Below are positions 1 through 64,000 of a stretch of DNA of 64,000 nucleotides, in pieces; within the stretch, counting starts at the first letter, position 1, and every line of letters starts with the position of its first letter. The position numbers were made by a program, and so were the translations under genes. Source of the stretch: Bacillus sp. HSf4 (GTDB lineage: Bacteria > Bacillota > Bacilli > Bacillales > Bacillaceae); NCBI RefSeq assembly GCF_029537375.1, contig NZ_CP120679.1, positions 2,406,001-2,470,000 on the forward strand, read 5' to 3'. A model generated the notes under the pieces. It saw only the letters and a list, made by a program, of their open reading frames with translations. It was not told where the DNA came from and searched no databases.

Positions 1-61
1 AGGGGAAGCGGATAGATTTCGCTTTAAGACAAGCTATGCTGTCATGCCCCGTTTTATGCGT

Positions 62-98
62 AAAAAAGCCTGGAGCACGGAGGCTTCAGGCTTTTTTT
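62..98 (-). terminator. Terminator of the aromatic supra-operon
   Basis: A hairpin with stem AGCCTG/CAGGCT (67-72 with 87-92) has T-rich tracts on both sides, so it can act in either direction. The aroA stop codon (86-88) lies inside it. It would end the long aro-trp-his-tyr transcript. The left 60 bases of the window hold no recognisable gene. Confidence 0.7.
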
Positions 99-1372
99 GC
101 AAGCTTTTCGATATGTTCAAAAAATGTCGGATACGATACGCTCACAGCTTCCGGATGTAAGATGTCAATTGGATGTTCACAGATCAAAGCGGCAATTCCA
201 AGCATCATGCCGATGCGGTGGTCGCCATGGCTGGAAACTTCCGCTCCGCCTTTCAGCTGCGTCTTTCCGTAGATCTTCATGCCGTCTTCGGTCGGCTCGA
301 TACGCGCGCCAAGTTTTTTCAGCTCGGATGCGACGGTATCGATTCGGTTGGTTTCCTTCACCTTCAGTTCGGCGGCGTCTTTAATGATCGTCATCCCTTC
401 AGCCTGTGTAGCAAGCAGGGCGATGATCGGAATTTCATCGATCAGCCGCGGAATCAAATCACCGGAAATTTCCGTGGCTGTCAGGGGCGCCGTCTTGATT
501 TTCAAGTCGCCGTATGGTTCGCCGCTTGCGGCATCATTCGGCTCGATTTCGAGATCCGCACCCATCTTTTCAAGGACATCGATGATTCCCGTTCTTGTCG
601 GGTTTAACCCGACATTTTTCAGAACGATTTCACTGTTTGGCACAAGCGAACCTGCTGCAAGGAAAAATGCCGCTGATGAAATATCTCCAGGGACGAATAC
701 ATCGGCTGCCTTTAACGTCTGTCCCCCTGTAATCGAAACAGAGGTGTCGCTTTCCTCGAGCGTAACGCCGAACATCGAGAGCATCCGCTCTGTGTGATCT
801 CTTGATTTGTGAGGTTCTGTCACCGTCGTGGTGCCGTCGGCCTGAAGTCCGGCGAGGAGGACGGCCGACTTGATTTGCGCGCTGGCAACAGGTGACTGAA
901 AATCGATCGCTGTCAGATTGCCGCCCCGGACAGAAAGCGGTGTGTATTCTCCCCCGGCGCGGCCGTCGATTTTTGCACCCATTTGCTGAAGCGGTTCTGT
1001 TACACGCTTCATCGGCCTTTTGGCGATGCTTTCATCCCCAGCCACTGTACTGTGAAACGGGCGGCCGGCCAAAATGCCCAGCATCAGTCTGATCGTCGTT
1101 CCGGAATTTCCGACGTCAAGAAGCTCTTTCGGCTCAGAGAGCTGATCAAGCCCTTTGCCGTAAACCGTGACGTCGCTTTCGTTCTGTTCGATGCCAACGC
1201 CCATTTTTTTGAAGCACTCGATCGTGCTCAAACAGTCTGCTCCCGGCAAAAAGTTTTTGATGACGGTTTTTCCTTCTGCAATGGCGCCAAACATAACAGA
1301 ACGATGGGAGATCGACTTATCCCCCGGAATATGAAGTTCTCCATTAAGTGAACTGACTTTTCCTCTTTTCAT
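86..1372 (-). CDS. aroA: 3-phosphoshikimate 1-carboxyvinyltransferase (EPSP synthase)
   Basis: Transfers the enolpyruvyl group of PEP to shikimate-3-phosphate, the sixth step of the shikimate pathway, in the cytosol. The 428-residue protein shows PGDKSISHR (about 16-24) and [11 protein letters not shown] (86-96), the shikimate-3-phosphate and PEP-binding loops of the family, then KRPMKR near 118-123. The start is chosen at the ATG at 1372 because GAGGTGG lies just upstream; a longer frame to 1480 would overlap tyrA and has no such site. It follows tyrA by 10 bases and is the last gene of the supra-operon. B. subtilis nomenclature calls this gene aroE. Confidence 0.96.
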
Positions 1373-1382
1373 TTGTTCCACC

Positions 1383-2498
1383 TCAATCAGCGTAAAATGT
1401 TTCATATTTTGCGCGCGTTTGAATGCATTTTTCAGCTCGTTTGCGATCTTCGTCAGATTGAAAACTGATCCGGAGAACACCGTTTATCTCTTCCCTTGTC
1501 TCGATAATCCGGATGTTCGTGATGCTGATTTGTTCCTCGGCGAGAATCGCCGTTATTTCCGAAATGACCCCCGGATGGTCAGGGACATCGACATAAAGAT
1601 CGTAAAAGGAAGGGATCGCGCCTTTTTGCCGCAAAGGCAGTTCATCACGGTATTCCTTTGCCTGCCGGAAAAATTCAAACAGCCCGTCTGCATCTTCATT
1701 TTCAACAAAAGACTGAATTCTGTCCAGCTCCTGCTTCCATTCGTCAAACCGCTCGATAATTTTGTCTTTATTGTGCAGAAGAATGTCCCGCCACATCGCC
1801 GGACTGCTTGAAGCAATCCGCGTAATATCGCGGAAACCGCCTGCGGCAAAACGTTTGACGAGCGGATACTGGTCTTCGAATTTGACCGTCTGGTGGACGA
1901 GGCTGGCCGCCACGATGTGAGGGAAATGGCTGATGACGCTTGTGACGGCATCATGCTCTTCCGGAGTCATTTCCACAAACTTTGCATTCGTCCCTTTTAA
2001 AAGCTCTTTTAACGAGGCGACGGCTTCTTTGTCGGCGGAGCGGGAAGGCGTCAGAATATAGAACGCATTTTCAAACAGCAGTTCTTTGGCAGCGGCTACT
2101 CCTGATTTGTGGGAGCCGGCCATCGGATGGCCGCCGATAAACTGATACTCGTTAGGCAAAACTTTTTCAGCATGGCTGACCACCTTCTGCTTTGTACTGC
2201 CGACATCGGTAATCAGCATCCTTTTCTTCATGCCGGATGCGGCCAGCTCATCGAGCATGTAGAGCGTCTGTTCGACGGGTGCGGCTAGAATAACCGTCGA
2301 TGCTTCTTTGATTCCTTCTAAAAAAGAAGCGGCCGGGGCGTCAATGACACCAAGCTTCTGTGCGGCTCTTGCCTGCTCTCCGGAAACATCAAATCCGATG
2401 ATCCTTCTTTCCGGATGCTCCTTTTTAATAGCTAGGGCAATGGAACCGCCGATTAAGCCCAAGCCGGCCAAAAATATCGTTTCATTTGATTGAGTCAT
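1383..2498 (-). CDS. tyrA: Prephenate dehydrogenase with ACT domain
   Basis: Oxidatively decarboxylates prephenate to 4-hydroxyphenylpyruvate, the committed step to tyrosine. The N-terminus carries the NAD-binding motif GLGLIG (12-17), the middle has GGHPMAGSH of the catalytic domain, and the last 75 or so residues form an ACT domain ([15 protein letters not shown]), which is usually the tyrosine feedback site. The start is placed at the ATG at 2498, giving 371 residues, because AGGTGA precedes it at good spacing; an in-frame start 18 bases upstream lacks a ribosome site. It lies between hisC and aroA, consistent with supply of HisC's keto-acid substrates. Confidence 0.95.
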
Positions 2499-2547
2499 GA
2501 TTATCACCTGGTTCAATAGACTAAAGAGGTGACTGAAACATCACCTC

Positions 2548-3630
2548 TTACAACATACCGGCTAAAGTTTTTAAAAACGCTTCGTTTTGTTGTTTCGTGC
2601 CGACGGAAATTCTGATATAAGTCGGGAAGCCGAGCGCATTTCCGGATCTGACGATATAGCCCTTTGTAAGCAGTTCGCGGAAGAGATCGTCGCCATTCCG
2701 CTTAAAGTCGATCAGCACAAAGTTCGTTTGTGAAGGAAAATACTTCAGCCCATGCTCAGAGCAGAAATCGTAGTACTGCTTAAGCCCTTCATTGTTTTTC
2801 CTAACACAATCTTTGATAAACGCCTGGTCGCCAAGGGCGGCCAGCGCGGCAGCCTGACCAAGCCGATTTGTATTAAACGGCTGTCTCGCCGGTTCAATCG
2901 CCTGAACCAGCTGTTCTGAAGCGATGCCGTATCCGACCCTTAAAGCAGCCAAACCGTATGCTTTGGAAAACGTTCTGAGAATCATCAGATTCGGGTAGCG
3001 TTTTAAAAGCGGAATGGTCTCCGGATAATCCTCTGCTGTTACATATTCATAATACGCTTCATCGACAACAATGAGCACGTGCTCCGGCACTTTTTCCAAA
3101 AAGCGGAGCAGCTTTTGCTCTGATTCATAAGTGCCGGTCGGGTTATTCGGGCTGCAAACCCAGACGACCTTCGTTTGTTCATCGATCGCCTCAAGCATGG
3201 AATCGAGATCATGACATCCGTCCTCAAGCAGATCGATTTCCCGGATCTCTGCACCTTCGATGACTGCATTATGTTTGTATTGTGAGAATGTCGGGTTCGC
3301 CATGACGGTGTTTAGACCCGGCCCCAGCAAAGAACGGGAGATGATCTGAATGACCTCATCTGTCCCGTTTCCTAAGATGATGTTCGTTTCGTTTACGCCA
3401 AGGTGCCCCGCAAGCTTTGTTCTCAGTGCGGCGCTATAGCCGTCTGGATAAAGCGCCATTTGCTGGATTTCAGTCTGAATCGCTTCTTTGGCCGCTTCTG
3501 AACAGCCGTACGGATTTTCGTTTGAAGCAAGCTTGACGACTTTTTCCAGATTGAATTCTTTTTTGACCGCTTCAATCGGTTTGCCTGGCTGGTAAGGCTT
3601 TAACTGCTTTAATTGTTCTTTGATTTGCAA
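2548..3630 (-). CDS. hisC: Histidinol-phosphate / aromatic aminotransferase
   Basis: PLP-dependent class II aminotransferase of 360 residues. Known members in Bacillus act on histidinol phosphate and also on the keto acids of tyrosine and phenylalanine, which explains its place in an aromatic operon. PNNPTG (161-166), DEAYYEY (190-196) and the PLP lysine in TFSKAYGL (Lys223) are visible. The start is a TTG codon, preceded by GAGGTGA at 7-base spacing; no ATG fits. It begins 12 bases after the trpA stop and is followed by tyrA. Confidence 0.94.
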
Positions 3631-3642
3631 GATGCTGTCACC

Positions 3643-4446
3643 TCATTTTACCATGTGCGATACGCTGAATGTTTTAGCGTATTCCTCAAACGTTTTTAGG
3701 GCTTGCTCTCTTGTCTCGAGATCTGTGAGATCTTCTTTCAGCTCCTCGATTTTTCTGACAAGAGCGCTTCCTACAACAACACCGTCTGACAGTTCGTTCA
3801 TCATCTCCACTTGTTTAAAGCTGGAAATCCCAAAACCGACGGCAACAGGGACGGAGCTTTTTTCTTTTACAGATCTGATAAATGAAGAAACAGAATCGTC
3901 AAATTCGTTGCGCACACCTGTGACACCGAGCGAAGACACGCAATAGACAAACCCTTCGGCCTGCTCTGCGATTTTTTGAATGCGGTTTTCGCTTGTCGGC
4001 GCGACAAGCGAAATATATGTGATACCTTGCTTCTTACACTCCTGCTGCAAATATACGCTTTCTTCAAAAGGCAGATCCGGAACTAAAAGTCCGTCAATTT
4101 GATTTTGTCGCAGTAAAGCGAAAAAGTGATCTGTATCTAATTGTAACACAGGATTGTAATACGTAAAGAGAATAATCGGGATATGGACGCCGTTTTTTTT
4201 CATTTCACCGCCGAGCTTGATCGCTTTTACAATGTTCATATCGTTGTCAAGCGCGCGTTTGGAAGCGCGCTGAATAACGGGTCCGTCGGCAAGCGGATCA
4301 GAATATGGAACACCGAGTTCAAGAGCCGATGCGCCCGCTTCCTGAAGGGATTTTGCCAGTTCGATCGAAACCTCCGGCAGCGGATCTCCGGCTGTAATAA
4401 ACGGAACGAATAGTTTATCTGACGACTGATTTTTCAGATTGAACAT
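3643..4446 (-). CDS. trpA: Tryptophan synthase alpha chain
   Basis: Cleaves indole-3-glycerol phosphate to indole and glyceraldehyde-3-phosphate; indole passes to the beta subunit in the alpha2-beta2 complex. A 267-residue TIM barrel. The catalytic pair corresponds to Glu43 (in [10 protein letters not shown]) and Asp54 (in PLADGP), and the phosphate-binding loop GFGISS lies near the C-terminus. The ATG follows GAGGTG, which sits inside the end of trpB; the two genes overlap by 32 bases, so translation is probably coupled and the subunits made in equal amounts. Confidence 0.96.
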
Positions 4447-5641
4447 CTTTATTCACCTCTTCTTCCAACACCTTCATCAAGGTGTGGACGTCTTTGTCTC
4501 CCCTGCCTGACAGGCAAACCAGAATACTTTTTTCTCCCGGCATTTCTTGTGCCATTTCAAATGCTTTAGCCAGCGCATGGGCCGACTCGATCGCCGGCAA
4601 AATGCCCTCTGTCTCCGCAAGTTTTTTTAATGCCGAGACAGCCTCGCCGTCTGTTACCGATTCATAGCGGACGCGGCCTGTATGATGAAGATGGGCGTGC
4701 TCAGGACCGACGCCCGGATAGTCGAGTCCGGCCGAGATGGAATACGGTTCAATGATCTGACCGTATTCATCTTGAAGCAGATAGGTCAAAGAGCCGTGTA
4801 TCACACCTTTGGTACCTTTTGTAATCGTGGCGGCATGAAGGGGCGTGTTGACGCCTTTGCCCGCAGCTTCAACACCGATCAGCTCGACAGGCTCTTCAAT
4901 AAATGAAGTGAACATCCCGATTGCATTGCTTCCGCCGCCGACACAGGCGACCACTTTATCGGGAAGTTTCCCCTCCGTTTCATAAAACTGCGCCTTCGCT
5001 TCATCACCGATCATCCGCTGAAATTCTCTTACAATATAAGGGTATGGATGCGGCCCGACAACTGACCCGATCATATAAAAATGATCCTGGCAATGCTGGA
5101 CCCAGTATCTGATCGCTTCGTTTGTCGCGTCTTTCAACGTTCCATTTCCGCTTGAGACCGGGACGACTTCCGCCCCCAAAAGCTTCATGCGGAAAACATT
5201 GAGCGACTGTCTTGCAACATCTTCCTCACCCATAAACACGATGCACGACATGCCGAACTTTGCGGCCACGGTTGCCGCGGCGACTCCGTGCTGTCCGGCA
5301 CCTGTTTCAGCGATCAGCTTCGTTTTTCCCATTTTCTTAGCGAGCAGCGCCTGGCCGAGCGCGTTGTTGATTTTATGGGCGCCGGTATGGTTCAAATCCT
5401 CGCGCTTCAAATAAATTTTCGCTCCGCCCAAGCGCTTTGTCAGCTGGTCTGCAAAGGTCAGAGCGGTCGGGCGTCCCGAATATTCAAATAACAGTTTTTT
5501 GTATTCCTCTTGAAATGAAGGATCATCTTTTAATTGACGAAACGCTTTTTCGATTTCTTCCAAAGGCTGCATGAGTGTTTCCGGAACAAACTTCCCGCCA
5601 AAATCACCAAATCTGCCTTGTTCATTCGGATATGAATACAT
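4415..5641 (-). CDS. trpB: Tryptophan synthase beta chain
   Basis: PLP enzyme that condenses indole with L-serine to form tryptophan. Of its 408 residues, the PLP lysine is Lys90 in [14 protein letters not shown], and GGGSNAIG is the cofactor phosphate loop. The C-terminal tail (about eight residues after EEEVNKDV) is longer than the B. subtilis protein as I recall it, and it reads through the ribosome site and start of trpA. The start ATG overlaps the end of trpF by 20 bases. Confidence 0.96.
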
Positions 5642-6278
5642 GATTGTACATCCTTTCTTCTAAAAGGTTGATCAGCTTTCCGCTTTTATGCCCGTTCTCT
5701 TCAATTCCGCTTGCCAGATCGATGCCCGGCGGCTCCCAGCGCAGAAGATCTGCTACGCTTTCGGGATTGACGCCTCCGGCAATCAACAGGCGCTTACCTG
5801 CCCCGGCAGCCGTTTCTTTATATTCCGGGACGCTTTCCCATGAAAATGAAATGCCTGTTCCTCCCCTCATGCCCTTTACGGAAGAGTCAATGACAAACCC
5901 GTCTGCATAGGGTGCGGCGGCTTTCATTTTCGCGATCGTTTCGCTACCGTGGTGAAGCGCCTTCCAAATCTCGCAATCTGTTATACTTCTGAGATGCTTG
6001 ATATCCTCCACCGTTTCATCCCCGTGAAGCTGAATGACGTCCAACCGAACGTCTTTTACAATTTCGGCGATGCGGCGGCAATCCTCATTGACAAACACGC
6101 CGACAAGCTTTTTTTCTCCCGTATCAACCTGACTGCGCCAGCTTTTCACAACGGCGGGATCTGCCGCCCGTTTGCTGTCCGCAAAAATAAATCCAAGGTA
6201 GTCCGCCTTCGATCGGACCGTCAGCCGCAAATCTTCCAAAGAATGAATCCCGCAATATTTTAAGCTTGGTCTATTCAT
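5622..6278 (-). CDS. trpF: Phosphoribosylanthranilate isomerase
   Basis: Amadori rearrangement of phosphoribosylanthranilate to the carboxyphenylamino-deoxyribulose phosphate, third step of tryptophan synthesis. A small TIM barrel of 218 residues with the catalytic cysteine in KYCG (Cys9), the strand motif VIQLHGDE, the catalytic-type aspartate in VIDSS and the phosphate loops GGTG and IAGGVNP. The chosen ATG at 6278 is embedded in GATGAATAG, where TAG is the trpC stop, indicating translational coupling; an in-frame ATG at 6302 would add eight residues not expected in the family. Confidence 0.94.
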
Positions 6279-7035
6279 CGCCGGCTTCTCCGAATAAAGC
6301 ATGGACCGCTTTCAGCTGTGACGCCTCTCTCATCAAGGATTCCCCGACAAGTACGGCTTGCGCCCCACAGGCTTTTACAAATGTGAGATCCTCCTTTTTG
6401 CCGATGCCGCTTTCGCTGACAAGAACGGTGCCGTCCGGAACCAGTTTCGCGACCTGTTCCGTCTGGCTGACGGAAGTTTCAAAGGTTTTTAGATTTCGGT
6501 TGTTCACACCGATGATCTCAGGCGTAAAGACGTTTAAGATCCCTTCAAGCGTCCCTTCCCCATGAACTTCAACGAGCACATCCATTCCTTTTTCAACAGC
6601 TTCTTCATGAAGTTCGAATAGTTTTCCGGGCTCAAGCGCCTCGCCGATCAGCAGGATCGCATCAGCTCCGATGCGGCTCGCTTCTTCAACCTGAATCGAA
6701 TCGATGATAAAGTCCTTTCGCAAAACAGGCAGGGAAACCGTGCGCTTCACCGCTGACAAATAATCGTTTCTTCCTTGAAAAAATGGAGCGTCCGTCAGCA
6801 CAGACAAACAATCGGCGCCCGCCTGTTCGTATTGTTTCGCAATCGCTTCCGGCTGAAAATCCGCTTGGATGACTCCTTTTGAAGGAGACGCTTTTTTGAC
6901 TTCGGCGATTAACGCGACAAATCGGTTTGGAGACAGGAGAGCCTTTTTAAATGACCGCTTCGGCAGATTCAGATCCTCCGGCAGCATGATATTCAACAGA
7001 TCTTCCCGTTTTCTTTCAATAATTTGATTAAGCAT
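6271..7035 (-). CDS. trpC: Indole-3-glycerol phosphate synthase
   Basis: Closes the indole ring by decarboxylating and dehydrating CdRP. The 254-residue TIM barrel carries [10 protein letters not shown] (Glu45, Lys47, typical active-site residues) and LRKDFIID (the catalytic lysine loop), plus GVNNRNL and SESGI on the later strands. It overlaps trpD upstream by 8 bases and trpF downstream, consistent with one tightly packed trpEDCFBA message. Confidence 0.96.
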
Positions 7036-8044
7036 ACATCTCTTCCTCTTTCTGTTTTAATCGCTCCAGCTGGCTGAGCGCTTCACCGCTTGCGATGGTT
7101 TCAAGCGCCATTTCAACCCCTTCTTTCAAACCGCCCGCCTGACCGGCGACATACAAAGCGGCTCCGGCGTTGAACGCAGCGATGTGAAGCGCCGATTCAG
7201 CACTCCGGTTTTTCAGGATATCGATGATGAGGCGGCCGCTCTCTTCAGGCGTCTCTACCTGGATATCGCTAAACTTCCCCGCCGGCAGCCCCACATCGTT
7301 CGGGTCGACGGTATATTCATATCTTTTGCCGTCTTTCAGTTCTATCACATCTGTCGGCGATGTGATGGACAGCTCATCAAGGCCGTCCCTGCTGGAAACC
7401 AACAGGACATGATCCGGTTCAAAGGATTCTAAAGCTCCGGCCATCAGCTTCGCTTTCTCAAAGGAGTAGACGCCGATGACCTGGCGTTTCGCCTTCATCG
7501 GGTTGCTGAGCGGTCCAAGCAGATTAAACACCGTTCTAAATCCGAGAGCCTTTCTCGGCACGGTGACATGCTTCATGGAAGAATGATAGCTTGGCGCATA
7601 TAAGAACCCCATATTGCGCCGTTCAATACTGCGTTTTGTTTCCTCAGGCGTCGTCTGTATGGAAACGCCGAGGTATTCCAGCACGTCCGCACTCCCGCTT
7701 TTCGAAGAAACCGATCGATTTCCGTGTTTGGCAATTTTAGCCCCGGCGGCTGACGCAATAATGGCTGCAGCAGTGGAAATGTTGAAAGTCGAATTGCCGT
7801 CTCCACCCGTCCCGCACGTATCGACAACACGTTCAGGACCGGCGATTGTAAAAGCTTTCTCCCGCATCGCTCTGACAAAACCGGTGACTTCTTCGACGGT
7901 CTCCCCCCGGTAGGCGAGAACGGATAGCAGCCCTCCAATTTCAGCTTCAGTCAGTTCACCGTTCATCATCAGATGCATGATGTTGTTCGCTTCTTCTTCA
8001 TTCAGTGTGCGGCCATTAACGCATGATTTCAGCAGTTCGTTCAT
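7028..8044 (-). CDS. trpD: Anthranilate phosphoribosyltransferase
   Basis: Joins anthranilate to PRPP, second step of tryptophan synthesis. The 338-residue protein has the family motif [15 protein letters not shown] (77-91) for PRPP binding and KHGNRS for the diphosphate/anthranilate site. Only the transferase domain is present; the glutamine amidotransferase (trpG/pabA) is not encoded in this operon, as is usual in Bacillus, where a shared PabA lies in the folate operon. The gene overlaps trpE by 29 bases. Confidence 0.96.
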
Positions 8045-9563
8045 TGCCGTCCTCCTCCTTTTCCAGAAACATATCCTCAGCTATTTGGATCGTTTTCAGC
8101 AAAGCACCGGCCTTATTACACGTTTCTTCCCATTCATTTTCGGGGACTGAATCAGCCACAATCCCCGCACCGGCCTGGATGGAGGCCACACCGTCTTTGA
8201 CGCTCATCGTGCGGATCGTAATGCAAGAGTCAATATTGCCGTCAAAGCCGATATAAGCGATGCATCCTCCATACGTTTCCCTCGGGGCGGGCTCCAGCTC
8301 ATTTAAAAGCTGCATCGCCCTGATTTTCGGCGCCCCTGTCAGCGTGCCGGCGGGAAAAGCGCTCATTAAAGCGTCAACCGGATGGACATCTGCTTTCAGC
8401 GAACCGGTTACGATCGATATAATGTGCATGACATGGGAGAAGGAAACGATTTTTGTAAACTCGGGCACCTGAACCGATCCGTATTCGGCGACTCTGCCGA
8501 TGTCGTTTCTCGCCAAATCGACGAGCATATAGTGCTCGGCTTTTTCTTTTTCATCTGCCAAAAGCTCTTTTTTCAGGCGCTCGTCTTCGGCATGGTCTGC
8601 TCCTCTTTTTCTCGTTCCGGCGATCGGATGGATTTCAAGATGGCCGTTTTGGACGTGGATCAGCCGTTCCGGGGAGCTTCCGACAAGCTCGCGGTCAGGC
8701 AGCTTGATATAGTACATGTATGGCGACGGATTGATCATTCTCAGCACTCTGTACAGCTCGAAGGAACTGACCTTGACCGGGATATCAAACCTTTGGGAAA
8801 GCACTCCTTGAAAGATGTCCCCCGCTCTAATGTACTCTTTTAATCGTTCGACATCGGCTAAAAACTGCGGTTTTTCATATGTTGATTGAACATGTTCAAA
8901 GCTTGGAGTGTCATACCGTCCTTGCGGGAGAAAAAGCTCTTTCGCCGTTTTTCGGTCTGCCAGCCTTTTTGTAAGTTTTTTCAGCTCATTTTTAGCCTGT
9001 TGAAACAGCAGCGATTTTTCGTTCTCTGTTTCACTGCCGTTAAGCCTTACATATTGAATAAAGTGCAGTTTTTTCTGCTCATGATCATAAGCGATCATGG
9101 TGCTGCAGACAAACAGCAGACATTTTGCCATCTCTGTTTCCTTTTCATGCCTTTTGATGGCCGGCTCAACAAGCGGCATCAGATCATAGCTTAAATAACC
9201 TACGGCGCCGCCGGTAAACGGTATATCAAGATCAGGCGCCTTAATTAAGCATGTTTCCGACATCCATTGAAGAACTTCCTTTAGCTGTGAAGCGGTGTAT
9301 AGCTTCTCCATGTCCTCTCCGCAAGCATGAAACCGACCGAATTCTTCTTTAATCGTCAAAAAAGGGCGGAGTCCGATAAACGAATATCTTGACCATGCCG
9401 ATGTGTCGTCTTTGCTTTCCAGCAAATACACGATGTCATTTTCAAGCTTTTCAACCATTTGAACAGGTGTCAGCGTATCGACGGAAAAGCTTTCTATAAT
9501 GGGAATCGTTCTAAAATGTGAAGTGTCCTCCATAAACGAGGAAAAATCGCTTTGATATGTCAA
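8016..9563 (-). CDS. trpE: Anthranilate synthase component I
   Basis: Converts chorismate to anthranilate using ammonia delivered by a partner glutaminase; the committed step of tryptophan synthesis. The 515-residue protein has the N-terminal LLES and RYSFIG elements associated with tryptophan feedback binding and the chorismate-binding core: GSSPERL, IAGTRKRG, GTLTGAPK and ADSVPENEW. The start is TTG, preceded by AAAGGAGTGAG at proper spacing. It is the first gene after the TRAP-controlled leader at 9651-9790, so both its transcription and probably its translation are tryptophan-regulated. Confidence 0.96.
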   Translation of the reverse strand: MTYQSDFSSFMEDTSHFRTIPIIESFSVDTLTPVQMVEKLENDIVYLLESKDDTSAWSRYSFIGLRPFLTIKEEFGRFHACGEDMEKLYTASQLKEVLQWMSETCLIKAPDLDIPFTGGAVGYLSYDLMPLVEPAIKRHEKETEMAKCLLFVCSTMIAYDHEQKKLHFIQYVRLNGSETENEKSLLFQQAKNELKKLTKRLADRKTAKELFLPQGRYDTPSFEHVQSTYEKPQFLADVERLKEYIRAGDIFQGVLSQRFDIPVKVSSFELYRVLRMINPSPYMYYIKLPDRELVGSSPERLIHVQNGHLEIHPIAGTRKRGADHAEDERLKKELLADEKEKAEHYMLVDLARNDIGRVAEYGSVQVPEFTKIVSFSHVMHIISIVTGSLKADVHPVDALMSAFPAGTLTGAPKIRAMQLLNELEPAPRETYGGCIAYIGFDGNIDSCITIRTMSVKDGVASIQAGAGIVADSVPENEWEETCNKAGALLKTIQIAEDMFLEKEEDGNERTAEIMR

Positions 9564-9650
9564 TGGTTTCTCACTCCTTTTTCAGGCGGAGGAGAATGAG
9601 AAGAAGCCTCTGAGGCAGACAAATTGATTGAAATGTGGGGAATAATAAAC

Positions 9651-9680
9651 AAACCCAAAAGAACAGCGTCTTTTGGGTAG
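9651..9680 (-). terminator. trp attenuator terminator
   Basis: A perfect 10-bp stem (9653-9662 with 9669-9678, core ACCCAAAAGA) with a 6-base loop is followed, in minus-strand sense, by TTTGTTTATT. It lies between the TRAP-binding triplets and trpE. By analogy with the B. subtilis leader, TRAP binding would prevent a competing antiterminator and let this hairpin stop transcription when tryptophan is plentiful. Confidence 0.85.
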
Positions 9681-9699
9681 AATTTGATAAACGTTTTGT

Positions 9700-9745
9700 C
9701 TCAGCTCATCTCAACTCATTCTCTAACTACCCTAGTCTCATACTC
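9700..9745 (-). promoter_or_regulatory. TRAP-binding leader (GAG/UAG triplet array)
   Basis: In minus-strand RNA sense there are nine triplets: GAG, GAG, UAG, UAG, then five GAG, each separated by 2-3 bases. This is the signature of the 11-subunit trp RNA-binding attenuation protein, whose gene (mtrB) is at 16.6-16.8 kb. I can count nine well-spaced triplets rather than the eleven described for B. subtilis; flanking degenerate triplets may extend the site. The array lies just upstream of the terminator hairpin. Confidence 0.85.
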
Positions 9746-9761
9746 AGCTTTCATTGTCAAA

Positions 9762-9790
9762 CCTATATACACACTCCTGTGTATTTCCAA
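9762..9790 (-). promoter_or_regulatory. Probable sigma-A promoter of the trp operon
   Basis: TTGGAA (9785-9790) and TATAGG (9762-9767) are separated by 17 bases and would start transcription just before the first TRAP triplet. It overlaps the 3' side of the aroH-trpE gap, giving trp an internal promoter in addition to read-through from aroC-aroB-aroH. Confidence 0.5.
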
Positions 9791-9806
9791 GGTTTCTACA
9801 ATCGTA

Positions 9807-10190
9807 TTACAATTCAGTCTTTTTTGTCAATGATAAATCTGGTCTGAGTGTCACCGCTTTTTCCAAATAGACGTGCCGGACTTCATCCTGGCGCTTTTCG
9901 GTCTGAACCGTCATCATCACCCTGATGCATTGTTTAAGACCATGCTCAACATCCATTTCCTGCATGCACATGACGGGGACGTGCTGCCAACCGTCAAACG
10001 TTCTGACGACTTTGGCAGGAAAAGCGGCGTGAATGTCGGAAGTAGCCGAGATCAAAATCTGCACCACTTGCTCAGGTTCGATTTTATTTTCAACAATCAT
10101 TTTTTCGATCAGCTGCTTCGTTTTCGCCGTGATCTCTTTGTCTGTATCTTGTTCAACAGTTGTCGCTCCCCGAATCCCGCGCATCATCAT
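9807..10190 (-). CDS. aroH: Chorismate mutase, AroH class
   Basis: Rearranges chorismate to prephenate, diverting flux from tryptophan to tyrosine and phenylalanine. At 127 residues it matches the monofunctional trimeric AroH class: Arg7 in RGIRGAT, Glu78 in CMQEMD and Arg90 in CIRVMMTV are the active-site residues known from the B. subtilis enzyme. The ATG at 10190 overlaps the aroB stop (ATGA), so the longer frame reaching 10223 is rejected. It is followed by the trp leader region. Confidence 0.95.
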
Positions 10191-11275
10191 TCGTCTCCCT
10201 CCAATCTCCACAGATTCAGCCATCGTTCGATTTCCCGAGCTTCAAAGGAGCTGAGATGTACACTGCCGATCTCATCAAGCAGGACAAATTGAATGATTCC
10301 ACCGCGCGTTTTTTTGTCATTCATCATTCGGTTGACCAGCGCTTCTGTTGATATCTCTTTTTTCACGCTTCCCGGGTAGCCGAGCTTTTGCAGCCAGTTT
10401 GACATGCCTTTGACATCAATCGGAGCATTCAGGACCTTTTCACTGACAAACAAGGCGAATTGCATGCCTAAGGCAACGGCGTCTCCATGCGTGATCTCTC
10501 CATATCCATATTCGGCTTCAACAGCATGGCCGAGCGTATGCCCAAAGTTTAAAAAGGCTCTGATTCCGGCTTCACGCTCATCTTTTGAGACGATCGCCGC
10601 TTTTATCGAAATGCCTTTATAAACCATTTCATTCAGCTGTTCATTTGTCACTTCTTCAATCGAGTCTATTTTCAGAAGGTCTTGCAAGAACGATTCGTCG
10701 TGAATAAAAGCGTGCTTGATGACTTCGGCCATCCCCGACCTCATTTCTTTTTCAGGGAGAGTTGCCAGGCATTCCGTATCGTAAATCACCGCTTTCGGCT
10801 GATGGAAAGCGCCGATTAAGTTTTTGCCGAGCGGATGGTTGATGGCGACTTTGCCGCCGACCGCGCTGTCATGTGAAAGCAGAGTCGTCGGGAATTGAAC
10901 ATAATCGATGCCTCTCATAAAAGTCGAAGCCACAAATCCCGCAAGATCACCGACGACACCTCCGCCCAGCGCCAAAATGCATGATGAACGGTCAAGCTGA
11001 AACTGAATAGCTTCCGTTTGCAGCATCATGAACATATCGATCGATTTGGCCTGCTCGCCGCTGGGGACGGCTACCTTTTTCACTTGCCATCTGCTTTGGA
11101 GTAGATTGAACAGCTCTGTTCCGTAGCGTTTGTCAACTTCTTCATCGGTAATCAAAAGCAGTTTTGTCATGGGAAGGTTTAAAGATGACAAAAGCTCAGC
11201 CGCGTTTTTTCTGATTCCCCCTCCGATAAAAACCGGGTAAGACAGAGATGCGGTTTCGATTTGAAGTGATTTCAT
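10187..11275 (-). CDS. aroB: 3-dehydroquinate synthase
   Basis: Cyclises DAHP to 3-dehydroquinate, second step of the shikimate pathway, using NAD and a divalent metal. The 362-residue protein contains [15 protein letters not shown] (nucleotide-binding glycine-rich loop), the [15 protein letters not shown] segment and the metal-ligand region HTLGHAVE. Its ATG overlaps the aroC stop (TAATG) and its stop overlaps the aroH start, so the three genes are translated in series. Confidence 0.96.
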
Positions 11276-12447
11276 TAAAACTCCCTCGCAAGTCTTCTCA
11301 TTTTCTCGACGTTTTCAGCGATGCGATCCATTTGATCGACGCCAAACTGTTCGACGACCGCATTGGCGATCTCCCATGCCACTACAGCTTCTGCCACAAC
11401 GCTTGCCGCAGGGACAGCACAGGAATCGGAACGTTCAATGCTGGCTGTGAACGGCTCTTTCGTCTCGATGTCAACGCTTTTCAGCGGTTTATATAATGTC
11501 GGAATCGGCTTCATAACGCCTCTGACGACAATCGGCATGCCTGTTGTCATTCCGCCTTCAAGTCCGCCCAGACGGTTCGTGGCCCGCGTATAGCCTTTTT
11601 GTTCATCCCAAATAATTTCGTCATGGACTTCACTGCCGTTTTTCCTTGCCGCTTCAAAACCGATGCCAAATTCAACGCCTTTAAATGCATTGATGCTTAA
11701 AACAGCAGCCGCGAGCTTGCTGTCGAGTTTCCTGTCATAATGAACATAGCTGCCGACTCCGACCGGAACTCCTTCGACGATCACTTCGACGATTCCGCCG
11801 ATGGAATCTCCATTTGCTTTCGCCTCGTCGATCGCTGCCATCATTTTTTTGCCCGCTTCCTCGTCATAGCATCTGACAGGAGATTCTTCCGTCACTTTTT
11901 GCAGCTCTTCGATTGAAGCGTAATTTGTTTGTTCGGCCTTGACGCCGCCGATTTCAAGCACATGGCCGGCCACTTTTATGCCGAGCTGTGAGAGAATCTT
12001 TTTAGCGACAGCACCCGCCGCAACCCGAACGGTTGTCTCCCTTGCGGAAGAACGCTCAAGCACATTTCGCATATCCCTGTGGCCGTATTTGATCGCGCCG
12101 TTTAAATCGGCATGACCAGGTCTCGGCCTTGAAATCTGGCGCTTCATTTCGCTTTCCTCTTCGGCTGTAATCGGTTCGGAGCCCATGATTTTCGTCCAAT
12201 GCTTCCAGTCATTGTTTTCAACGACAAGGGCGATCGGCGATCCGAGAGAACGCCCGTGCCTTACGCCGCTTGTAATTTGCGCCTCATCTTTTTCAATTTG
12301 CATCCGCCGTCCGCGACCGTAGCCTTTTTGACGTCTCTGCAGCTCATAGCTGATGTCTTCTTTCGTGATTTGAAGTCCTGCTGGAACCCCTTCAATAATT
12401 GTCGTAAGCTGCGGGCCGTGAGATTCCCCGGCTGTTAAATACCTCAT
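11275..12447 (-). CDS. aroC: Chorismate synthase
   Basis: Eliminates phosphate from EPSP to give chorismate, using reduced FMN. The 390-residue protein starts [12 protein letters not shown], containing the conserved active-site histidine, and has [17 protein letters not shown], a hallmark of the family. It is the first gene of the aromatic block, 71 bases after cheR. B. subtilis literature calls it aroF. Confidence 0.96.
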
Positions 12448-12518
12448 GCTTTCGTTCTCCCTTCATCACATTAACGCTTTTAAGTAAAACTATAACATAA
12501 CCTCTTATAAAAAGTCAG

Positions 12519-13304
<786 letters not shown>

Positions 13305-13414
13305 TCATGCTGATATGACTACAATTATAGCCTGTTTTCCTGAGAATTTGTACGTTTAAAATGAAAAAACGCCCGCTTCTTCGAAAAAGGGAAAGCAGAC
13401 GTTAAGTTCCATAT

Positions 13415-13440
13415 AAAAAATCAGCTTTTCAGCTGATTTT
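13415..13440 (-). terminator. Terminator after ndk
   Basis: An 8-bp stem AAATCAGC/GCTGATTT (13418-13425 with 13432-13439) overlaps the last bases of ndk and is followed in minus-strand sense by six T residues. It probably separates ndk transcription from cheR. Confidence 0.8.
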
Positions 13441-13885
13441 AGTAGATCCATTGGTTCATTAATTTTTCGTGTTCAACAAGTTCATCCTGTTTAAAAAACA
13501 AATTGATTTCGCGAAGTGCGCTTTCAGGAGAATCTGAACCGTGAATGATATTTTTCCCGACAATCATGCCGAAATCCCCGCGAATTGTACCCGGAAGCGC
13601 TTCCTTAGGATTCGTTTTCCCGATCAGCTGCCTGGCGATCGCAATCGCGTCTTCACCTTCCCATACCATGGCAAATACGGGACCGGATGTGATAAAGTCA
13701 ACAAGCTCTCCGAAAAAAGGCTTCTCTTTATGCTCTTTATAATGCTCGCCTGCCGTCTCCTCTGAGACCTTCATCAGCTTGGCTCCGACTAAATGTAAGC
13801 CCTTACGTTCGAATCTTGACAAAATCTCGCCGATCAGCTGACGCTGAACGCCATCAGGTTTTACCATTACAAAGGTTTTTTCCAT
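13439..13885 (-). CDS. ndk: Nucleoside diphosphate kinase
   Basis: Transfers the gamma phosphate of ATP to nucleoside diphosphates through a phosphohistidine. At 148 residues it is of usual length, with the phosphorylated His115 in KNIIHGSDS and an N-terminal VMVKPDGV motif. A terminator overlaps its stop codon, so cheR and the aro genes probably depend mainly on other promoters. Confidence 0.97.
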
Positions 13886-14009
13886 ATTCGATTCTCCACC
13901 CCACTGTTATGTATAGGCTTTCAACACTACATCGGAAATATAACATTTTTCAATCAATTAATCAATAAAGGGTGGAGAATATTCATACTTTTGACTCAAT
14001 TGCCGCCGC

Positions 14010-14972
14010 CTAGAATTTTCGTTTGCCAATATATTTCGCAATTTGTCCCAACGCTTTCCTGGCGCGGCTTTTCGGAAGCGTTTCAAGCAGGCGGAACGCC
14101 TTATTTAAATACATTTCACTGACTTTGAACGATTGTTCAATAGCATCGGTTTGTTTCAGATCTTCGATCAGCGGTTTGATTTGTTCAGGTGTCGTTTCAC
14201 TGTTGACCAGCTTTAGGCGGGCTTTCAGTTCAGGCGATTTGAGCGCGTACAGAACAGGAAGCGTAACATTCCCCTGAAGCAAATCGCTGCCTACGGGCTT
14301 GCCAAGCTCTTCTGCGCTGGATGTAAAGTCGAGAATGTCATCAATGATCTGGTAAGACATTCCAACATAGTAACCAAACCAGTAAAGGGTTTGATGAATC
14401 TTTTCTCCGGCGCCGGCGGCGATGGCTCCAAGCTGGCAGCTCGACGCGATCAAAAGCGCCGTCTTGCGTTTGATCCGCCTTAAATAGGTTCTGAGGTTCT
14501 GCTCCATGTTATATTTATCTTTAATTTGTTCAATTTCTCCAAGACAGACTTCAACGATCGCCTTGGATAAAATTTCGTGGGCTTTCGGCTCGTTTATTTT
14601 TGTCATGGATTCCAGCGAACGGGCGAACAGATAATCGCCGGTATACATCGCAATCCGGTTATCCCACTTCGCTTTGATTGTCGGCTGTCCCCTTCTCAGC
14701 TCCGCATCATCGATGACATCGTCGTGGACGAGCGAAGCCATATGTATCAATTCCAATGAAACGGCGACATTTTTAATTTTGCTAATGTCGTATTCACCAA
14801 ACATGCCGGAAAGCAGAACGAACACAGGACGGATCCGTTTGCCCCCGGCCTGCAGCAAATGAAGGCTCGCTTCACTCAGCAAAGGATAGTCGGAGTGCAC
14901 GGTTCTTTCCAGCTCTTTTTCTATTAAATCAATATCGTCATTCAAAAAAGAATATAACGTTGTCAATTTCAT
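14010..14972 (-). CDS. hepT: Heptaprenyl diphosphate synthase component II
   Basis: Catalytic subunit making the C35 side chain of menaquinone-7. The 320-residue prenyltransferase has the two aspartate-rich motifs: LVHDDVIDDAELRRG (Asp84, Asp85, Asp88) and QIIDDILDF, binding magnesium and the allylic substrate. It needs the small subunit HepS, encoded two genes upstream. The ATG is preceded by GGGTGAA. hepS-menG-hepT forms a menaquinone module. Confidence 0.95.
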   Translation of the reverse strand: MKLTTLYSFLNDDIDLIEKELERTVHSDYPLLSEASLHLLQAGGKRIRPVFVLLSGMFGEYDISKIKNVAVSLELIHMASLVHDDVIDDAELRRGQPTIKAKWDNRIAMYTGDYLFARSLESMTKINEPKAHEILSKAIVEVCLGEIEQIKDKYNMEQNLRTYLRRIKRKTALLIASSCQLGAIAAGAGEKIHQTLYWFGYYVGMSYQIIDDILDFTSSAEELGKPVGSDLLQGNVTLPVLYALKSPELKARLKLVNSETTPEQIKPLIEDLKQTDAIEQSFKVSEMYLNKAFRLLETLPKSRARKALGQIAKYIGKRKF

Positions 14973-15001
14973 TTCGATTCACCCGAGAGTTTCAGTAGTC
15001 A

Positions 15002-15700
15002 TCATCGCTTCCAGCCGACATGTGTAGCAGCTACACCGCCTGTAAAGGGATGATATTGAACATTTTCTAATCCGGCCTTTTCAAATAAAGCGGCAAGCTC
15101 TTTCATACCCGGAAATTCCCTGGCGGACTCTTGAAGCCAGGAATACTCTTTATAGCTTTTGGCAAAGAGCTTTCCAAACACAGGCATAATAAAGCGGAAA
15201 TACAGAAAGTAAAGCTGTTTGAATCCGAACATTTCCGGCTGGGACGTTTCAAGGCATATGACCCGACCGCCCGGTTTCGTGACCCGGGCCATCTCTTTTA
15301 GGACAGTTAAATAGTCAGGTACATTGCGAAGGCCGAAGCCGATGGTGACATAGTCGAACGTATTGTCCGGAAATGGAAGCTCCATCGCATTACCGTGGAT
15401 CAGTTCGATCTGGCTGTAGTTCTTTGTTTTTTGCTCGGCGATGCTCAGCATATTTTTGCTGAAATCAAGGCCTTTGATCTCGCCATTTTCTCCGGCAGCA
15501 TCCGCCAGCGCGATCGTCCAGTCCGCCGTTCCGCAGCATACATCAAGCGCTTTGGCTCCTTTTGGAACATTCATGATCCGCATCGTTTTGTCGCGCCATT
15601 TTTTATGCTGCCTGAAGCTGATAACGGAATTCATCTGATCGTAATTTTTATAAATTTTTTCAAACACGCCATGTACGCGCTGTTCTTTTGACTGCTCCAT
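15002..15700 (-). CDS. menG: Demethylmenaquinone methyltransferase
   Basis: Last step of menaquinone synthesis: SAM-dependent methylation of demethylmenaquinone. The 232-residue UbiE-type protein has the SAM motif [17 protein letters not shown] and the later [12 protein letters not shown] and [14 protein letters not shown] motifs of the family. It lies between the two subunits of heptaprenyl diphosphate synthase. Other names in use are menH and ubiE. Confidence 0.95.
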
Positions 15701-15705
15701 GATGG

Positions 15706-16479
15706 TTACCCTTCTTCCACTTTCTGATGATAAGTTCGTTTTTCAGGCCTGATCGCTTGCAGGCGGTCCAAAAGCCATTTCTGAAAGGCCGGCTTCTTTG
15801 CAAGGGATTGGTCAATCTGCAGCTTGGCTTTTGCATAAGCCGCGTCTGCCAATTGCCCGCATGAAGCCTCTTCCGGAAACTCTTCCTTTAAAATCGTCTC
15901 AAGCAAACGGGAGTCCGAAGCTTTTTCTTCGGCCGCAAACCTTTTAAACACAAGAAAGTCGTTGGCAGCTGTTTTCCAGTGAGGCAGATAAAAGTGGTCG
16001 GCGAGATGATGAAAAAGGGCAGCTTCTACGATGCTGACGCTTTTTGTCAGGCTGTTTAAGTCTTTTGCGGAATGATCATAAAGCCTAATTTTGTGTTCAT
16101 TGATTTCTTTAATAGCGGCAGCCAGCGTCCGAATCATATAGATATCCTTCATTCCCGATAACAGGGAATAGTACATGCCGCTGAAATAGTCCCCGGCCAA
16201 AACCGTCAGCTGCCGGTTTTTATAGTCATCTTGCTTGATTGAAGCTGCGGTCGTGACTTCATCATGGGTGTCAAGGGCTGTTTGAACAAGCATCGCCGTT
16301 AAAATGTAATTTTCTTTGTCAGCTTCTTTTAATTCCGTTTCATCAAACAGGGCATAAAAAAGAAACAGCTTATCCTCATCCACTTTTGGCGCAGTCAAAT
16401 GCTTGGCCAGATAAGGATGTGAGAGCTTTTGATTCAGCTTGAATTTCAAATGAGATAATTGTCCGTAGATGTCTTGCAA
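15706..16479 (-). CDS. hepS: Heptaprenyl diphosphate synthase component I
   Basis: Small regulatory subunit of the two-component C35 prenyl synthase; HepS with HepT binds farnesyl diphosphate and sets chain length. No catalytic aspartate motifs are present, as expected. I place the start at a TTG (16477-16479) because GGGTGAT precedes it at 7 bases and the resulting N-terminus QDIYGQLS agrees with the B. subtilis protein as I remember it; an ATG at 16518 in frame lacks a comparable site. Length is 257 residues. It ends 5 bases before menG. Confidence 0.9.
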
Positions 16480-16610
16480 AGATATCACCCTTGTCCCAAA
16501 ATTCGCAGTTTTTCTCATGATTGATTATATGCAGCGGAGAAAGTTTTAGTATATCATACTATGATAAAAAATAATCTTTTACGGCGCCTGAATAGGCTGA
16601 AAGATGTGCG

Positions 16611-16841
16611 CTATTTTTTCGCTTCGCTTTTCATTTCGCCGTAAGCTGTTTGAATCAAAGCCTCGCCGCGCACCTTTATGGCGGAGGTATGCTCTGTAAA
16701 CTGGCAGATCATCACTTCGCCTTTGTCGAGCTTTTCAGAATGATGAAATCTCGTGTCTGTTCCTCTCGTGAGGCCGATCACGTTTACGCCGTCTTCAACG
16801 GCCTTGATCACCACATAGTCATTCGATTGAATATTGCTCAT
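16611..16841 (-). CDS. mtrB: trp RNA-binding attenuation protein (TRAP)
   Basis: Forms an 11-mer ring that binds tryptophan and then wraps GAG/UAG triplets of trp leader RNA. The 76-residue product contains [33 protein letters not shown] and [15 protein letters not shown], nearly unchanged from B. subtilis as I recall it. I choose the second ATG (16841) because AAGGTG lies 8 bases upstream of it and only 2 bases from the first ATG. Its target site is in this window at 9700-9745. It lies 21 bases downstream of folE. Confidence 0.96.
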
Positions 16842-16862
16842 GTTCATCGCACCTTCTCATTT

Positions 16863-17435
16863 TTAATCGTGATGTTTAATGAGCTCCAATACTTCGGAGC
16901 GAGCGGCTACATCTTGTCTGAATGTTCCTCTTACAGCAGAGGTGACGGTTTTGGCCCCGGGCTTTTTCACGCCCCGCATCGTCATGCACATATGCTCAGC
17001 TTCAACGACGACCATCACGCCATGAGGCGTCAGCGTGTCCACGATGCTGTCTGCAATTGTCGACGTAATCCGTTCCTGCAGCTGCGGACGCTTCGCCACC
17101 GCTTCAACTGCTCTCGCCAGTTTGCTGAGACCGGTGACTTTTCCCCCCTTGGGAATATAAGCGACATGCGCTTTCCCGTAAAAAGGAACCAAATGATGTT
17201 CACACATGGAATAAAAGGGAATATCTTTAACAAGAACAAGCTCTTCGTGGTCTTCGCCAAAAATCGTTTTAAAATGCTCTTTCGGATCTTCGTTTAGACC
17301 CGCAAATACTTCGGCATACATCTTCGCGACCCGTTTTGGTGTATCAAGAAGGCCTTCGCGGTTCGGGTCTTCACCGATCGCTTCCAAAATCTGACGGACG
17401 GCTTGTTCAATTTGTTCTTTGTTGATTTCTCTCAT
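16863..17435 (-). CDS. folE: GTP cyclohydrolase I
   Basis: Converts GTP to 7,8-dihydroneopterin triphosphate, first step of folate synthesis. The 190-residue protein has the zinc-binding CEHHLVPF motif and [10 protein letters not shown], with a second metal cysteine in MCMTMRG. The start at 17435 is preceded by GGAGGATAATAC; an in-frame start 27 bases upstream is less likely. Also called mtrA, because it is cotranscribed with mtrB. Confidence 0.96.
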
Positions 17436-17544
17436 TGTATTATCCTCCAGAAACGCATACATTTAATTCAGATTCTAGCACAATTCAGCTTATAAAAGCA
17501 AAATGAAAGGTATTGAACCGGGAAAAAAGAATCTCATCTGAAAA

Positions 17545-17576
17545 ATATGAAAAGCCCCTTTTAAAAGGGGCTTTCC
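17545..17576 (-). terminator. Terminator after hbs
   Basis: A perfect 10-bp stem AAAGCCCCTT/AAGGGGCTTT (17551-17560 with 17565-17574) followed in minus-strand sense by TTTCATATTTTT. It separates hbs from folE-mtrB. Confidence 0.85.
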
Positions 17577-17630
17577 TGTGAAGAAACAATACGGTATGTA
17601 TAACGCGTAAAAAACGGCATATACATACGA

Positions 17631-17909
17631 TTATTTGCCTGCTACAGCATCTTTAAGCGCTTTACCTGGTTTGAAAGCAGGCACTTTGCTTGCAGGGATT
17701 TCGATTTCTTCACCTGTTTGAGGGTTGCGTCCTTTACGAGCAGAGCGCTCACGAACCTCGAAGTTACCGAAACCGATCAATTGAATTTTTTCACCGTTTT
17801 TAAGTGCATCTAAAATTGTATCAAAAACAGAATCAACTGCTTTGGTAGCGTCTTTTTTAGATAATTCGCTTGCTTCTGCAACCGCATTGATTAGTTCTGT
17901 CTTGTTCAT
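17631..17909 (-). CDS. hbs: HU-type nucleoid protein HBsu
   Basis: Small basic DNA-bending protein that compacts the nucleoid. The 92-residue protein starts [12 protein letters not shown] and has the DNA-binding arm sequence [15 protein letters not shown] with FKPGK at the end, the family signature. The start is set by GGGAGGAGGTG 6-7 bases upstream; the 11 residues upstream in frame are not part of HU. It stands as a single-gene unit between its own promoter region and a terminator. Confidence 0.97.
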
Positions 17910-17977
17910 GCATTTCACCTCCTCCCAAAAGATATCAATCAATAGATTATCATCATTTCTTCACAGTTCAACCTGTT

Positions 17978-18005
17978 TCTATACCTGTTTGAACAGAAAT
18001 TTCAA
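17978..18005 (-). promoter_or_regulatory. Probable sigma-A promoter of hbs and the 392-base gap around it
   Basis: TTGAAA (18000-18005) and TATAGA (17978-17983) are 16 bases apart and would give a leader of about 60 bases before hbs. The gap 17910-18301 holds this promoter, further AT-rich sequence that may contain additional promoters, and the spoIVA terminator; no gene was seen in it. Confidence 0.45.
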
Positions 18006-18263
18006 CTCAATATAGAAAAGGCATTTCACAGCTTTCAGGTGAAAATTTCACTTTTAGAGGAACGATTGTCCAACAAAGTGAAGATTTTCTGTATGTAGAT
18101 TAACACATATGAAAAGCCATATCAAGCATTTTAAAGCTATGATCCCTTATTCGTCAAGGTTTAAGGCAAAATACGGCGAACGAATATTCCTGTTTTTCCT
18201 TTTTTCATCAGATTCTCTCCTATATTTCCAGCCCGCTGCGCCGACATTTGTACATAAACACAA

Positions 18264-18297
18264 TAAAAAAAGACCTCCCGTATATAAAGAGGTCTTC
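18264..18297 (-). terminator. Terminator after spoIVA
   Basis: Stem AAGACCTC/GAGGTCTT (18270-18277 with 18289-18296) followed in minus-strand sense by a run of T residues. It lies directly after the spoIVA stop. Confidence 0.85.
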
Positions 18298-18301
18298 CCT
18301 T

Positions 18302-19780
18302 TTATAAGATGATCGCAATCAAGCCGCCTGAGCCTTCGTTAATGATGCGCTCCAGCGTCTCCTTCAGCTTGTATCTTGCATTCTCCGGCATGAGAGACAG
18401 CTTTGCCTGTATGCCTTCCCTGACGATTGAGCTGAGGCTTCTGCCGAAAATGTCGGAATTCCAGATAGACAGCGGATCGTCTTCAAAGTCCTGCATCAAA
18501 TACCGGACAAGCTCTTCGCTTTGTTTTTCCGTCCCGATGATCGGGGCGAATTCGCTTTCTACATCGACTTTGATCATGTGAATCGATGGCGCTACCGCTT
18601 TCAGGCGAACGCCGAATCTCGATCCCTGCCTGATGATTTCCGGTTCATCAAGGCTCATGTCGGTTAATGCCGGTGCAGCGATTCCGTAGCCGGTCTGTTT
18701 CACCATTTTCAAAGCGTCTGACACCTGGTCATATTCCGTCTTGGCATGGGCAAAGTCCTGCATCAGCTGGAGAAGATGGTCTTTTCCCCTGATTTCAACG
18801 CCGACGACTTCCCTTAAGATTTCATCGTACAGATCATCAGGAGCGTACAAATCGATTTCTGCGATCCCCTGCCCCATTTCAATTCCGGCGAGGCTTGCGC
18901 GCTCGATGAAATCAAATTCGCTGAAGTGCCCTACGACGCGGTCAACATCTCGTAATCTTTTAATATCTTTGACGGTCTCTTTTACTGAATCCTGATAGTT
19001 TTCCCGCAGCCAGTGATTTTCCTTCAGCACCATGACCCAGCTCGGAAGATTGACGTTTACTTCAAGAACCGGGAACTCGTAAAGCGCCTCTCTGAGAACG
19101 CTTAAGACATCGGCTTCTCGCATGCTTTCCACACTCATCGCCAGCACCGGAATATCATATTTTTCCATCAGTTCATTTCGAAGCGCCTCTGTTTCAGGAT
19201 GATATGGACGGACGGAATTGATCACCATGATGAACGGTTTGCCAACCTCTTTCAGCTCATCGATCACCCGCTCTTCCGCCTCAATGTAATCCTGTCTGGC
19301 AATTTCGCCGATCGTACCATCGGTCGTAATGACGACGCCGATTGTAGAATGCTCCTGGATAACCTTTCTCGTGCCGATTTCCGCCGCTTCATGAAACGGA
19401 ATCGGCTCCTCATACCAAGGCGTGTTGATCATCCTTGGGCCGTTTTCATCTTCATAGCCCTTCGCTCCAGGGACAGTATAGCCGACACAGTCTACAAGTC
19501 TTATATTCACATCGAGTCCGTCACTGACATGAACTGACATCGCCTGATTCGGAACAAATTTCGGTTCGGTTGTCATGATGGTTTTGCCAGCGGCGCTTTG
19601 AGGGAGCTCATCTTGTGCGCGCGCCCGGTCTGCTTCATTGTTGATATTCGGGAGCACCACTAGCTCCATAAATTTTTTAATGAACGTAGATTTTCCTGTG
19701 CGTACGGCTCCTACGACACCTAAGTATATATCGCCTCCTGTTCGTTCAGCGATATCCTTGAAAATATCGACCTTTTCCAA
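18302..19780 (-). CDS. spoIVA: Spore coat basement-layer ATPase SpoIVA
   Basis: Mother-cell ATPase that polymerises on the forespore surface and forms the platform for coat assembly. The 492-residue protein has the Walker A motif GAVRTGKS (24-31) and ends with the conserved hydrophobic GGLIAIIL tail involved in membrane targeting by SpoVM in B. subtilis. The start is TTG at 19780, following GGGAGGGGATCAC; an in-frame ATG at 19813 would add 11 unlikely residues that include this ribosome site. A strong sigma-E promoter match lies at 19851-19880. Confidence 0.97.
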   Translation of the reverse strand: MEKVDIFKDIAERTGGDIYLGVVGAVRTGKSTFIKKFMELVVLPNINNEADRARAQDELPQSAAGKTIMTTEPKFVPNQAMSVHVSDGLDVNIRLVDCVGYTVPGAKGYEDENGPRMINTPWYEEPIPFHEAAEIGTRKVIQEHSTIGVVITTDGTIGEIARQDYIEAEERVIDELKEVGKPFIMVINSVRPYHPETEALRNELMEKYDIPVLAMSVESMREADVLSVLREALYEFPVLEVNVNLPSWVMVLKENHWLRENYQDSVKETVKDIKRLRDVDRVVGHFSEFDFIERASLAGIEMGQGIAEIDLYAPDDLYDEILREVVGVEIRGKDHLLQLMQDFAHAKTEYDQVSDALKMVKQTGYGIAAPALTDMSLDEPEIIRQGSRFGVRLKAVAPSIHMIKVDVESEFAPIIGTEKQSEELVRYLMQDFEDDPLSIWNSDIFGRSLSSIVREGIQAKLSLMPENARYKLKETLERIINEGSGGLIAIIL

Positions 19781-19850
19781 GTGATCCCCTCCCGGACTTC
19801 CAATCCTTTTCAATTTTTTACTTCTTCATCAATCAAAAACAGGACATTAC

Positions 19851-19880
19851 AGTGTATGACGTTGTCCTATTTCAATATGA
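19851..19880 (-). promoter_or_regulatory. Sigma-E promoter of spoIVA
   Basis: Minus-strand TCATATT (19874-19880), 15 bases, then CATACACT (19851-19858) matches the mother-cell sigma-E consensus very closely. It sits about 70 bases upstream of the TTG start of spoIVA. Confidence 0.75.
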
Positions 19881-19910
19881 CAGCTCAGGGAAATTTTTTC
19901 GGCATGCATG

Positions 19911-19951
19911 AAAAAACCTTTCTCCTTATTGTATGCTGCGGAGAAAGGTTC
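19911..19951 (-). terminator. Terminator after yphF
   Basis: Perfect 11-bp stem AACCTTTCTCC/GGAGAAAGGTT (19915-19925 with 19940-19950) followed in minus-strand sense by TTTT. It lies between yphF and the spoIVA promoter. Confidence 0.8.
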
Positions 19952-19968
19952 ATGACTAATTCTTGCGC

Positions 19969-20697
19969 TTACCGTTTAGGTTGTTCTAAAAAAACCGGTT
20001 CCTGCTTATCATTGACGCTGTATTTCACAGAAAACGCCGGCACGAAAGGCGTTTCTTTCCACATGACATCCTGGATTTCATCACCCGGTTTTAAAGCCTT
20101 TTTTGATTTTTTCAGCAGTTTGGCCAAATCCATCCGGTAATCTACTTGTATGTCGCCTTTTTGATCGACAAGAAGCGGCAGTGAATCGCCTGTTACCGGA
20201 CTTGTGACAGAAGGGGGTTCTTTCAGCCCCAGCTTCTGATAATCGAGTGTAAATAAATTTTTCGCTACGACTTTTTCATACGGGGGATACCGATGCTGAT
20301 CTTTGTACATTTCGATCCGAAGCTTCAATTCCTTGACCGCTTCCGACATTTTCACGTCAATAAGCTTGACCGTCGGATTTTTTTCAACATCTACGAGAAC
20401 ATATACATACTCTCCGCCGTTTTCATAGGAAGTGCCGGGAGGCTCCTCCAAATACCGCGGAGACAGCCTGTTAAAATCGATAGGATATTTTTGATAGATT
20501 GGGATGGACATATCTTTTGTTTTAATCGGAAGGAGCCCGCCTGTCGCTTTCCTGAATTCGTCGACCGCGGCCTGCACTTCATTGAGCTGATGTTGATAGG
20601 GGACGTTGTTTTTCGCTCTTTTTTGTTCAGGGTATAAACATCCGCTTAAAAGAATGGCTGTGAGCAAAAGTGTGAACAGTACGCTGATTGTTTTCAT
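19969..20697 (-). CDS. yphF: Predicted lipoprotein YphF
   Basis: Function unknown. The N-terminus has a charged start, a hydrophobic stretch and a lipobox LLSGC, so the protein is predicted to be exported and lipid-anchored at the cysteine about 20 residues in. The rest is soluble with no motif I recognise. The ATG at 20697 is preferred because AAAGGAAG precedes it; the frame extends to an ATG at 20718 that overlaps the yphE stop (TAATG), so coupling from that start is the alternative. It forms a two-gene unit with yphE next to spoIVA, as in B. subtilis. Confidence 0.85.
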
Positions 20698-20717
20698 ATG
20701 CATCTTCCTTTTGAACA

Positions 20718-20921
20718 TTATTCATTAACGGGACCGCTGAAGACGACGAAAAAAACGATCACGCCCGAGATCAGCATGCATGTATAAGCCAGAAACGACG
20801 TGACGATTTTGAGAAAAGGATTTTTGAATTTGTACCTGCTTATGTATATGGCAATCACCGCTAAGAACATCAGGCCCATCGCTCCTAAGGCAAACCACAT
20901 TTTTAACAGACCGGGATTCAC
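20718..20921 (-). CDS. yphE: Small membrane protein YphE (DUF2768 type)
   Basis: A 67-residue protein with two predicted transmembrane helices (about residues 5-28 and 36-62) separated by a basic loop [10 protein letters not shown]. Function unknown; resembles YphE by position and sequence. It directly precedes yphF with stop/start contact. Confidence 0.8.
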
Positions 20922-21037
20922 GCTAAAAGCCCTCCTTCTATCATTCTCTTGTGTTGTAAGCGTTATATTTCATTTTATATAAGAAAAACCAGAAGTTCAA
21001 CAGCTTTTCCAATTTTTAAGAAGCGGGCATAGGCAGT

Positions 21038-21076
21038 AAAAAAACCTGAAGCAAAGAGGGGGACTTTGCTTCAGGC
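21038..21076 (-). terminator. Terminator after gpsA
   Basis: A 12-bp stem CCTGAAGCAAAG/CTTTGCTTCAGG (21045-21056 with 21064-21075), then in minus-strand sense a run of seven T residues. The 323-base gap 20922-21244 holds this terminator and an AT-rich stretch that probably carries the yphE promoter; no gene was seen. Confidence 0.85.
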
Positions 21077-21244
21077 TTGTGAATGGTGACTATATAACCC
21101 AATGATTAGATACAGCTCTTCCAGACTTCGATTCTATTTTATGCAAGTGTTCGGACAAATGTATCCTCTCTTGCCTAAGTCTCCAAATGTTTCAGTTTTT
21201 TAAAAACGAACCTGGAGGAGAGCGTTAACGCCATTTCGGGCTGG

Positions 21245-22282
21245 TCATTTGATTTGATTTTCGAACGTGTTCACAAGATCTTCCATCTCGTGTGTTTTCA
21301 CTCTTGCCATCAATGATTCAACGGCAATATCAACTTTTTTGCCATCAAATAAAACTTTATGCAGCGCTTCAGTGATCGGCATTTTGACGTCATATTTTTG
21401 TGAAAGCTGATATGCCGCTTTAGTCGTGCGTACCCCCTCAACGACCATCCCCATTTCTTTCAGAACTTCTTCAAGTTTGAAGCCTTTACCCAGCATATTA
21501 CCGGCCCGCCAATTTCGTGAATGAACGCTTGTACAGGTAACGATCAGATCGCCGATTCCGGCAAGGCCTGAGAATGTCAGCGGATTTCCGCCCATTTTCG
21601 TGCCCAGGCGTGCGATTTCCGCCAAGCCTCTTGTGATTAAAGCGGCTTTTGCATTATCGCCGTATCCCAAGCCGTCGGCAATTCCAGCGGCAAGCGCAAT
21701 CACGTTTTTCAGCGCACCGCCGACCTCTACTCCGATAATGTCCGGGTTGGTATAGACGCGAAAATTCTGATTCATAAACAAATCCTGAATGGTCTGTGCG
21801 ACTTCGATGTTTTTCGAGGAAACCGTGACTGTTGTCGGGTGTCTTAAACCGACTTCTTCGGCATGGCTTGGACCGGAAAGGACGACGATGTCTTCCCGTA
21901 ATTCGGCAGGAATTTCGTCTTCCATCATCTCTGAAATTCTGAGCAGTGTGTCAGGTTCGATTCCCTTTGAAACATGGACGAAAATCGTTTTTTTCTTAAT
22001 AAAGGAGACAGCCTCTCTGAGAACCTCCCGGATCGCCTTCGTCGGAACGGCGACAATGATCGTTTGCACATCGGCCAATGCAGCCTGCAGATCCGTAGTA
22101 CCGCAGACGGCATCAGGGAGTTTGACTCCCGGCAGATAATCTTCGTTTTCATGTTTTTCATTGATTTGCTTAATCAGCTCTTCGCGGTGTCCCCATACGC
22201 AAACATCGTGGCGATTGTCCGCCAGCACAAGGGCCAATGCTGTTCCCCAGCTTCCGGCTCCTAAAATCGATACTTTAGTCAT
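21245..22282 (-). CDS. gpsA: Glycerol-3-phosphate dehydrogenase [NAD(P)+]
   Basis: Reduces dihydroxyacetone phosphate to sn-glycerol-3-phosphate, the backbone for phospholipids and glycerol teichoic acids. The 345-residue protein begins with the dinucleotide fold GAGSWGTAL, then VLSGPSHAEEV and a conserved lysine segment GALKNVIALAAGIADGLGYGDN. It follows der by 14 bases. Confidence 0.96.
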   Translation of the reverse strand: MTKVSILGAGSWGTALALVLADNRHDVCVWGHREELIKQINEKHENEDYLPGVKLPDAVCGTTDLQAALADVQTIIVAVPTKAIREVLREAVSFIKKKTIFVHVSKGIEPDTLLRISEMMEDEIPAELREDIVVLSGPSHAEEVGLRHPTTVTVSSKNIEVAQTIQDLFMNQNFRVYTNPDIIGVEVGGALKNVIALAAGIADGLGYGDNAKAALITRGLAEIARLGTKMGGNPLTFSGLAGIGDLIVTCTSVHSRNWRAGNMLGKGFKLEEVLKEMGMVVEGVRTTKAAYQLSQKYDVKMPITEALHKVLFDGKKVDIAVESLMARVKTHEMEDLVNTFENQIK

Positions 22283-22296
22283 TCCACTACACCTCT

Positions 22297-23607
22297 TTAT
22301 TTTCTTGCTCTTGCGAAAATCTTGATCGGTGTTCCTTCAAATCCAAACGCATCGCGTATCCGGTTTTCCAAAAAGCGCTCATAAGAAAAGTGCATCAGCT
22401 CCGGATCATTGACAAACACGACAAAAGTCGGCGGCTTAACAGCCACTTGGGTCGCATAATAGATTTTCAAGCGGTTTCCGTTGTGGGTCGGCGTCGGATT
22501 CATGGCGACCGCATCCATAATGATATCATTCAGGATGTTCGTCTGCACCCTCATCGAATGGTTTTCACTTGCCGTCATGACGGCCGGCATCAGCGTATGA
22601 ATCCGCTTTTTGGTTAGGGCGGACATGAACAGTACAGGCGCGTAATCTAGAAACAGAAAGTGATCTCTAATATTTTGCTCAAATTCCTTCATTGTCCGCT
22701 CATCTTTTTCGACCGCATCCCATTTGTTCACGACGATGACGACGGCTTTTCCCGCTTCATGCGCATAACCGGCAATCTTCTTATCCTGTTCAATGATGCC
22801 TTCCTCACCGTTTAAAACGACGACGACGACCTCTGAGCGGTCAATCGCTTTTAAAGCTCTGAGCACACTGTATTTTTCAGTTGACTCATAGACCTTGCCT
22901 TTCTTTCTCATCCCGGCCGTGTCAACGATGACAAAATCGCGCTGATTGTATGTAAACCTCGTGTCAATCGCATCTCTTGTCGTTCCGGCAATATCGCTGA
23001 CGATCACGCGCTCTTCGCCGAGCATAGCGTTGACGAGGGACGATTTTCCGACGTTCGGACGTCCGATCAGGCAAAATTGCACCACTTCATCTTCATATCT
23101 CGTTTCCGGAATGTTTTTAAAATGTTCGCTGACGGCATCAAGCAGATCCCCGAGGCCAAGGCCATGCGTACCTGAGATCGGATACGGCTCCCCAAAGCCG
23201 AGCGAATAAAAATCGTAAATATTGGCCCTCATTTCCGGATTATCAAGTTTATTGACCGCCAGGACAACCGGCTTTTTCGTCCGGTATAAAATTTTCGCGA
23301 CTTCTTCATCAGCAGCTGTGATCCCTTCGCGTCCATTCGTCATGAATATAATCACATCCGCCTCTTCCATAGCGATTTCCGCCTGATGGCGAATTTGCGC
23401 GAGAAACGGCTCATCACCGATTTCAATTCCACCGGTGTCAATCAGATTAAAATCATGGTTCAGCCATTCGGCAGAGCTGTATATCCGATCCCGTGTCACA
23501 CCGGGTGTATCTTCCACAATCGAAATTCTTTCGCCCGCGATCCGGTTAAAGATCGTGGACTTCCCAACATTGGGTCTTCCAACTATGGCTACGACAGGTT
23601 TTCCCAT
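22297..23607 (-). CDS. der: Ribosome-assembly GTPase Der (EngA)
   Basis: Essential double-GTPase needed for 50S ribosome assembly. The 436-residue protein has two G domains, each with a GRPNVGKS P-loop (near 10 and 182), DTPG/DTAG switch motifs and NKLD/NKWD specificity motifs, then a KH-like C-terminal domain. The ATG at 23607 follows GGAAGGGTACT; 13 extra upstream residues in frame are not expected. B. subtilis name: yphC. Confidence 0.96.
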
Positions 23608-23659
23608 AGTACCCTTCCTTTCAATTCTCTTCAGGAGCATTGTCAAATAATCATCGTGA

Positions 23660-23693
23660 AGAAAGAAACCCTTCTTTGTTCATGCAGAAGGGC
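23660..23693 (-). terminator. Terminator after ypzH
   Basis: Stem CCCTTCT/AGAAGGG (23669-23675 with 23686-23692) followed in minus-strand sense by TTTCTTTC. Lies between ypzH and der. Confidence 0.65.
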
Positions 23694-23738
23694 TTAACTC
23701 ATATATTATATCAATTTCTAAAGAGATCACAACTCTAA

Positions 23739-23933
23739 TCAAAAATGTTTCACAATCAAATACAGATCATCCCCTATCCCATGGGCGATTCCGTCGAGAA
23801 TGGCCTCAAGGTTTTTGGCATAGGTATCCATTTCCTCCTTGTTGTCGCAAAAAAACACGGCTGTGCCTCCAATCACCCGATCTCGCCTTGTTGTGACGAC
23901 TGCCAAAATAAATTTTTCGATCGACTCGCTCAT
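23739..23933 (-). CDS. ypzH: Small protein YpzH, predicted YIEGIA capping partner
   Basis: A 64-residue soluble protein, MSESIEKFILAVVTTRRD at the start, with no signal or membrane segment. It begins inside the stop of yphB (ATGA overlap), so the two are made together. The family is annotated as the capping-complex subunit for YIEGIA proteins; I infer that assignment from its size, sequence and invariant pairing with the YIEGIA gene. Biochemical role not evident from sequence. Confidence 0.75.
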   Translation of the reverse strand: MSESIEKFILAVVTTRRDRVIGGTAVFFCDNKEEMDTYAKNLEAILDGIAHGIGDDLYLIVKHF

Positions 23934-24829
23934 TTTATCACCTTACCGTGCTTTTCTTTTATAAATTCCATCGGCACCCGAATGGCATTTTCAAGCGTTG
24001 GGACATCTCCGATCACTTTGATGGCCATATCCTTATCCCTGATGGTCGGAAGGACAAATACTGCGACTCGACCGTCATTTAAATCCCTTTTCGCTAAAGG
24101 GGTGAGCGACGGTTCCCCTGAATCCCGGTAGACGCCGAGTACATTTGAGACATCGAATAATATCGCCTGCCTTTGGCCGAGATTGGCGAGCGTCACCGCT
24201 GAATTAAAATTTTTCGGCTTCAATATGAAGCCCATGCCATGTTCAAGGATCAACTTTTGCTTTTCGGGAATACCGATGTTCATGATGTAAATATCGTCGA
24301 CATACAAGCCTGCGCCCTCAAAATGCGGCTTTTGATACTCTATATCGGCAATGTGCTTAATAAAACTGCCGGACATTAAAATTCTCCCGGCGATAAAACA
24401 GATCACGACAACCGCAAGCCCTGCCCATACGGAAGAAAAAAGGATATAGGCCAAAGTCGTTAAAAGCGATGTGAAAATGACGATATAGTTCCGGCTTTCA
24501 AAGGCTATCGCAATCCCTTCGATGTATGTGCTCCCTCTTGAAACGAGCTCATAGCCGTCAAGCTGTGTCAAAGTTTCCCTTTCCATATTGCGGACATCCC
24601 TGAATTGGGTGGCAGCCAGCGTTAAAAAGGTGATCGCTGTATAATCGGACTTTAATATGGACGGTATGATGATCGCTCCGATGCTTGCAGCGATCATCGC
24701 CAGTGCGATATGGATCGTTTTCCCGTGAAGATAGGTGGGATACTGGCGATAATCGGTCCTCAGCATATACACTCTGACGCCAATACCTGCTGTTATTCCC
24801 AAGATAATCGGATAAGTATAATGAGTCAT
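23930..24829 (-). CDS. yphB: YIEGIA-family membrane protein
   Basis: A 299-residue protein with several predicted membrane helices in the first half (about 5-20, 40-60, 105-145) and a soluble C-terminal part. The family-naming motif YIEGIA is present at residues 102-107. Members occur in spore-forming Firmicutes; the exact function is not something I can read from the sequence. It overlaps yphA and ypzH by ATGA stop/start pairs, forming a compact three-gene operon. Confidence 0.8.
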   Translation of the reverse strand: MTHYTYPIILGITAGIGVRVYMLRTDYRQYPTYLHGKTIHIALAMIAASIGAIIIPSILKSDYTAITFLTLAATQFRDVRNMERETLTQLDGYELVSRGSTYIEGIAIAFESRNYIVIFTSLLTTLAYILFSSVWAGLAVVVICFIAGRILMSGSFIKHIADIEYQKPHFEGAGLYVDDIYIMNIGIPEKQKLILEHGMGFILKPKNFNSAVTLANLGQRQAILFDVSNVLGVYRDSGEPSLTPLAKRDLNDGRVAVFVLPTIRDKDMAIKVIGDVPTLENAIRVPMEFIKEKHGKVIK

Positions 24830-25428
24830 GACATTTTTGTTGCTCCTTTATTCAATCGCTTCCATTTTTGATGAATCTGTTGGACAAGCCGCTCATATTG
24901 GGAAATCCCATACACGAGAACGATGCCGGCTGAGCACATGGACAGCCAGGTATATCCGCCGACAACGATGTCCCCGTAAAGCTTTCTGATGATAAGCGAG
25001 TACAAAAGCTCCCCCTGGCACATGCCAAGTACAAACAGCGCCAGGCGGCTGGCGAAGCTTTTTTCAAAAGCCGCCGTCATGATCATAAACAATACGATGA
25101 TCAGCCATTCAGGCTTTAGGATAAACCAAACCGGATCATATAATGCAAAAAGAAACAAAAAGCCGTAGGCAAACACCATTGCAAGATGGAGAAACAGGCG
25201 CTTGATGCTTTTGTGAATTGACTGATAGCCGCCCATGATCAAAGCGCCTGTAAAAAAAAGCAGATACGCCGCATTAAAAGACAAGGAGAAGTGCAGCTGA
25301 TACATACTTAAAATAATGTTGAGCAAAATAAATGCCGAAGCAAATAAACGGCTCCTGTTTTTCTTCAGGATAAACGTTGTCAAAACCCACAAAAACCACA
25401 TTGACCAAAAGTAATAAAATTGTTCCAT
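24826..25428 (-). CDS. yphA: Polytopic membrane protein YphA
   Basis: Function unknown. The 200-residue protein is almost entirely hydrophobic, with about six to seven predicted helices and a basic C-terminal tail (QKWKRLNKGATK). The ATG at 25428 is preceded by GGAGG at 8 bases; the frame opens five residues earlier but that start would contain the ribosome site. First gene of the yphA-yphB-ypzH unit. Confidence 0.8.
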   Translation of the reverse strand: MEQFYYFWSMWFLWVLTTFILKKNRSRLFASAFILLNIILSMYQLHFSLSFNAAYLLFFTGALIMGGYQSIHKSIKRLFLHLAMVFAYGFLFLFALYDPVWFILKPEWLIIVLFMIMTAAFEKSFASRLALFVLGMCQGELLYSLIIRKLYGDIVVGGYTWLSMCSAGIVLVYGISQYERLVQQIHQKWKRLNKGATKMS

Positions 25429-25500
25429 TTTTCCATCCTCCATATTTCAGTATGGAGCGGCTGACCGAATTTTAAACCTGTGTAAAGGAGGGGAGCAGGA

Positions 25501-25632
25501 ATGGGAAAAGACAGGCAGGAAAAGAAATTGAGAAAAGACAGGCGCACCGAGTCTGACCGGGATCAGTCCATCAGGCATAACGGAGCGACCTCTCTCGAAA
25601 GCGCTGAAGAAGCACGCAGGAGAAACCCATAA
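25501..25632 (+). CDS. ypzI: Small basic protein YpzI
   Basis: A 43-residue charged protein, MGKDRQEKKLRKDRRTESDR at the start, followed by DQSIRHNGATSLESAEEARR. It is preceded by AAAGGAGGGG, a very strong ribosome site, and followed at once by a perfect terminator, so it is a real gene despite its size. Position between yphA and fni and the DRDQSI...GATSLE core match B. subtilis ypzI as I remember it. It is one of only three plus-strand genes here. Function unknown. Confidence 0.85.
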   Translation: MGKDRQEKKLRKDRRTESDRDQSIRHNGATSLESAEEARRRNP

Positions 25633-25664
25633 AAAAACCGGCTTGGTTAACCAAGCCGGTTTTT

Positions 25665-25667
<3 letters not shown>
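25631..25667. terminator. Bidirectional terminator shared by ypzI and fni
   Basis: A perfect palindrome with a 16-base arm (AAAAAAACCGGCTTGG and its complement, 25631-25646 with 25651-25666) and TTAA loop. The A and T tracts on the two sides give a U-run in either direction, so it ends ypzI on the plus strand and fni on the minus strand. Both stop codons touch it. Confidence 0.92.
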
Positions 25668-27876
<2,209 letters not shown>

Positions 27877-28096
27877 TTCAATAACCTCCTTGGTCCAAAC
27901 CTACACAGCTTTTGTGAAAACGGTTATTCCGAACCGGATGCAACACCCAGTCCGGACAGCCGAATATGTATTCAAGAACCATTCAAAAATGGATATTTGA
28001 ATGTTCTATAAAATGATTTATTATTACTAACTTCTAATAAAAGCCTGTGTTTGTCAAGTCAAAACATGTAGACAATAAGTAATTTGCCCGGAATTT

Positions 28097-28777
28097 TTAT
28101 TTTTGAGCCTTTTTGTCTACAATTTGCAAAATTTTTTCAGCCACCTCATCAATGGACAATGATGTCGTATCGATTTCAAGCGCGTCTTCCGCTTTTCTTA
28201 AAGGGGAAATCTCACGCTCGGAATCCAGCTTGTCGCGGCGTCTGATTTCTTCTGCAAGCGTTTCATAGTTTACATTGTACCCTTTTTTGACGTTTTCTTC
28301 AAAGCGGCGTTTCGCCCGCTCTTCAACGGACGCCAAGAGAAAGATTTTCACTTCCGCATCCGGAAGCACATGTGTGCCGATGTCACGGCCGTCCATTACG
28401 ACTCCGCCTTTTTCGGCAAGCTGCTTCTGCCTTTTTGTCATCTCTTCGCGAATGCCCCCGTGTTTGGCGACGATCGACACTTGATTGCTTACATCGTCCG
28501 TTCGGATGGCTTCCGTTACATCCTCGCCTGCGATATATACCTTCTGCTCCCCTTCTTTTGTAACCGAGAGATCGATGACGGCGCCTTTCAATAAAGCCGT
28601 CAGCGAGGCTTCATCTGTCAGATCGACGCCCTTTTCGAGCGCTAAATACGTGATGGCCCGGTACATAGCGCCCGTATCAATATAAACATAGCCCTTTTTT
28701 TTAGCCACGATTTTCGCCACTGTGCTTTTTCCGGCAGCGGCCGGGCCGTCGATTGCGATACATAATTTCTTTTCCAT
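28097..28777 (-). CDS. cmk: Cytidylate kinase
   Basis: Phosphorylates CMP and dCMP to the diphosphates. The 226-residue P-loop kinase has [13 protein letters not shown] at the N-terminus, DTGAMYRA for nucleotide monophosphate binding, and [13 protein letters not shown]. The ATG at 28777 is preceded by AAGGAGAGGAATT; 15 upstream in-frame residues are excluded. The 220-base gap to ypfD contains AT-rich sequence with a TTGACA element but no clear terminator. Confidence 0.95.
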
Positions 28778-28856
28778 AATTCCTCTCCTTGCTCTCTGGT
28801 ACTCCTTATAGGATTGTATCATGTTCTAGGTGAAAAAGGGGAGATTTTCATGTGAT

Positions 28857-29033
28857 TTACGGTTTAAATGTCTCGATCCATTCGCCGATTTTCATTTTGT
28901 TGACACCTTCATACTGCACGACTTTTGACAGATAAGGCTCGGCTTTTGAAAAATGAAAAAGAAGCTGGACACATAATAAAATCAGGCCTTGCACGATGAG
29001 AATTTTCAGCAGTATACGCTCAATTGTCTTCAT
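28857..29033 (-). CDS. ypfB: Small membrane protein YpfB (DUF5359 type)
   Basis: A 58-residue protein with one predicted N-terminal transmembrane helix (about residues 6-27) followed by a short outside or inside tail ending IGEWIETFKP. The ATG at 29033 is set by GGAGG 7 bases upstream. Function unknown. In B. subtilis it is followed on the far side by ypfA; that neighbour is absent here. Confidence 0.7.
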   Translation of the reverse strand: MKTIERILLKILIVQGLILLCVQLLFHFSKAEPYLSKVVQYEGVNKMKIGEWIETFKP

Positions 29034-29106
29034 AATGATTCCTCCGTGGAGACGTCCGGAAAACACCGGATCGCGCCATTTTTCAGGAAACGGCAGATGA
29101 AGCCGC

Positions 29107-29129
29107 TTTCCATACCATCAGTATGGAAA
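29107..29129. repeat. Short perfect inverted repeat in the ypfB-ypeB gap
   Basis: A 9-bp stem TTTCCATAC/GTATGGAAA with a 5-base loop. No T-run follows on either strand, so it is not an obvious terminator. It lies where B. subtilis has ypfA. Confidence 0.5.
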
Positions 29130-29155
29130 TGTTCGGGTTTAATTATTCCACATGC

Positions 29156-29193
29156 CAAAAAGGAAAAGGCAGATGAGCGCCTTTTCCTTTTTG
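29156..29193 (-). terminator. Terminator after ypeB
   Basis: Long stem CAAAAAGGAAAAGGC (29156-29170) with its complement (29179-29193), followed in minus-strand sense by further T-rich sequence. It begins two bases after the ypeB stop. Confidence 0.85.
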
Positions 29194-29194
29194 T

Positions 29195-30547
29195 TTAAAG
29201 ATCCTTGTAGATCGGTTCCGCACTTTTCATTTTTTCGATTTTCTCTTCGCTGCCGTCATCGGCGTTGATGAACATTCGGAAGGTGTCATTTTCGATCGTA
29301 CCGAGTATTTCATAGCATAACACTTCCTGAGAAAGGTCGTTTGTAATCAGTGCGAGGCGCGTTTCCTGAACCTTCACATTCGGGTTGAGGTTCGCTTTCG
29401 CTTTTTCCGGCGTCAATTTAGGCTTCGGCAGATCTCTTTTTTTATGAGCCGTGAGAAAATCCTTGGCGTTAAAGCCGACGATTTCACCGTCATCAAGAGC
29501 GACTTTGATCCGGATGCTGTCCGGATAAAGCCATACATCATCCTGGACCGGGACGAATGAAAAGACGCCGACACCGTCATATTGCGAGCTTTCATCCATT
29601 TCCAGTTCGCCGACGTTATAGCCGTTCTTTTTCAAAAACTGAAGCGCCCGGTTTGATGCATCATTCAAACTGATTTTTTCGTCTTTGATCTGTTTATTTT
29701 GGATGAGATAAACCGGATATCCGCCTTTTTCTGTAATATCCATATAAATATCAGCTTTTTGGTCAGGGTCTTTCATGCTGATGCTGTAGACATCCCTGTT
29801 CGTTTTCTTCCCGCTTTTTGCCACTTTGATATTATGGTTTTTATCCGGGGCGAACTTTTGGGCAATTTTGCGCGCTTCTTTTTCGGTTATTTTTTCACCC
29901 TCTAAATGACCGTATCCCTGCTGCTCTTTTTTCATGCTCGTCTTTGTGCCCGCGCCAAAATCGCTTTCCGAAATGGCGCTTGCGCTTTTTTCCACCGTTT
30001 TAAAGCCGTTGATAATCGTGTTGTCGCTCTGCTTTTGCCCTGATGCCAGCGCAAGCTCGACGTCCATCCATCTTAAATTATTGTCAATGACCAAATGCTG
30101 GACATTGCGCAGCTCATTTTGTATATCCTTTGCATTTTCATAAAGCTTGTTTAAAGAGGCGTACTCCTTTTTGCTCAGCGGCTCTTTATCAAGGTCCCGC
30201 ACCGCTGCTTTATAGCTGAAATCCCCGACGTTTGCCAAAAACTCTTCCGTTTTGTTAAAAGGCATTAACGTCAGCGGCAGCTGGCTGACATTGTTGTGCG
30301 CTTCAGACGTCGTTTTCCACACTTCCGCCAAAGCGGGAGACAGCGTTTTTTTGCTGTTCATGGCAAGCGTGCTGCCGATTTTATCATGGAGCTGGTCCAC
30401 CTGATAGGTTAAATCGTGGAACGCCCGCTGATAATTGTTTTCTGCGTGCAGGAGCACCGCATCTTTTTCCTGATGTTCTTTATAGCCCCAATAGCTTGTT
30501 CCGACAATGGCGATTCCTAAAACGGCGATTAATATTCCTCTGATCAA
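29195..30547 (-). CDS. ypeB: Germination protein YpeB
   Basis: Needed for the stability and localisation of the cortex-lytic enzyme SleB in spores. The 450-residue protein has one N-terminal transmembrane helix (about residues 4-20), an alpha-helical region, and C-terminal PepSY-type repeats (segments around 230-280, 290-330 and 375-430). The start is TTG, preceded by GAGGTG at 7 bases. It follows sleB by 17 bases, the usual two-gene germination operon. Confidence 0.94.
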   Translation of the reverse strand: MIRGILIAVLGIAIVGTSYWGYKEHQEKDAVLLHAENNYQRAFHDLTYQVDQLHDKIGSTLAMNSKKTLSPALAEVWKTTSEAHNNVSQLPLTLMPFNKTEEFLANVGDFSYKAAVRDLDKEPLSKKEYASLNKLYENAKDIQNELRNVQHLVIDNNLRWMDVELALASGQKQSDNTIINGFKTVEKSASAISESDFGAGTKTSMKKEQQGYGHLEGEKITEKEARKIAQKFAPDKNHNIKVAKSGKKTNRDVYSISMKDPDQKADIYMDITEKGGYPVYLIQNKQIKDEKISLNDASNRALQFLKKNGYNVGELEMDESSQYDGVGVFSFVPVQDDVWLYPDSIRIKVALDDGEIVGFNAKDFLTAHKKRDLPKPKLTPEKAKANLNPNVKVQETRLALITNDLSQEVLCYEILGTIENDTFRMFINADDGSEEKIEKMKSAEPIYKDL

Positions 30548-30564
30548 TTGATAACACCTCGCTT

Positions 30565-31509
30565 TTATTCACAGAAAATGTGTTTGCCGATTCTTTTGAT
30601 TTGAGGTCTTCCCCATATCCATGAGCTTGTGGCCGTATCGGGATTAAAATAGTACAAAGCGTTTTCCGAAGGGTCCCATCCGTTGATGGCATCAAGCACG
30701 GCTTTTTTCGCCGTTTCATTCGGCGTCATATAAATTTGCCCGTCAGCCACAGCGGTAAATGCCAGCGGCTCAAAAATAACGCCGGCAACTGTATTTGGAA
30801 AAGTGGAGCTTTCAAGCCTGTTTAAGATGACAGCCGCAATCGCAACCTGGCCGTCATACGGCTCCCCGCGCGCTTCTCCGTAAACCGCCTGGGCCAAGAG
30901 GTTGATGTCATTGTTTGAAAAACCGCCCGGCATGTTGGCAGCCACGGCATCTTGTTTCTTAGGTGCAGCATCCTTCGGCTTAGCCTGCTTTTTCGGCTGT
31001 TGAGGAGCTGCCTGCTGCTGTTGCTGCGCGGTATCCTGCTTTGGAGCGCCCTTTTGGCGCTGTCTGGCTTCCGCCTTCTGTCTCGCCTGACGCTGCACCT
31101 CTTTCGAAGGCTTCGTCTGATACTTCAGCGGCATACCGCCGTAATGTGTGAATTGATTGCCTTTTCTTAGCTGTCTGTGAACATAGTCTTTGTAATATTT
31201 CGTATGATTGATCAAATATCGTTTCGTTTTCGGACCGACGAGACCGTCAGTCTCATTTAATCCAAACTGATGTTGAAAATTGCGGACGGCCCAGTATGTC
31301 GCCCATCCATAAACTCCGTCAATTTTGCCATTATAATAGCTGTTATATTGAAGTCTTGCCTGCAGTTCAATCACATCATCCCCCGTTGCCCCCCGCTGTA
31401 TCACCTGATCAGAAAAGGCGGAGCTTTTTTGACTGAATGGAAGTGAAAGACTGATGGCCATAATGGTACAAAACATGACTCTTAAACAAAAAGAACCTTT
31501 CGACTTCAT
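30565..31509 (-). CDS. sleB: Spore cortex-lytic enzyme SleB
   Basis: Lytic transglycosylase that degrades muramic-delta-lactam cortex during germination. The 314-residue protein has a signal peptide (to about residue 31), a peptidoglycan-binding domain (GATGDDVIELQARL to TKRYL), a low-complexity Gln/Lys/Pro linker (about 140-190) that is longer than I recall for B. subtilis, and a catalytic domain with the essential-type glutamate in AVYGEARGEPYDGQVAIA. GGAGGAGG precedes the ATG. Cotranscribed with ypeB. Confidence 0.95.
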   Translation of the reverse strand: MKSKGSFCLRVMFCTIMAISLSLPFSQKSSAFSDQVIQRGATGDDVIELQARLQYNSYYNGKIDGVYGWATYWAVRNFQHQFGLNETDGLVGPKTKRYLINHTKYYKDYVHRQLRKGNQFTHYGGMPLKYQTKPSKEVQRQARQKAEARQRQKGAPKQDTAQQQQQAAPQQPKKQAKPKDAAPKKQDAVAANMPGGFSNNDINLLAQAVYGEARGEPYDGQVAIAAVILNRLESSTFPNTVAGVIFEPLAFTAVADGQIYMTPNETAKKAVLDAINGWDPSENALYYFNPDTATSSWIWGRPQIKRIGKHIFCE

Positions 31510-31626
31510 GTTTTAAGCCTCCTCCAGCATTTTTGTATCCATATCTTTTGTAGAGAGGCAGATTTTATACACGCTTTCCTTTCTGTTTCATCCGCGGCAA
31601 AAAAATGGCAGGAACGCGATTTCAGC

Positions 31627-31655
31627 CAATAAAAAAAGCCGCCTCATTGGCGGCT
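31627..31655 (-). terminator. Terminator after prsW
   Basis: Stem AGCCGCC/GGCGGCT (31637-31643 with 31649-31655) followed in minus-strand sense by a run of seven T residues. It lies about 140 bases beyond the prsW stop. Confidence 0.8.
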
Positions 31656-31702
31656 GTCGAATTTTTGTCGTCCTTTCGCGGACTTTCAGCGGTGTGAGGA
31701 CG

Positions 31703-31738
31703 CGGCTGTTCAGGAAGGACGTCCTGAGCCATCAGCCG
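31703..31738. repeat. GC-rich interrupted inverted repeat
   Basis: Nested complementary arms CGGCTG/CAGCCG (31703-31708 with 31733-31738) and TCAGGA/TCCTGA (31710-31715 with 31722-31727). It sits in the 284-base prsW-sleB gap before the terminator, so the prsW transcript would end with a structured 3' region. Confidence 0.45.
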
Positions 31739-31793
31739 CCGTTTCTCAGCACACCTGTCAACAAATATCAGCACTGAACCGGTTGACGAACGG

Positions 31794-32462
31794 CTAGAAC
31801 TGCAGCGGCTGTTCTCCGGCATTGACTGAGCGGGCTTTTTTTGCTTTCCGCAAACCGAACCACCAGAGAAAAGCCATAAACGGCAGTATAAAATAAATCC
31901 AGTTGTTCAAGGCAAGAAGAATATAGTCATAAAGGCCGTGCAAAACGGCCGGGATCAGGAGCGAGAGCAAAAGCCATTTCCTCATCGTTTTCCGGGTTGA
32001 AAAACGGGCTTTGCCGATATAAAAACCCATGATCACGCCGAATAAGGCATGGCTTGAGACAGGGAGCAAAGCGCGCATGAATGCGTGCTCCACCCCGTTT
32101 CCGATGAGGTATAAAATATTTTCCAGCGTGGCAAACCCCAATGAAAGGCTTGTCCCGTAAACGATTCCGTCATAATGTTCATCAAAGTCGGCATGCTGAA
32201 AAATGCTGATCATCAGCAAAAACCACTTTAAAAATTCCTCTAAAAATCCGGAAGATAAAAACGAAATCAGAAAGCTGCCCTCGGAAATGTGTTCTTTTTC
32301 CAAAACATACTGTATAAACATTGTCGGAAAAACGAGCAAAACCCCCAGTATAAAGAGGCGGATCACCATATGAATGGGCTCTGATTCATATTTTTCCTTT
32401 AAGTAAAAATACATTAACAATGCGATTCCGGGAGCTATGCCTGCGGAGATAATTCCGAACAT
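31794..32462 (-). CDS. prsW: Intramembrane protease PrsW
   Basis: Membrane protease that makes the first cut in the anti-sigma factor RsiW in B. subtilis. The 222-residue protein has several membrane helices and the conserved glutamates in GFLEEFLKW (Glu75, Glu76), the [16 protein letters not shown] segment [12 protein letters not shown], and HGLYDYIL near the C-terminus, which together form the PrsW family signature. It lies alone between the asparaginase gene and sleB. Confidence 0.93.
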
Positions 32463-32539
32463 GAGGAAACCTCTTTCCTTTTCATCTGATTCTATCCTAT
32501 CATGATTCGGAAGGTTTTGAAATTGAAAAAGACGCTCCG

Positions 32540-33508
32540 TTAGTAGCAGAACTTTTCCTTTATGCCGCTCTCATAGCTGGCAAGCAGAACCGCCAATTTC
32601 ATCCTCGCTTTTTTGCTGTCGTAATCTTTGCCTAATATGACGCCTTTCTTTACCAAATCATAGCAGCTGCCGGCATAGTCATAAGTGGTATAAACTTCGC
32701 CTTCCTCAGCGCTTGTCGTGATGACGATATATACACCCCTTTTTAGCGCATCCTCAATATCCGCCATCATCTTCGGGGTCACCTGTCCCCTTCCGACCCC
32801 CTCCAGCACGATGCCGCTAGCGCCTTCATTTACAGCAGCGCGGACAAATTTTCCGTCTGCATCGAGATAGCATTTGATAATATCCACTTCCGGGAGAGGC
32901 TTTTTCAGTTGATGAACGTCCCGTCTTAATGGTTTTTGATAAACATACACTTTATCATTGTCAATGATCCCCAGATAGCCAAAGCCAAAAACGTCAAAGC
33001 CCTGCAGATTGGAGGCATGGACTTTTTTGACATAGCGCGCATTAAATATTCTTTCGTTAAATACAACAACCGTGCCGGCTCCCATGAGCTCCTTGCTGCA
33101 TGCCGTATAGACGGCGTGCCTGATGTTTGAATAGGCGTCACTTCCCTGCTGCTCGGGAGCGCGCTGCGAGCCTGTGACAACGACAGGCCGGTCATCCTGG
33201 ATTGTTAAATCTAAAAAATACGCCGATTCTTCAAGCGAGTCTGTCCCGTGCGTGACAACGGCTCCGTTATAAGTCGGGTCCTGAAAAGCCTGTTCGACCG
33301 CGTGTTTAAGCTCCAAAAGATGCCGAAAGGTGATATGCATGCTTGGAAGCTGAAATACCGGGAACACATCAATCTCAACATCTTCAGGAAGGTTGCAGAT
33401 TTTGGCCAGCTCCGTCCCGCTGATAGCTCCCGCAGCAAGTCTTCCGCTTTCGGTTTTTCTGCTTGCGATCGTTCCGCCTGTTGTGATGAGAGCTACTTTG
33501 TTTTTCAT
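32540..33508 (-). CDS. L-asparaginase
   Basis: Hydrolyses asparagine to aspartate and ammonia. The 322-residue protein begins [16 protein letters not shown], holding the first catalytic threonine, and has the second in [15 protein letters not shown]. There is no signal peptide, so it is predicted cytosolic. The ATG at 33508 is preceded by AAGGGG; the frame continues 31 residues upstream through the ypdA terminator, so that extension is rejected. I do not recall an asparaginase at this place in B. subtilis, where ansA is elsewhere with ansB; this looks like an extra copy. Confidence 0.9.
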
Positions 33509-33544
33509 CTCGTGCCGCCCCTTTTCGTCATGATCTGTGTGCCG

Positions 33545-33582
33545 ATAAAAAAGAGCACATCTATGTATAGAATGTGCTCTTC
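33545..33582 (-). terminator. Terminator after ypdA
   Basis: Stem AGAGCACAT/ATGTGCTCT (33552-33560 with 33572-33580) followed in minus-strand sense by six T residues. It separates ypdA from the asparaginase gene. Confidence 0.85.
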
Positions 33583-33613
33583 TTTCCGCATTACACATCA
33601 TGAAGCGGGAAAT

Positions 33614-34579
33614 TTAGATCCGTTTGGCGATTTCAGCGGCGATTAAACCGCCGTGAAAGCGGCCGTTTTCAATGAAAATTTCATTGGCATTGTTGCCCGC
33701 TGCGATCACACCCGCTATAAAAATGCCATCCTCATTCGTTTCCATTGTGTCTTCATTGAAAAACGGACGGCCTGTTTCAGCATCGATCTGAACGCCCATT
33801 TTTTGCAGGAAGCTGTGGTCGGGATGATAGCCAGTCATCGCGAATACGAAATCGTTTTTGATGCTCTCCTCCTGCCCGTCAACCGTAAAAATCAGCCGGT
33901 CCTCCGTAATTTCTTTGACGACCGCACGGAACTCCATCCGGATTTTTCCGTGTTTGACAAGGGAGACAAATTCCGGAAGAATCCACGGTTTGATGCTTGA
34001 AGAATACTCTTTTCCCCTGTATAAAACCGTAACCCTCGCGCCTGCTTTCACAAGCTCCATCGCAGCGTCAACACTCGAATTTTTCCCGCCGATGACCGCT
34101 ACATCTTTATCAAAATATGGATGGGCTTCTTTGAAATAATGAAAAACCTTCGGAAGATCCTCACCCGGTACATTCATATAGTTCGGATTGTCGTAGTACC
34201 CGGTCGCAATGATGCAAAAAGAGGCCAAATAAGTGTCTTTGGACGTTTCTACTTTAAACTGGTTCTTTTCGGTTTTCGTTACGGAATGAACCTTTTCAAA
34301 AGCGTTAATTCTCAATTTTTTCCGTTTCGCGACTTCTCTGTAATAAGACAGCGCCTGGTTTCTGACCGGCTTGTGATTCTCGGTGATAAATGCCACATCG
34401 CCAATCTCCAGCTTTTCGCTCGAACTGAAAAAGGTCTGGTGTGTAGGATATTGATAAATACTGTTTACAACATTTCCCTTTTCAATGATGAGAGCGTCCA
34501 CCCCGATCTCTTGCATGTGGATGGCTGCAGAAAGCCCGCAGGGGCCGCCGCCGATAATGATCACTTTTTCTTCTTTCAT
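33614..34579 (-). CDS. ypdA: Bacillithiol disulfide reductase YpdA (Bdr)
   Basis: FAD/NADPH flavoprotein that reduces oxidised bacillithiol. The 321-residue protein has the FAD-binding GGGPCGLSAA near the N-terminus, ATGYYDNPNY, the NADPH-binding GGKNSSVDAAMEL, and the C-terminal FIAGVIAAGNNANEIFIENG. The ATG at 34579 gives the family N-terminus KEEKVIIIGGG; a start at 34600 is possible but overlaps the ribosome site. Located downstream of gudB as in B. subtilis. Confidence 0.93.
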   Translation of the reverse strand: MKEEKVIIIGGGPCGLSAAIHMQEIGVDALIIEKGNVVNSIYQYPTHQTFFSSSEKLEIGDVAFITENHKPVRNQALSYYREVAKRKKLRINAFEKVHSVTKTEKNQFKVETSKDTYLASFCIIATGYYDNPNYMNVPGEDLPKVFHYFKEAHPYFDKDVAVIGGKNSSVDAAMELVKAGARVTVLYRGKEYSSSIKPWILPEFVSLVKHGKIRMEFRAVVKEITEDRLIFTVDGQEESIKNDFVFAMTGYHPDHSFLQKMGVQIDAETGRPFFNEDTMETNEDGIFIAGVIAAGNNANEIFIENGRFHGGLIAAEIAKRI

Positions 34580-34610
34580 GTTCCGTTCATCTCCTGTCAT
34601 ATCCGAAAAA

Positions 34611-34646
34611 CAAAAAATCTCCTATTTTAGGATAGGAGATTTTTTG
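34611..34646 (-). terminator. Terminator after gudB
   Basis: Stem AAAAAATCTCCTAT with ATAGGAGATTTTTT (34612-34625 with 34632-34645). T-rich on both sides; in minus-strand sense it ends gudB transcription. Confidence 0.85.
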
Positions 34647-34666
34647 ACTTGTTGCAAATGCTATGC

Positions 34667-35941
34667 TTAAATCCAGCCTCTGAACCTGGATGCTTCCGCC
34701 ATCTTGCGGACGCCCACCATGTAGGCGGCCAGCCGCATGTCGATTCTGCGGTTGTGGGACATTTCATAAATATTATTAAATGACTTCACCATCATTTTTT
34801 CCAATCTTTCTTCCACTTCTTCTTCCGTCCAGTAGAAGCCCTGATTGTTCTGCACCCATTCAAAGTAGGAAACCGTCACACCGCCCGCGCTTGCCAGCAC
34901 ATCAGGCACAAGCAAAATATCGCGGTCGGAAAGGATTTTCGTCGCTTCAAGCGTTGTCGGCCCATTGGCGGCTTCTACAACGATTTTCGCTTTGATGTTG
35001 TGCGCATTTTCCGCCGTAATTTGATTTTCAATCGCTGCCGGCACTAAAATGTCGCACTCCAGTTCAAGCAGCTCCTGATTTGTAATCGTGTCATTGAACA
35101 GCTTTGTGACGGTTCCAAAGCTGTCACGGCGGTCAAGGAGATAATCGATGTCAAGTCCGTCCGGATCGTACAGACCGCCGTATGCATCGGAAATTCCGAC
35201 GACTTTCGCCCCTGCATCATACATGAATTTCGCCAGGTAGCTTCCCGCATTTCCGAACCCCTGCACGACGACAGCAGCCCCTTCTATTTCGATGTCCTTT
35301 TTCTTCGCCGCTTCTTTAATGCAGATTGTAACCCCTTTTGCTGTCGCAGATTCTCTGCCGTGAGAACCACCTAAAACGAGCGGTTTTCCGGTAATGAAAC
35401 CCGGAGAGTTGAATTCATCGATTCTTGAATATTCGTCCATCATCCATGCCATGATTTGAGAATTAGTAAATACATCGGGAGCCGGTACGTCTTTTGTCGG
35501 TCCGACAATTTGGCTGATCGCCCGAACATAGCCTCTGCTTAGACGTTCCAGTTCAGGAAAGGACATATCCCGCGGATCACAAATGATCCCGCCCTTTCCG
35601 CCTCCATATGGAAGGTCGATGATGCCGCATTTCAGACTCATCCATATAGAAAGCGCTTTAACTTCATTTTCTGTAACTCCCGGATGGAAACGGATGCCGC
35701 CTTTTGTCGGCCCTACTGCATCATTGTGCTGAGCGCGGTATCCCGTAAAAATTTTAACAGACCCATCATCCATGCGAACCGGAATTTTCACCGTTAAAAA
35801 ACGAATCGGTTCTTTTAATAATTCATACACTTCTTCCGGATACCCTAATTTTTCAAGCGCCTTATGTATCACCGTTTGCGTTGATTTCAAAACGTCGAGT
35901 GTATTTTCTTCAGTATGACCGGTGTTTTGATCGGCTACCAT
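34667..35941 (-). CDS. gudB: Glutamate dehydrogenase GudB, intact form
   Basis: NAD-dependent oxidative deamination of glutamate to 2-oxoglutarate. The 424-residue protein has PYGGGKGGI (catalytic-type Lys116) and GFGNAGSYLAK for NAD. Residues 92-98 read ENEVKAL, with VKA once only. The B. subtilis 168 allele carries a 9-bp duplication (VKAVKA) that inactivates it, so this copy is predicted active. Start ATG preceded by GGAGG. Followed by its own terminator. Confidence 0.95.
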   Translation of the reverse strand: MVADQNTGHTEENTLDVLKSTQTVIHKALEKLGYPEEVYELLKEPIRFLTVKIPVRMDDGSVKIFTGYRAQHNDAVGPTKGGIRFHPGVTENEVKALSIWMSLKCGIIDLPYGGGKGGIICDPRDMSFPELERLSRGYVRAISQIVGPTKDVPAPDVFTNSQIMAWMMDEYSRIDEFNSPGFITGKPLVLGGSHGRESATAKGVTICIKEAAKKKDIEIEGAAVVVQGFGNAGSYLAKFMYDAGAKVVGISDAYGGLYDPDGLDIDYLLDRRDSFGTVTKLFNDTITNQELLELECDILVPAAIENQITAENAHNIKAKIVVEAANGPTTLEATKILSDRDILLVPDVLASAGGVTVSYFEWVQNNQGFYWTEEEVEERLEKMMVKSFNNIYEMSHNRRIDMRLAAYMVGVRKMAEASRFRGWI

Positions 35942-36089
35942 TTTCAGTTAACCTCCTAAAGTCTTTCTGGCATGTTGTCCTTTCAGAGAATAGTATACAC
36001 CCTCGCACTAATGATGCAAAGAACAATCAACCATTTTTCGTGAAAATATTCGAGAAAAATCTTATTTGTTATATTCTTATTTTCGGCAG

Positions 36090-36118
36090 AAAAAAACTGC
36101 TGTTTAACACAGCAGAAA
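36090..36118 (-). terminator. Terminator after mecB
   Basis: Stem CTGCTGT/ACAGCAG (36097-36103 with 36109-36115) followed in minus-strand sense by a long T run. The rest of the gap 35942-36136 should carry the gudB promoter. Confidence 0.85.
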
Positions 36119-36136
36119 AACTTTTGTAAATGCGGT

Positions 36137-36721
36137 CTATTTAAAGTATGTCTGAATGGTCTGGACGGCGTTGTTTTCCATGATTTTATTCCCGTATTCC
36201 TGAAGCCTGTAAATGGTTAAAGTTGTCGGGCTTCCATATTCGGCAAGGATTGAGATCACGCCGTCGACGGAACGGGAGTCGAAATCGTCGAGGCTCAGGA
36301 AGTATCTGTTTTCATAGTGATACACCGTGCCGCCTTGGATTCCGATCCGGTCGAGGTTTTTAGACAGCTCGATCAGATGCTCAAACGTTTGGAATTCATA
36401 TATAATGTCAACACTTTCGCCAAGCTTGACCTGCATTTCGATATAATCCTCATCATACTCATTATCATCTTCATCTGTTTCTTGATTTTTGGTGACAATG
36501 ATGACCATTCCTTGTGCCTGAAGAGAATACACTTCCACAGCAATTGGGCCATTCGCTTCAAACCCGAGCTCTGTATTCGCTTCGTTCATCATGTCTTTAA
36601 ACAGCTGCTGAACTTTAAATGAGTCCTTCCAAAGGTCTTCTTTCGTCAGCCCCCGGTCTGTCAGATCATCAAGTGTCAGAAAAATCTTGATCTTATTGTA
36701 ATTTAGACGCTCAAGCCGCAT
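36137..36721 (-). CDS. mecB: MecA paralogue MecB (YpbH), ClpC adaptor
   Basis: Adaptor protein of the MecA family, binding substrates for the ClpCP protease. The 194-residue protein begins MRLERLNYNKIKIFLTLDDL, the N-terminal substrate-binding domain, has a highly acidic linker (ETDEDDNEYDED, near 85-95) and a C-terminal domain ending TIYRLQEYGNKIME. GGAGGGAACGTT precedes the chosen ATG. B. subtilis locus name ypbH. Confidence 0.9.
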   Translation of the reverse strand: MRLERLNYNKIKIFLTLDDLTDRGLTKEDLWKDSFKVQQLFKDMMNEANTELGFEANGPIAVEVYSLQAQGMVIIVTKNQETDEDDNEYDEDYIEMQVKLGESVDIIYEFQTFEHLIELSKNLDRIGIQGGTVYHYENRYFLSLDDFDSRSVDGVISILAEYGSPTTLTIYRLQEYGNKIMENNAVQTIQTYFK

Positions 36722-36874
36722 AACGTTCCCTCCTGCCTCTTCTTGCACACATCATATATCTTATTATATGGAGATGATGAGTCATAGGTTCTTAATTTTG
36801 ATACCAGTTTACACTGTGTTTGGGTGGAAGACAAGCACTACGCCGTCTTTTCGTCCGTTTTCACTGAAAAATGC

Positions 36875-37645
36875 TTATTTATGTTTTGGTACGAGCTTGA
36901 TGAGATGGGTTTCAGGTCGCGCCCCGAGCCTTAACGGAAGCTTAGTCGTCCCATAGCCGTTGCTGATCAGATAATATGCTTTGTGAACGGTTCCCGTTCC
37001 CCCTTTTTCATAAAAGCCCAGCCTGCCGATGCGAATTTGCCCGCCGTGTGTATGTCCGCTGAATACGGCGTCAATTCCGTCGGTCTCCTGTATTTGATGA
37101 TGAATCGCCGGATTATGTGATAATAAAAGGGTCGGAGCCTCCTTTTGGATGCGGCGCACCGCCTCCTGATAATCATCCAATTCAAGCCTGATATCGTCGA
37201 CTCCGCAAATATTGATGACTTCACCGTCATGATCGTATAAAACCGATTCATTGCGCAAGGCCGTGACACCATACTTCTCAAAAATAGCGGACAGCCTCTC
37301 CTGATCGACTTCATAATCATTGTTTCCCCACACAAAATACGTTTTTCCAAGGCTTGAAAGCCTTTTGATATTGTCTTCAATCGCCTGAAATGAAACGCCC
37401 TCTTCCGCCAGGTCGCCGCCGATGAACACGAGCTTAACCTTCTGCTCTTTCACTTTTTCAATGATTTCACTGCTGACGGTTCGTCTGTGAATGTCCGAAA
37501 TAAAAAAGATGTTCAGCGGCTTTTTAAGTCCCCCGATCGGAAACAGACAAGAGACGATCCTCTCTTCTTTGGCGATGGCCGACATTTTCCAAATAAACGC
37601 GATGCCGCAAATCAACGCAACCATTAAGATGAGTATACAGATCAT
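36875..37645 (-). CDS. ypbG: Membrane-anchored metallophosphoesterase YpbG
   Basis: Calcineurin-like phosphoesterase of unknown substrate. A single N-terminal membrane helix (about residues 1-22) precedes a 230-residue domain with the full metal-binding set: SDIHRR, GGDLAEEG, WGNNDYE, LLSHNP and FSGHTHGGQ. The domain could face either side of the membrane; charge around the helix suggests an outside or cell-surface location is possible. Lies between ypbF and mecB. Confidence 0.85.
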   Translation of the reverse strand: MICILILMVALICGIAFIWKMSAIAKEERIVSCLFPIGGLKKPLNIFFISDIHRRTVSSEIIEKVKEQKVKLVFIGGDLAEEGVSFQAIEDNIKRLSSLGKTYFVWGNNDYEVDQERLSAIFEKYGVTALRNESVLYDHDGEVINICGVDDIRLELDDYQEAVRRIQKEAPTLLLSHNPAIHHQIQETDGIDAVFSGHTHGGQIRIGRLGFYEKGGTGTVHKAYYLISNGYGTTKLPLRLGARPETHLIKLVPKHK

Positions 37646-37689
37646 ACCGATTCTCCATTCATTTTGGCTTTTTCTATAAGACGCTCTGA

Positions 37690-37724
37690 TAAAAAAAGAC
37701 GTTTCTCTTCTTAAGAAAACGTCT
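37690..37724 (-). terminator. Terminator after ypbF
   Basis: Imperfect stem around AAGACGTTT and AAACGTCTT (37697-37705 with 37716-37724 approximately) with seven A residues on the left, giving a T run in minus-strand sense. Confidence 0.65.
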
Positions 37725-37732
37725 TCTTTCTT

Positions 37733-38176
37733 TTATTTGCTTTCGAAATAAAGGTTGATGTCATACTCTTGTTTCATGATCTTAAATACCGTTTCCCTTG
37801 ATTTCCACATGTCAGGCTGAGGCCATAAATCCGTGCTTTTCTGAATAATCTCGCATCTCAGCTTATGGAATTCCCCCTCCGCTTTATCTTCCTTCTTTTT
37901 GAAATAATAAGCGGTGCTGTAGGCGAAAGCGGCCGACATGATCCAAAACAGGTAAATCGAATCATTGAGCACCTCGGATAAAAAACCGTTTTGCCCCAGT
38001 CCTTTCGCAGCAAGAAACAAACAAAACGAAGCGGCGCAAATCAGGGCGGCTGCCTGCCATCTGATTGTCTGCTTTCGGTAGTTTTCATACTTTCGCTTCC
38101 TTTTAATCAAACCGCGGAGCATTTGTATTGTAGGTTCGTCGGTAAAACGATCCAGTTGATCAAGCGCGCTTCCCAC
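37733..38176 (-). CDS. ypbF: Membrane protein YpbF (DUF2663 type)
   Basis: A 147-residue protein with two predicted transmembrane helices (about 42-60 and 72-92) between charged N- and C-terminal regions. The start is a GTG preceded by AAGGTG and GAGG. Function unknown; position and size match B. subtilis ypbF. Confidence 0.75.
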   Translation of the reverse strand: MGSALDQLDRFTDEPTIQMLRGLIKRKRKYENYRKQTIRWQAAALICAASFCLFLAAKGLGQNGFLSEVLNDSIYLFWIMSAAFAYSTAYYFKKKEDKAEGEFHKLRCEIIQKSTDLWPQPDMWKSRETVFKIMKQEYDINLYFESK

Positions 38177-38244
38177 AGATCCTCACACCTTGTCCTATTT
38201 GTTAGTACAATGTATATGAAGATGCCGCGGGGATCATGCCATGG

Positions 38245-39003
38245 TTAATAAAAAGGGATATCCAGCACCTGTCCCACATAGACATCGTTGCCGGATAATC
38301 CGTTGTAGTTGCGAATGATTGCTTCTCCTGACCGATCCTTATAATATTTCATGGAAATTCTGAAGAGGTTTTCTTTTTCAGCGACCGTATGCTGAATCAC
38401 CTTTTTCGGCTTTGGTTCGGGGGATTTTTGCGCCGGCTCTGATCTAGCTGTGTTTTTCTCTGCTGCCGCCCGCTTTTCCGAAGTTTTGGCTGTTTCTTTT
38501 TCTTCAGGTTCAGGCGCAGCCTTTTTTTCGGCCGGCTTTTGTTCAGCTTTTTGCTTTGGCTTCTCTTGCTTTTCGGCTTTTTCACTTTCCTTCGGTTTTT
38601 CTTCTTGGGAGGCAGCTGCAGCGGACTGGGCGTCTGCTTTTTGATCAGCCGACTGGCCGCTGTCTTGTTTTTCATTGAGCATCCCTGTCTCCCCCGATTT
38701 CTCATAAAACACATCATCATACTGGCCGGGCTCAGGATCGGAACCGTTTTGGTTCAGCATATACATGAACACAAGAAAAACGATGATCGGGATGAAAAAA
38801 AACATGACAGCAAGCGATGTAAATAAAGGATTTCTGTTTTTATTCTTTTTCCGGCTGTGTTTCTTTTTTTCACGATAGGACTGCCTGGATGGGAGCTCAT
38901 CAGAGATCTCCGGCTCCGCCGGAGGCTCCCAGCTGAAGTCAGCCCGGGCTTTCTCCTGCTCCTGTTTCTTCCTTTTCCTCTCTATCCTGGACATCTCCGC
39001 CAT
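38245..39003 (-). CDS. ypbE: LysM-domain membrane protein YpbE
   Basis: A 252-residue bitopic protein: a basic cytosolic N-terminus, one transmembrane helix (about residues 62-84), a long low-complexity stretch rich in Lys, Glu, Ala and Pro (about 110-200), and a C-terminal LysM domain (HTVAEKENLFRISMKYY... to VYVGQVLDIPFY) for peptidoglycan binding. The charged stretch probably spans the wall space. Its 5' end overlaps ypbD by 65 bases in another frame. Confidence 0.85.
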   Translation of the reverse strand: MAEMSRIERKRKKQEQEKARADFSWEPPAEPEISDELPSRQSYREKKKHSRKKNKNRNPLFTSLAVMFFFIPIIVFLVFMYMLNQNGSDPEPGQYDDVFYEKSGETGMLNEKQDSGQSADQKADAQSAAAASQEEKPKESEKAEKQEKPKQKAEQKPAEKKAAPEPEEKETAKTSEKRAAAEKNTARSEPAQKSPEPKPKKVIQHTVAEKENLFRISMKYYKDRSGEAIIRNYNGLSGNDVYVGQVLDIPFY

Positions 39004-39589
39004 GTGAACTCCTCCTTACATGTAGAAAACGAATCTGGCACGCAAATACAACATCAATCAAAAAATGCGCCGTGACAGGTACGAATAAGTTATCTGTCTG
39101 TTGAAAGCTCAGTCCGAGCAAAAAGCTGATCGAAACAACCATGACAAAAAGCAGCCATTTTTTCAGATAGCGAAAATGCAATATCGCAAAAATGATGCTT
39201 GCAGTCCAAATGCCGAAATGAGTCTGGATGACGCCCCTGAACAATATTTCCTCGGTAAACGCGATAAACAGCGTCAGGATCAGAATATGCGGATATGACC
39301 GGTTTCGAAAAAGCTTCTCATTAATCCCTTCATCGTCATACATATGCCGGGGAACCCATTTCATCACTGCCAGATCCGCCAGGATCACGAAAAACGCTAA
39401 TGGAATCCCAAAAGTCAGGATGTTTAGGTCGAACAATTGCCAAAGCGAGAAAAAATCGCCGGCATCGGCAAATAAAAAGACGCCAAAAAGCATGGCCAAC
39501 ACCAGCATCAAAATTTGCGAAAAATAGAGCTGCTTCAACATTTCCCCGTCTGAAAGCCGCCTGATGATGTCGCTCTGTTTTTTCAGCAT
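38939..39589 (-). CDS. ypbD: CPBP-family intramembrane protease YpbD
   Basis: A 216-residue membrane protein of the CAAX-protease/bacteriocin-processing family, with several helices and the conserved glutamate motif FTEEILFRG (113-119), then AILHFR and HFLIDVVF. The last 25 or so residues are hydrophilic ([13 protein letters not shown]) and read over the start of ypbE, so the tail is not under the usual family constraint. It begins 7 bases inside the end of recQ. Confidence 0.85.
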
Positions 39590-41079
39590 AACCGATCACG
39601 GCTGGCTGCGAATATCCTATCCAATTCCACATTCCAGGCTGTTAATGTATTCATCAATGGACGATCTCCTTTAATTTCATATGCTGCAAGGTCCAATCCG
39701 CAATATGTACAACAGGCTGAATCACCCGTTTTTTGCGGCTTTCGTTTTTCATTAAAATAAGCCAGCAGGTTTTCGCGGAAGCATTCTTCGTTTTCGGTGA
39801 TCGCTGCGAAACCCGCCATCTTTTCTAATTTCAGCTGTTTGCGCCTGTCCATTTCCCGGTGGATCAGCTTACGGCCGTCATCGCCTAAATGGCGAACCTT
39901 AACGTAAAGGTGTGCGAAATGGCGGGCTTGCGTTTCTGTCAATCCCGATTGTTCGAGGATTTCTCTCAAACTACGTTCATCCTGCCGGTTGGCAAGCTTT
40001 TCATATAAAAAGCCGATCTCGCTTTGGCTGAGAGATTCGGTTTCAATCAGCTGTTCTTGAATGCCTTCATCTCCCGGGGCTTTCAAGAGGATGCTGATGC
40101 TCTCTTTCCCGTCGCGGCCCGCACGTCCGATTTCCTGCATAAAAGCTTCCGCGGTCTGCGGGAGGCTGAAATGGATCACGTATCTGACATCCGGCTTGTC
40201 AACCCCCATTCCAAAGGCGTTTGTACAGCAGACGGCATCAAGCTGATTGCGGATGAATTGCTGCTGGATGAGCATTCTGTCTACCGGATCCATGCCGCCG
40301 TGATAATGTCCCATCCTGAGCCCTGTCTCTTCAGCCAGCCTGTCAGCGAGCTCCTCAGCCCATTTTCTCGTGGGACAATAGATAAGGCCCGGCCCTTCCA
40401 ATTTACGCACCAGTTCAACAAGCCTTTCCGCCTTCTCGGCTGCATCGTGCAACTTTTCAATATGGAGGGCGATATTCGGCCTGTCCACAGAATGGATGAT
40501 AAATTGGGCTTTTGTCGTCTTGAGCATCCTGGAGATATCCTTTAATGTTTCCTCAGTAGCCGTCGCTGTAAGCGCCAGAGTGACCGGGTGGCCCAGCCGC
40601 GTTTTAATGTCGCCAAGCTTCGAGTAGTCGGGCCTGAAATCGTGTCCCCATTGCGAAATACAGTGGGCTTCATCTACGACAAAAAGGCTGATATTCATGG
40701 CTTCAAGCCGGCTCATCATCTGCTCGGACTGGAGTGCTTCAGGTGAAATATAAAGGAATTTCAGGCGGTGAAGCTGTCTTAAGATGTAGTCTTTTTCCTG
40801 ATAGGTCAAGGCGCTGTTATAAGCGGCCGTCCTTTTTTCGCCGCGCATCTTCAGCTGCTGCACCTGATCTTCCATTAATGAAAGCAGCGGGGAAACGATC
40901 AGCACCATTCCATCCGCCAAAAACCCGGGGAGCTGGTAGCACAGCGATTTCCCTCCTCCAGTGGGAAGCATCGCTACCGTATCCCGCCCTTGCAGAACGC
41001 TTTTGATGATCGTTTCCTGTCCCTTTTTGAACGAGCTGTAGCCGAAATGGCGGCGAAGGGCCTGATGCAGCTTATCCAT
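39583..41079 (-). CDS. recQ: RecQ-family DNA helicase (RecS)
   Basis: ATP-dependent 3'-5' DNA helicase. The 498-residue protein has the full superfamily 2 set: LPTGGGKSL (Walker A), [19 protein letters not shown] (DEAH and aromatic loop), ALTATAT, and [11 protein letters not shown] short cysteine-containing zinc region ends it (CCTYCGLD), and no HRDC domain is present, so it is shorter than E. coli RecQ. B. subtilis calls this shorter copy recS (ypbC). It overlaps ypbB by 8 bases. Confidence 0.92.
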
Positions 41080-42130
41080 GGCGGCTCACCGTTTTCGACA
41101 GAGCCAGACGGATTTTAAAATAGCTGAATCGGCCCCCAAGACCTTCTTTAATATGTCTGATTTTATTCGTTTGATTGGTTTGTGCATAATCGGCAATGAT
41201 TTTCTGCTCCTCTTTTGAGACATAGCTTTCAATGGAAAAAGCCGGGTCATGAATAGCGATTTCCACGATATGATCCTCGATCGTCGCCTTTTTCAGCTTC
41301 CGGATTTCCGCAATCCGATCGATGGATTTGCCTTCTTTCACGAGAAACAGCGTTTTTCTCGTCGATTGTGTCAGCGTATCTTTCAATGGGATGTCTTGAA
41401 TCAGCGATTGCAGAGCAGGACTTTCACCATTTTGGGCGGATTGAATAAAATAGTGCAGCACATCCCAAAACAGCGCATATATGTACCATTCATCACGATG
41501 CATCTTTTCCGCAAGCTGTTTAACAGTAAAGCCGGCCTTTTGAGCCGATGTCAAAGAATGCACAAAAACGGAAGCCTGTTCGTGATGGTTCAATGCCTGA
41601 AGCCTTTCTTCCAGTTCCTTGTGAAGGCGTGCGGCCGTTTCCTCGGAATTGCGGTTTTTCAAATAGCGCTTGACCCAGTTTTGAATCTGGTAATCTTTTG
41701 TGATCGGCAAATAAATGCGCACACCGTGAAGCCTGTTTGACAGCACCTGGATTAATAGAGACATCCTCGCCCACATGATTTTGGCGGCCGCATGATAATA
41801 TGCCCCGTGAAAGTGCGGCGGCCATGGATTGATGCTGAAGCAGCTGGCGAGTTCATCCGCGCCGCTCTCAGTGACAGTATAAGTGTCAGTTCCCGTTTTG
41901 TCGGCAATCAACGATTCCCGGTTCAATTTTTGAACACTTTCGTTTAACCGGTCTCTCGAAAGGGATGGACAAAATCCGAAATATTTTGAGACGGCAAACA
42001 AACCGGCGTCTTGTATCGTCTGTGACGATCTTTTCCCTTTTAATAAATGAAACACGGCGCTTTTCGACCGCTCTCCTTTCATAGACGAAAGGATGTCGAG
42101 GACAATGGCGTCAAAAAAATGAACCGACAT
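41072..42130 (-). CDS. ypbB: RecQ-associated helix-turn-helix protein YpbB
   Basis: A 352-residue soluble protein whose C-terminal part ([24 protein letters not shown]) resembles the helix-turn-helix found at the end of other RecQ proteins. It overlaps recQ by 8 bases and is always beside it in Bacillus, so it may supply the missing C-terminal DNA-binding part in trans. That role is an inference from layout. Confidence 0.8.
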
Positions 42131-42280
42131 AGCATCACCTGCATTCTTTTAGGACAGCATTCGAGATTTTTCTTCTTTTATTTTAACAGATTTTGCGGAG
42201 AAATCGATGTTTAAACTCATTTAAAAGGGGTATGTTAGCAGTAGAACCCTTATGTGATAAGCATTCTCAGTATTTTTGAG

Positions 42281-42309
42281 TTGAAATGTCAGATTAACAC
42301 CATTACAAT
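42281..42309 (+). promoter_or_regulatory. Sigma-A promoter of fer
   Basis: TTGAAA (42281-42286), 17 bases, TACAAT (42304-42309), about 85 bases upstream of the fer ATG. The remaining part of the gap 42131-42395 shows no gene. Confidence 0.65.
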
Positions 42310-42344
42310 AAGGAATGGGAATAGGTTTCATATCGGATAGATAG

Positions 42345-42644
<300 letters not shown>

Positions 42645-42652
42645 AGCAAACA

Positions 42653-42685
42653 AATATCCGGCGCTCCTTCCGCCGGATATTTTTA
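42653..42685 (+). terminator. Terminator after fer
   Basis: Perfect stem ATATCCGGCG/CGCCGGATAT (42654-42663 with 42671-42680) followed by TTTTT on the plus strand. Confidence 0.88.
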
Positions 42686-42688
42686 AAG

Positions 42689-42718
42689 CAAAGCCCGGCG
42701 TTTCCCGCGCCGGGCTTC
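42689..42718 (-). terminator. Terminator after ribU
   Basis: Stem AAGCCCGGCG/CGCCGGGCTT (42691-42700 with 42708-42717), followed in minus-strand sense by TTGCTTTAAAAAT. It faces the fer terminator. Confidence 0.8.
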
Positions 42719-42724
42719 TTTAAA

Positions 42725-43309
42725 TTATAATTGTTTGGCCATGCGCACATTTTCTTTCAGCCACGGCTTCAGCTGAAGGAAAATCGCGGTGGACACTAAA
42801 GCCACTGCAAGGCCCTTGATGATATTAAAAGGCAAAATGCCTGCCAGTATCGTTGTCTTCAGCGCGCCTGCCGATAAAGCCGGAGCGTTTAAGAACCATG
42901 TGTAGGCAGGGAGAAACAAGACATAATTTAAGATGCTCATGGAAAGTGCCATCAAAATTGTCCCTGCAAAAAGAGCTGTCACAAATCCTTTGGCGGAATT
43001 TGTTTTTTTCAGCAGCAAAGCGGCCGGCATGATAAACAAGACTCCGGCGACAAAGTTTGCCGTCTGGTCGATCGGTACACCTGATGCACTTCCCGCAATA
43101 AAGTAATTCAGCACATTTTTCACCGCCTCAACGGCAATTCCCGCCCCGGGACCATACAATATAACAGCGATTAATGCAGGGATGTCGCTGAAGTCGATCT
43201 TTAAATATGGAAATGCGCCTAAAATCGGAAAGCTCAGCATCATTAAAATAAATGCAATGCTGCTCAGCATACTGATGGAGACGAGACGTCTCACCCTGGT
43301 GTGTTTCAT
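42725..43309 (-). CDS. ribU: Riboflavin transporter, ECF S-component RibU
   Basis: Membrane-embedded substrate-binding subunit that imports riboflavin together with a shared ECF energising module encoded elsewhere. The 194-residue protein has about six hydrophobic helices; the GSASGVPIDQTANF and SILNYVLFLPAY segments fall in loops typical of the family. GGAGAG precedes the ATG. Expression is controlled by the FMN riboswitch at 43468-43598. B. subtilis names: ypaA, fmnP. Confidence 0.94.
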   Translation of the reverse strand: MKHTRVRRLVSISMLSSIAFILMMLSFPILGAFPYLKIDFSDIPALIAVILYGPGAGIAVEAVKNVLNYFIAGSASGVPIDQTANFVAGVLFIMPAALLLKKTNSAKGFVTALFAGTILMALSMSILNYVLFLPAYTWFLNAPALSAGALKTTILAGILPFNIIKGLAVALVSTAIFLQLKPWLKENVRMAKQL

Positions 43310-43377
43310 TTTTTGTCACTCTCTCCTTTTCGATCACATCTCACGAAAAGAGGAATGGTTCTTCCCCCGCCTAAACA

Positions 43378-43408
43378 CAAAAAACCCGCTTTTTAACGAA
43401 AGCGGGGC
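43378..43408 (-). terminator. Riboswitch expression-platform terminator
   Basis: Stem CCCGCTTT/AAAGCGGG (43385-43392 with 43399-43406) followed in minus-strand sense by TTTTTTGTG. It lies between the FMN aptamer and ribU and would form when FMN is bound. Confidence 0.85.
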
Positions 43409-43467
43409 GGTTTTAAGACAGGTCGAATAAACGTTTGAAAGCATTTCATTTCAAAACGCGCGGAACC

Positions 43468-43598
43468 TCCATCTTCTCCCATCCAGACTATACTGTCGGC
43501 TTCGGAATCGCACCGAATCCTGCCTTAAAAAGGCTCGCGGGCTTAGAGCGTTTAAACTCATCACCGCCGGTAGGGAATTTCACCCTGCCCCGAAGATT
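43468..43598 (-). ncRNA. FMN riboswitch (RFN element) upstream of ribU
   Basis: In minus-strand sense the element opens ATCTTCGGGGCAGGGTG, has CCCTACCGGCGGTGAT, AGCCCGCGAGCC and ends with GGATTCGGTG...CAGTATAGTCTGGATGGGAGAAGAT: these blocks define the six-helix FMN aptamer, closed by the complementary ATCTTC/GAAGAT ends. With the downstream terminator it makes ribU transcription fall when FMN is abundant. The 545-base gap 43310-43854 also holds the serA promoter and otherwise shows no gene. Confidence 0.97.
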
Positions 43599-43786
43599 GA
43601 TCTGTATTTTTTAATTTTGATATTATTATAAATTAATTGTGAAGAAATGTACAGATCGATGCTCATAGGACCAGCAGTTTTCGGCGCAACGCGAGCCGTA
43701 TGAAGAAAGCGCTATCTCTTATTTGTGCAAAAACCGCACATTCACAGTATTTTCATTTTTAATTTTCGTCTTTTGCCGAAAACTCA

Positions 43787-43815
43787 TTGACACCTTTTAT
43801 GGAATATGGTAAATT
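43787..43815 (+). promoter_or_regulatory. Sigma-A promoter of serA
   Basis: TTGACA (43787-43792), 17 bases, TAAATT (43810-43815), about 40 bases upstream of the serA start. Confidence 0.7.
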
Positions 43816-43854
43816 ATCAGATATTTATGACGTCTATTTAGGAGGAAATCTTAC

Positions 43855-45432
43855 ATGTTTCGAGTATTGGTCTCAGATAAAATGTCAAGCGACGGCCTTA
43901 AACCATTAATGGAAGCAGATTTTATTGAAATTGTTGAAAAAAACGTCACTGAAGCGGAAGAAGAGCTGCATACGTTTGACGCTCTGCTGGTCAGAAGCGC
44001 CACGAAAGTAACGGAAGAACTGTTTAGCAAGATGACCTCATTGAAGATCGTCGCCAGAGCAGGAGTAGGCGTAGACAACATCGATATTGACGAGGCGACA
44101 AAACACGGCGTCATCGTCGTCAATGCGCCAAACGGAAACACGATTTCAACCGCTGAGCATACTTTCGCTATGTTTTCAGCGCTGATGAGGCATATTCCGC
44201 AGGCGAATATCTCTGTTAAGTCCCGGGAGTGGAACCGTTCCGCCTATGTCGGTTCTGAGCTTTACGGCAAAACGCTGGGCATCGTCGGAATGGGGCGCAT
44301 CGGAAGTGAGATTGCGAGCCGCGCCAAAGCATTCGGAATGACGGTTCATGTATTTGATCCATTCTTGACACAGGAAAGAGCAAGCAAGCTCGGCGTTAAT
44401 GCGAACAGCTTTGAGGAAGTCCTGGCTTGTGCGGATATCATTACCGTCCACACCCCGCTGACGAAAGAAACGAAGGGGCTTTTGAATAAGGAAACCATCG
44501 CCAAGACGAAAAAAGGCGTGCGTCTTGTCAACTGTGCACGGGGCGGTATCATTGATGAAGCGGCCCTTCTTGACGCGCTTGAAAGCGGACATGTCGCAGG
44601 GGCGGCTCTCGACGTCTTTGAAATCGAACCTCCTGTTGATTCAAAACTGATCGATCACCCGCTTGTCATCGCGACTCCGCATTTGGGAGCTTCCACAAAA
44701 GAAGCGCAGCTGAATGTAGCCGCACAAGTGTCGGAAGAAGTGCTCCAGTACGCACAAGGAAATCCGGTGATGTCCGCGATCAACCTTCCGGCCATGACAA
44801 AGGATTCCTTCCAAAAAATCCAGCCTTATCATCAGTTTGCCAATACGATCGGAAGCCTCGTTTCCCAGTGCATGAACGAACCGGTTCAAGATGTGGCCAT
44901 CGATTATGAAGGCTCCATCGCAAAGCTTGAAACATCGTTTATTACGAAAAGCCTTTTGGCCGGATTCCTGAAGCCCCGCGTAGCGGCTACAGTCAATGAA
45001 GTCAACGCCGGAACCGTTGCAAAAGAACGCGGCATCAGCTTCAGCGAAAAGATTTCTTCCAATGAATCAGGATATGAAAATTGCATATCTGTTAAAGTGA
45101 CAGGCGATGTCACAACATTTACGTTAAGAGCAACATATATTCCTCATTTCGGCGGACGCATTGTCGCATTGAACGGCTTTGGCATCGACTTTTCTCCAGC
45201 CGGACATCTCGTCTACATTCACCATCACGATAAACCTGGGGTGATCGGTCATGTAGGTGCGATTCTCGGAGATCACGACGTCAATATCGCAACGATGCAG
45301 GTCGGACGAAAAGAAAAAGGCGGCGAAGCGATCATGATGCTTTCATTTGACCGTCATCTGGAAAACGAGATTTTAGATGAGCTGAAAAACATCGCAGGCA
45401 TCGTCTCTGTTAAGGTGATCGACCTTCCGTAA
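43855..45432 (+). CDS. serA: D-3-phosphoglycerate dehydrogenase
   Basis: First committed step of serine synthesis: oxidation of 3-phosphoglycerate. The 525-residue long-form protein has the NAD-binding fold GIVGMGRIGSEIA, the catalytic-type TPHLGAST histidine segment and RGGIIDEAAL, then an intervening domain and a C-terminal ACT domain (YIHHHDKPGVIGHVGAIL). The ATG follows GGAGGAAATCTTAC. Monocistronic, between its own promoter and a strong terminator. Confidence 0.96.
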   Translation: MFRVLVSDKMSSDGLKPLMEADFIEIVEKNVTEAEEELHTFDALLVRSATKVTEELFSKMTSLKIVARAGVGVDNIDIDEATKHGVIVVNAPNGNTISTAEHTFAMFSALMRHIPQANISVKSREWNRSAYVGSELYGKTLGIVGMGRIGSEIASRAKAFGMTVHVFDPFLTQERASKLGVNANSFEEVLACADIITVHTPLTKETKGLLNKETIAKTKKGVRLVNCARGGIIDEAALLDALESGHVAGAALDVFEIEPPVDSKLIDHPLVIATPHLGASTKEAQLNVAAQVSEEVLQYAQGNPVMSAINLPAMTKDSFQKIQPYHQFANTIGSLVSQCMNEPVQDVAIDYEGSIAKLETSFITKSLLAGFLKPRVAATVNEVNAGTVAKERGISFSEKISSNESGYENCISVKVTGDVTTFTLRATYIPHFGGRIVALNGFGIDFSPAGHLVYIHHHDKPGVIGHVGAILGDHDVNIATMQVGRKEKGGEAIMMLSFDRHLENEILDELKNIAGIVSVKVIDLP

Positions 45433-45436
45433 ACAG

Positions 45437-45481
45437 AGAGCGGAACTCAGGAAAGTGTCTTTCCCGAGTTCCGCTTTTTTT
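45437..45481. terminator. Terminator after serA
   Basis: Stem GCGGAACTC/GAGTTCCGC (45440-45448 with 45466-45474) followed by a run of T residues on the plus strand. It lies between convergent serA and the M23 peptidase gene. Confidence 0.85.
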
Positions 45482-45493
45482 ATGTCGTTCTTT

Positions 45494-46318
45494 TCAGGAG
45501 CTTTCCATAATTTTAAGCGGCTGCCGGGGATAGATCTCATCCCCTTTCAAATCGTTCCACTCCTGAATCCTCCTGACGGTTACACCCATTTTATCAGCAA
45601 TCTGACCAAGCGTGTCTCCCTTTTGGACGATGTAAGTGCTTTGACCAGCATGACGGCCGTGCTCGCGAAGAAGCAATTTCTGCCCAATGTAGAGATGCGA
45701 ATCGGCCAGGCCGTTGATTTCCATTAGCTTCTCGACAGATATCCCGTTTTCTTTGCTGATCCGCCACAACGTATCTCCTTTTTGCACGGGGACGGCCCAA
45801 CCTTTCTCAGCATCCCCTTGCTGAACATGAACAGCATTTTGCTGAAACGCCTGTTCATGGTAAACCGCCAGCGGATTAATCGCATTTTTCTTATTTTTCG
45901 TCCATGAACCATGGTGCATTTCAAAGTGGAGGTGGGTTCCGGTCGATATGCCGGTATTGCCGATGATGCCGATTTCTTCACCTTTTGCAACGCGGTCATT
46001 CTTCTTTTTCAGACGTTTGCTTAAATGGGCATATACGGTTTCATACCCATTATCATGTTTGATAAAAATCACTTGGCCGTAAGAATCGGATCTGTACGAT
46101 TTGCTGATCGTTCCATCTGCCGCTGCCAAAACGCTTTCTCCTTCAGGAGCAGCGATGTCCAGTCCTTTATGCTTGCCGCCTCTTGTACCAAATCGGTCGG
46201 TGATCTCGCCTTTTATCGGCTCGATCCATTCCGCTGCTTCGGCTGCCGGCGGGTTTAAGGCAAAACCTGATATCCATATTGCTGCTAACAGGAAGTGTAG
46301 ATGTCTAAGCTGTTTCAA
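45494..46318 (-). CDS. Secreted LysM and M23 peptidoglycan endopeptidase
   Basis: Predicted exported cell-wall hydrolase of 274 residues. A signal peptide (KQLRHLHFLLAAIWISGFAL, cleaved near AEA-AEW) precedes an M23 metallopeptidase domain with the zinc motifs HKGLD and HLHFE, then two LysM domains (AVPVQKGDTLWRI and YIVQKGDTLGQIA). The start is TTG at 46318, because GGAGG lies 10 bases upstream; an ATG at 46345 would put nine residues before the signal peptide. In B. subtilis the gene aroC lies here, as I recall; the family is related to LytM-type enzymes. Target bond is not known from sequence. Confidence 0.85.
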   Translation of the reverse strand: MKQLRHLHFLLAAIWISGFALNPPAAEAAEWIEPIKGEITDRFGTRGGKHKGLDIAAPEGESVLAAADGTISKSYRSDSYGQVIFIKHDNGYETVYAHLSKRLKKKNDRVAKGEEIGIIGNTGISTGTHLHFEMHHGSWTKNKKNAINPLAVYHEQAFQQNAVHVQQGDAEKGWAVPVQKGDTLWRISKENGISVEKLMEINGLADSHLYIGQKLLLREHGRHAGQSTYIVQKGDTLGQIADKMGVTVRRIQEWNDLKGDEIYPRQPLKIMESS

Positions 46319-46412
46319 GTGGTCTAGGCCTCCTATTACATGCATCTTTCGGTAAAAATTTCTCTTTTTGGCGACAGCTTAGTATAATTCCAAATCCATT
46401 CTTTTTATACAT

Positions 46413-46438
46413 CAAAAAAAGACCCATACGGGGTCTTT
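46413..46438 (-). terminator. Terminator after rsiX
   Basis: Stem AGACCC/GGGTCT (46420-46425 with 46431-46436) followed in minus-strand sense by seven T residues. Confidence 0.75.
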
Positions 46439-47563
46439 TCAGTTTTCTATCGTCATCGGATTCGGCGCATATGGAACCTGTACAGATTTTGACAAGTCAT
46501 AGCTTCCGATCCTGTCGATTTTCGCATTTTCAAATCTGACTTGATTAAATCCAAAGTCCTTTGCTGTCAGGAGCAGACCTTCCACCATTAAGATGTCATC
46601 GGTTTGATTTTGAATGTCTGCAGCGGATGAGAATTGGATGACAAGCTCTTTTCCTTTTTCCTGAACATCTTGAATGAGCTTATCTCCGGTTATAATCGAT
46701 TTTAAATGAGAGCCGCTTTCCGCTGTTTGCATCATTTTGACCGCTTCTTCTATACTTTGATACGATTCTTGTGACGGTGCGAGAAATCGCTTGCCGTCAG
46801 AACTTTCATATAAAAAATAGCCTCTTTGCCCCTGATGTGTGATCGCAATGTCTGCCTCCATTCCAAAAGAATCGTATTCAGCGCCAGACTCGCCTCCGTT
46901 GGATGACAAAAACAATACAGAGTCATAGGACCCCCATTTAAAGGTTTGATTGATGGTTTCCCTCAACAGATTGAAATCCTCTTCAGAAAGCCCGGGGATC
47001 TTTTCATTGACTTGGATCGTCACTTTTTTGCTCTTTTTCTCTTCGCTGAATGTCACCTGATCAAGATAGGAAGTGTTGAATGATGTAAACTGGTCGACAT
47101 CCAGCCGAGTGTAGGCATCCAATGCATCTTCCATATCATTGATGGCGACGTTTTTACGAAGGCTGATCGGCACAACGACAGACTTGGAATCATCAACAAA
47201 TGCAAAGGTGATATAGTTGTCTTTTTGCTCGCGCGGGACGACAAAGGTGCTTGAAACTGCTGTGTCCGCGGTATCGGCCATCTCCTTTTTGCCGCTTTGG
47301 GGCTGCACCACAGAGGGCATATTCGCGTCAGAACCGTTTTGGGATCTGATTTGGTCGATTAATTGAGGAGACATCAGCATCAGAAGAAAGAGAACTAAAA
47401 CCGTCGCAGCAACTGCGCCCGCCCGCTTTTTAGGCAATTTATGTTTCGGCTGTGCCAAAACCAACTTTTGATAGATCTGATTTGCCGAACGGTTATCCTT
47501 AACCGTTGGAAGTTGGCTTAGTAACGCCTTTAGCCGTTCTTCGTTCCATTCTGACTTCTTCAT
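46439..47563 (-). CDS. rsiX: Anti-sigma-X factor RsiX
   Basis: Membrane-bound inhibitor of sigma-X. The 374-residue protein has a cytosolic N-terminal segment that would bind SigX (MKKSEWNEERLKALLSQLP), one transmembrane helix (about 48-66) and a large extracytoplasmic domain, with the KDFGFNQVRFEN-type C-terminal end seen in RsiX. Its start lies 65 bases inside sigX, so translation is coupled and the two are made in step. Confidence 0.93.
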   Translation of the reverse strand: MKKSEWNEERLKALLSQLPTVKDNRSANQIYQKLVLAQPKHKLPKKRAGAVAATVLVLFLLMLMSPQLIDQIRSQNGSDANMPSVVQPQSGKKEMADTADTAVSSTFVVPREQKDNYITFAFVDDSKSVVVPISLRKNVAINDMEDALDAYTRLDVDQFTSFNTSYLDQVTFSEEKKSKKVTIQVNEKIPGLSEEDFNLLRETINQTFKWGSYDSVLFLSSNGGESGAEYDSFGMEADIAITHQGQRGYFLYESSDGKRFLAPSQESYQSIEEAVKMMQTAESGSHLKSIITGDKLIQDVQEKGKELVIQFSSAADIQNQTDDILMVEGLLLTAKDFGFNQVRFENAKIDRIGSYDLSKSVQVPYAPNPMTIEN

Positions 47564-48083
47564 CCTTTTGATCCTCCTTCAAAAGCTCCATCTGTTTACG
47601 AAGCACTTTCAGACCGCGGTGCTGAGTCGTTTTCACCTTGCTTTCAGAAAAGTTTAAGGCTTTCGCCGTTTCTGAAATCGAATAGCCTTGAATGAACCGC
47701 AAAACAATGACAGATCTCTGGTCCAGCGTACATTTATCCAGCGCCGCAAAAATTTCTTTCAGATTTTCGCTCTGCATCACGATGTCTTCAGGCAGAGGCT
47801 TTCGGTCTTTTACCTCTTGTTTATCCCAGTCAAACGTCCCCAAAATCCGCTGGCGGATCGTCTGCTGCTTTCTGAACCAGTCGATTGCGACGTGACGGGC
47901 AATCGAAAGAAGCCAGGTTTTTTCGCTGCTTCTGCCTTCAAATGTCTCATATGAGTTCAAAACGCGGATATATACTTCCTGCACCAAGTCTTCCGCCTGA
48001 TTTTTGTCTTTTACCATATAAAATAAGAATTGAAATAAATCCTGATGGTATTGATCATATATTTTCTGAAAGGTTTCTTCCAC
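47499..48083 (-). CDS. sigX: ECF RNA polymerase sigma factor SigX
   Basis: Extracytoplasmic-function sigma factor controlling cell-envelope charge and composition genes in B. subtilis. The 194-residue protein has region 2 (DQYHQDLFQFLFYMVKD...AEDLVQEVYIRVL) with the RNA-polymerase-binding and -10 recognition parts and region 4 (LDQRSVIVLRFIQGYSISETAKALNFSESKVKT) with the -35 recognition helix-turn-helix. An autoregulatory promoter match lies at 48109-48135. Confidence 0.95.
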   Translation of the reverse strand: MEETFQKIYDQYHQDLFQFLFYMVKDKNQAEDLVQEVYIRVLNSYETFEGRSSEKTWLLSIARHVAIDWFRKQQTIRQRILGTFDWDKQEVKDRKPLPEDIVMQSENLKEIFAALDKCTLDQRSVIVLRFIQGYSISETAKALNFSESKVKTTQHRGLKVLRKQMELLKEDQKDEEVRMERRTAKGVTKPTSNG

Positions 48084-48108
48084 CGGAAACCCCTCCGTTC
48101 AATTTATT

Positions 48109-48135
48109 GTCGTTTGTCAATCGAAAAAAGTTACA
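48109..48135 (-). promoter_or_regulatory. Sigma-X (autoregulatory) promoter of sigX
   Basis: Minus-strand TGTAAC (48130-48135), 17 bases, CGAC (48109-48112). This is an exact match to the sigma-X consensus reported in B. subtilis. It lies about 25 bases upstream of the sigX start, so the leader is short. Confidence 0.75.
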
Positions 48136-48228
48136 TTACAACTATTACAACTATATTACGGTTATATGAAATATGGAAGGGGATTTTGATAAAGTTAAGG
48201 TTAATTTTAACTAAACTAAAGCATAAAA

Positions 48229-48254
48229 GCACCCGTTCTAAATGAACAGGTGCC
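48229..48254 (-). terminator. Terminator after the LCP gene (left copy of the flanking hairpin)
   Basis: Stem GCACCCGTTC with GAACAGGTGC (48229-48238 with 48244-48253, one wobble pair) and TTTTATGC in minus-strand sense. Its sequence is nearly the same as the resE terminator at 54170-54192. The rest of the gap 48084-48349 holds the sigX promoter. Confidence 0.8.
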
Positions 48255-48349
48255 AAGCTTATAAGGAACCCTCGTTTTCACTAAGTGCGCTTTCGTTCTC
48301 CATATCGGCAAGTTGGCGGATTCTTTGACATGGACTGATTTCTATCCGT

Positions 48350-49258
48350 TTATGACTTTAAATCCAATTGTCGGCGTAGCTTTTTTGAGACCCCCTTTCT
48401 CTTTTCGTCAGTCACCAGGTGGTACCATAAGCCGTCAACTTTTTTATCTTCACCTTCAATTTCTATTTGTTTAATATCCTGACCAGCTTCTTTATAAGAG
48501 CTTTGAATATCGATCATGTTGTCAAGTGTTAAGTTCGTTTTGACGTTTTTTTCTAATGCCGTTAAAATCTCTTGATAGTTTGCTAATGATTTTAATTGTG
48601 CACCTTCATGAATAATTTGGTTGATAATCTCACGCTGACGCTCTTGACGTCCAAAATCACCGCGGGGATCGTCTTTTCTCATCCGGGCATATGTAAGAGC
48701 GGTCTGACCATCAAGATGTTGTTTCCCTTTTGCTAGATGCACCCCTTCAAGGGTAAAATCAATATGATTATTCACCGTAACTCCGCCAACCGCATCTACA
48801 ATATCTTTAAACCCTTCCATATTTACTTTGATATAATAATTGATGGGAATGTTCAAAAATTGTTCCACAGTTTGAATAGTCCCTTCAATTCCGCCATAGG
48901 TGTACGCCGAATTCATTTTGGAAAAGGTATTCTTAGATTTTATAAATACCCTCGTATCACGCGGAATACTTGTCATTGTCGTTTTTTTTGTCTTCGGATT
49001 AACAGTGACCACAATCATCGAATCCGGACGGCCTTTATCACCGGGGCGCTCGTCTATCCCCAATAAAAGAATGGATATCGGATCGTGTGAAGCAGCTGCA
49101 TTCTCCTTCTCGGATTCACGATGAAGAGGTTCGTACATATGACTGATTGATTTTGCCACGTTACGGTAAATGCCGTAAGACACCAAACCGCCACTAGATA
49201 TCAATAGAACTAGAACCAGCAATATTATATTTTTCATTTTTAATTTTCTTTTTCTCAT
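48350..49258 (-). CDS. LCP (LytR-CpsA-Psr) family glycopolymer transferase
   Basis: Attaches anionic glycopolymers (teichoic acids or similar) to peptidoglycan from an undecaprenyl carrier. The 302-residue protein has an N-terminal transmembrane anchor (about 10-30) and an extracytoplasmic LCP domain with ISILLLGIDERPGDKGRPDS (split here as two motifs ILLLGID and GRPDSMIV), SIPRDTRV, NSAYTYGG and the arginine motif YARMRKDDPRGDFGRQERQ. The ATG at 49258 is chosen; a GTG two codons earlier is equally close to GGAAGGG. Last gene of the accessory block. It may act with the deacetylase gene 81 bases upstream. Confidence 0.9.
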   Translation of the reverse strand: MRKRKLKMKNIILLVLVLLISSGGLVSYGIYRNVAKSISHMYEPLHRESEKENAAASHDPISILLLGIDERPGDKGRPDSMIVVTVNPKTKKTTMTSIPRDTRVFIKSKNTFSKMNSAYTYGGIEGTIQTVEQFLNIPINYYIKVNMEGFKDIVDAVGGVTVNNHIDFTLEGVHLAKGKQHLDGQTALTYARMRKDDPRGDFGRQERQREIINQIIHEGAQLKSLANYQEILTALEKNVKTNLTLDNMIDIQSSYKEAGQDIKQIEIEGEDKKVDGLWYHLVTDEKRKGVSKKLRRQLDLKS

Positions 49259-49339
49259 TTTCACTATCCCTTCCTTGTCGATGCCTGCTCATATTGCTTC
49301 CGCAGTCGAAACCGTTATCGTTCTCTGATTATTGTTGAT

Positions 49340-50176
49340 TTATGAATTCCATCTAAAATGAACCGGCTTTATCGAATCGTGAATGGCTTTCATTTCATAC
49401 CCGTTTTCTTGTAAGTATTTCAATAATTTTTCCAAATGCGCTTCAGTCGTCGGTTTTTCATGCATTAATACGACAAGCGGCTCAACTCCGGTCAGGTTAT
49501 TGACTTGCTGAATCGCATTATTGACGAATTGACCATTTGTATTTGCAGACTTCCAGTCCTCTGAATCAACCGTCCAATCCCAAATGTTAAAATGCTCACG
49601 CCTAATGACTGCCTGAAATGGACCCGTAATATAAGGCTTTGATCCATATGGCGATCTGATCAAATGTGTGTTGACGTTGGCTGTTTCTTTGATCGTTTTA
49701 AGCGTATCGTTCATTTCTGCCGCAAAGCTTTCAGGAGATTGATAGATTTTCGATACTTGATGGGTCACTCCGTGTGACCCAACGGAGTGGCCGTTCTCCA
49801 CCATTTTCCTCACGATTTCCGGATTTTGTTCGATATTAGGTTTTAACATAAAAAACGTCGCTTTTGCATGATATTGACTGAGCAAACTTAGAATTTTTTC
49901 TGAAGCAGCCGGGTTTGGCCCGTCATCAAATGTCAAATAGACGACCTTTCCGATTTCCGGCGGTGTTTGTTTACTTTCCTTTTTCTCTGCTGTATGTTTG
50001 CTCCTTTCCGCCACCTGCTCTGAAGCGGCGGCACTTCCTTTTATTGACTTCTGCTTTGAACCTGCAAGTGCATTCCAAGACATGCATAACAAAGTCACAC
50101 CCAGGACAGTCAGCATACCCAACACTATTTTTCCTAGCCTGTTCAATTTATGAACTTTTCTTGGTGAATTCGACAC
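49340..50176 (-). CDS. Membrane-anchored polysaccharide deacetylase (NodB domain)
   Basis: Predicted metal-dependent N- or O-deacetylase acting on cell-wall polysaccharide. The 278-residue protein has a cytosolic basic start, one transmembrane helix (about 16-36), a charged linker and a carbohydrate esterase family 4 domain with VYLTFDDGPNP (metal aspartates) and HSVGSHGVTH (metal histidines), followed by RSPYGSKP and WDWTVDSEDW. The GTG start at 50176 is preceded by AAGGAG; a frame opening at 50272 runs through the promoter region. Substrate not known. Confidence 0.9.
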   Translation of the reverse strand: MSNSPRKVHKLNRLGKIVLGMLTVLGVTLLCMSWNALAGSKQKSIKGSAAASEQVAERSKHTAEKKESKQTPPEIGKVVYLTFDDGPNPAASEKILSLLSQYHAKATFFMLKPNIEQNPEIVRKMVENGHSVGSHGVTHQVSKIYQSPESFAAEMNDTLKTIKETANVNTHLIRSPYGSKPYITGPFQAVIRREHFNIWDWTVDSEDWKSANTNGQFVNNAIQQVNNLTGVEPLVVLMHEKPTTEAHLEKLLKYLQENGYEMKAIHDSIKPVHFRWNS

Positions 50177-50452
50177 TTTTTCCAACTCCTTGACTGTAGA
50201 TATGATCACTAGGTTTCTTGTAAACTCGTCACATACAAATGACAATTTTTTAGTTTTGCTGATTAAAAACAAAGTTTGCTAAGAAGGATGCTCTTTTAAT
50301 ATAAGGGGAAGATATCGCAGAAGTTCGACCAACTTGTAAACAAAATGTCACAAAAAGAAAGAAAACATCATTTTTCGGGGATAGAAAACAGGGACTTATT
50401 ACTCTGTTTGACATGATGTGATCGTAATCAACAGGAGAACATCACGAGGTAA

Positions 50453-50497
50453 GAAAAAAACCTTATTTCGGTATGAACTGAAATAAGGTTTTTTAGA
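50453..50497 (-). terminator. Terminator after the propeller gene
   Basis: Stem AACCTTATTTC with GAAATAAGGTT (50459-50469 with 50480-50490) flanked by A and T runs. The 331-base gap 50177-50507 holds this terminator and AT-rich sequence with two copies of CTTGTAAAC...GTCACA (50217-50233 and 50333-50352); no gene was seen. Confidence 0.85.
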
Positions 50498-50507
50498 GAA
50501 CAATCGG

Positions 50508-51629
50508 TTATTTAAATGTGATGATATAAGCTTGATCATCAAAAAATCGCGCTGAAGCACTTTCCGTAGAAGAATACTGGTTTTGCGCATTCACGAGCAG
50601 GCTGTTGCCATCGGGACTCCAATATATTTCTGACGGTATGGTGCCGTGGTATACCGGTTCTTCATACAGGATATTTTTTCCTTGAAGCTTACCTGCATAA
50701 ATACTGTCTTTATCATTCAAAAAGTAAGCGATTTTCTTTCGGTCATTTGAAAATGTGAACGCGGCTACTTTTTCGAGCAGAGCAGAAAGCTCGCCGTTTC
50801 GGCGATCGTATTCGTACAGGGTTTCCCCGGTACCGAGGAATACAAATTGATCATTGTTTAACCAAACAGGCTCGCCAAGGCTGTTTTGACGCTTGTCCTG
50901 AATATCGATGCGATTGCCGTTAACGGTTCCCATCATGATGCTTTCTTTCTTCCCCATCTGTAACACGGTAAGCAGCAAGCCGCGTCCATTATCAGAGATG
51001 TGAACTCCCGTAAGCGAATCTTTCTCGGCAAAACCCTTCAATAAATACGTTTTGTGCGTTTTGGAATCTGTATCGAAAACATGAAGGCTAGTCTGACCAT
51101 CTTGCCCGGCATCTATGACTAGATAACAAACGTATTTGCTGTTATTTGACCATGAAACATCTTGGACATAAACCTCACTGCTTGAGGCGAAACTTGCGAT
51201 TTCCGTTTTTTTCCCGTTTACCAACGAGATCAGATTCATTGACGCCTTATTTGATGACACGGTTACCCCGGCGATACTCTTTCCGTCCGGAGACACCTTT
51301 AGGTTGGACGTATTGCTTTCAATCCCTTGCAGATTTTCAGCTTTTTCATAAGGGGAGGATAGACGCTGAAGACGGTGTTTTGCACGTTCAGATGTCTCAT
51401 CTCCCTTGAAAAACCCAACGACGGAGTCCGATGAAGACCATCCAAGCAACTGATCTGCTCTTGGAAGGCGATATATTGTTTTTACTTGAAAGGGGCGGTT
51501 CTTCTGAACATTCTCTTCCTTGCTTGGTATAATAATGGTTTCCGAGCGTTTTCCCACATTATAACTGGACACGATAATAACGAGAAACAACAGCACCCCT
51601 GCCCATATGATAAATGGTTTGTTCTTCAT
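50508..51629 (-). CDS. Membrane-anchored predicted beta-propeller protein
   Basis: Function not recognised. The 373-residue protein has one N-terminal transmembrane helix (about 6-23) and an outside domain of repeated strand segments with TolB/WD-like signatures: VSPDGKSIAGV, DVSWSNNSKYVCYL, VHISDNGRGLLL, WLNNDQFVF, FTFSNDRKKIAYF and YWSPDGNSLLV. The ATG overlaps the kinase stop (TAATG), so it is translated with the kinase. A sensory accessory role for the two-component system is an inference. The repeat spacing fits a six-bladed propeller. Confidence 0.8.
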   Translation of the reverse strand: MKNKPFIIWAGVLLFLVIIVSSYNVGKRSETIIIPSKEENVQKNRPFQVKTIYRLPRADQLLGWSSSDSVVGFFKGDETSERAKHRLQRLSSPYEKAENLQGIESNTSNLKVSPDGKSIAGVTVSSNKASMNLISLVNGKKTEIASFASSSEVYVQDVSWSNNSKYVCYLVIDAGQDGQTSLHVFDTDSKTHKTYLLKGFAEKDSLTGVHISDNGRGLLLTVLQMGKKESIMMGTVNGNRIDIQDKRQNSLGEPVWLNNDQFVFLGTGETLYEYDRRNGELSALLEKVAAFTFSNDRKKIAYFLNDKDSIYAGKLQGKNILYEEPVYHGTIPSEIYWSPDGNSLLVNAQNQYSSTESASARFFDDQAYIITFK

Positions 51630-53080
51630 TATTTCTCAACCTTTGCGTAAGCTAATTCAACCTGAATCGTTGTATCGTTTTCCTTGTAGAACATCTCAAT
51701 AGTTCCTCCGTGTTCATCAACAATTGTTTTCACAATGCTTAATCCCAAACCTACACTTCCCTCTTCCGTGATCTTTTGGTTGACCGAATAAAAGGGCTGA
51801 AACATTTTAGAGTGTTGGTTATGTTCAAATGGAGCACTCGGATTCTTGAACGTAAAAAGAACTTTTTCTCCAACGATCCCGGCTTTAATGATGATTTCCG
51901 AATGGGATAAGCTGTATTTGATCGCATTGTCCAGCAAATTGATAAAAAGCTGGCGCAGCCTATTCACCTGACCGTGAACGTATAGATCTTCTTCAATGCC
52001 ACAGGTGATCGTTTTCTTATACCGTTCCGCCCGAAACTTCATCGATTCGCAAACATCTTTTAAAATGTCCCCTGCGTCGATTCTGGCAAACTGATCATCC
52101 TTGGACACTTCCCGGGATACTTCAAGAAGCTTGATCACCAAATTGTGCAGGCGCCGGCTTTCTTCAACAATGTGGTTCATTCCTTTATCAAAAAATACCC
52201 GATCCGCTTCCCCTTTTGCTTTTATGATCTCGGCATATCCTTGGATGGAAGTCAAAGGTGTTTTCAGCTCATGCGTCATATTGTCAAAAAAGCGTTTCTC
52301 TTGCTCGTTCAGTTCCTTTAAGCGATCCCGATCCCTTTCAATGGTTGAAATCTGTTCTCTAATCCTGTTGATCATATCATTGAAATTGACGGCAAGCTGG
52401 CCAATCTCATCTTTTCTCTGAAAGTGGATATCCACATCCAACTTGCCCTTTTTGACTTGTGATGAAGCCTCTGTCAGCTTCACGAGCGGAATCGTGATAT
52501 GTCTGGAGAGGATATAGGAGAAAAGAAACGCCGCCACAAATATGGCAAGGGCGATGTAAAAAACGATATCGAGAATCTCTCCGCTTTGCTTATAGAGCAG
52601 GTCAAAATCTTTCGAAAAACGCAATATGCCTACTTTTGTTCCGTCAATGACAACTGGATATGAGAAAAATACCTCCGCTTTATTTCGATCATAGGTGATA
52701 TGATAGGCGGTCTTTCCTTTGATAGCCTGTTTAAGATCATCATCACTTCCTTCGGAAAACACCTTTTTGTCGGAAGAAGACAGCAAAGTGCCATCCACGG
52801 TATAAACACCGACATTGCTTCCTGTAGAGTGATTTAAATTATCCACCATTTCATCGGCCATATCGCCAAAATAAAGTTCATTGTTTTTATAATGATTGAT
52901 TAAAAATGCTTGGTTTACATACACGGTACTGTTTTTTTTCAATTCGACCAAATCCGATGTCACAATGTTTTCATTACTCGACCAAATGACGTTCTTGACC
53001 GTATGATTGAGCACAAGGAAGGAGAGAGAAAAAATCAGAAAAAAGCCCACAATAAACTTGCCCTTGATGGTGCGTAACAC
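51629..53080 (-). CDS. Sensor histidine kinase of an accessory two-component system
   Basis: Membrane histidine kinase of 483 residues. Two transmembrane helices (about 9-27 and 170-190) enclose an extracytoplasmic sensor region of about 140 residues that looks like a Cache-type fold (GVYTVDGTLLSSSD ... YPVVIDGTKVGILRFS). HAMP follows (about 191-245), then the dimerisation domain with His270 in FFDNMTHELKTPL, and the ATPase domain with NLLDNAIKY and GLGLSIVKTIV. The start is GTG, preceded by GAGGAGTAGAG. It lies 3 bases after its response regulator. Confidence 0.93.
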   Translation of the reverse strand: MLRTIKGKFIVGFFLIFSLSFLVLNHTVKNVIWSSNENIVTSDLVELKKNSTVYVNQAFLINHYKNNELYFGDMADEMVDNLNHSTGSNVGVYTVDGTLLSSSDKKVFSEGSDDDLKQAIKGKTAYHITYDRNKAEVFFSYPVVIDGTKVGILRFSKDFDLLYKQSGEILDIVFYIALAIFVAAFLFSYILSRHITIPLVKLTEASSQVKKGKLDVDIHFQRKDEIGQLAVNFNDMINRIREQISTIERDRDRLKELNEQEKRFFDNMTHELKTPLTSIQGYAEIIKAKGEADRVFFDKGMNHIVEESRRLHNLVIKLLEVSREVSKDDQFARIDAGDILKDVCESMKFRAERYKKTITCGIEEDLYVHGQVNRLRQLFINLLDNAIKYSLSHSEIIIKAGIVGEKVLFTFKNPSAPFEHNQHSKMFQPFYSVNQKITEEGSVGLGLSIVKTIVDEHGGTIEMFYKENDTTIQVELAYAKVEK

Positions 53081-53083
53081 GCT

Positions 53084-53785
53084 CTACTCCTCCTGCTTCT
53101 CGAATTTATATCCGATACCGAACACCGTTGTGATCAAGTCGCTTGCATCAAGCTTTTTACGGAGTCTTTGAATATGGGTATCAACTGTACGTGTATCCCC
53201 GGCAAAATCGTATCCCCAGATGAATTCCAAAAGCTCTGAACGCGTGAAAACTTTTCCGCGATGGCCAATCAAAGTCATGAGCAAATCAAATTCTTTAGGA
53301 GTCAATTCGACTGCCGTTCCGTTTTTTGTCACAAGCCTTTCACCTGGAACAATCACAATATTTTTAAAGCGAATAACATCCTCTTTTACCGTTTCCTGCT
53401 CATTCAAATGATGAGCTTGTTCGAGACGGCGAAGTATCGTACGAATTCGGGCCACAACTTCGCGCAGATCAAACGGCTTTGTAATATAATCGTCGGCCCC
53501 GAATTCCAATCCAAGTACTTTATCCGTGATATCTGACTTTGCTGTGATCATTAGTATCGGAATATTGTAGCTCTCGGTTACTTTTTTACAAATATCCAAT
53601 CCGCTGCAGTCCGGCAGCATCCAATCGAGAAGCAGAAGATCAGGTTTGGATTGATCTATTTTACTCATTCCTAACGAACCGCTATTGACAGTACACGTTT
53701 CAAATCCTTCCGCCGCCAGCCCGTAAGAAAGCAAATCAGCGATTGGTTCATCATCTTCAATAATTAGTATTTTGGTTTTATCCAT
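53084..53785 (-). CDS. OmpR/PhoB-family response regulator
   Basis: DNA-binding response regulator paired with the kinase that follows. The 233-residue protein has a receiver domain with the acidic pair IIEDDE, the phosphorylated Asp54 in LLLDWMLPD and Lys in YITKPFD, then a winged-helix domain (ELTPKEFDLLMTLI, RTVDTHIQRLRKKL). ATG start at 53785. Upstream are a TATAAT element (53844-53849) and a palindrome near 53931-53949 that could be operator sites. Confidence 0.93.
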   Translation of the reverse strand: MDKTKILIIEDDEPIADLLSYGLAAEGFETCTVNSGSLGMSKIDQSKPDLLLLDWMLPDCSGLDICKKVTESYNIPILMITAKSDITDKVLGLEFGADDYITKPFDLREVVARIRTILRRLEQAHHLNEQETVKEDVIRFKNIVIVPGERLVTKNGTAVELTPKEFDLLMTLIGHRGKVFTRSELLEFIWGYDFAGDTRTVDTHIQRLRKKLDASDLITTVFGIGYKFEKQEE

Positions 53786-53843
53786 TAAACATCACTCATT
53801 CCCTGTCTCATGCGCTTATTTTGCATTGCATCCTTCTATAGAG

Positions 53844-53849
53844 ATTATA
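53844..53849 (-). promoter_or_regulatory. Candidate -10 element of the accessory two-component operon
   Basis: A minus-strand TATAAT about 60 bases upstream of the response regulator start. No good -35 box is 17 bases upstream, which would fit activator dependence. The 438-base gap 53786-54223 also holds the palindrome described next and the resE terminator; no gene was seen. Confidence 0.4.
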
Positions 53850-53930
53850 CATAAATCCAGGCTAAAGTCTTCATTAGATGGACTCCACCTGATTCATTCC
53901 TCCCCAATCAATAGGGGATGGCTGCCATAC

Positions 53931-53949
53931 TTCCGCTTTAAGCGGAAGC
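53931..53949. repeat. Near-perfect palindrome in the response regulator upstream region
   Basis: CTTCCGCTT-T-AAGCGGAAG, a 9-bp arm with a single central base, followed by a further AGCGGA copy. No T run follows, so it is more like an operator than a terminator. Confidence 0.5.
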
Positions 53950-54163
53950 GGACTTTACGGTTTAGAAAAAAACGGACTGCCTTTATAGGGTATCAGAATG
54001 GAAACGACTATTTCCATATGCACTTACGACTATGAAAATTTCCGGCTTTTCGCATTCTCCGCCCGTTTTATTTTCATCTTCTCACTCTTTTAACGACAAC
54101 GAAGACCTAAATGTTTCAAGGTGAGCGGAATGTTTACAAATTGGTTACATTTTTGCTGAAAAA

Positions 54164-54194
54164 CATAAACACCTGTTCGAAATGAACAGGTGCT
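54164..54194 (-). terminator. Terminator after resE (right copy of the flanking hairpin)
   Basis: Perfect 9-bp stem CACCTGTTC/GAACAGGTG (54170-54178 with 54184-54192), then TTTATGTTTTT in minus-strand sense. Nearly the same sequence as the hairpin at 48229-48254. Confidence 0.85.
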
Positions 54195-54223
54195 CTCTGT
54201 TTCTTATGGAACAATATTCTTCG

Positions 54224-56005
54224 TCAAATTTGGCCAGCATCTTTCCTTTTTCTTGGAATATAGAACGTAAATGTCGTTCCTTCATTCAGCCTGCTGTGGA
54301 CCGCGATCGATCCGTTGTGCGCATCGACGATGTTTTTGACGATCGCAAGTCCGAGACCTGTTCCGCCTTTTCCCCTTGTTCTCGCTTTGTCGGCTTTGTA
54401 AAAGCGTTCAAAGATAAACGGAAGGTCTTCTTCCGGTATACCGCTTCCCGAATCTTTTACGGCAGTCTTCAAGCCGCTTGCGGCGGACTGCACTTCAACA
54501 TGGACGGTGCCACTTGCATTTGTATGGCGCAACGCGTTGTCAATCAGATTGGTCAGTACCTGCTCCATTTTGTCCGGATCAAACTCAAATTGCGCTTCCT
54601 GCAAATCGAGATTGTGGGAGAGGGTGATCTCCTTGTCTGCTGCCACTCCATAAAACTTGCGGAACACCCTCTCGAAAAATTCTTTGAGCTCAACAGTTTC
54701 CACATTTAAGGAAATATGTCCAGCTTCCATTCTGGCAAGATCAAGCAAGTCGTTTACCAATCTGCCCATTCGCAAAGATTCATCATAAATCACCTGGGCG
54801 ATTTCCTTTTTCTCTTCTTCAGAGCTGGCGATATCATCCACTATGGCTTCGCTGTACCCTTGGAGCATCGAAATCGGTGTTCTCAGCTCATGGCTGACAT
54901 TGGCGATAAAATCTTTTCTCAGCTTGTCGAGCCGTCGTTCCTCTGTCATATCCCTCAAGACGGCGACAGCTCCGCGCACATGTGCCTGGTTGTAAAGCGG
55001 GCTCATTAAGAGCACCCATGACCTTCCCTGCAACGTCATTTCAATCATCTGTTCTTTTTCCGTGCTGACGGTGTTTTGAAACAGTTCCCTCGCTTCGGGA
55101 GGCAGCTCATGTCCCTCTTTTACATTCATGTTCTGCTCATAATACCACGCCTGCAAAAAGCGCTCTGCCGGAGGGTTGGTGACAAGGATCGTGCCGTCGA
55201 TATTGATGGTGATCACACCGTCGGCCATGCTGCTTAAAATGTTTGATAAATGCTCTTTTTCCTGATTTAAAGCCGTAATATGAAACTTCAGCTGGCGTCC
55301 CATTTGGTTAAAAGCGATCGCCAACTCGCCGATCTCATCCTGCGTTAAAATCGGAATTTTCGTGTCAAACTTTCCTTTGGCCAAATCCTGTGCACCTTGC
55401 CGCATTTTTCTGAGCGGGTAAGTGATCCGGCTTGACAGGAAGAACGCGAAGATCGTCGTCAAAACGATCGCGATCGCCGCAGCAAAAAGGATATATCTTG
55501 TCGTATGCTGTGTCGTATCCTTGACGGCGAGAAGCGACTGGGAAATAAACACCATGCCCCCGTTATCGCCTTTCCCGTATGGAACACCGACAATCAGCTG
55601 ATCGTTTTTATGGTTTTTGAGGGCCAGCCGCTTTTGCACTTTTTGATGATGGGTGAGCGCATCATTCAAATCGGAATCCCGTTTGATTTCCTTTAAAGTG
55701 ATCTGGGACACCTTTTCATTTTTGCGCGGAGAATTCCAATATTCATCATCACTTTTTATGATCGCGATACTCGTCAGTTCATCCGCAAGCTCCCATGAGA
55801 TGGACCTGGCGACCTCCTGGTCTTTGTGGTTTTCCATAATCACAGCCACTTTGCTGGCGAGCTTCGTCAGATCGGCCTCCGCTTCATCGACATGGTAGTT
55901 TTCAATGAATTCAAGCAGAAAAACGGTAAGAATAAATAAGACAAATGAAACCAAAAGAAGGATGGTAAACCAGAGCTTACCAACGACACTCTTCCAAAAC
56001 TTCAT
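54224..56005 (-). CDS. resE: Sensor histidine kinase ResE
   Basis: Sensor kinase for oxygen limitation and nitric oxide, activating anaerobic and respiratory genes through ResD. The 593-residue protein has two transmembrane helices (about 10-30 and 175-195) around an outside domain, HAMP (about 196-248), a PAS-like domain ([22 protein letters not shown]), the phosphorylated histidine in [16 protein letters not shown] and an ATPase domain with [10 protein letters not shown] and [11 protein letters not shown]. It overlaps the resD stop by 4 bases (ATGA). Confidence 0.95.
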
Positions 56006-56724
56006 TCGTTTCCGACCTCAAATTTGTAACCGACACCCCACACTGTGACGATTTTTTTGGCCGCCTTCGGAGAGACTTTGTTCAGTTTTTCACGTAAACG
56101 TTTGACATGGGTATCGACCGTTCTTAAATCCCCGAAAAACTCATACTGCCAAACTTCTTTGAGCAGCTTTTCGCGGTCGTAAACTTTATCAGGGGTTTTT
56201 GCCAAAAAGTAAAGAAGCTCATACTCTTTCGGGGTCAGGCTGACCTCTGTTCCGTCTGCCATGACTCTGTGAGCATCATGGTCGATGGACAAATGAGAAA
56301 AAACAAGAACATTCTTTGCTGTTGTATCCGTATTGAGATAAGAGGTTTGCGATGATCTTCTCAAGAGCGCTTTGACCCTCAACACCACTTCCCTCGGGCT
56401 GAAAGGCTTGACAATGTAATCATCTGTACCGACCTCAAATCCCTGCACCCGGTTGGCTTCTTCCCCTTTTGCCGTCAGCATAATGATCGGTGTCGCTTTT
56501 TTATCTCTGACTTGGCGGCACACTTCGATACCGTCCGTACCCGGCATCATCAAATCGAGCAGGATCAGATCATAGTGGTTGCCAAGCGCTTTTTCGATGG
56601 CTTCATCACCGTTTTCGGCTTCTTCAATCACATAATTTTCTCTTTCAAGATACATTTTTAAAAGACGTCTGATTCTTGCCTCATCATCTACTACTAATAT
56701 TTTTGTCTCTTTTGTCTGTTCCAT
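56002..56724 (-). CDS. resD: Response regulator ResD
   Basis: OmpR-family regulator of aerobic and anaerobic respiration genes. The 240-residue protein has a receiver with Asp57 in [10 protein letters not shown] and the lysine in YIVKPFS, and a winged helix domain ([30 protein letters not shown]). GGAGG precedes the ATG. The 140-base gap to resC contains a terminator and room for a resDE-specific promoter. Confidence 0.96.
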
Positions 56725-56810
56725 CGTAAACCTCCTGAATTGAATCTTCTTACATTCATTTTATTAGAAAAATGATAGTAATCCAAGCTGAGATTATTCC
56801 TCCATTTGAC

Positions 56811-56851
56811 AAAAAACATCCGGAAGGTTCAGGAACCTCCTGAACCTTCCA
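56811..56851 (-). terminator. Terminator after resC
   Basis: Perfect 12-bp stem GGAAGGTTCAGG/CCTGAACCTTCC (56822-56833 with 56839-56850) followed in minus-strand sense by six T residues. It lies between resABC and resDE and would limit read-through into the regulator genes. Confidence 0.88.
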
Positions 56852-56864
56852 TTGCCTTCAATGG

Positions 56865-58040
56865 TTATGCATACGAATGTAGCCCTGCGATCACAAGGTT
56901 TACAAAAATAAGGTTGAACATAATAATGGCAAAACCGATCACGGCAAGCCATGCCGACTTTTCCCCGTGCCAGCCTCTTGAAAGCCTGAGATGCAGATAG
57001 GCGGCATAAAATAAAAAGGTGATCAGCGCCCATACTTCTTTTGGATCCCAGCCCCAGAACCTGGTCCAGGCCAGCTGCGCCCAAATCATCGCAAAAATAA
57101 GCGCGCCCAGCGTGAAAACGGGAAAACCGATGGATACGGAGCGGTAGCCGATTTCATCGACAAGATCGAGATTCACATTCTTCACCAGCGGCTGTAACAG
57201 CTGGCTGACACGTTTTCTGATGATCAATCTGATCAAGCCGTAAAGCAACATACCGGCACCGAATGACCAAATGACCGTATTCAGCTTGCGCCCGGAAAAA
57301 ACAGGCGGCACATTGAAAAGCGGCTCCATTTTTTCCTTTGTCAAAAGCTCTCCCTTATTCGGGCCGATGAGCGCAGGAAGCTCGTAAACCATGACATCTT
57401 CCTGACCGTTTTTATCGATCCACTTGAACTGCGCCTCATAACCCCCTATTCTGAATGCGGTGGTTACAATGATGAATGCAAGCGTCGTCACGAGCATAAA
57501 CATCACAAACTCAAGCCAGAACGTTTTTTTACCCGGTTTTGATTGATCGACATGCTTGAGCAGAAAGATGGCGCCGGCGACAAAGCTGATGGCGAGTATC
57601 GCCTGCCCGAGCGCAGCCGTTGTCACATGAATATACAGCCAGCTGCTTTGCAGCGATGGTATCAGCGGCGTAATATCAGTCGGGAACATGCTGGCATATG
57701 CGATTAAAAGCAGGACAACCGGCAGTGTAAACAGCCCCAAAGCGGAAAGCTTGTAAATAAAATAGATGATGAGAAAGGCCAGTACCAGCATCATGCTGAA
57801 TGCCGTTGTGAATTCAAAGAGATTGCTGACCGGAGCATGTCCTGATGCGATCCATCTCGCAATAAAATATCCCAGCTGGCATACAAATCCGGCGATCGTG
57901 ATCAAAACGGCGATGGATGCCCACCGGTTCTTTTTTACTGGCGCTGATGTTTTGCTTCTGATTGAGCCGCCAAAAAAGAAGACCGCTGCGAGATACAAGA
58001 GAAATGCCGCGTACAATAAATTGCCGCTAAGCTCTGCCAT
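56865..58040 (-). CDS. resC: Cytochrome c maturation protein ResC (CcsA type)
   Basis: Membrane protein of the System II cytochrome c synthase, acting with ResB in haem delivery and attachment on the outer face. The 391-residue protein has about eight transmembrane helices and the haem-handling tryptophan-rich segment [15 protein letters not shown], with conserved histidines flanking it. It follows resB by 24 bases. Confidence 0.94.
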
Positions 58041-58064
58041 GAAAACCCCTCCCTATGCTGGCGT

Positions 58065-59696
58065 TTATTTTTTTTCCTTCAACAGTTCTTTTTGATCGGC
58101 CGGTTCGCTTATCCCCGTGTCCGCCAGTACTGTCTGAAAGTCTTTTTTCAACCCGTACCAGTTTTTGTTTGTATGTCCGCTGGCGAGCACCTGTCCGTCT
58201 TGCGTTCTGAGCCAAATCCTTCTGTGGTGCCAATACATACCTTGTATAACACCGATCATAAAGATGATGCCGCCTGTCATGAGCACCCATAGTGTCAAAT
58301 CTTTTCTGACCGTAAGCCCTGAGAGGTTCTTCGTTTCAACATGGTCAAACTTCATTTTGTATTTGTTGTTGTCAGAGCCTTCTATCGTCTCCTGAATCGC
58401 TACAAAGCTCTTTTCCCCTTTAGGCCTGTCCGGCGCGGTGATCTGAAAAACGAAAGCCGGATTGTTCGGATTTCTCGTTTTCGTGCTCGGTTCACCGGCT
58501 TTATTAAAATAAAAATCTGGCAGATAGCTTGCGAGATGCACCTTGTAACCGTTGCCAAGATCGTAGTCCGACTTCGGCTCCAGAAGGTCGATCGACACCT
58601 TGCCGAACGATTTCCCGCTGTCTTTTTCGATAAGCTGGAACACCATCTTGTCGAGCTCGCCTTCCCTGTAATCCAGCTGATAAAGCGCAAAAGAATCGAA
58701 TTTCAGCGGATCGTTGACTCTGATCGTGTCGTTTTTCACTTTTTTTAATTCAGGGTCTTCACCGGGAAGGCTGGCATGTTCACTTTCATAAAGTTCGACA
58801 TCTGTCTGAAAATTCTTCGCCACCATTCCGTCTCCGGCTTTATTGATCGCTTCCGAAAATACTTCTTTTTCCTTTTCACTCTTGTACATTTCCCTTTTAA
58901 ACTGGTGGTTCTTCAGATAGTAGCGGCCGTCCGTACCCGGAATAGGGACGGTTTCCCCTTCCCTGATCCAAAGGGTTTCATCGACATACATACCCGGAAC
59001 AAAACGAAGCATGACACCGATGAGGAAAATGATCAGACCGACATGATTGACATAAGGGCCCCATCTTGAAAAACGCCCTTTTTCAGCAAACAGGTTGCCG
59101 TTTTCCTCCTTCACGCGGTAGCGCTTTTGTTTCAGCCGCTCGATGATTTGCGTCCTCACGCTTTCAGACATGACGGAATCGGTCCGGCTGAACAGCCTCT
59201 GCCTCTCCATAAAATTCGGATTGCGGATCACTCCCTGATTTTTCAAGGCCCTGTACAGCGGGACGACGCGGTCAAGGCTGCAAATGACCAGGGAAACGCC
59301 GATTGAGGCGACGAGGATGATAAACCACCATGAGCCGTAAAGGTTGTGAAACCCGAGAAGATAATAGATTTGTCCCAATAGTCCGTATTGTTCTTCATAA
59401 TATGTATCAGCCTGCGCACCCGGCGGCAAAAACATTTCCTGCGGAAAAATCGTTCCGAAAGCCGAAGCGGTGAGCGTAATCACGATCAGCCAGACGCCGA
59501 CCTTTACAGATGAAAAGAAGTTCCAAATTTTATCTACAATCGTTTTATTGTAAGTTTGGGAGCGCCTCGCGCTGCCGTCATATCGCATATCAAGGAGTTT
59601 GGCGTCCTGTTTTTTCAGCGGCTTTCCGCACGATTCGCACAGAACGGTTCCTGTCGGATTTACATGACCGCATTCGCATTTGATTTCTTTCATCAT
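58065..59696 (-). CDS. resB: Cytochrome c maturation protein ResB (Ccs1 type)
   Basis: Partner of ResC in System II cytochrome c biogenesis. The 543-residue protein starts with a zinc-ribbon-like pair CECGH and CESCGK, has three transmembrane helices in the first 230 residues, a large outside domain and a final helix (about 468-490). It overlaps resA by 4 bases. Confidence 0.94.
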
Positions 59697-60226
59697 GATG
59701 ATCCCTCAGGCTTGATCATTGTCATGTAATCATGGATCATGCGCTCCGTCATTGTCCCTGTGACCACTTTGACGATCTCGCCTTCCGGGTTGATCAAAAA
59801 TGTGGTCGGAAGCGGGGTGACATCGTACGCATCCACCACCTGCCTGTCCTTGTCAAGCACCACGGGAAAATTGACGCCGTAGGCTTTCATAAAGTTTTGC
59901 ACGGCAAGGTTTGATTCCCCGACATTGACGGCAACGATCTCCACTCCTTGATCCTTAAACTCCTTATACTGTTTAGCCATATAAGGAAATTCCTTTTTGC
60001 ATGGTTCACACCACGTTCCCCAAAAGTTTAAAAAGACCCCTTTGCCTTTTAGTTCGTCCAGCTTGAGACGGTTTCCGTCCACATCCTCCAGCGAGAAATT
60101 GGGCGCTTTCTCCCCCACTGCCGCGCTTTCGTTGTTTTGAAATACAGCGCTGTAAAGCGTATAGCCAAGCGCCGCCAGCAAAACAAGGAGAATGACTGTC
60201 CGAATGTAAAAACGCTTTTTCTTCAT
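59693..60226 (-). CDS. resA: Thiol-disulfide oxidoreductase ResA
   Basis: Membrane-tethered thioredoxin-like protein that reduces the haem-binding CXXCH cysteines of apocytochrome c. The 177-residue protein has an N-terminal anchor (about 8-28) and the active site [12 protein letters not shown] (Cys73, Cys76, Glu79), plus the cis-proline loop PLPTTFLI. The ATG at 60226 follows GAGGGGGCGGAAT; five upstream residues in frame are excluded. First gene of the res operon. Confidence 0.95.
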
Positions 60227-60257
60227 ATTCCGCCCCCTCATTTAGACACTCAGTATC

Positions 60258-60263
60258 ATTATA
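60258..60263 (-). promoter_or_regulatory. Candidate -10 box of the resA promoter
   Basis: A minus-strand TATAAT about 30 bases upstream of the resA start, within the inverted repeat CAGTATCA/TGATACTG (60251-60258 with 60270-60277). No -35 box is visible at the usual distance, fitting the known need for ResD activation in B. subtilis. Confidence 0.45.
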
Positions 60264-60314
60264 GCATCCTGATACTGACTGCCTTTTTTCTTTTTTTGAA
60301 GGTTGTGTGAAAAT

Positions 60315-61049
60315 TTAGAAAGCATGTTTGCCGTGTTCCGCCATGGCCCTGAGCCTCTTTACTTCATGCGGTGTCAGCTCTCTCTTCTCTCCCGTTTTCA
60401 GCCCCTGCAGATTCAAAAAGGCGTATTCCTCCCTTTTCAGTTTGACCACTTCATGGCCGATCGCTTCAAACATCCTCCGCACTTGCCGGTTGCGTCCTTC
60501 ATGAATGGTAATTTGGACGATGCTGGTTTGCTTTTTCTTGTCGAGCGAAAGCAGTTTCACTTTAGCCGGGGCGGTTTTTCCTTCCTCAAGCTTGACGCCG
60601 CGCTCGAGCGTTTTTAAGTTTTCCTTTGCCGGGATGCCTTTCAGCTTGGCCACGTACGTTTTGTCGATCTGGTATTTCGGGTGCATCAATTTATTGGCGA
60701 AGTCCCCGTCATTCGTCAGCAGAAGCAGTCCGCTTGTATCATAGTCGAGCCGTCCGATCGGGTAAATCCGCTGCGGAACCTCTTGGAAAAAATCGGTCAC
60801 CACTTTCCGCCCTTTATCATCTTTCACCGCGGAAATCACGCCCCTCGGCTTATAAAAGAGGAAATAAACCGGCTCTTCGGATTCAAGCTGAATGCCGTTT
60901 ACTTCTATCCGGTCTGAACTCGTCACTTTGACGCCGAGCTCTCTGACTGTTTTGCCATTGACCGTCACTTTTCCTTCTTTTATCAGCTCTTCCGCCTTTC
61001 TTCTTGATGCAATTCCGGCGTGAGCGATCACTTTTTGCAGTCGTTCCAT
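60315..61049 (-). CDS. rluB: 23S rRNA pseudouridine synthase RluB
   Basis: Isomerises a uridine of 23S rRNA. The 244-residue protein has an N-terminal S4 RNA-binding domain (ERLQKVIAHAGIASRRKAEE) and a catalytic domain with the aspartate motif GRLDYDTSGLLLLTNDG and the GRNRQVRRMF motif. AGGTG precedes the ATG at 61049; the longer frame to 61256 runs over the spmB terminator and is rejected. Confidence 0.94.
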   Translation of the reverse strand: MERLQKVIAHAGIASRRKAEELIKEGKVTVNGKTVRELGVKVTSSDRIEVNGIQLESEEPVYFLFYKPRGVISAVKDDKGRKVVTDFFQEVPQRIYPIGRLDYDTSGLLLLTNDGDFANKLMHPKYQIDKTYVAKLKGIPAKENLKTLERGVKLEEGKTAPAKVKLLSLDKKKQTSIVQITIHEGRNRQVRRMFEAIGHEVVKLKREEYAFLNLQGLKTGEKRELTPHEVKRLRAMAEHGKHAF

Positions 61050-61189
61050 ATCTTTCACCTCATGTATTATCTTACTTTTTTCCAATTCAACAAACAAGCA
61101 TTCAGTGCGGCTTGTTCGCGTAAAAACCTGAACTCCGCCCTTTAATGTATCCTTTCTCAGCCCAAAAGTAAAACAGTTTTGGCCAAAAA

Positions 61190-61217
61190 GCAAAAAAAGC
61201 GCCTGTTTAGGCGCTTC
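61190..61217 (-). terminator. Terminator after spmB
   Basis: Perfect stem AGCGCCT/AGGCGCT (61198-61204 with 61209-61215), then seven T residues in minus-strand sense. It overlaps the end of spmB. Confidence 0.85.
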
Positions 61218-61743
61218 CAAACAACAAGGCAACAATGATGACAGAAGCGATGACACCCGCTAAATCGGCAAGCAGGCCCACCTTTAAAGCATCCCCCATT
61301 TTTTTGATTCCAACCGCCCCAAAATAGACGGTCAGGACATAAAGGGTCGTGTCAGTCGATCCCTGCATGACGGAGGCAAGACGGCCGATAAACGAATCAG
61401 GCCCGTAAACGGCGATCAGATCTGTCGTCATGCCGAGCGCCGCCGTTCCTGAAATCGGCCGGATCAAGGCGAGGGGCACGACCTCTGTCGGCATGCCGAC
61501 GGCAGTAAAAACGGGTTTCAATATATCCATAAAAAAATCGAGCGCCCCGGAGGAGCGGAAAACCGTGATCGCCACAAGCATCCCGACCAGGTAGGGGATG
61601 ATGGAAAACGCAATTTGGATCCCTTCTTTTCCCCCTTCTACAAACGCTTCATAAGTCGGAACTTTTTTAAATGTGCCATATAAAAGAATCGAGGCGATGA
61701 TAAACGGGATAAGGGCTAAAGAAAGCCAATTGATGAATTCCAA
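61207..61743 (-). CDS. spmB: Spore maturation protein SpmB
   Basis: Membrane protein involved in spore core dehydration. The 178-residue protein of the nucleoside-recognition (Gate) type has about five helices with RPISGTAALGMTTDL and MQGSTDTTLYVL, which are very conserved. The start is TTG at 61743, preceded by AAGGGGTGA; the frame upstream to 61803 overlaps spmA. It begins 4 bases after spmA. Confidence 0.93.
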   Translation of the reverse strand: MEFINWLSLALIPFIIASILLYGTFKKVPTYEAFVEGGKEGIQIAFSIIPYLVGMLVAITVFRSSGALDFFMDILKPVFTAVGMPTEVVPLALIRPISGTAALGMTTDLIAVYGPDSFIGRLASVMQGSTDTTLYVLTVYFGAVGIKKMGDALKVGLLADLAGVIASVIIVALLFGSA

Positions 61744-61747
61744 ACGC

Positions 61748-62335
61748 TCACCCCTTCTTTTTTCTTCTATAATAAAAATACCTGTCGATGATAATCGCAA
61801 CAATTCCTGATATCAGCGTCGCCAAAATCGTCGGTCCGACGATGTCTGTCGGCGATTTTGAATCATAAGTCATTCTGACCGCAATCACCGTCGTCGGAAT
61901 GAGTGTAATGCTTGACGTATTGACCGCCAAAAAGGTGATCATCGAACGGCTCGCCTCGGCGCGGTTTTGATTGAGCGCCTTCATTTGTTCCATCGCTTTG
62001 ATGCCGAGCGGTGTCGCCGCGTTGCCAAGTCCGAAAAAATTGGCCATTAAATTGGATAAAATGTACCCCATCGCCGGATGGTCGGGAGGAATATCAGGAA
62101 ACAGCTTTGAAATGAACGGACGGCACATGCGGCTGAATTTGTCGAGGAGCCCGGACTGCTCGGCTATTTTCATCAGCCCCAGCCAGAAGACCAGGACACT
62201 CATCAGTCCGATCGCGATGGTGACCGCTTCTTTCGCTCCTTTAAATACAGCTTCGTTCACTTCTTGAACCGTTCCGTTCACAAGCGCAAACACAAGACCG
62301 ATGACCGTTAAACCGACCCAGATTATATTGACCAT
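61748..62335 (-). CDS. spmA: Spore maturation protein SpmA
   Basis: Partner of SpmB in spore dehydration. The 195-residue membrane protein has conserved [17 protein letters not shown] and [17 protein letters not shown] segments of the same Gate family. It overlaps the dacB stop by 13 bases, so the dacB-spmA-spmB genes are one mother-cell operon. Confidence 0.94.
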
Positions 62336-63474
62336 GATGGACCGCCCGCCGCTTTTTTAAAAACAGATTGAAAGGTATCAAGGAACGATTTTTTCGGCTT
62401 TTTGTTCCGTTCATTTTCATAGTACACAGGCAGGTCGGCAATCGTTTTTCCGTCCAGTTTCACCTTCATCCTGCCAATGATGTCCGGAATCGCTTTTTCG
62501 TTTTTCCGCCAAGATTTCTTCGGCTCGAGAAGTTCTAAGTCGATCTTCACCTCGTCTTTTTCCTCATCGCTTAAGAGATACTTGACATCGCGTTTAATAA
62601 AAACTTTGCTTCCATAAAACGAATCCCGCAGCCTGTGAATTTCTCCTTTTTTGGCAACAACATACGTTTTATAATGATCGTAACAATAGCTGAACATATT
62701 GATATGATCATTCCAATCATCAGGAGCGTTGATCGTGACCGCGATCAGATCTGTGCCGTCTTTAGAGGAAGTGGATACGAGCGTGCGCTTTGCAAGCTTT
62801 GTGTACCCCGTCTTGCCCCCTGTGCTGTAGCGGTACAAGCCTGTTAAAAGCTTGTTTTTGTTTCTCCAGATTCCCTGCATCGTTTCCGCTTTGTAATGCT
62901 TTGTTCCGGCGATTTTTCGGTATGTCTGATTTGTCATCGCATATTTTGTCAAAAGCGCCATGTCATATGCGGTTGAATAATGGCCGTCATGATCATCAAG
63001 ACCGTGGGGATTGCGAAACACGGTGTTTTCCATCCCGAGATCGGCCGCTTTTTGATTCATCATATACACAAAGCCTTCAAGACTGCCGCCGACGTGTTCG
63101 GCAATCGCCACGGCGGCGTCATTTCCCGATCTCAGCATGAGACCGTATACAAGGTCTTTTAGCTTAACTTTTTGTCCGCTCGTCAAATATATGGAAGAAC
63201 CTTCCGTACCTGCAGCCCTGTCTGAGACTGTCACGGTATCCTCCAATTTTCCCGACTCGATCGCCAAAATGGCCGTCATGATCTTCGTGATGCTTGCAAT
63301 GCGCCGCTTTTCATGTTCATCCTTGGCAAATAAAACCCTGCCGGATTGACCGTCTATGACAATTGCGCTTTTTGCGCTGACATGAATGGAAGCCTCTGCT
63401 TCAGCGATTTGAAAAGAAGAGAAAAAAAGAAAAAAAAGAATGGCCGCTGCTGCAGTTCGTTTTAGAAAGCGCAT
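62323..63474 (-). CDS. dacB: D-alanyl-D-alanine carboxypeptidase DacB (PBP5*)
   Basis: Sporulation-specific penicillin-binding protein that trims cortex peptide side chains and so controls cross-linking. The 383-residue protein has a signal peptide (cleaved after about AEA, residue 26-28), the active-site SITK (Ser61, Lys64), SGN (116-118) and KTG (221-223) motifs. The ATG at 63474 is preceded by AAGGA; a GTG three codons upstream is possible. A sigma-E promoter match is at 63505-63533. Confidence 0.94.
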
Positions 63475-63504
63475 TTTTCTCACGTCCTTGTTGTTGTTTG
63501 TACA

Positions 63505-63533
63505 AGTTTATGCGCTTGTCTAACCGATATGAT
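63505..63533 (-). promoter_or_regulatory. Candidate sigma-E promoter of dacB-spmA-spmB
   Basis: Minus-strand ATCATATCG (63525-63533) and CATAAACT (63505-63512) resemble the sigma-E -35 and -10 boxes with about 12-14 bases between the cores. Located about 30 bases upstream of the start codon. Confidence 0.45.
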
Positions 63534-63564
63534 CATCAAATGTGCAATTCTTAAAAAATCGCAT

Positions 63565-63592
63565 GAAAAAACTCCCCCTCAAAAGGGAGAGT
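63565..63592 (-). terminator. Terminator after ypuI
   Basis: Stem AACTCCCCCT with AGGGAGAGTT (63570-63579 with 63584-63593, one wobble) followed in minus-strand sense by TTTTTT. Confidence 0.75.
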
Positions 63593-63602
63593 TCGGGTAA
63601 TT

Positions 63603-64000
63603 TTATCTTGGATGAACCACCTTCATCTGATAGTCCGTTGCATAGTATTCCAATTCTTCTCTCATCGATTGGTATCCCGTTTCAAGAGAAGCCATCAATT
63701 TTTTTAATGAGGCCGGCGCTGGTTCGTGAAAGCGAATGGCGTGCCTTCCCGTATAAGCTGCTCTGCTGTCTTCATACCACGTTTCTTTTTTCGGTGTAAA
63801 AAATTCCTCTATGCATCGATGATAAATCTGATAGAGCGTCCTTTCCGCCGCAGCATCCCGAAAAGGCTCCTGCTGCAGCATGACTCGACAGGCTGAAAGT
63901 CCTTCTTCACAGTAGACCGTAAGCTTTCTTAAATTGCTGAGGACATCCCGGAAATAGGCGCTTCGTCCCGGTTCTTCCGTTTCCAGAGATGAAAGCGTTG
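63603..64000 (-). CDS. ypuI: YpuI-like protein (DUF3907 type), 5' part cut by the window
   Basis: The minus-strand frame stays open to the right edge: codons for SNLRKLTVYCEEGLSACRVM precede the first ATG at 63881, so the true start is outside the window. At least 132 residues are visible, soluble, with many aromatic residues (CIEEFFTPKKETWYED) and no signal or membrane segment. The EEGL-AC pattern and place next to dacB match ypuI as I recall it. Function unknown. Confidence 0.75.
   Translation of the reverse strand, partial: TLSSLETEEPGRSAYFRDVLSNLRKLTVYCEEGLSACRVMLQQEPFRDAAAERTLYQIYHRCIEEFFTPKKETWYEDSRAAYTGRHAIRFHEPAPASLKKLMASLETGYQSMREELEYYATDYQMKVVHPR

What the first reader, a model, noticed from the sequence alone, without database searches (positions are those of the whole stretch)
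48229..54223. Accessory envelope block between two near-identical terminators
Five genes (response regulator, kinase, membrane propeller, polysaccharide deacetylase, LCP transferase) stand between sigX and resE, which are adjacent in B. subtilis as I recall. Both ends carry hairpins that share CACC(T/C)GTTC(G/T)AAATGAACAGGTGC plus a preceding CATAAA, while the flanks differ. The right copy ends resE and the left ends the LCP gene. A simple reading is a terminator duplicated when the block was inserted. The gene set suggests a wall-polymer response that sits next to the envelope sigma factor gene. No integrase, IS or tRNA was seen.
Basis: partly seen in the sequence, partly recalled or inferred. 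Interest (0 to 1): 0.72.

Follow-up and report, generated by a model that had tools for sequence, protein, structure and literature searches.

The report
Inserted wall-armouring operon between duplicated terminators
A self-contained, mobile set of five cell-wall genes has been inserted into the end-of-gene hairpin of resE in one group of Bacillus species, doubling that hairpin in the same way that a hairpin-seeking transposon family of these genomes does.

Summary
Five genes (response regulator, kinase, membrane propeller, deacetylase, LCP transferase) lie between resE and sigX, between two hairpins found nowhere else in the genome. Of 44 genomes of the genus, 7 have the block there and 37 do not. 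Four of the 37 carry the same cassette, in the same order, at three other sites, so it is mobile. "Terminator duplicated at insertion" is supported and gains a mechanism: IS1182-family elements and a 175-bp repeat insert into terminators here and in relatives, copying the whole hairpin. A decayed IS1182-like end abuts the left hairpin; the other end was not recognised and no transposase remains. The regulator-kinase-propeller core recurs at 10 of 10 distant Bacilli loci examined. One operator precedes the deacetylase in 11 of 11 Bacillus cassettes and occurs at 9 of 10 distant loci, ahead of acyltransferase, DUF418 or LCP genes where checked. Best reading: a relocatable peptidoglycan-modification response whose place beside sigX is probably an accident.

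The parts
54170..54193 (-). Hairpin A: stem-loop behind resE, read as the upstream copy of the duplicated resE terminator
   Evidence: exact match; one of 2 in the genome; lies directly after a stretch that follows resE in 34 of 35 loci
48230..48253 (-). Hairpin B: stem-loop behind the LCP gene followed by TTTT, read as the downstream copy that kept the T-run of the resE terminator
48254..48284 (+). Decayed IS1182-like terminal sequence abutting hairpin B (AGCTTATA-AGGAACCC.. against AGCTTGTAGAGAAACCC..)
   Evidence: stronger in G037, G007 and G027 than in the window
53084..53785 (-). OmpR/PhoB-type response regulator
   Evidence: Pfam Response_reg + Trans_reg_C
51629..53080 (-). Sensor histidine kinase with two hydrophobic segments (about 4-28 and 165-197)
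   Evidence: HAMP, HisKA, HATPase_c; hydropathy
50508..51629 (-). N-terminally anchored beta-propeller, presumed extracytoplasmic sensor subunit
   Evidence: AlphaFold model, mean pLDDT 82, one helix then mostly strands; best PDB matches include many beta-propellers at TM about 0.5; PD40
50454..50494 (-). Terminator hairpin behind the propeller gene, conserved in 11 of 11 Bacillus cassettes
   Evidence: alignment
50311..50352 (-). 42-bp conserved operator in front of the deacetylase gene (read from the minus strand), with -10-like TATATT at 50298-50303
   Evidence: 11 of 11 Bacillus cassettes with 1-4 mismatches, 9 of 10 distant loci with 5-11; none with up to 16 in 28 control loci of 366 kb; its 22-base core occurs once in the own genome
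49340..50272 (-). CE4 polysaccharide deacetylase, membrane anchored (the true start is probably inside this ORF)
   Evidence: Pfam 107 bits; closest solved structures are peptidoglycan GlcNAc deacetylases; CE4-type motifs present (motif names recalled)
48350..49264 (-). LCP-family glycopolymer-peptidoglycan transferase, TagU-like
   Evidence: Pfam 173 bits; closest solved structure TagU 6uf6
50750..53150 (-). HK-propeller segment 96-98% identical in DNA to B. haynesii (G010), neighbouring cassette stretches 83-90%: recent allele exchange
   Evidence: sliding identity

Best explanation
The block is a mobile five-gene cassette for peptidoglycan modification. It entered the resE terminator once, in the ancestor of the seven block-bearing genomes, by a hairpin-targeting event of the IS1182 type. 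The element joined at the foot of the resE hairpin and the whole hairpin was copied. Copy A stayed with resE and was parted from its T-run; copy B kept the T-run and now ends the LCP gene. The transposase and one end have since decayed (inferred). Functionally, the kinase with its outer-face propeller senses a wall signal. The response regulator binds the 42-bp operator and switches on the deacetylase-LCP operon, which de-N-acetylates peptidoglycan (expected to lower lysozyme or muramidase attack) and attaches a wall glycopolymer. Shown: gene order, insertion, four sites in all, duplicated hairpins, hairpin-duplicating IS1182 elements in this genome, one IS-like end, operator conservation. Inferred: that an IS1182-type element carried the cassette, that the regulator binds the operator, the signal, and the enzyme activities.
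For: Block in 7 of 44 genomes, absent from the junction in 37. The 7 are one clade whose sister pair lacks the block here. The cassette lies elsewhere in 4 genomes at 3 other sites; two of these share a 5.7-kb unit at 90% in different surroundings. The window's genome has 5 open IS1182 transposase genes. Of 45 transposase matches in 13 genomes I examined the junctions of 9: both ends were recognised in 8, and 8 of 8 lie between abutting direct repeats of 11-25 bp that are hairpins or short palindromes (2 of these are own-genome copies). Of 318 matches to the 175-bp repeat in 5 genomes, 18 loci were examined: both ends recognised in 16, duplicated hairpins abutting within 2 bases in 14 (6 of 7 in the own genome). 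The same repeat hit the resE terminator itself in G022 and duplicated it. IS-like end at hairpin B: in G037, G007 and G027 none of 20000 random 35-mers scores as high, in the window 3; 26 empty gaps reach 22 at most, against 26-36. Operator: 11 of 11 and 9 of 10 loci. At six distant loci checked, the genes behind it are Acyl_transf_3 (OatA-like by recall), DUF418, GDSL-like or LCP.
Against: The inner end next to hairpin A is not recognisable as an IS end. There is no transposase in the block. The IS-like end is weak in G010 and G012 and not seen in G017 (fractions 0.0017, 0.068, 0.44), and the seven genomes are related, not independent. LCP-downstream stretches at the other sites carry no such end (best scores 16-20), so the end need not be part of the mobile unit. 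At two other sites the cassette lies between quite different repeats (a partial acetyltransferase gene; a tRNA-Leu fragment), so more than one route of movement is likely. In the published IS1272 and TnSha1 cases hairpins are deleted wholly or in part, not duplicated. In a low-GC control 15 of 20000 35-mers reached the window's score of 26, 4 reached 30 and 2 reached 32; that sample was drawn from loci that hold the ends themselves. The operator consensus was written after seeing the loci; within cassette loci three further places match it with 15-16 mismatches by chance.
Confidence: 0.62

Rival explanations
1. An IS1182-type element first inserted alone into the resE terminator, duplicating it. 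The cassette came later by homologous or illegitimate recombination into that IS (natural transformation), so the hairpins date the IS and not the cassette.
For: Only one IS-like end is left and the cassettes at other sites have none. A filler of roughly 250-500 bp (my estimate) separates hairpin A from the conserved RR promoter. HK-propeller alleles are exchanged by recombination in this group.
Against: No IS interior was found in the filler: one 13-bp and one 16-bp match at E 0.02 in comparisons of 7 fillers with 3 IS sequences.
Confidence: 0.25
2. The cassette was integrated by a single crossover of circular DNA or by end-joining with limited homology; the two hairpins are the repeated homology, and no transposon was involved.
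For: Direct repeats of other kinds flank the cassette at two other sites, as single-crossover integration would leave.
Against: The cassettes at other sites lack this hairpin's arm sequences. An IS-like end sits exactly at hairpin B.
Confidence: 0.12
3. Ancestral arrangement: the block was always between resE and sigX and was lost in the others.
For: The propeller tree is only mildly at odds with vertical descent (AU p 0.04).
Against: 37 of 44 genomes, including the sister pair, lack it here, and the gap is a uniform 186-212 bp in 33 of the 37; the same gene order exists at three other sites.
Confidence: 0.01

Closest known systems
IS1182-family elements that target hairpins (IS1272; composite TnSha1 carrying sh-fabI; PMC5678879 and PMC4923244, passages read)
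   Same: Target is an inverted repeat, often a terminator; a passenger gene can be carried; one end may be a diverged repeat
   Different: There the hairpin is wholly or partly deleted; here and in the Bacillus elements examined it is duplicated. The window block has no transposase.
WalRK (YycFG) two-component system
   Same: Best NCBIfam matches of RR and HK; direct-repeat operator of similar spacing (WalR box recalled)
   Different: Far below the equivalog cut-offs (RR 234.3 of 340, HK 171 of 725 bits); mobile; paired with a propeller; own operator
Peptidoglycan GlcNAc deacetylases of CE4 (PgdA-type; also MurNAc deacetylase PdaC)
   Same: Domain, catalytic-type motifs, membrane anchor
   Different: Below the best PgdA-type equivalog cut-off (156.8 of 400 bits); in a cassette with its own regulator
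TagU/TagT/TagV LCP transferases
   Same: LCP domain; GRPDSM, IPRDT and DPRGDFGR stretches present
   Different: TagU equivalog score 392.1 of a cut-off of 441: read as an additional LCP, not TagU itself

Membership tests
Insertion of the IS1182 hairpin-duplicating type | Direct copies of the target hairpin at both ends | tested here: met
   same in 8 of 8 IS and 14 of 16 small-repeat copies with both ends recognised
Insertion of the IS1182 hairpin-duplicating type | Terminal sequence of the element at the LCP-side junction (hairpin B) | tested here: met
   clear in 3 of 7 genomes, good in the window, weak in 2, not seen in 1
Insertion of the IS1182 hairpin-duplicating type | Terminal sequence of the element at the resE-side junction (hairpin A) | tested here: inconclusive
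   begins TCAG in 4 of 7 genomes, but no alignment beats shuffles (lowest p 0.126)
Insertion of the IS1182 hairpin-duplicating type | Transposase gene inside the element | tested here: not met
   the five block genes are none; transposase genes lie elsewhere in the genome
OmpR/PhoB-type two-component system | Receiver + winged-helix regulator beside HisKA/HATPase kinase | tested here: met
WalRK | NCBIfam equivalog cut-offs of YycF and WalK | tested here: not met
CE4 deacetylase | Polysacc_deac_1 domain and motifs TFDDGP, SHGVTH, RxPYG, DWxxD, LMHE | tested here: met
   motif roles recalled
LCP transferase | LytR_cpsA_psr domain above the gathering score | tested here: met
Integrative island at a tRNA gene | Flanking tRNA and integrase | tested here: not met
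   no tRNA in the window, no integrase among the five genes; in G015 a tRNA-Leu and its 98-bp copy flank the region
Known anti-phage system | PADLOC match for block genes | tested here: not met
   only weak matches of HK and RR (16.8-25.8 bits), none for the other three
Lysozyme-resistance determinant | Loss of the gene raises lysozyme sensitivity | not testable with these tools
   bench test needed

The most novel reading that the evidence does not exclude
Response regulator, kinase and surface propeller form a three-part wall sensor that is conserved with its operator from Bacillus to distant Bacilli while its target genes are swapped among different wall-modifying enzymes (deacetylase, acyltransferase, LCP). 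In Bacillus it travels as a cassette that IS1182-type elements place into transcription terminators, a safe harbour in which the copied hairpin at once supplies the newcomer's own terminator.
Probability: 0.35. Interest if true: 0.66.

Novelty: new variant of a known kind. Interest (0 to 1): 0.52.

Why it matters
It gives a worked example of how a regulated operon can be dropped between two regulatory genes with little harm: the target is a terminator and the terminator is copied. It also defines, by sequence alone, a regulator, its likely operator and its likely targets in a family of wall-response systems for which no describing paper appeared in the searches made. That is directly testable by deletion and reporter fusion in ordinary laboratory bacilli.

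Tried and rejected
Plasmid and phage records: no propeller match. The 175-bp repeat as part of the block: no copy in the window, best E 0.10. IS remnants in the filler between hairpin A and RR: one 13-bp and one 16-bp match. Similarity of the flanks of hairpins A and B beyond the hairpin, within genomes: downstream p 0.0065 in the window and 0.0325 in G017, 0.57-0.83 in the other five; upstream p 0.078-0.76; over all pairs upstream 0.002, downstream 0.25. These are mixed and were not used. A second operator in front of RR: none seen by eye in the alignment. The random-junction control was spoiled by loci that hold the repeats themselves and is not used. The gap control left out 2 of 28 fetched block-less loci (L101, L109). 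The family search gave no propeller outside the genus in 36 further genomes. The order search (397 genomes) found it only in the window's genome plus one weak partial hit. The class search (398 genomes) found 10 good matches besides the window's genome and eight weak ones below 27 bits, which were dropped. Literature: eight searches; two papers read in passages only (PMC5678879, PMC4923244); all others seen as search listings.
Full report
What is there. Between resE and sigX stand five genes in one direction: response regulator (RR), kinase (HK), propeller (PROP), deacetylase (PDA) and LCP. A terminator behind PROP and a gap with a conserved promoter-like stretch split them into RR-HK-PROP and PDA-LCP. 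The block is 40.9% GC against 46.0% for the window.

The junction across the genus. A propeller search found 11 of 44 same-genus genomes; SigX was found in 44 of 44. tblastn of ten window genes shows the block between resE and sigX in 7 of 44 and absent there in 37 of 44. The gap is 186-212 bp in 33 of the 37, 332 (G008) and 414 bp (G022) in two, and 833 and 1065 bp in G029 and G006. In a ResD+ResE+SigX tree of 25 rows the 7 form a clade (88/87) and G006+G029 are its sister (100/100).

The cassette elsewhere. The same five genes in the same order lie at another place in G006 and G029 (one shared site, between an aldo-keto reductase gene and an acetyltransferase/htpG region), in G033 (between an acetyltransferase beside an arsenate cluster and an EamA-type gene) and in G015 (gene names from reading the translations). 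G033 and G015 share a 5.7-kb unit at 90%; the only other match between the two stretches is 0.47 kb at 68% some kilobases away. That defines the mobile unit. In G006 and G029 a decayed partial copy of the acetyltransferase gene flanks the other side; in G015 a tRNA-Leu and a 98-bp, 88% copy of it flank the region. The propeller tree joins the block propellers to subtilis-type ones (95/90); joining them with the changyiensis-WMMC1349-CLL-7-23 group is mildly rejected (AU p 0.04). The core tree firmly rejects joining block genomes to subtilis-type genomes (p 5e-11; 'subtilis-type' is my label).

Why the hairpins are a target duplication. In relatives the resE terminator directly follows a conserved stretch. 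Hairpin A follows that same stretch; hairpin B precedes the T-run and the sigX promoter region. So A keeps the upstream flank and B the downstream flank of one ancestral terminator. B is followed by TTTT in 7 of 7 genomes; A has no run of four T directly behind the stem in the six others, although T counts in the next 8 bases overlap (A 3-6, B 4-5). The same resE terminator was hit independently in G022 by a 175-bp repeat, again with the hairpin doubled. That repeat has 72-75 matches in each of four pumilus-like genomes (my label) and 26 in the window's own genome. The window's genome also has 5 open IS1182-family genes (496.6 bits, cut-off 270). Of the 45 transposase matches in 13 genomes I looked at 9 (all with long open frames). 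Both ends were recognised in 8, and 8 of 8 lie between abutting direct repeats of 11-25 bp that form hairpins or short palindromes; 2 of the 8 are own-genome copies. Of 18 repeat loci given, both ends were recognised in 16, and 14 of 16 lie between duplicated hairpins within 2 bases. The exceptions are L119, where one copy stands 17 bases off, and L129, where the two sides differ. This is the outcome that the IS1272 paper draws as 'pathway b' and does not observe for IS1272 (PMC5678879, passages).

A trace of the element. The 30 bases next to hairpin B align to the end of the genome's IS1182 element. In G037, G007 and G027 none of 20000 random window 35-mers scores as high; in the window 3 do; fractions are 0.0017 in G010, 0.068 in G012 and 0.44 in G017. 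The seven are not independent. No 35-mer of 26 block-less resE-sigX gaps scores above 22. In a low-GC control from the block loci themselves, 15 of 20000 reach 26 and 2 reach 32. The inner side of hairpin A gives nothing significant (lowest p 0.126). LCP-downstream stretches at the other sites score 16-20, so the trace belongs to this insertion and not to the cassette in general.

How it works. The strongest functional evidence is the operator. A 42-bp stretch with TGTGACA and TGTTTACA half-sites, just ahead of a -10-like TATATT or TATAGT in most loci, precedes PDA in 11 of 11 Bacillus cassettes (1-4 mismatches to a consensus that I wrote from the loci). It occurs in 9 of 10 distant loci (5-11 mismatches; L191 has none). 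In 28 control loci of 366 kb the best place has 17 mismatches; three chance-like places with 15-16 mismatches lie within the cassette loci. In the window's genome the 22-base core occurs once. In the 10 distant loci (all 10 good hits of the class search besides the window's genome), RR, HK and PROP are adjacent in 10 of 10. At six distant loci (L189, L192-L196) the genes behind the operator were checked: Acyl_transf_3 (L193, L194, and L192 behind a second operator copy), DUF418 (L189, L192), LCP (L196, and further along in L193 and L194), and GDSL-like proteins whose Pfam scores stay under the cut-off (L195; also L193). The first type resembles the O-acetyltransferase OatA (recalled, not tested). 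One regulator with exchangeable wall-modifying targets argues for a peptidoglycan-modification response. PDA is closest to solved peptidoglycan GlcNAc deacetylases and has the CE4 motifs; LCP is closest to TagU. The propeller is modelled as one helix plus a beta-propeller. A lipobox-like motif is present in 44 of 48 of the more distant homologues (P73-P120) and in 0 of the 61 closest (P1-P61); P62-P72 were not counted. So it probably faces outward, and in Bacillus is held by its signal anchor (inference).

Allele exchange. Between about 53150 and 50750 the window is 96-98% identical to B. haynesii (G010), while neighbouring cassette stretches are 83-90%. Over most of the same stretch G010 and G017, elsewhere 89-99% alike, drop to 80-91%. 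HK and PROP move together, which fits a sensor pair.

Verdict. The new parts are the mechanism, the mobility, the operator and the distant relatives. A tie to sigX is not supported by anything found.

Noticed in passing
window 54194-54226 and L077-L110: A stretch G(A/C)CGAA(G/C)AATnTTGTTnCATnnGAAACA directly behind resE is found in 34 of 35 loci, although it is non-coding in the window. Role unknown; an antisense promoter or a terminator part are guesses.
   Followed up: partly
window 50750-53150 against G010 (L078): Sharp 96-98% identity block over HK and PROP with B. haynesii: recent allele replacement.
   Followed up: yes
L109:2830-3004 and L114-L131: A 175-bp MITE-like repeat that inserts in terminators and doubles the hairpin; 72-75 matches in each of four pumilus-like genomes, 26 in the window's genome. 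No paper describing it appeared in searches.
   Followed up: partly
L083:10376-11440 and L084:2940-3772: The enlarged resE-sigX gap of G006 and G029 seems to hold remains of a membrane-protein gene on the opposite strand (read by eye).
   Followed up: no
L080 hairpin B (G037): The loop of hairpin B is inverted (TAAAT instead of ATTTA) with the stem unchanged.
   Followed up: no
L073 and L074: The cassette lies beside a decayed direct partial copy of the acetyltransferase gene that stands intact on its other side.
   Followed up: partly
window 46439-47498 (rsiX): rsiX is far less conserved than sigX in the group: 69-79% against 87-91% DNA identity to six genomes.
   Followed up: no
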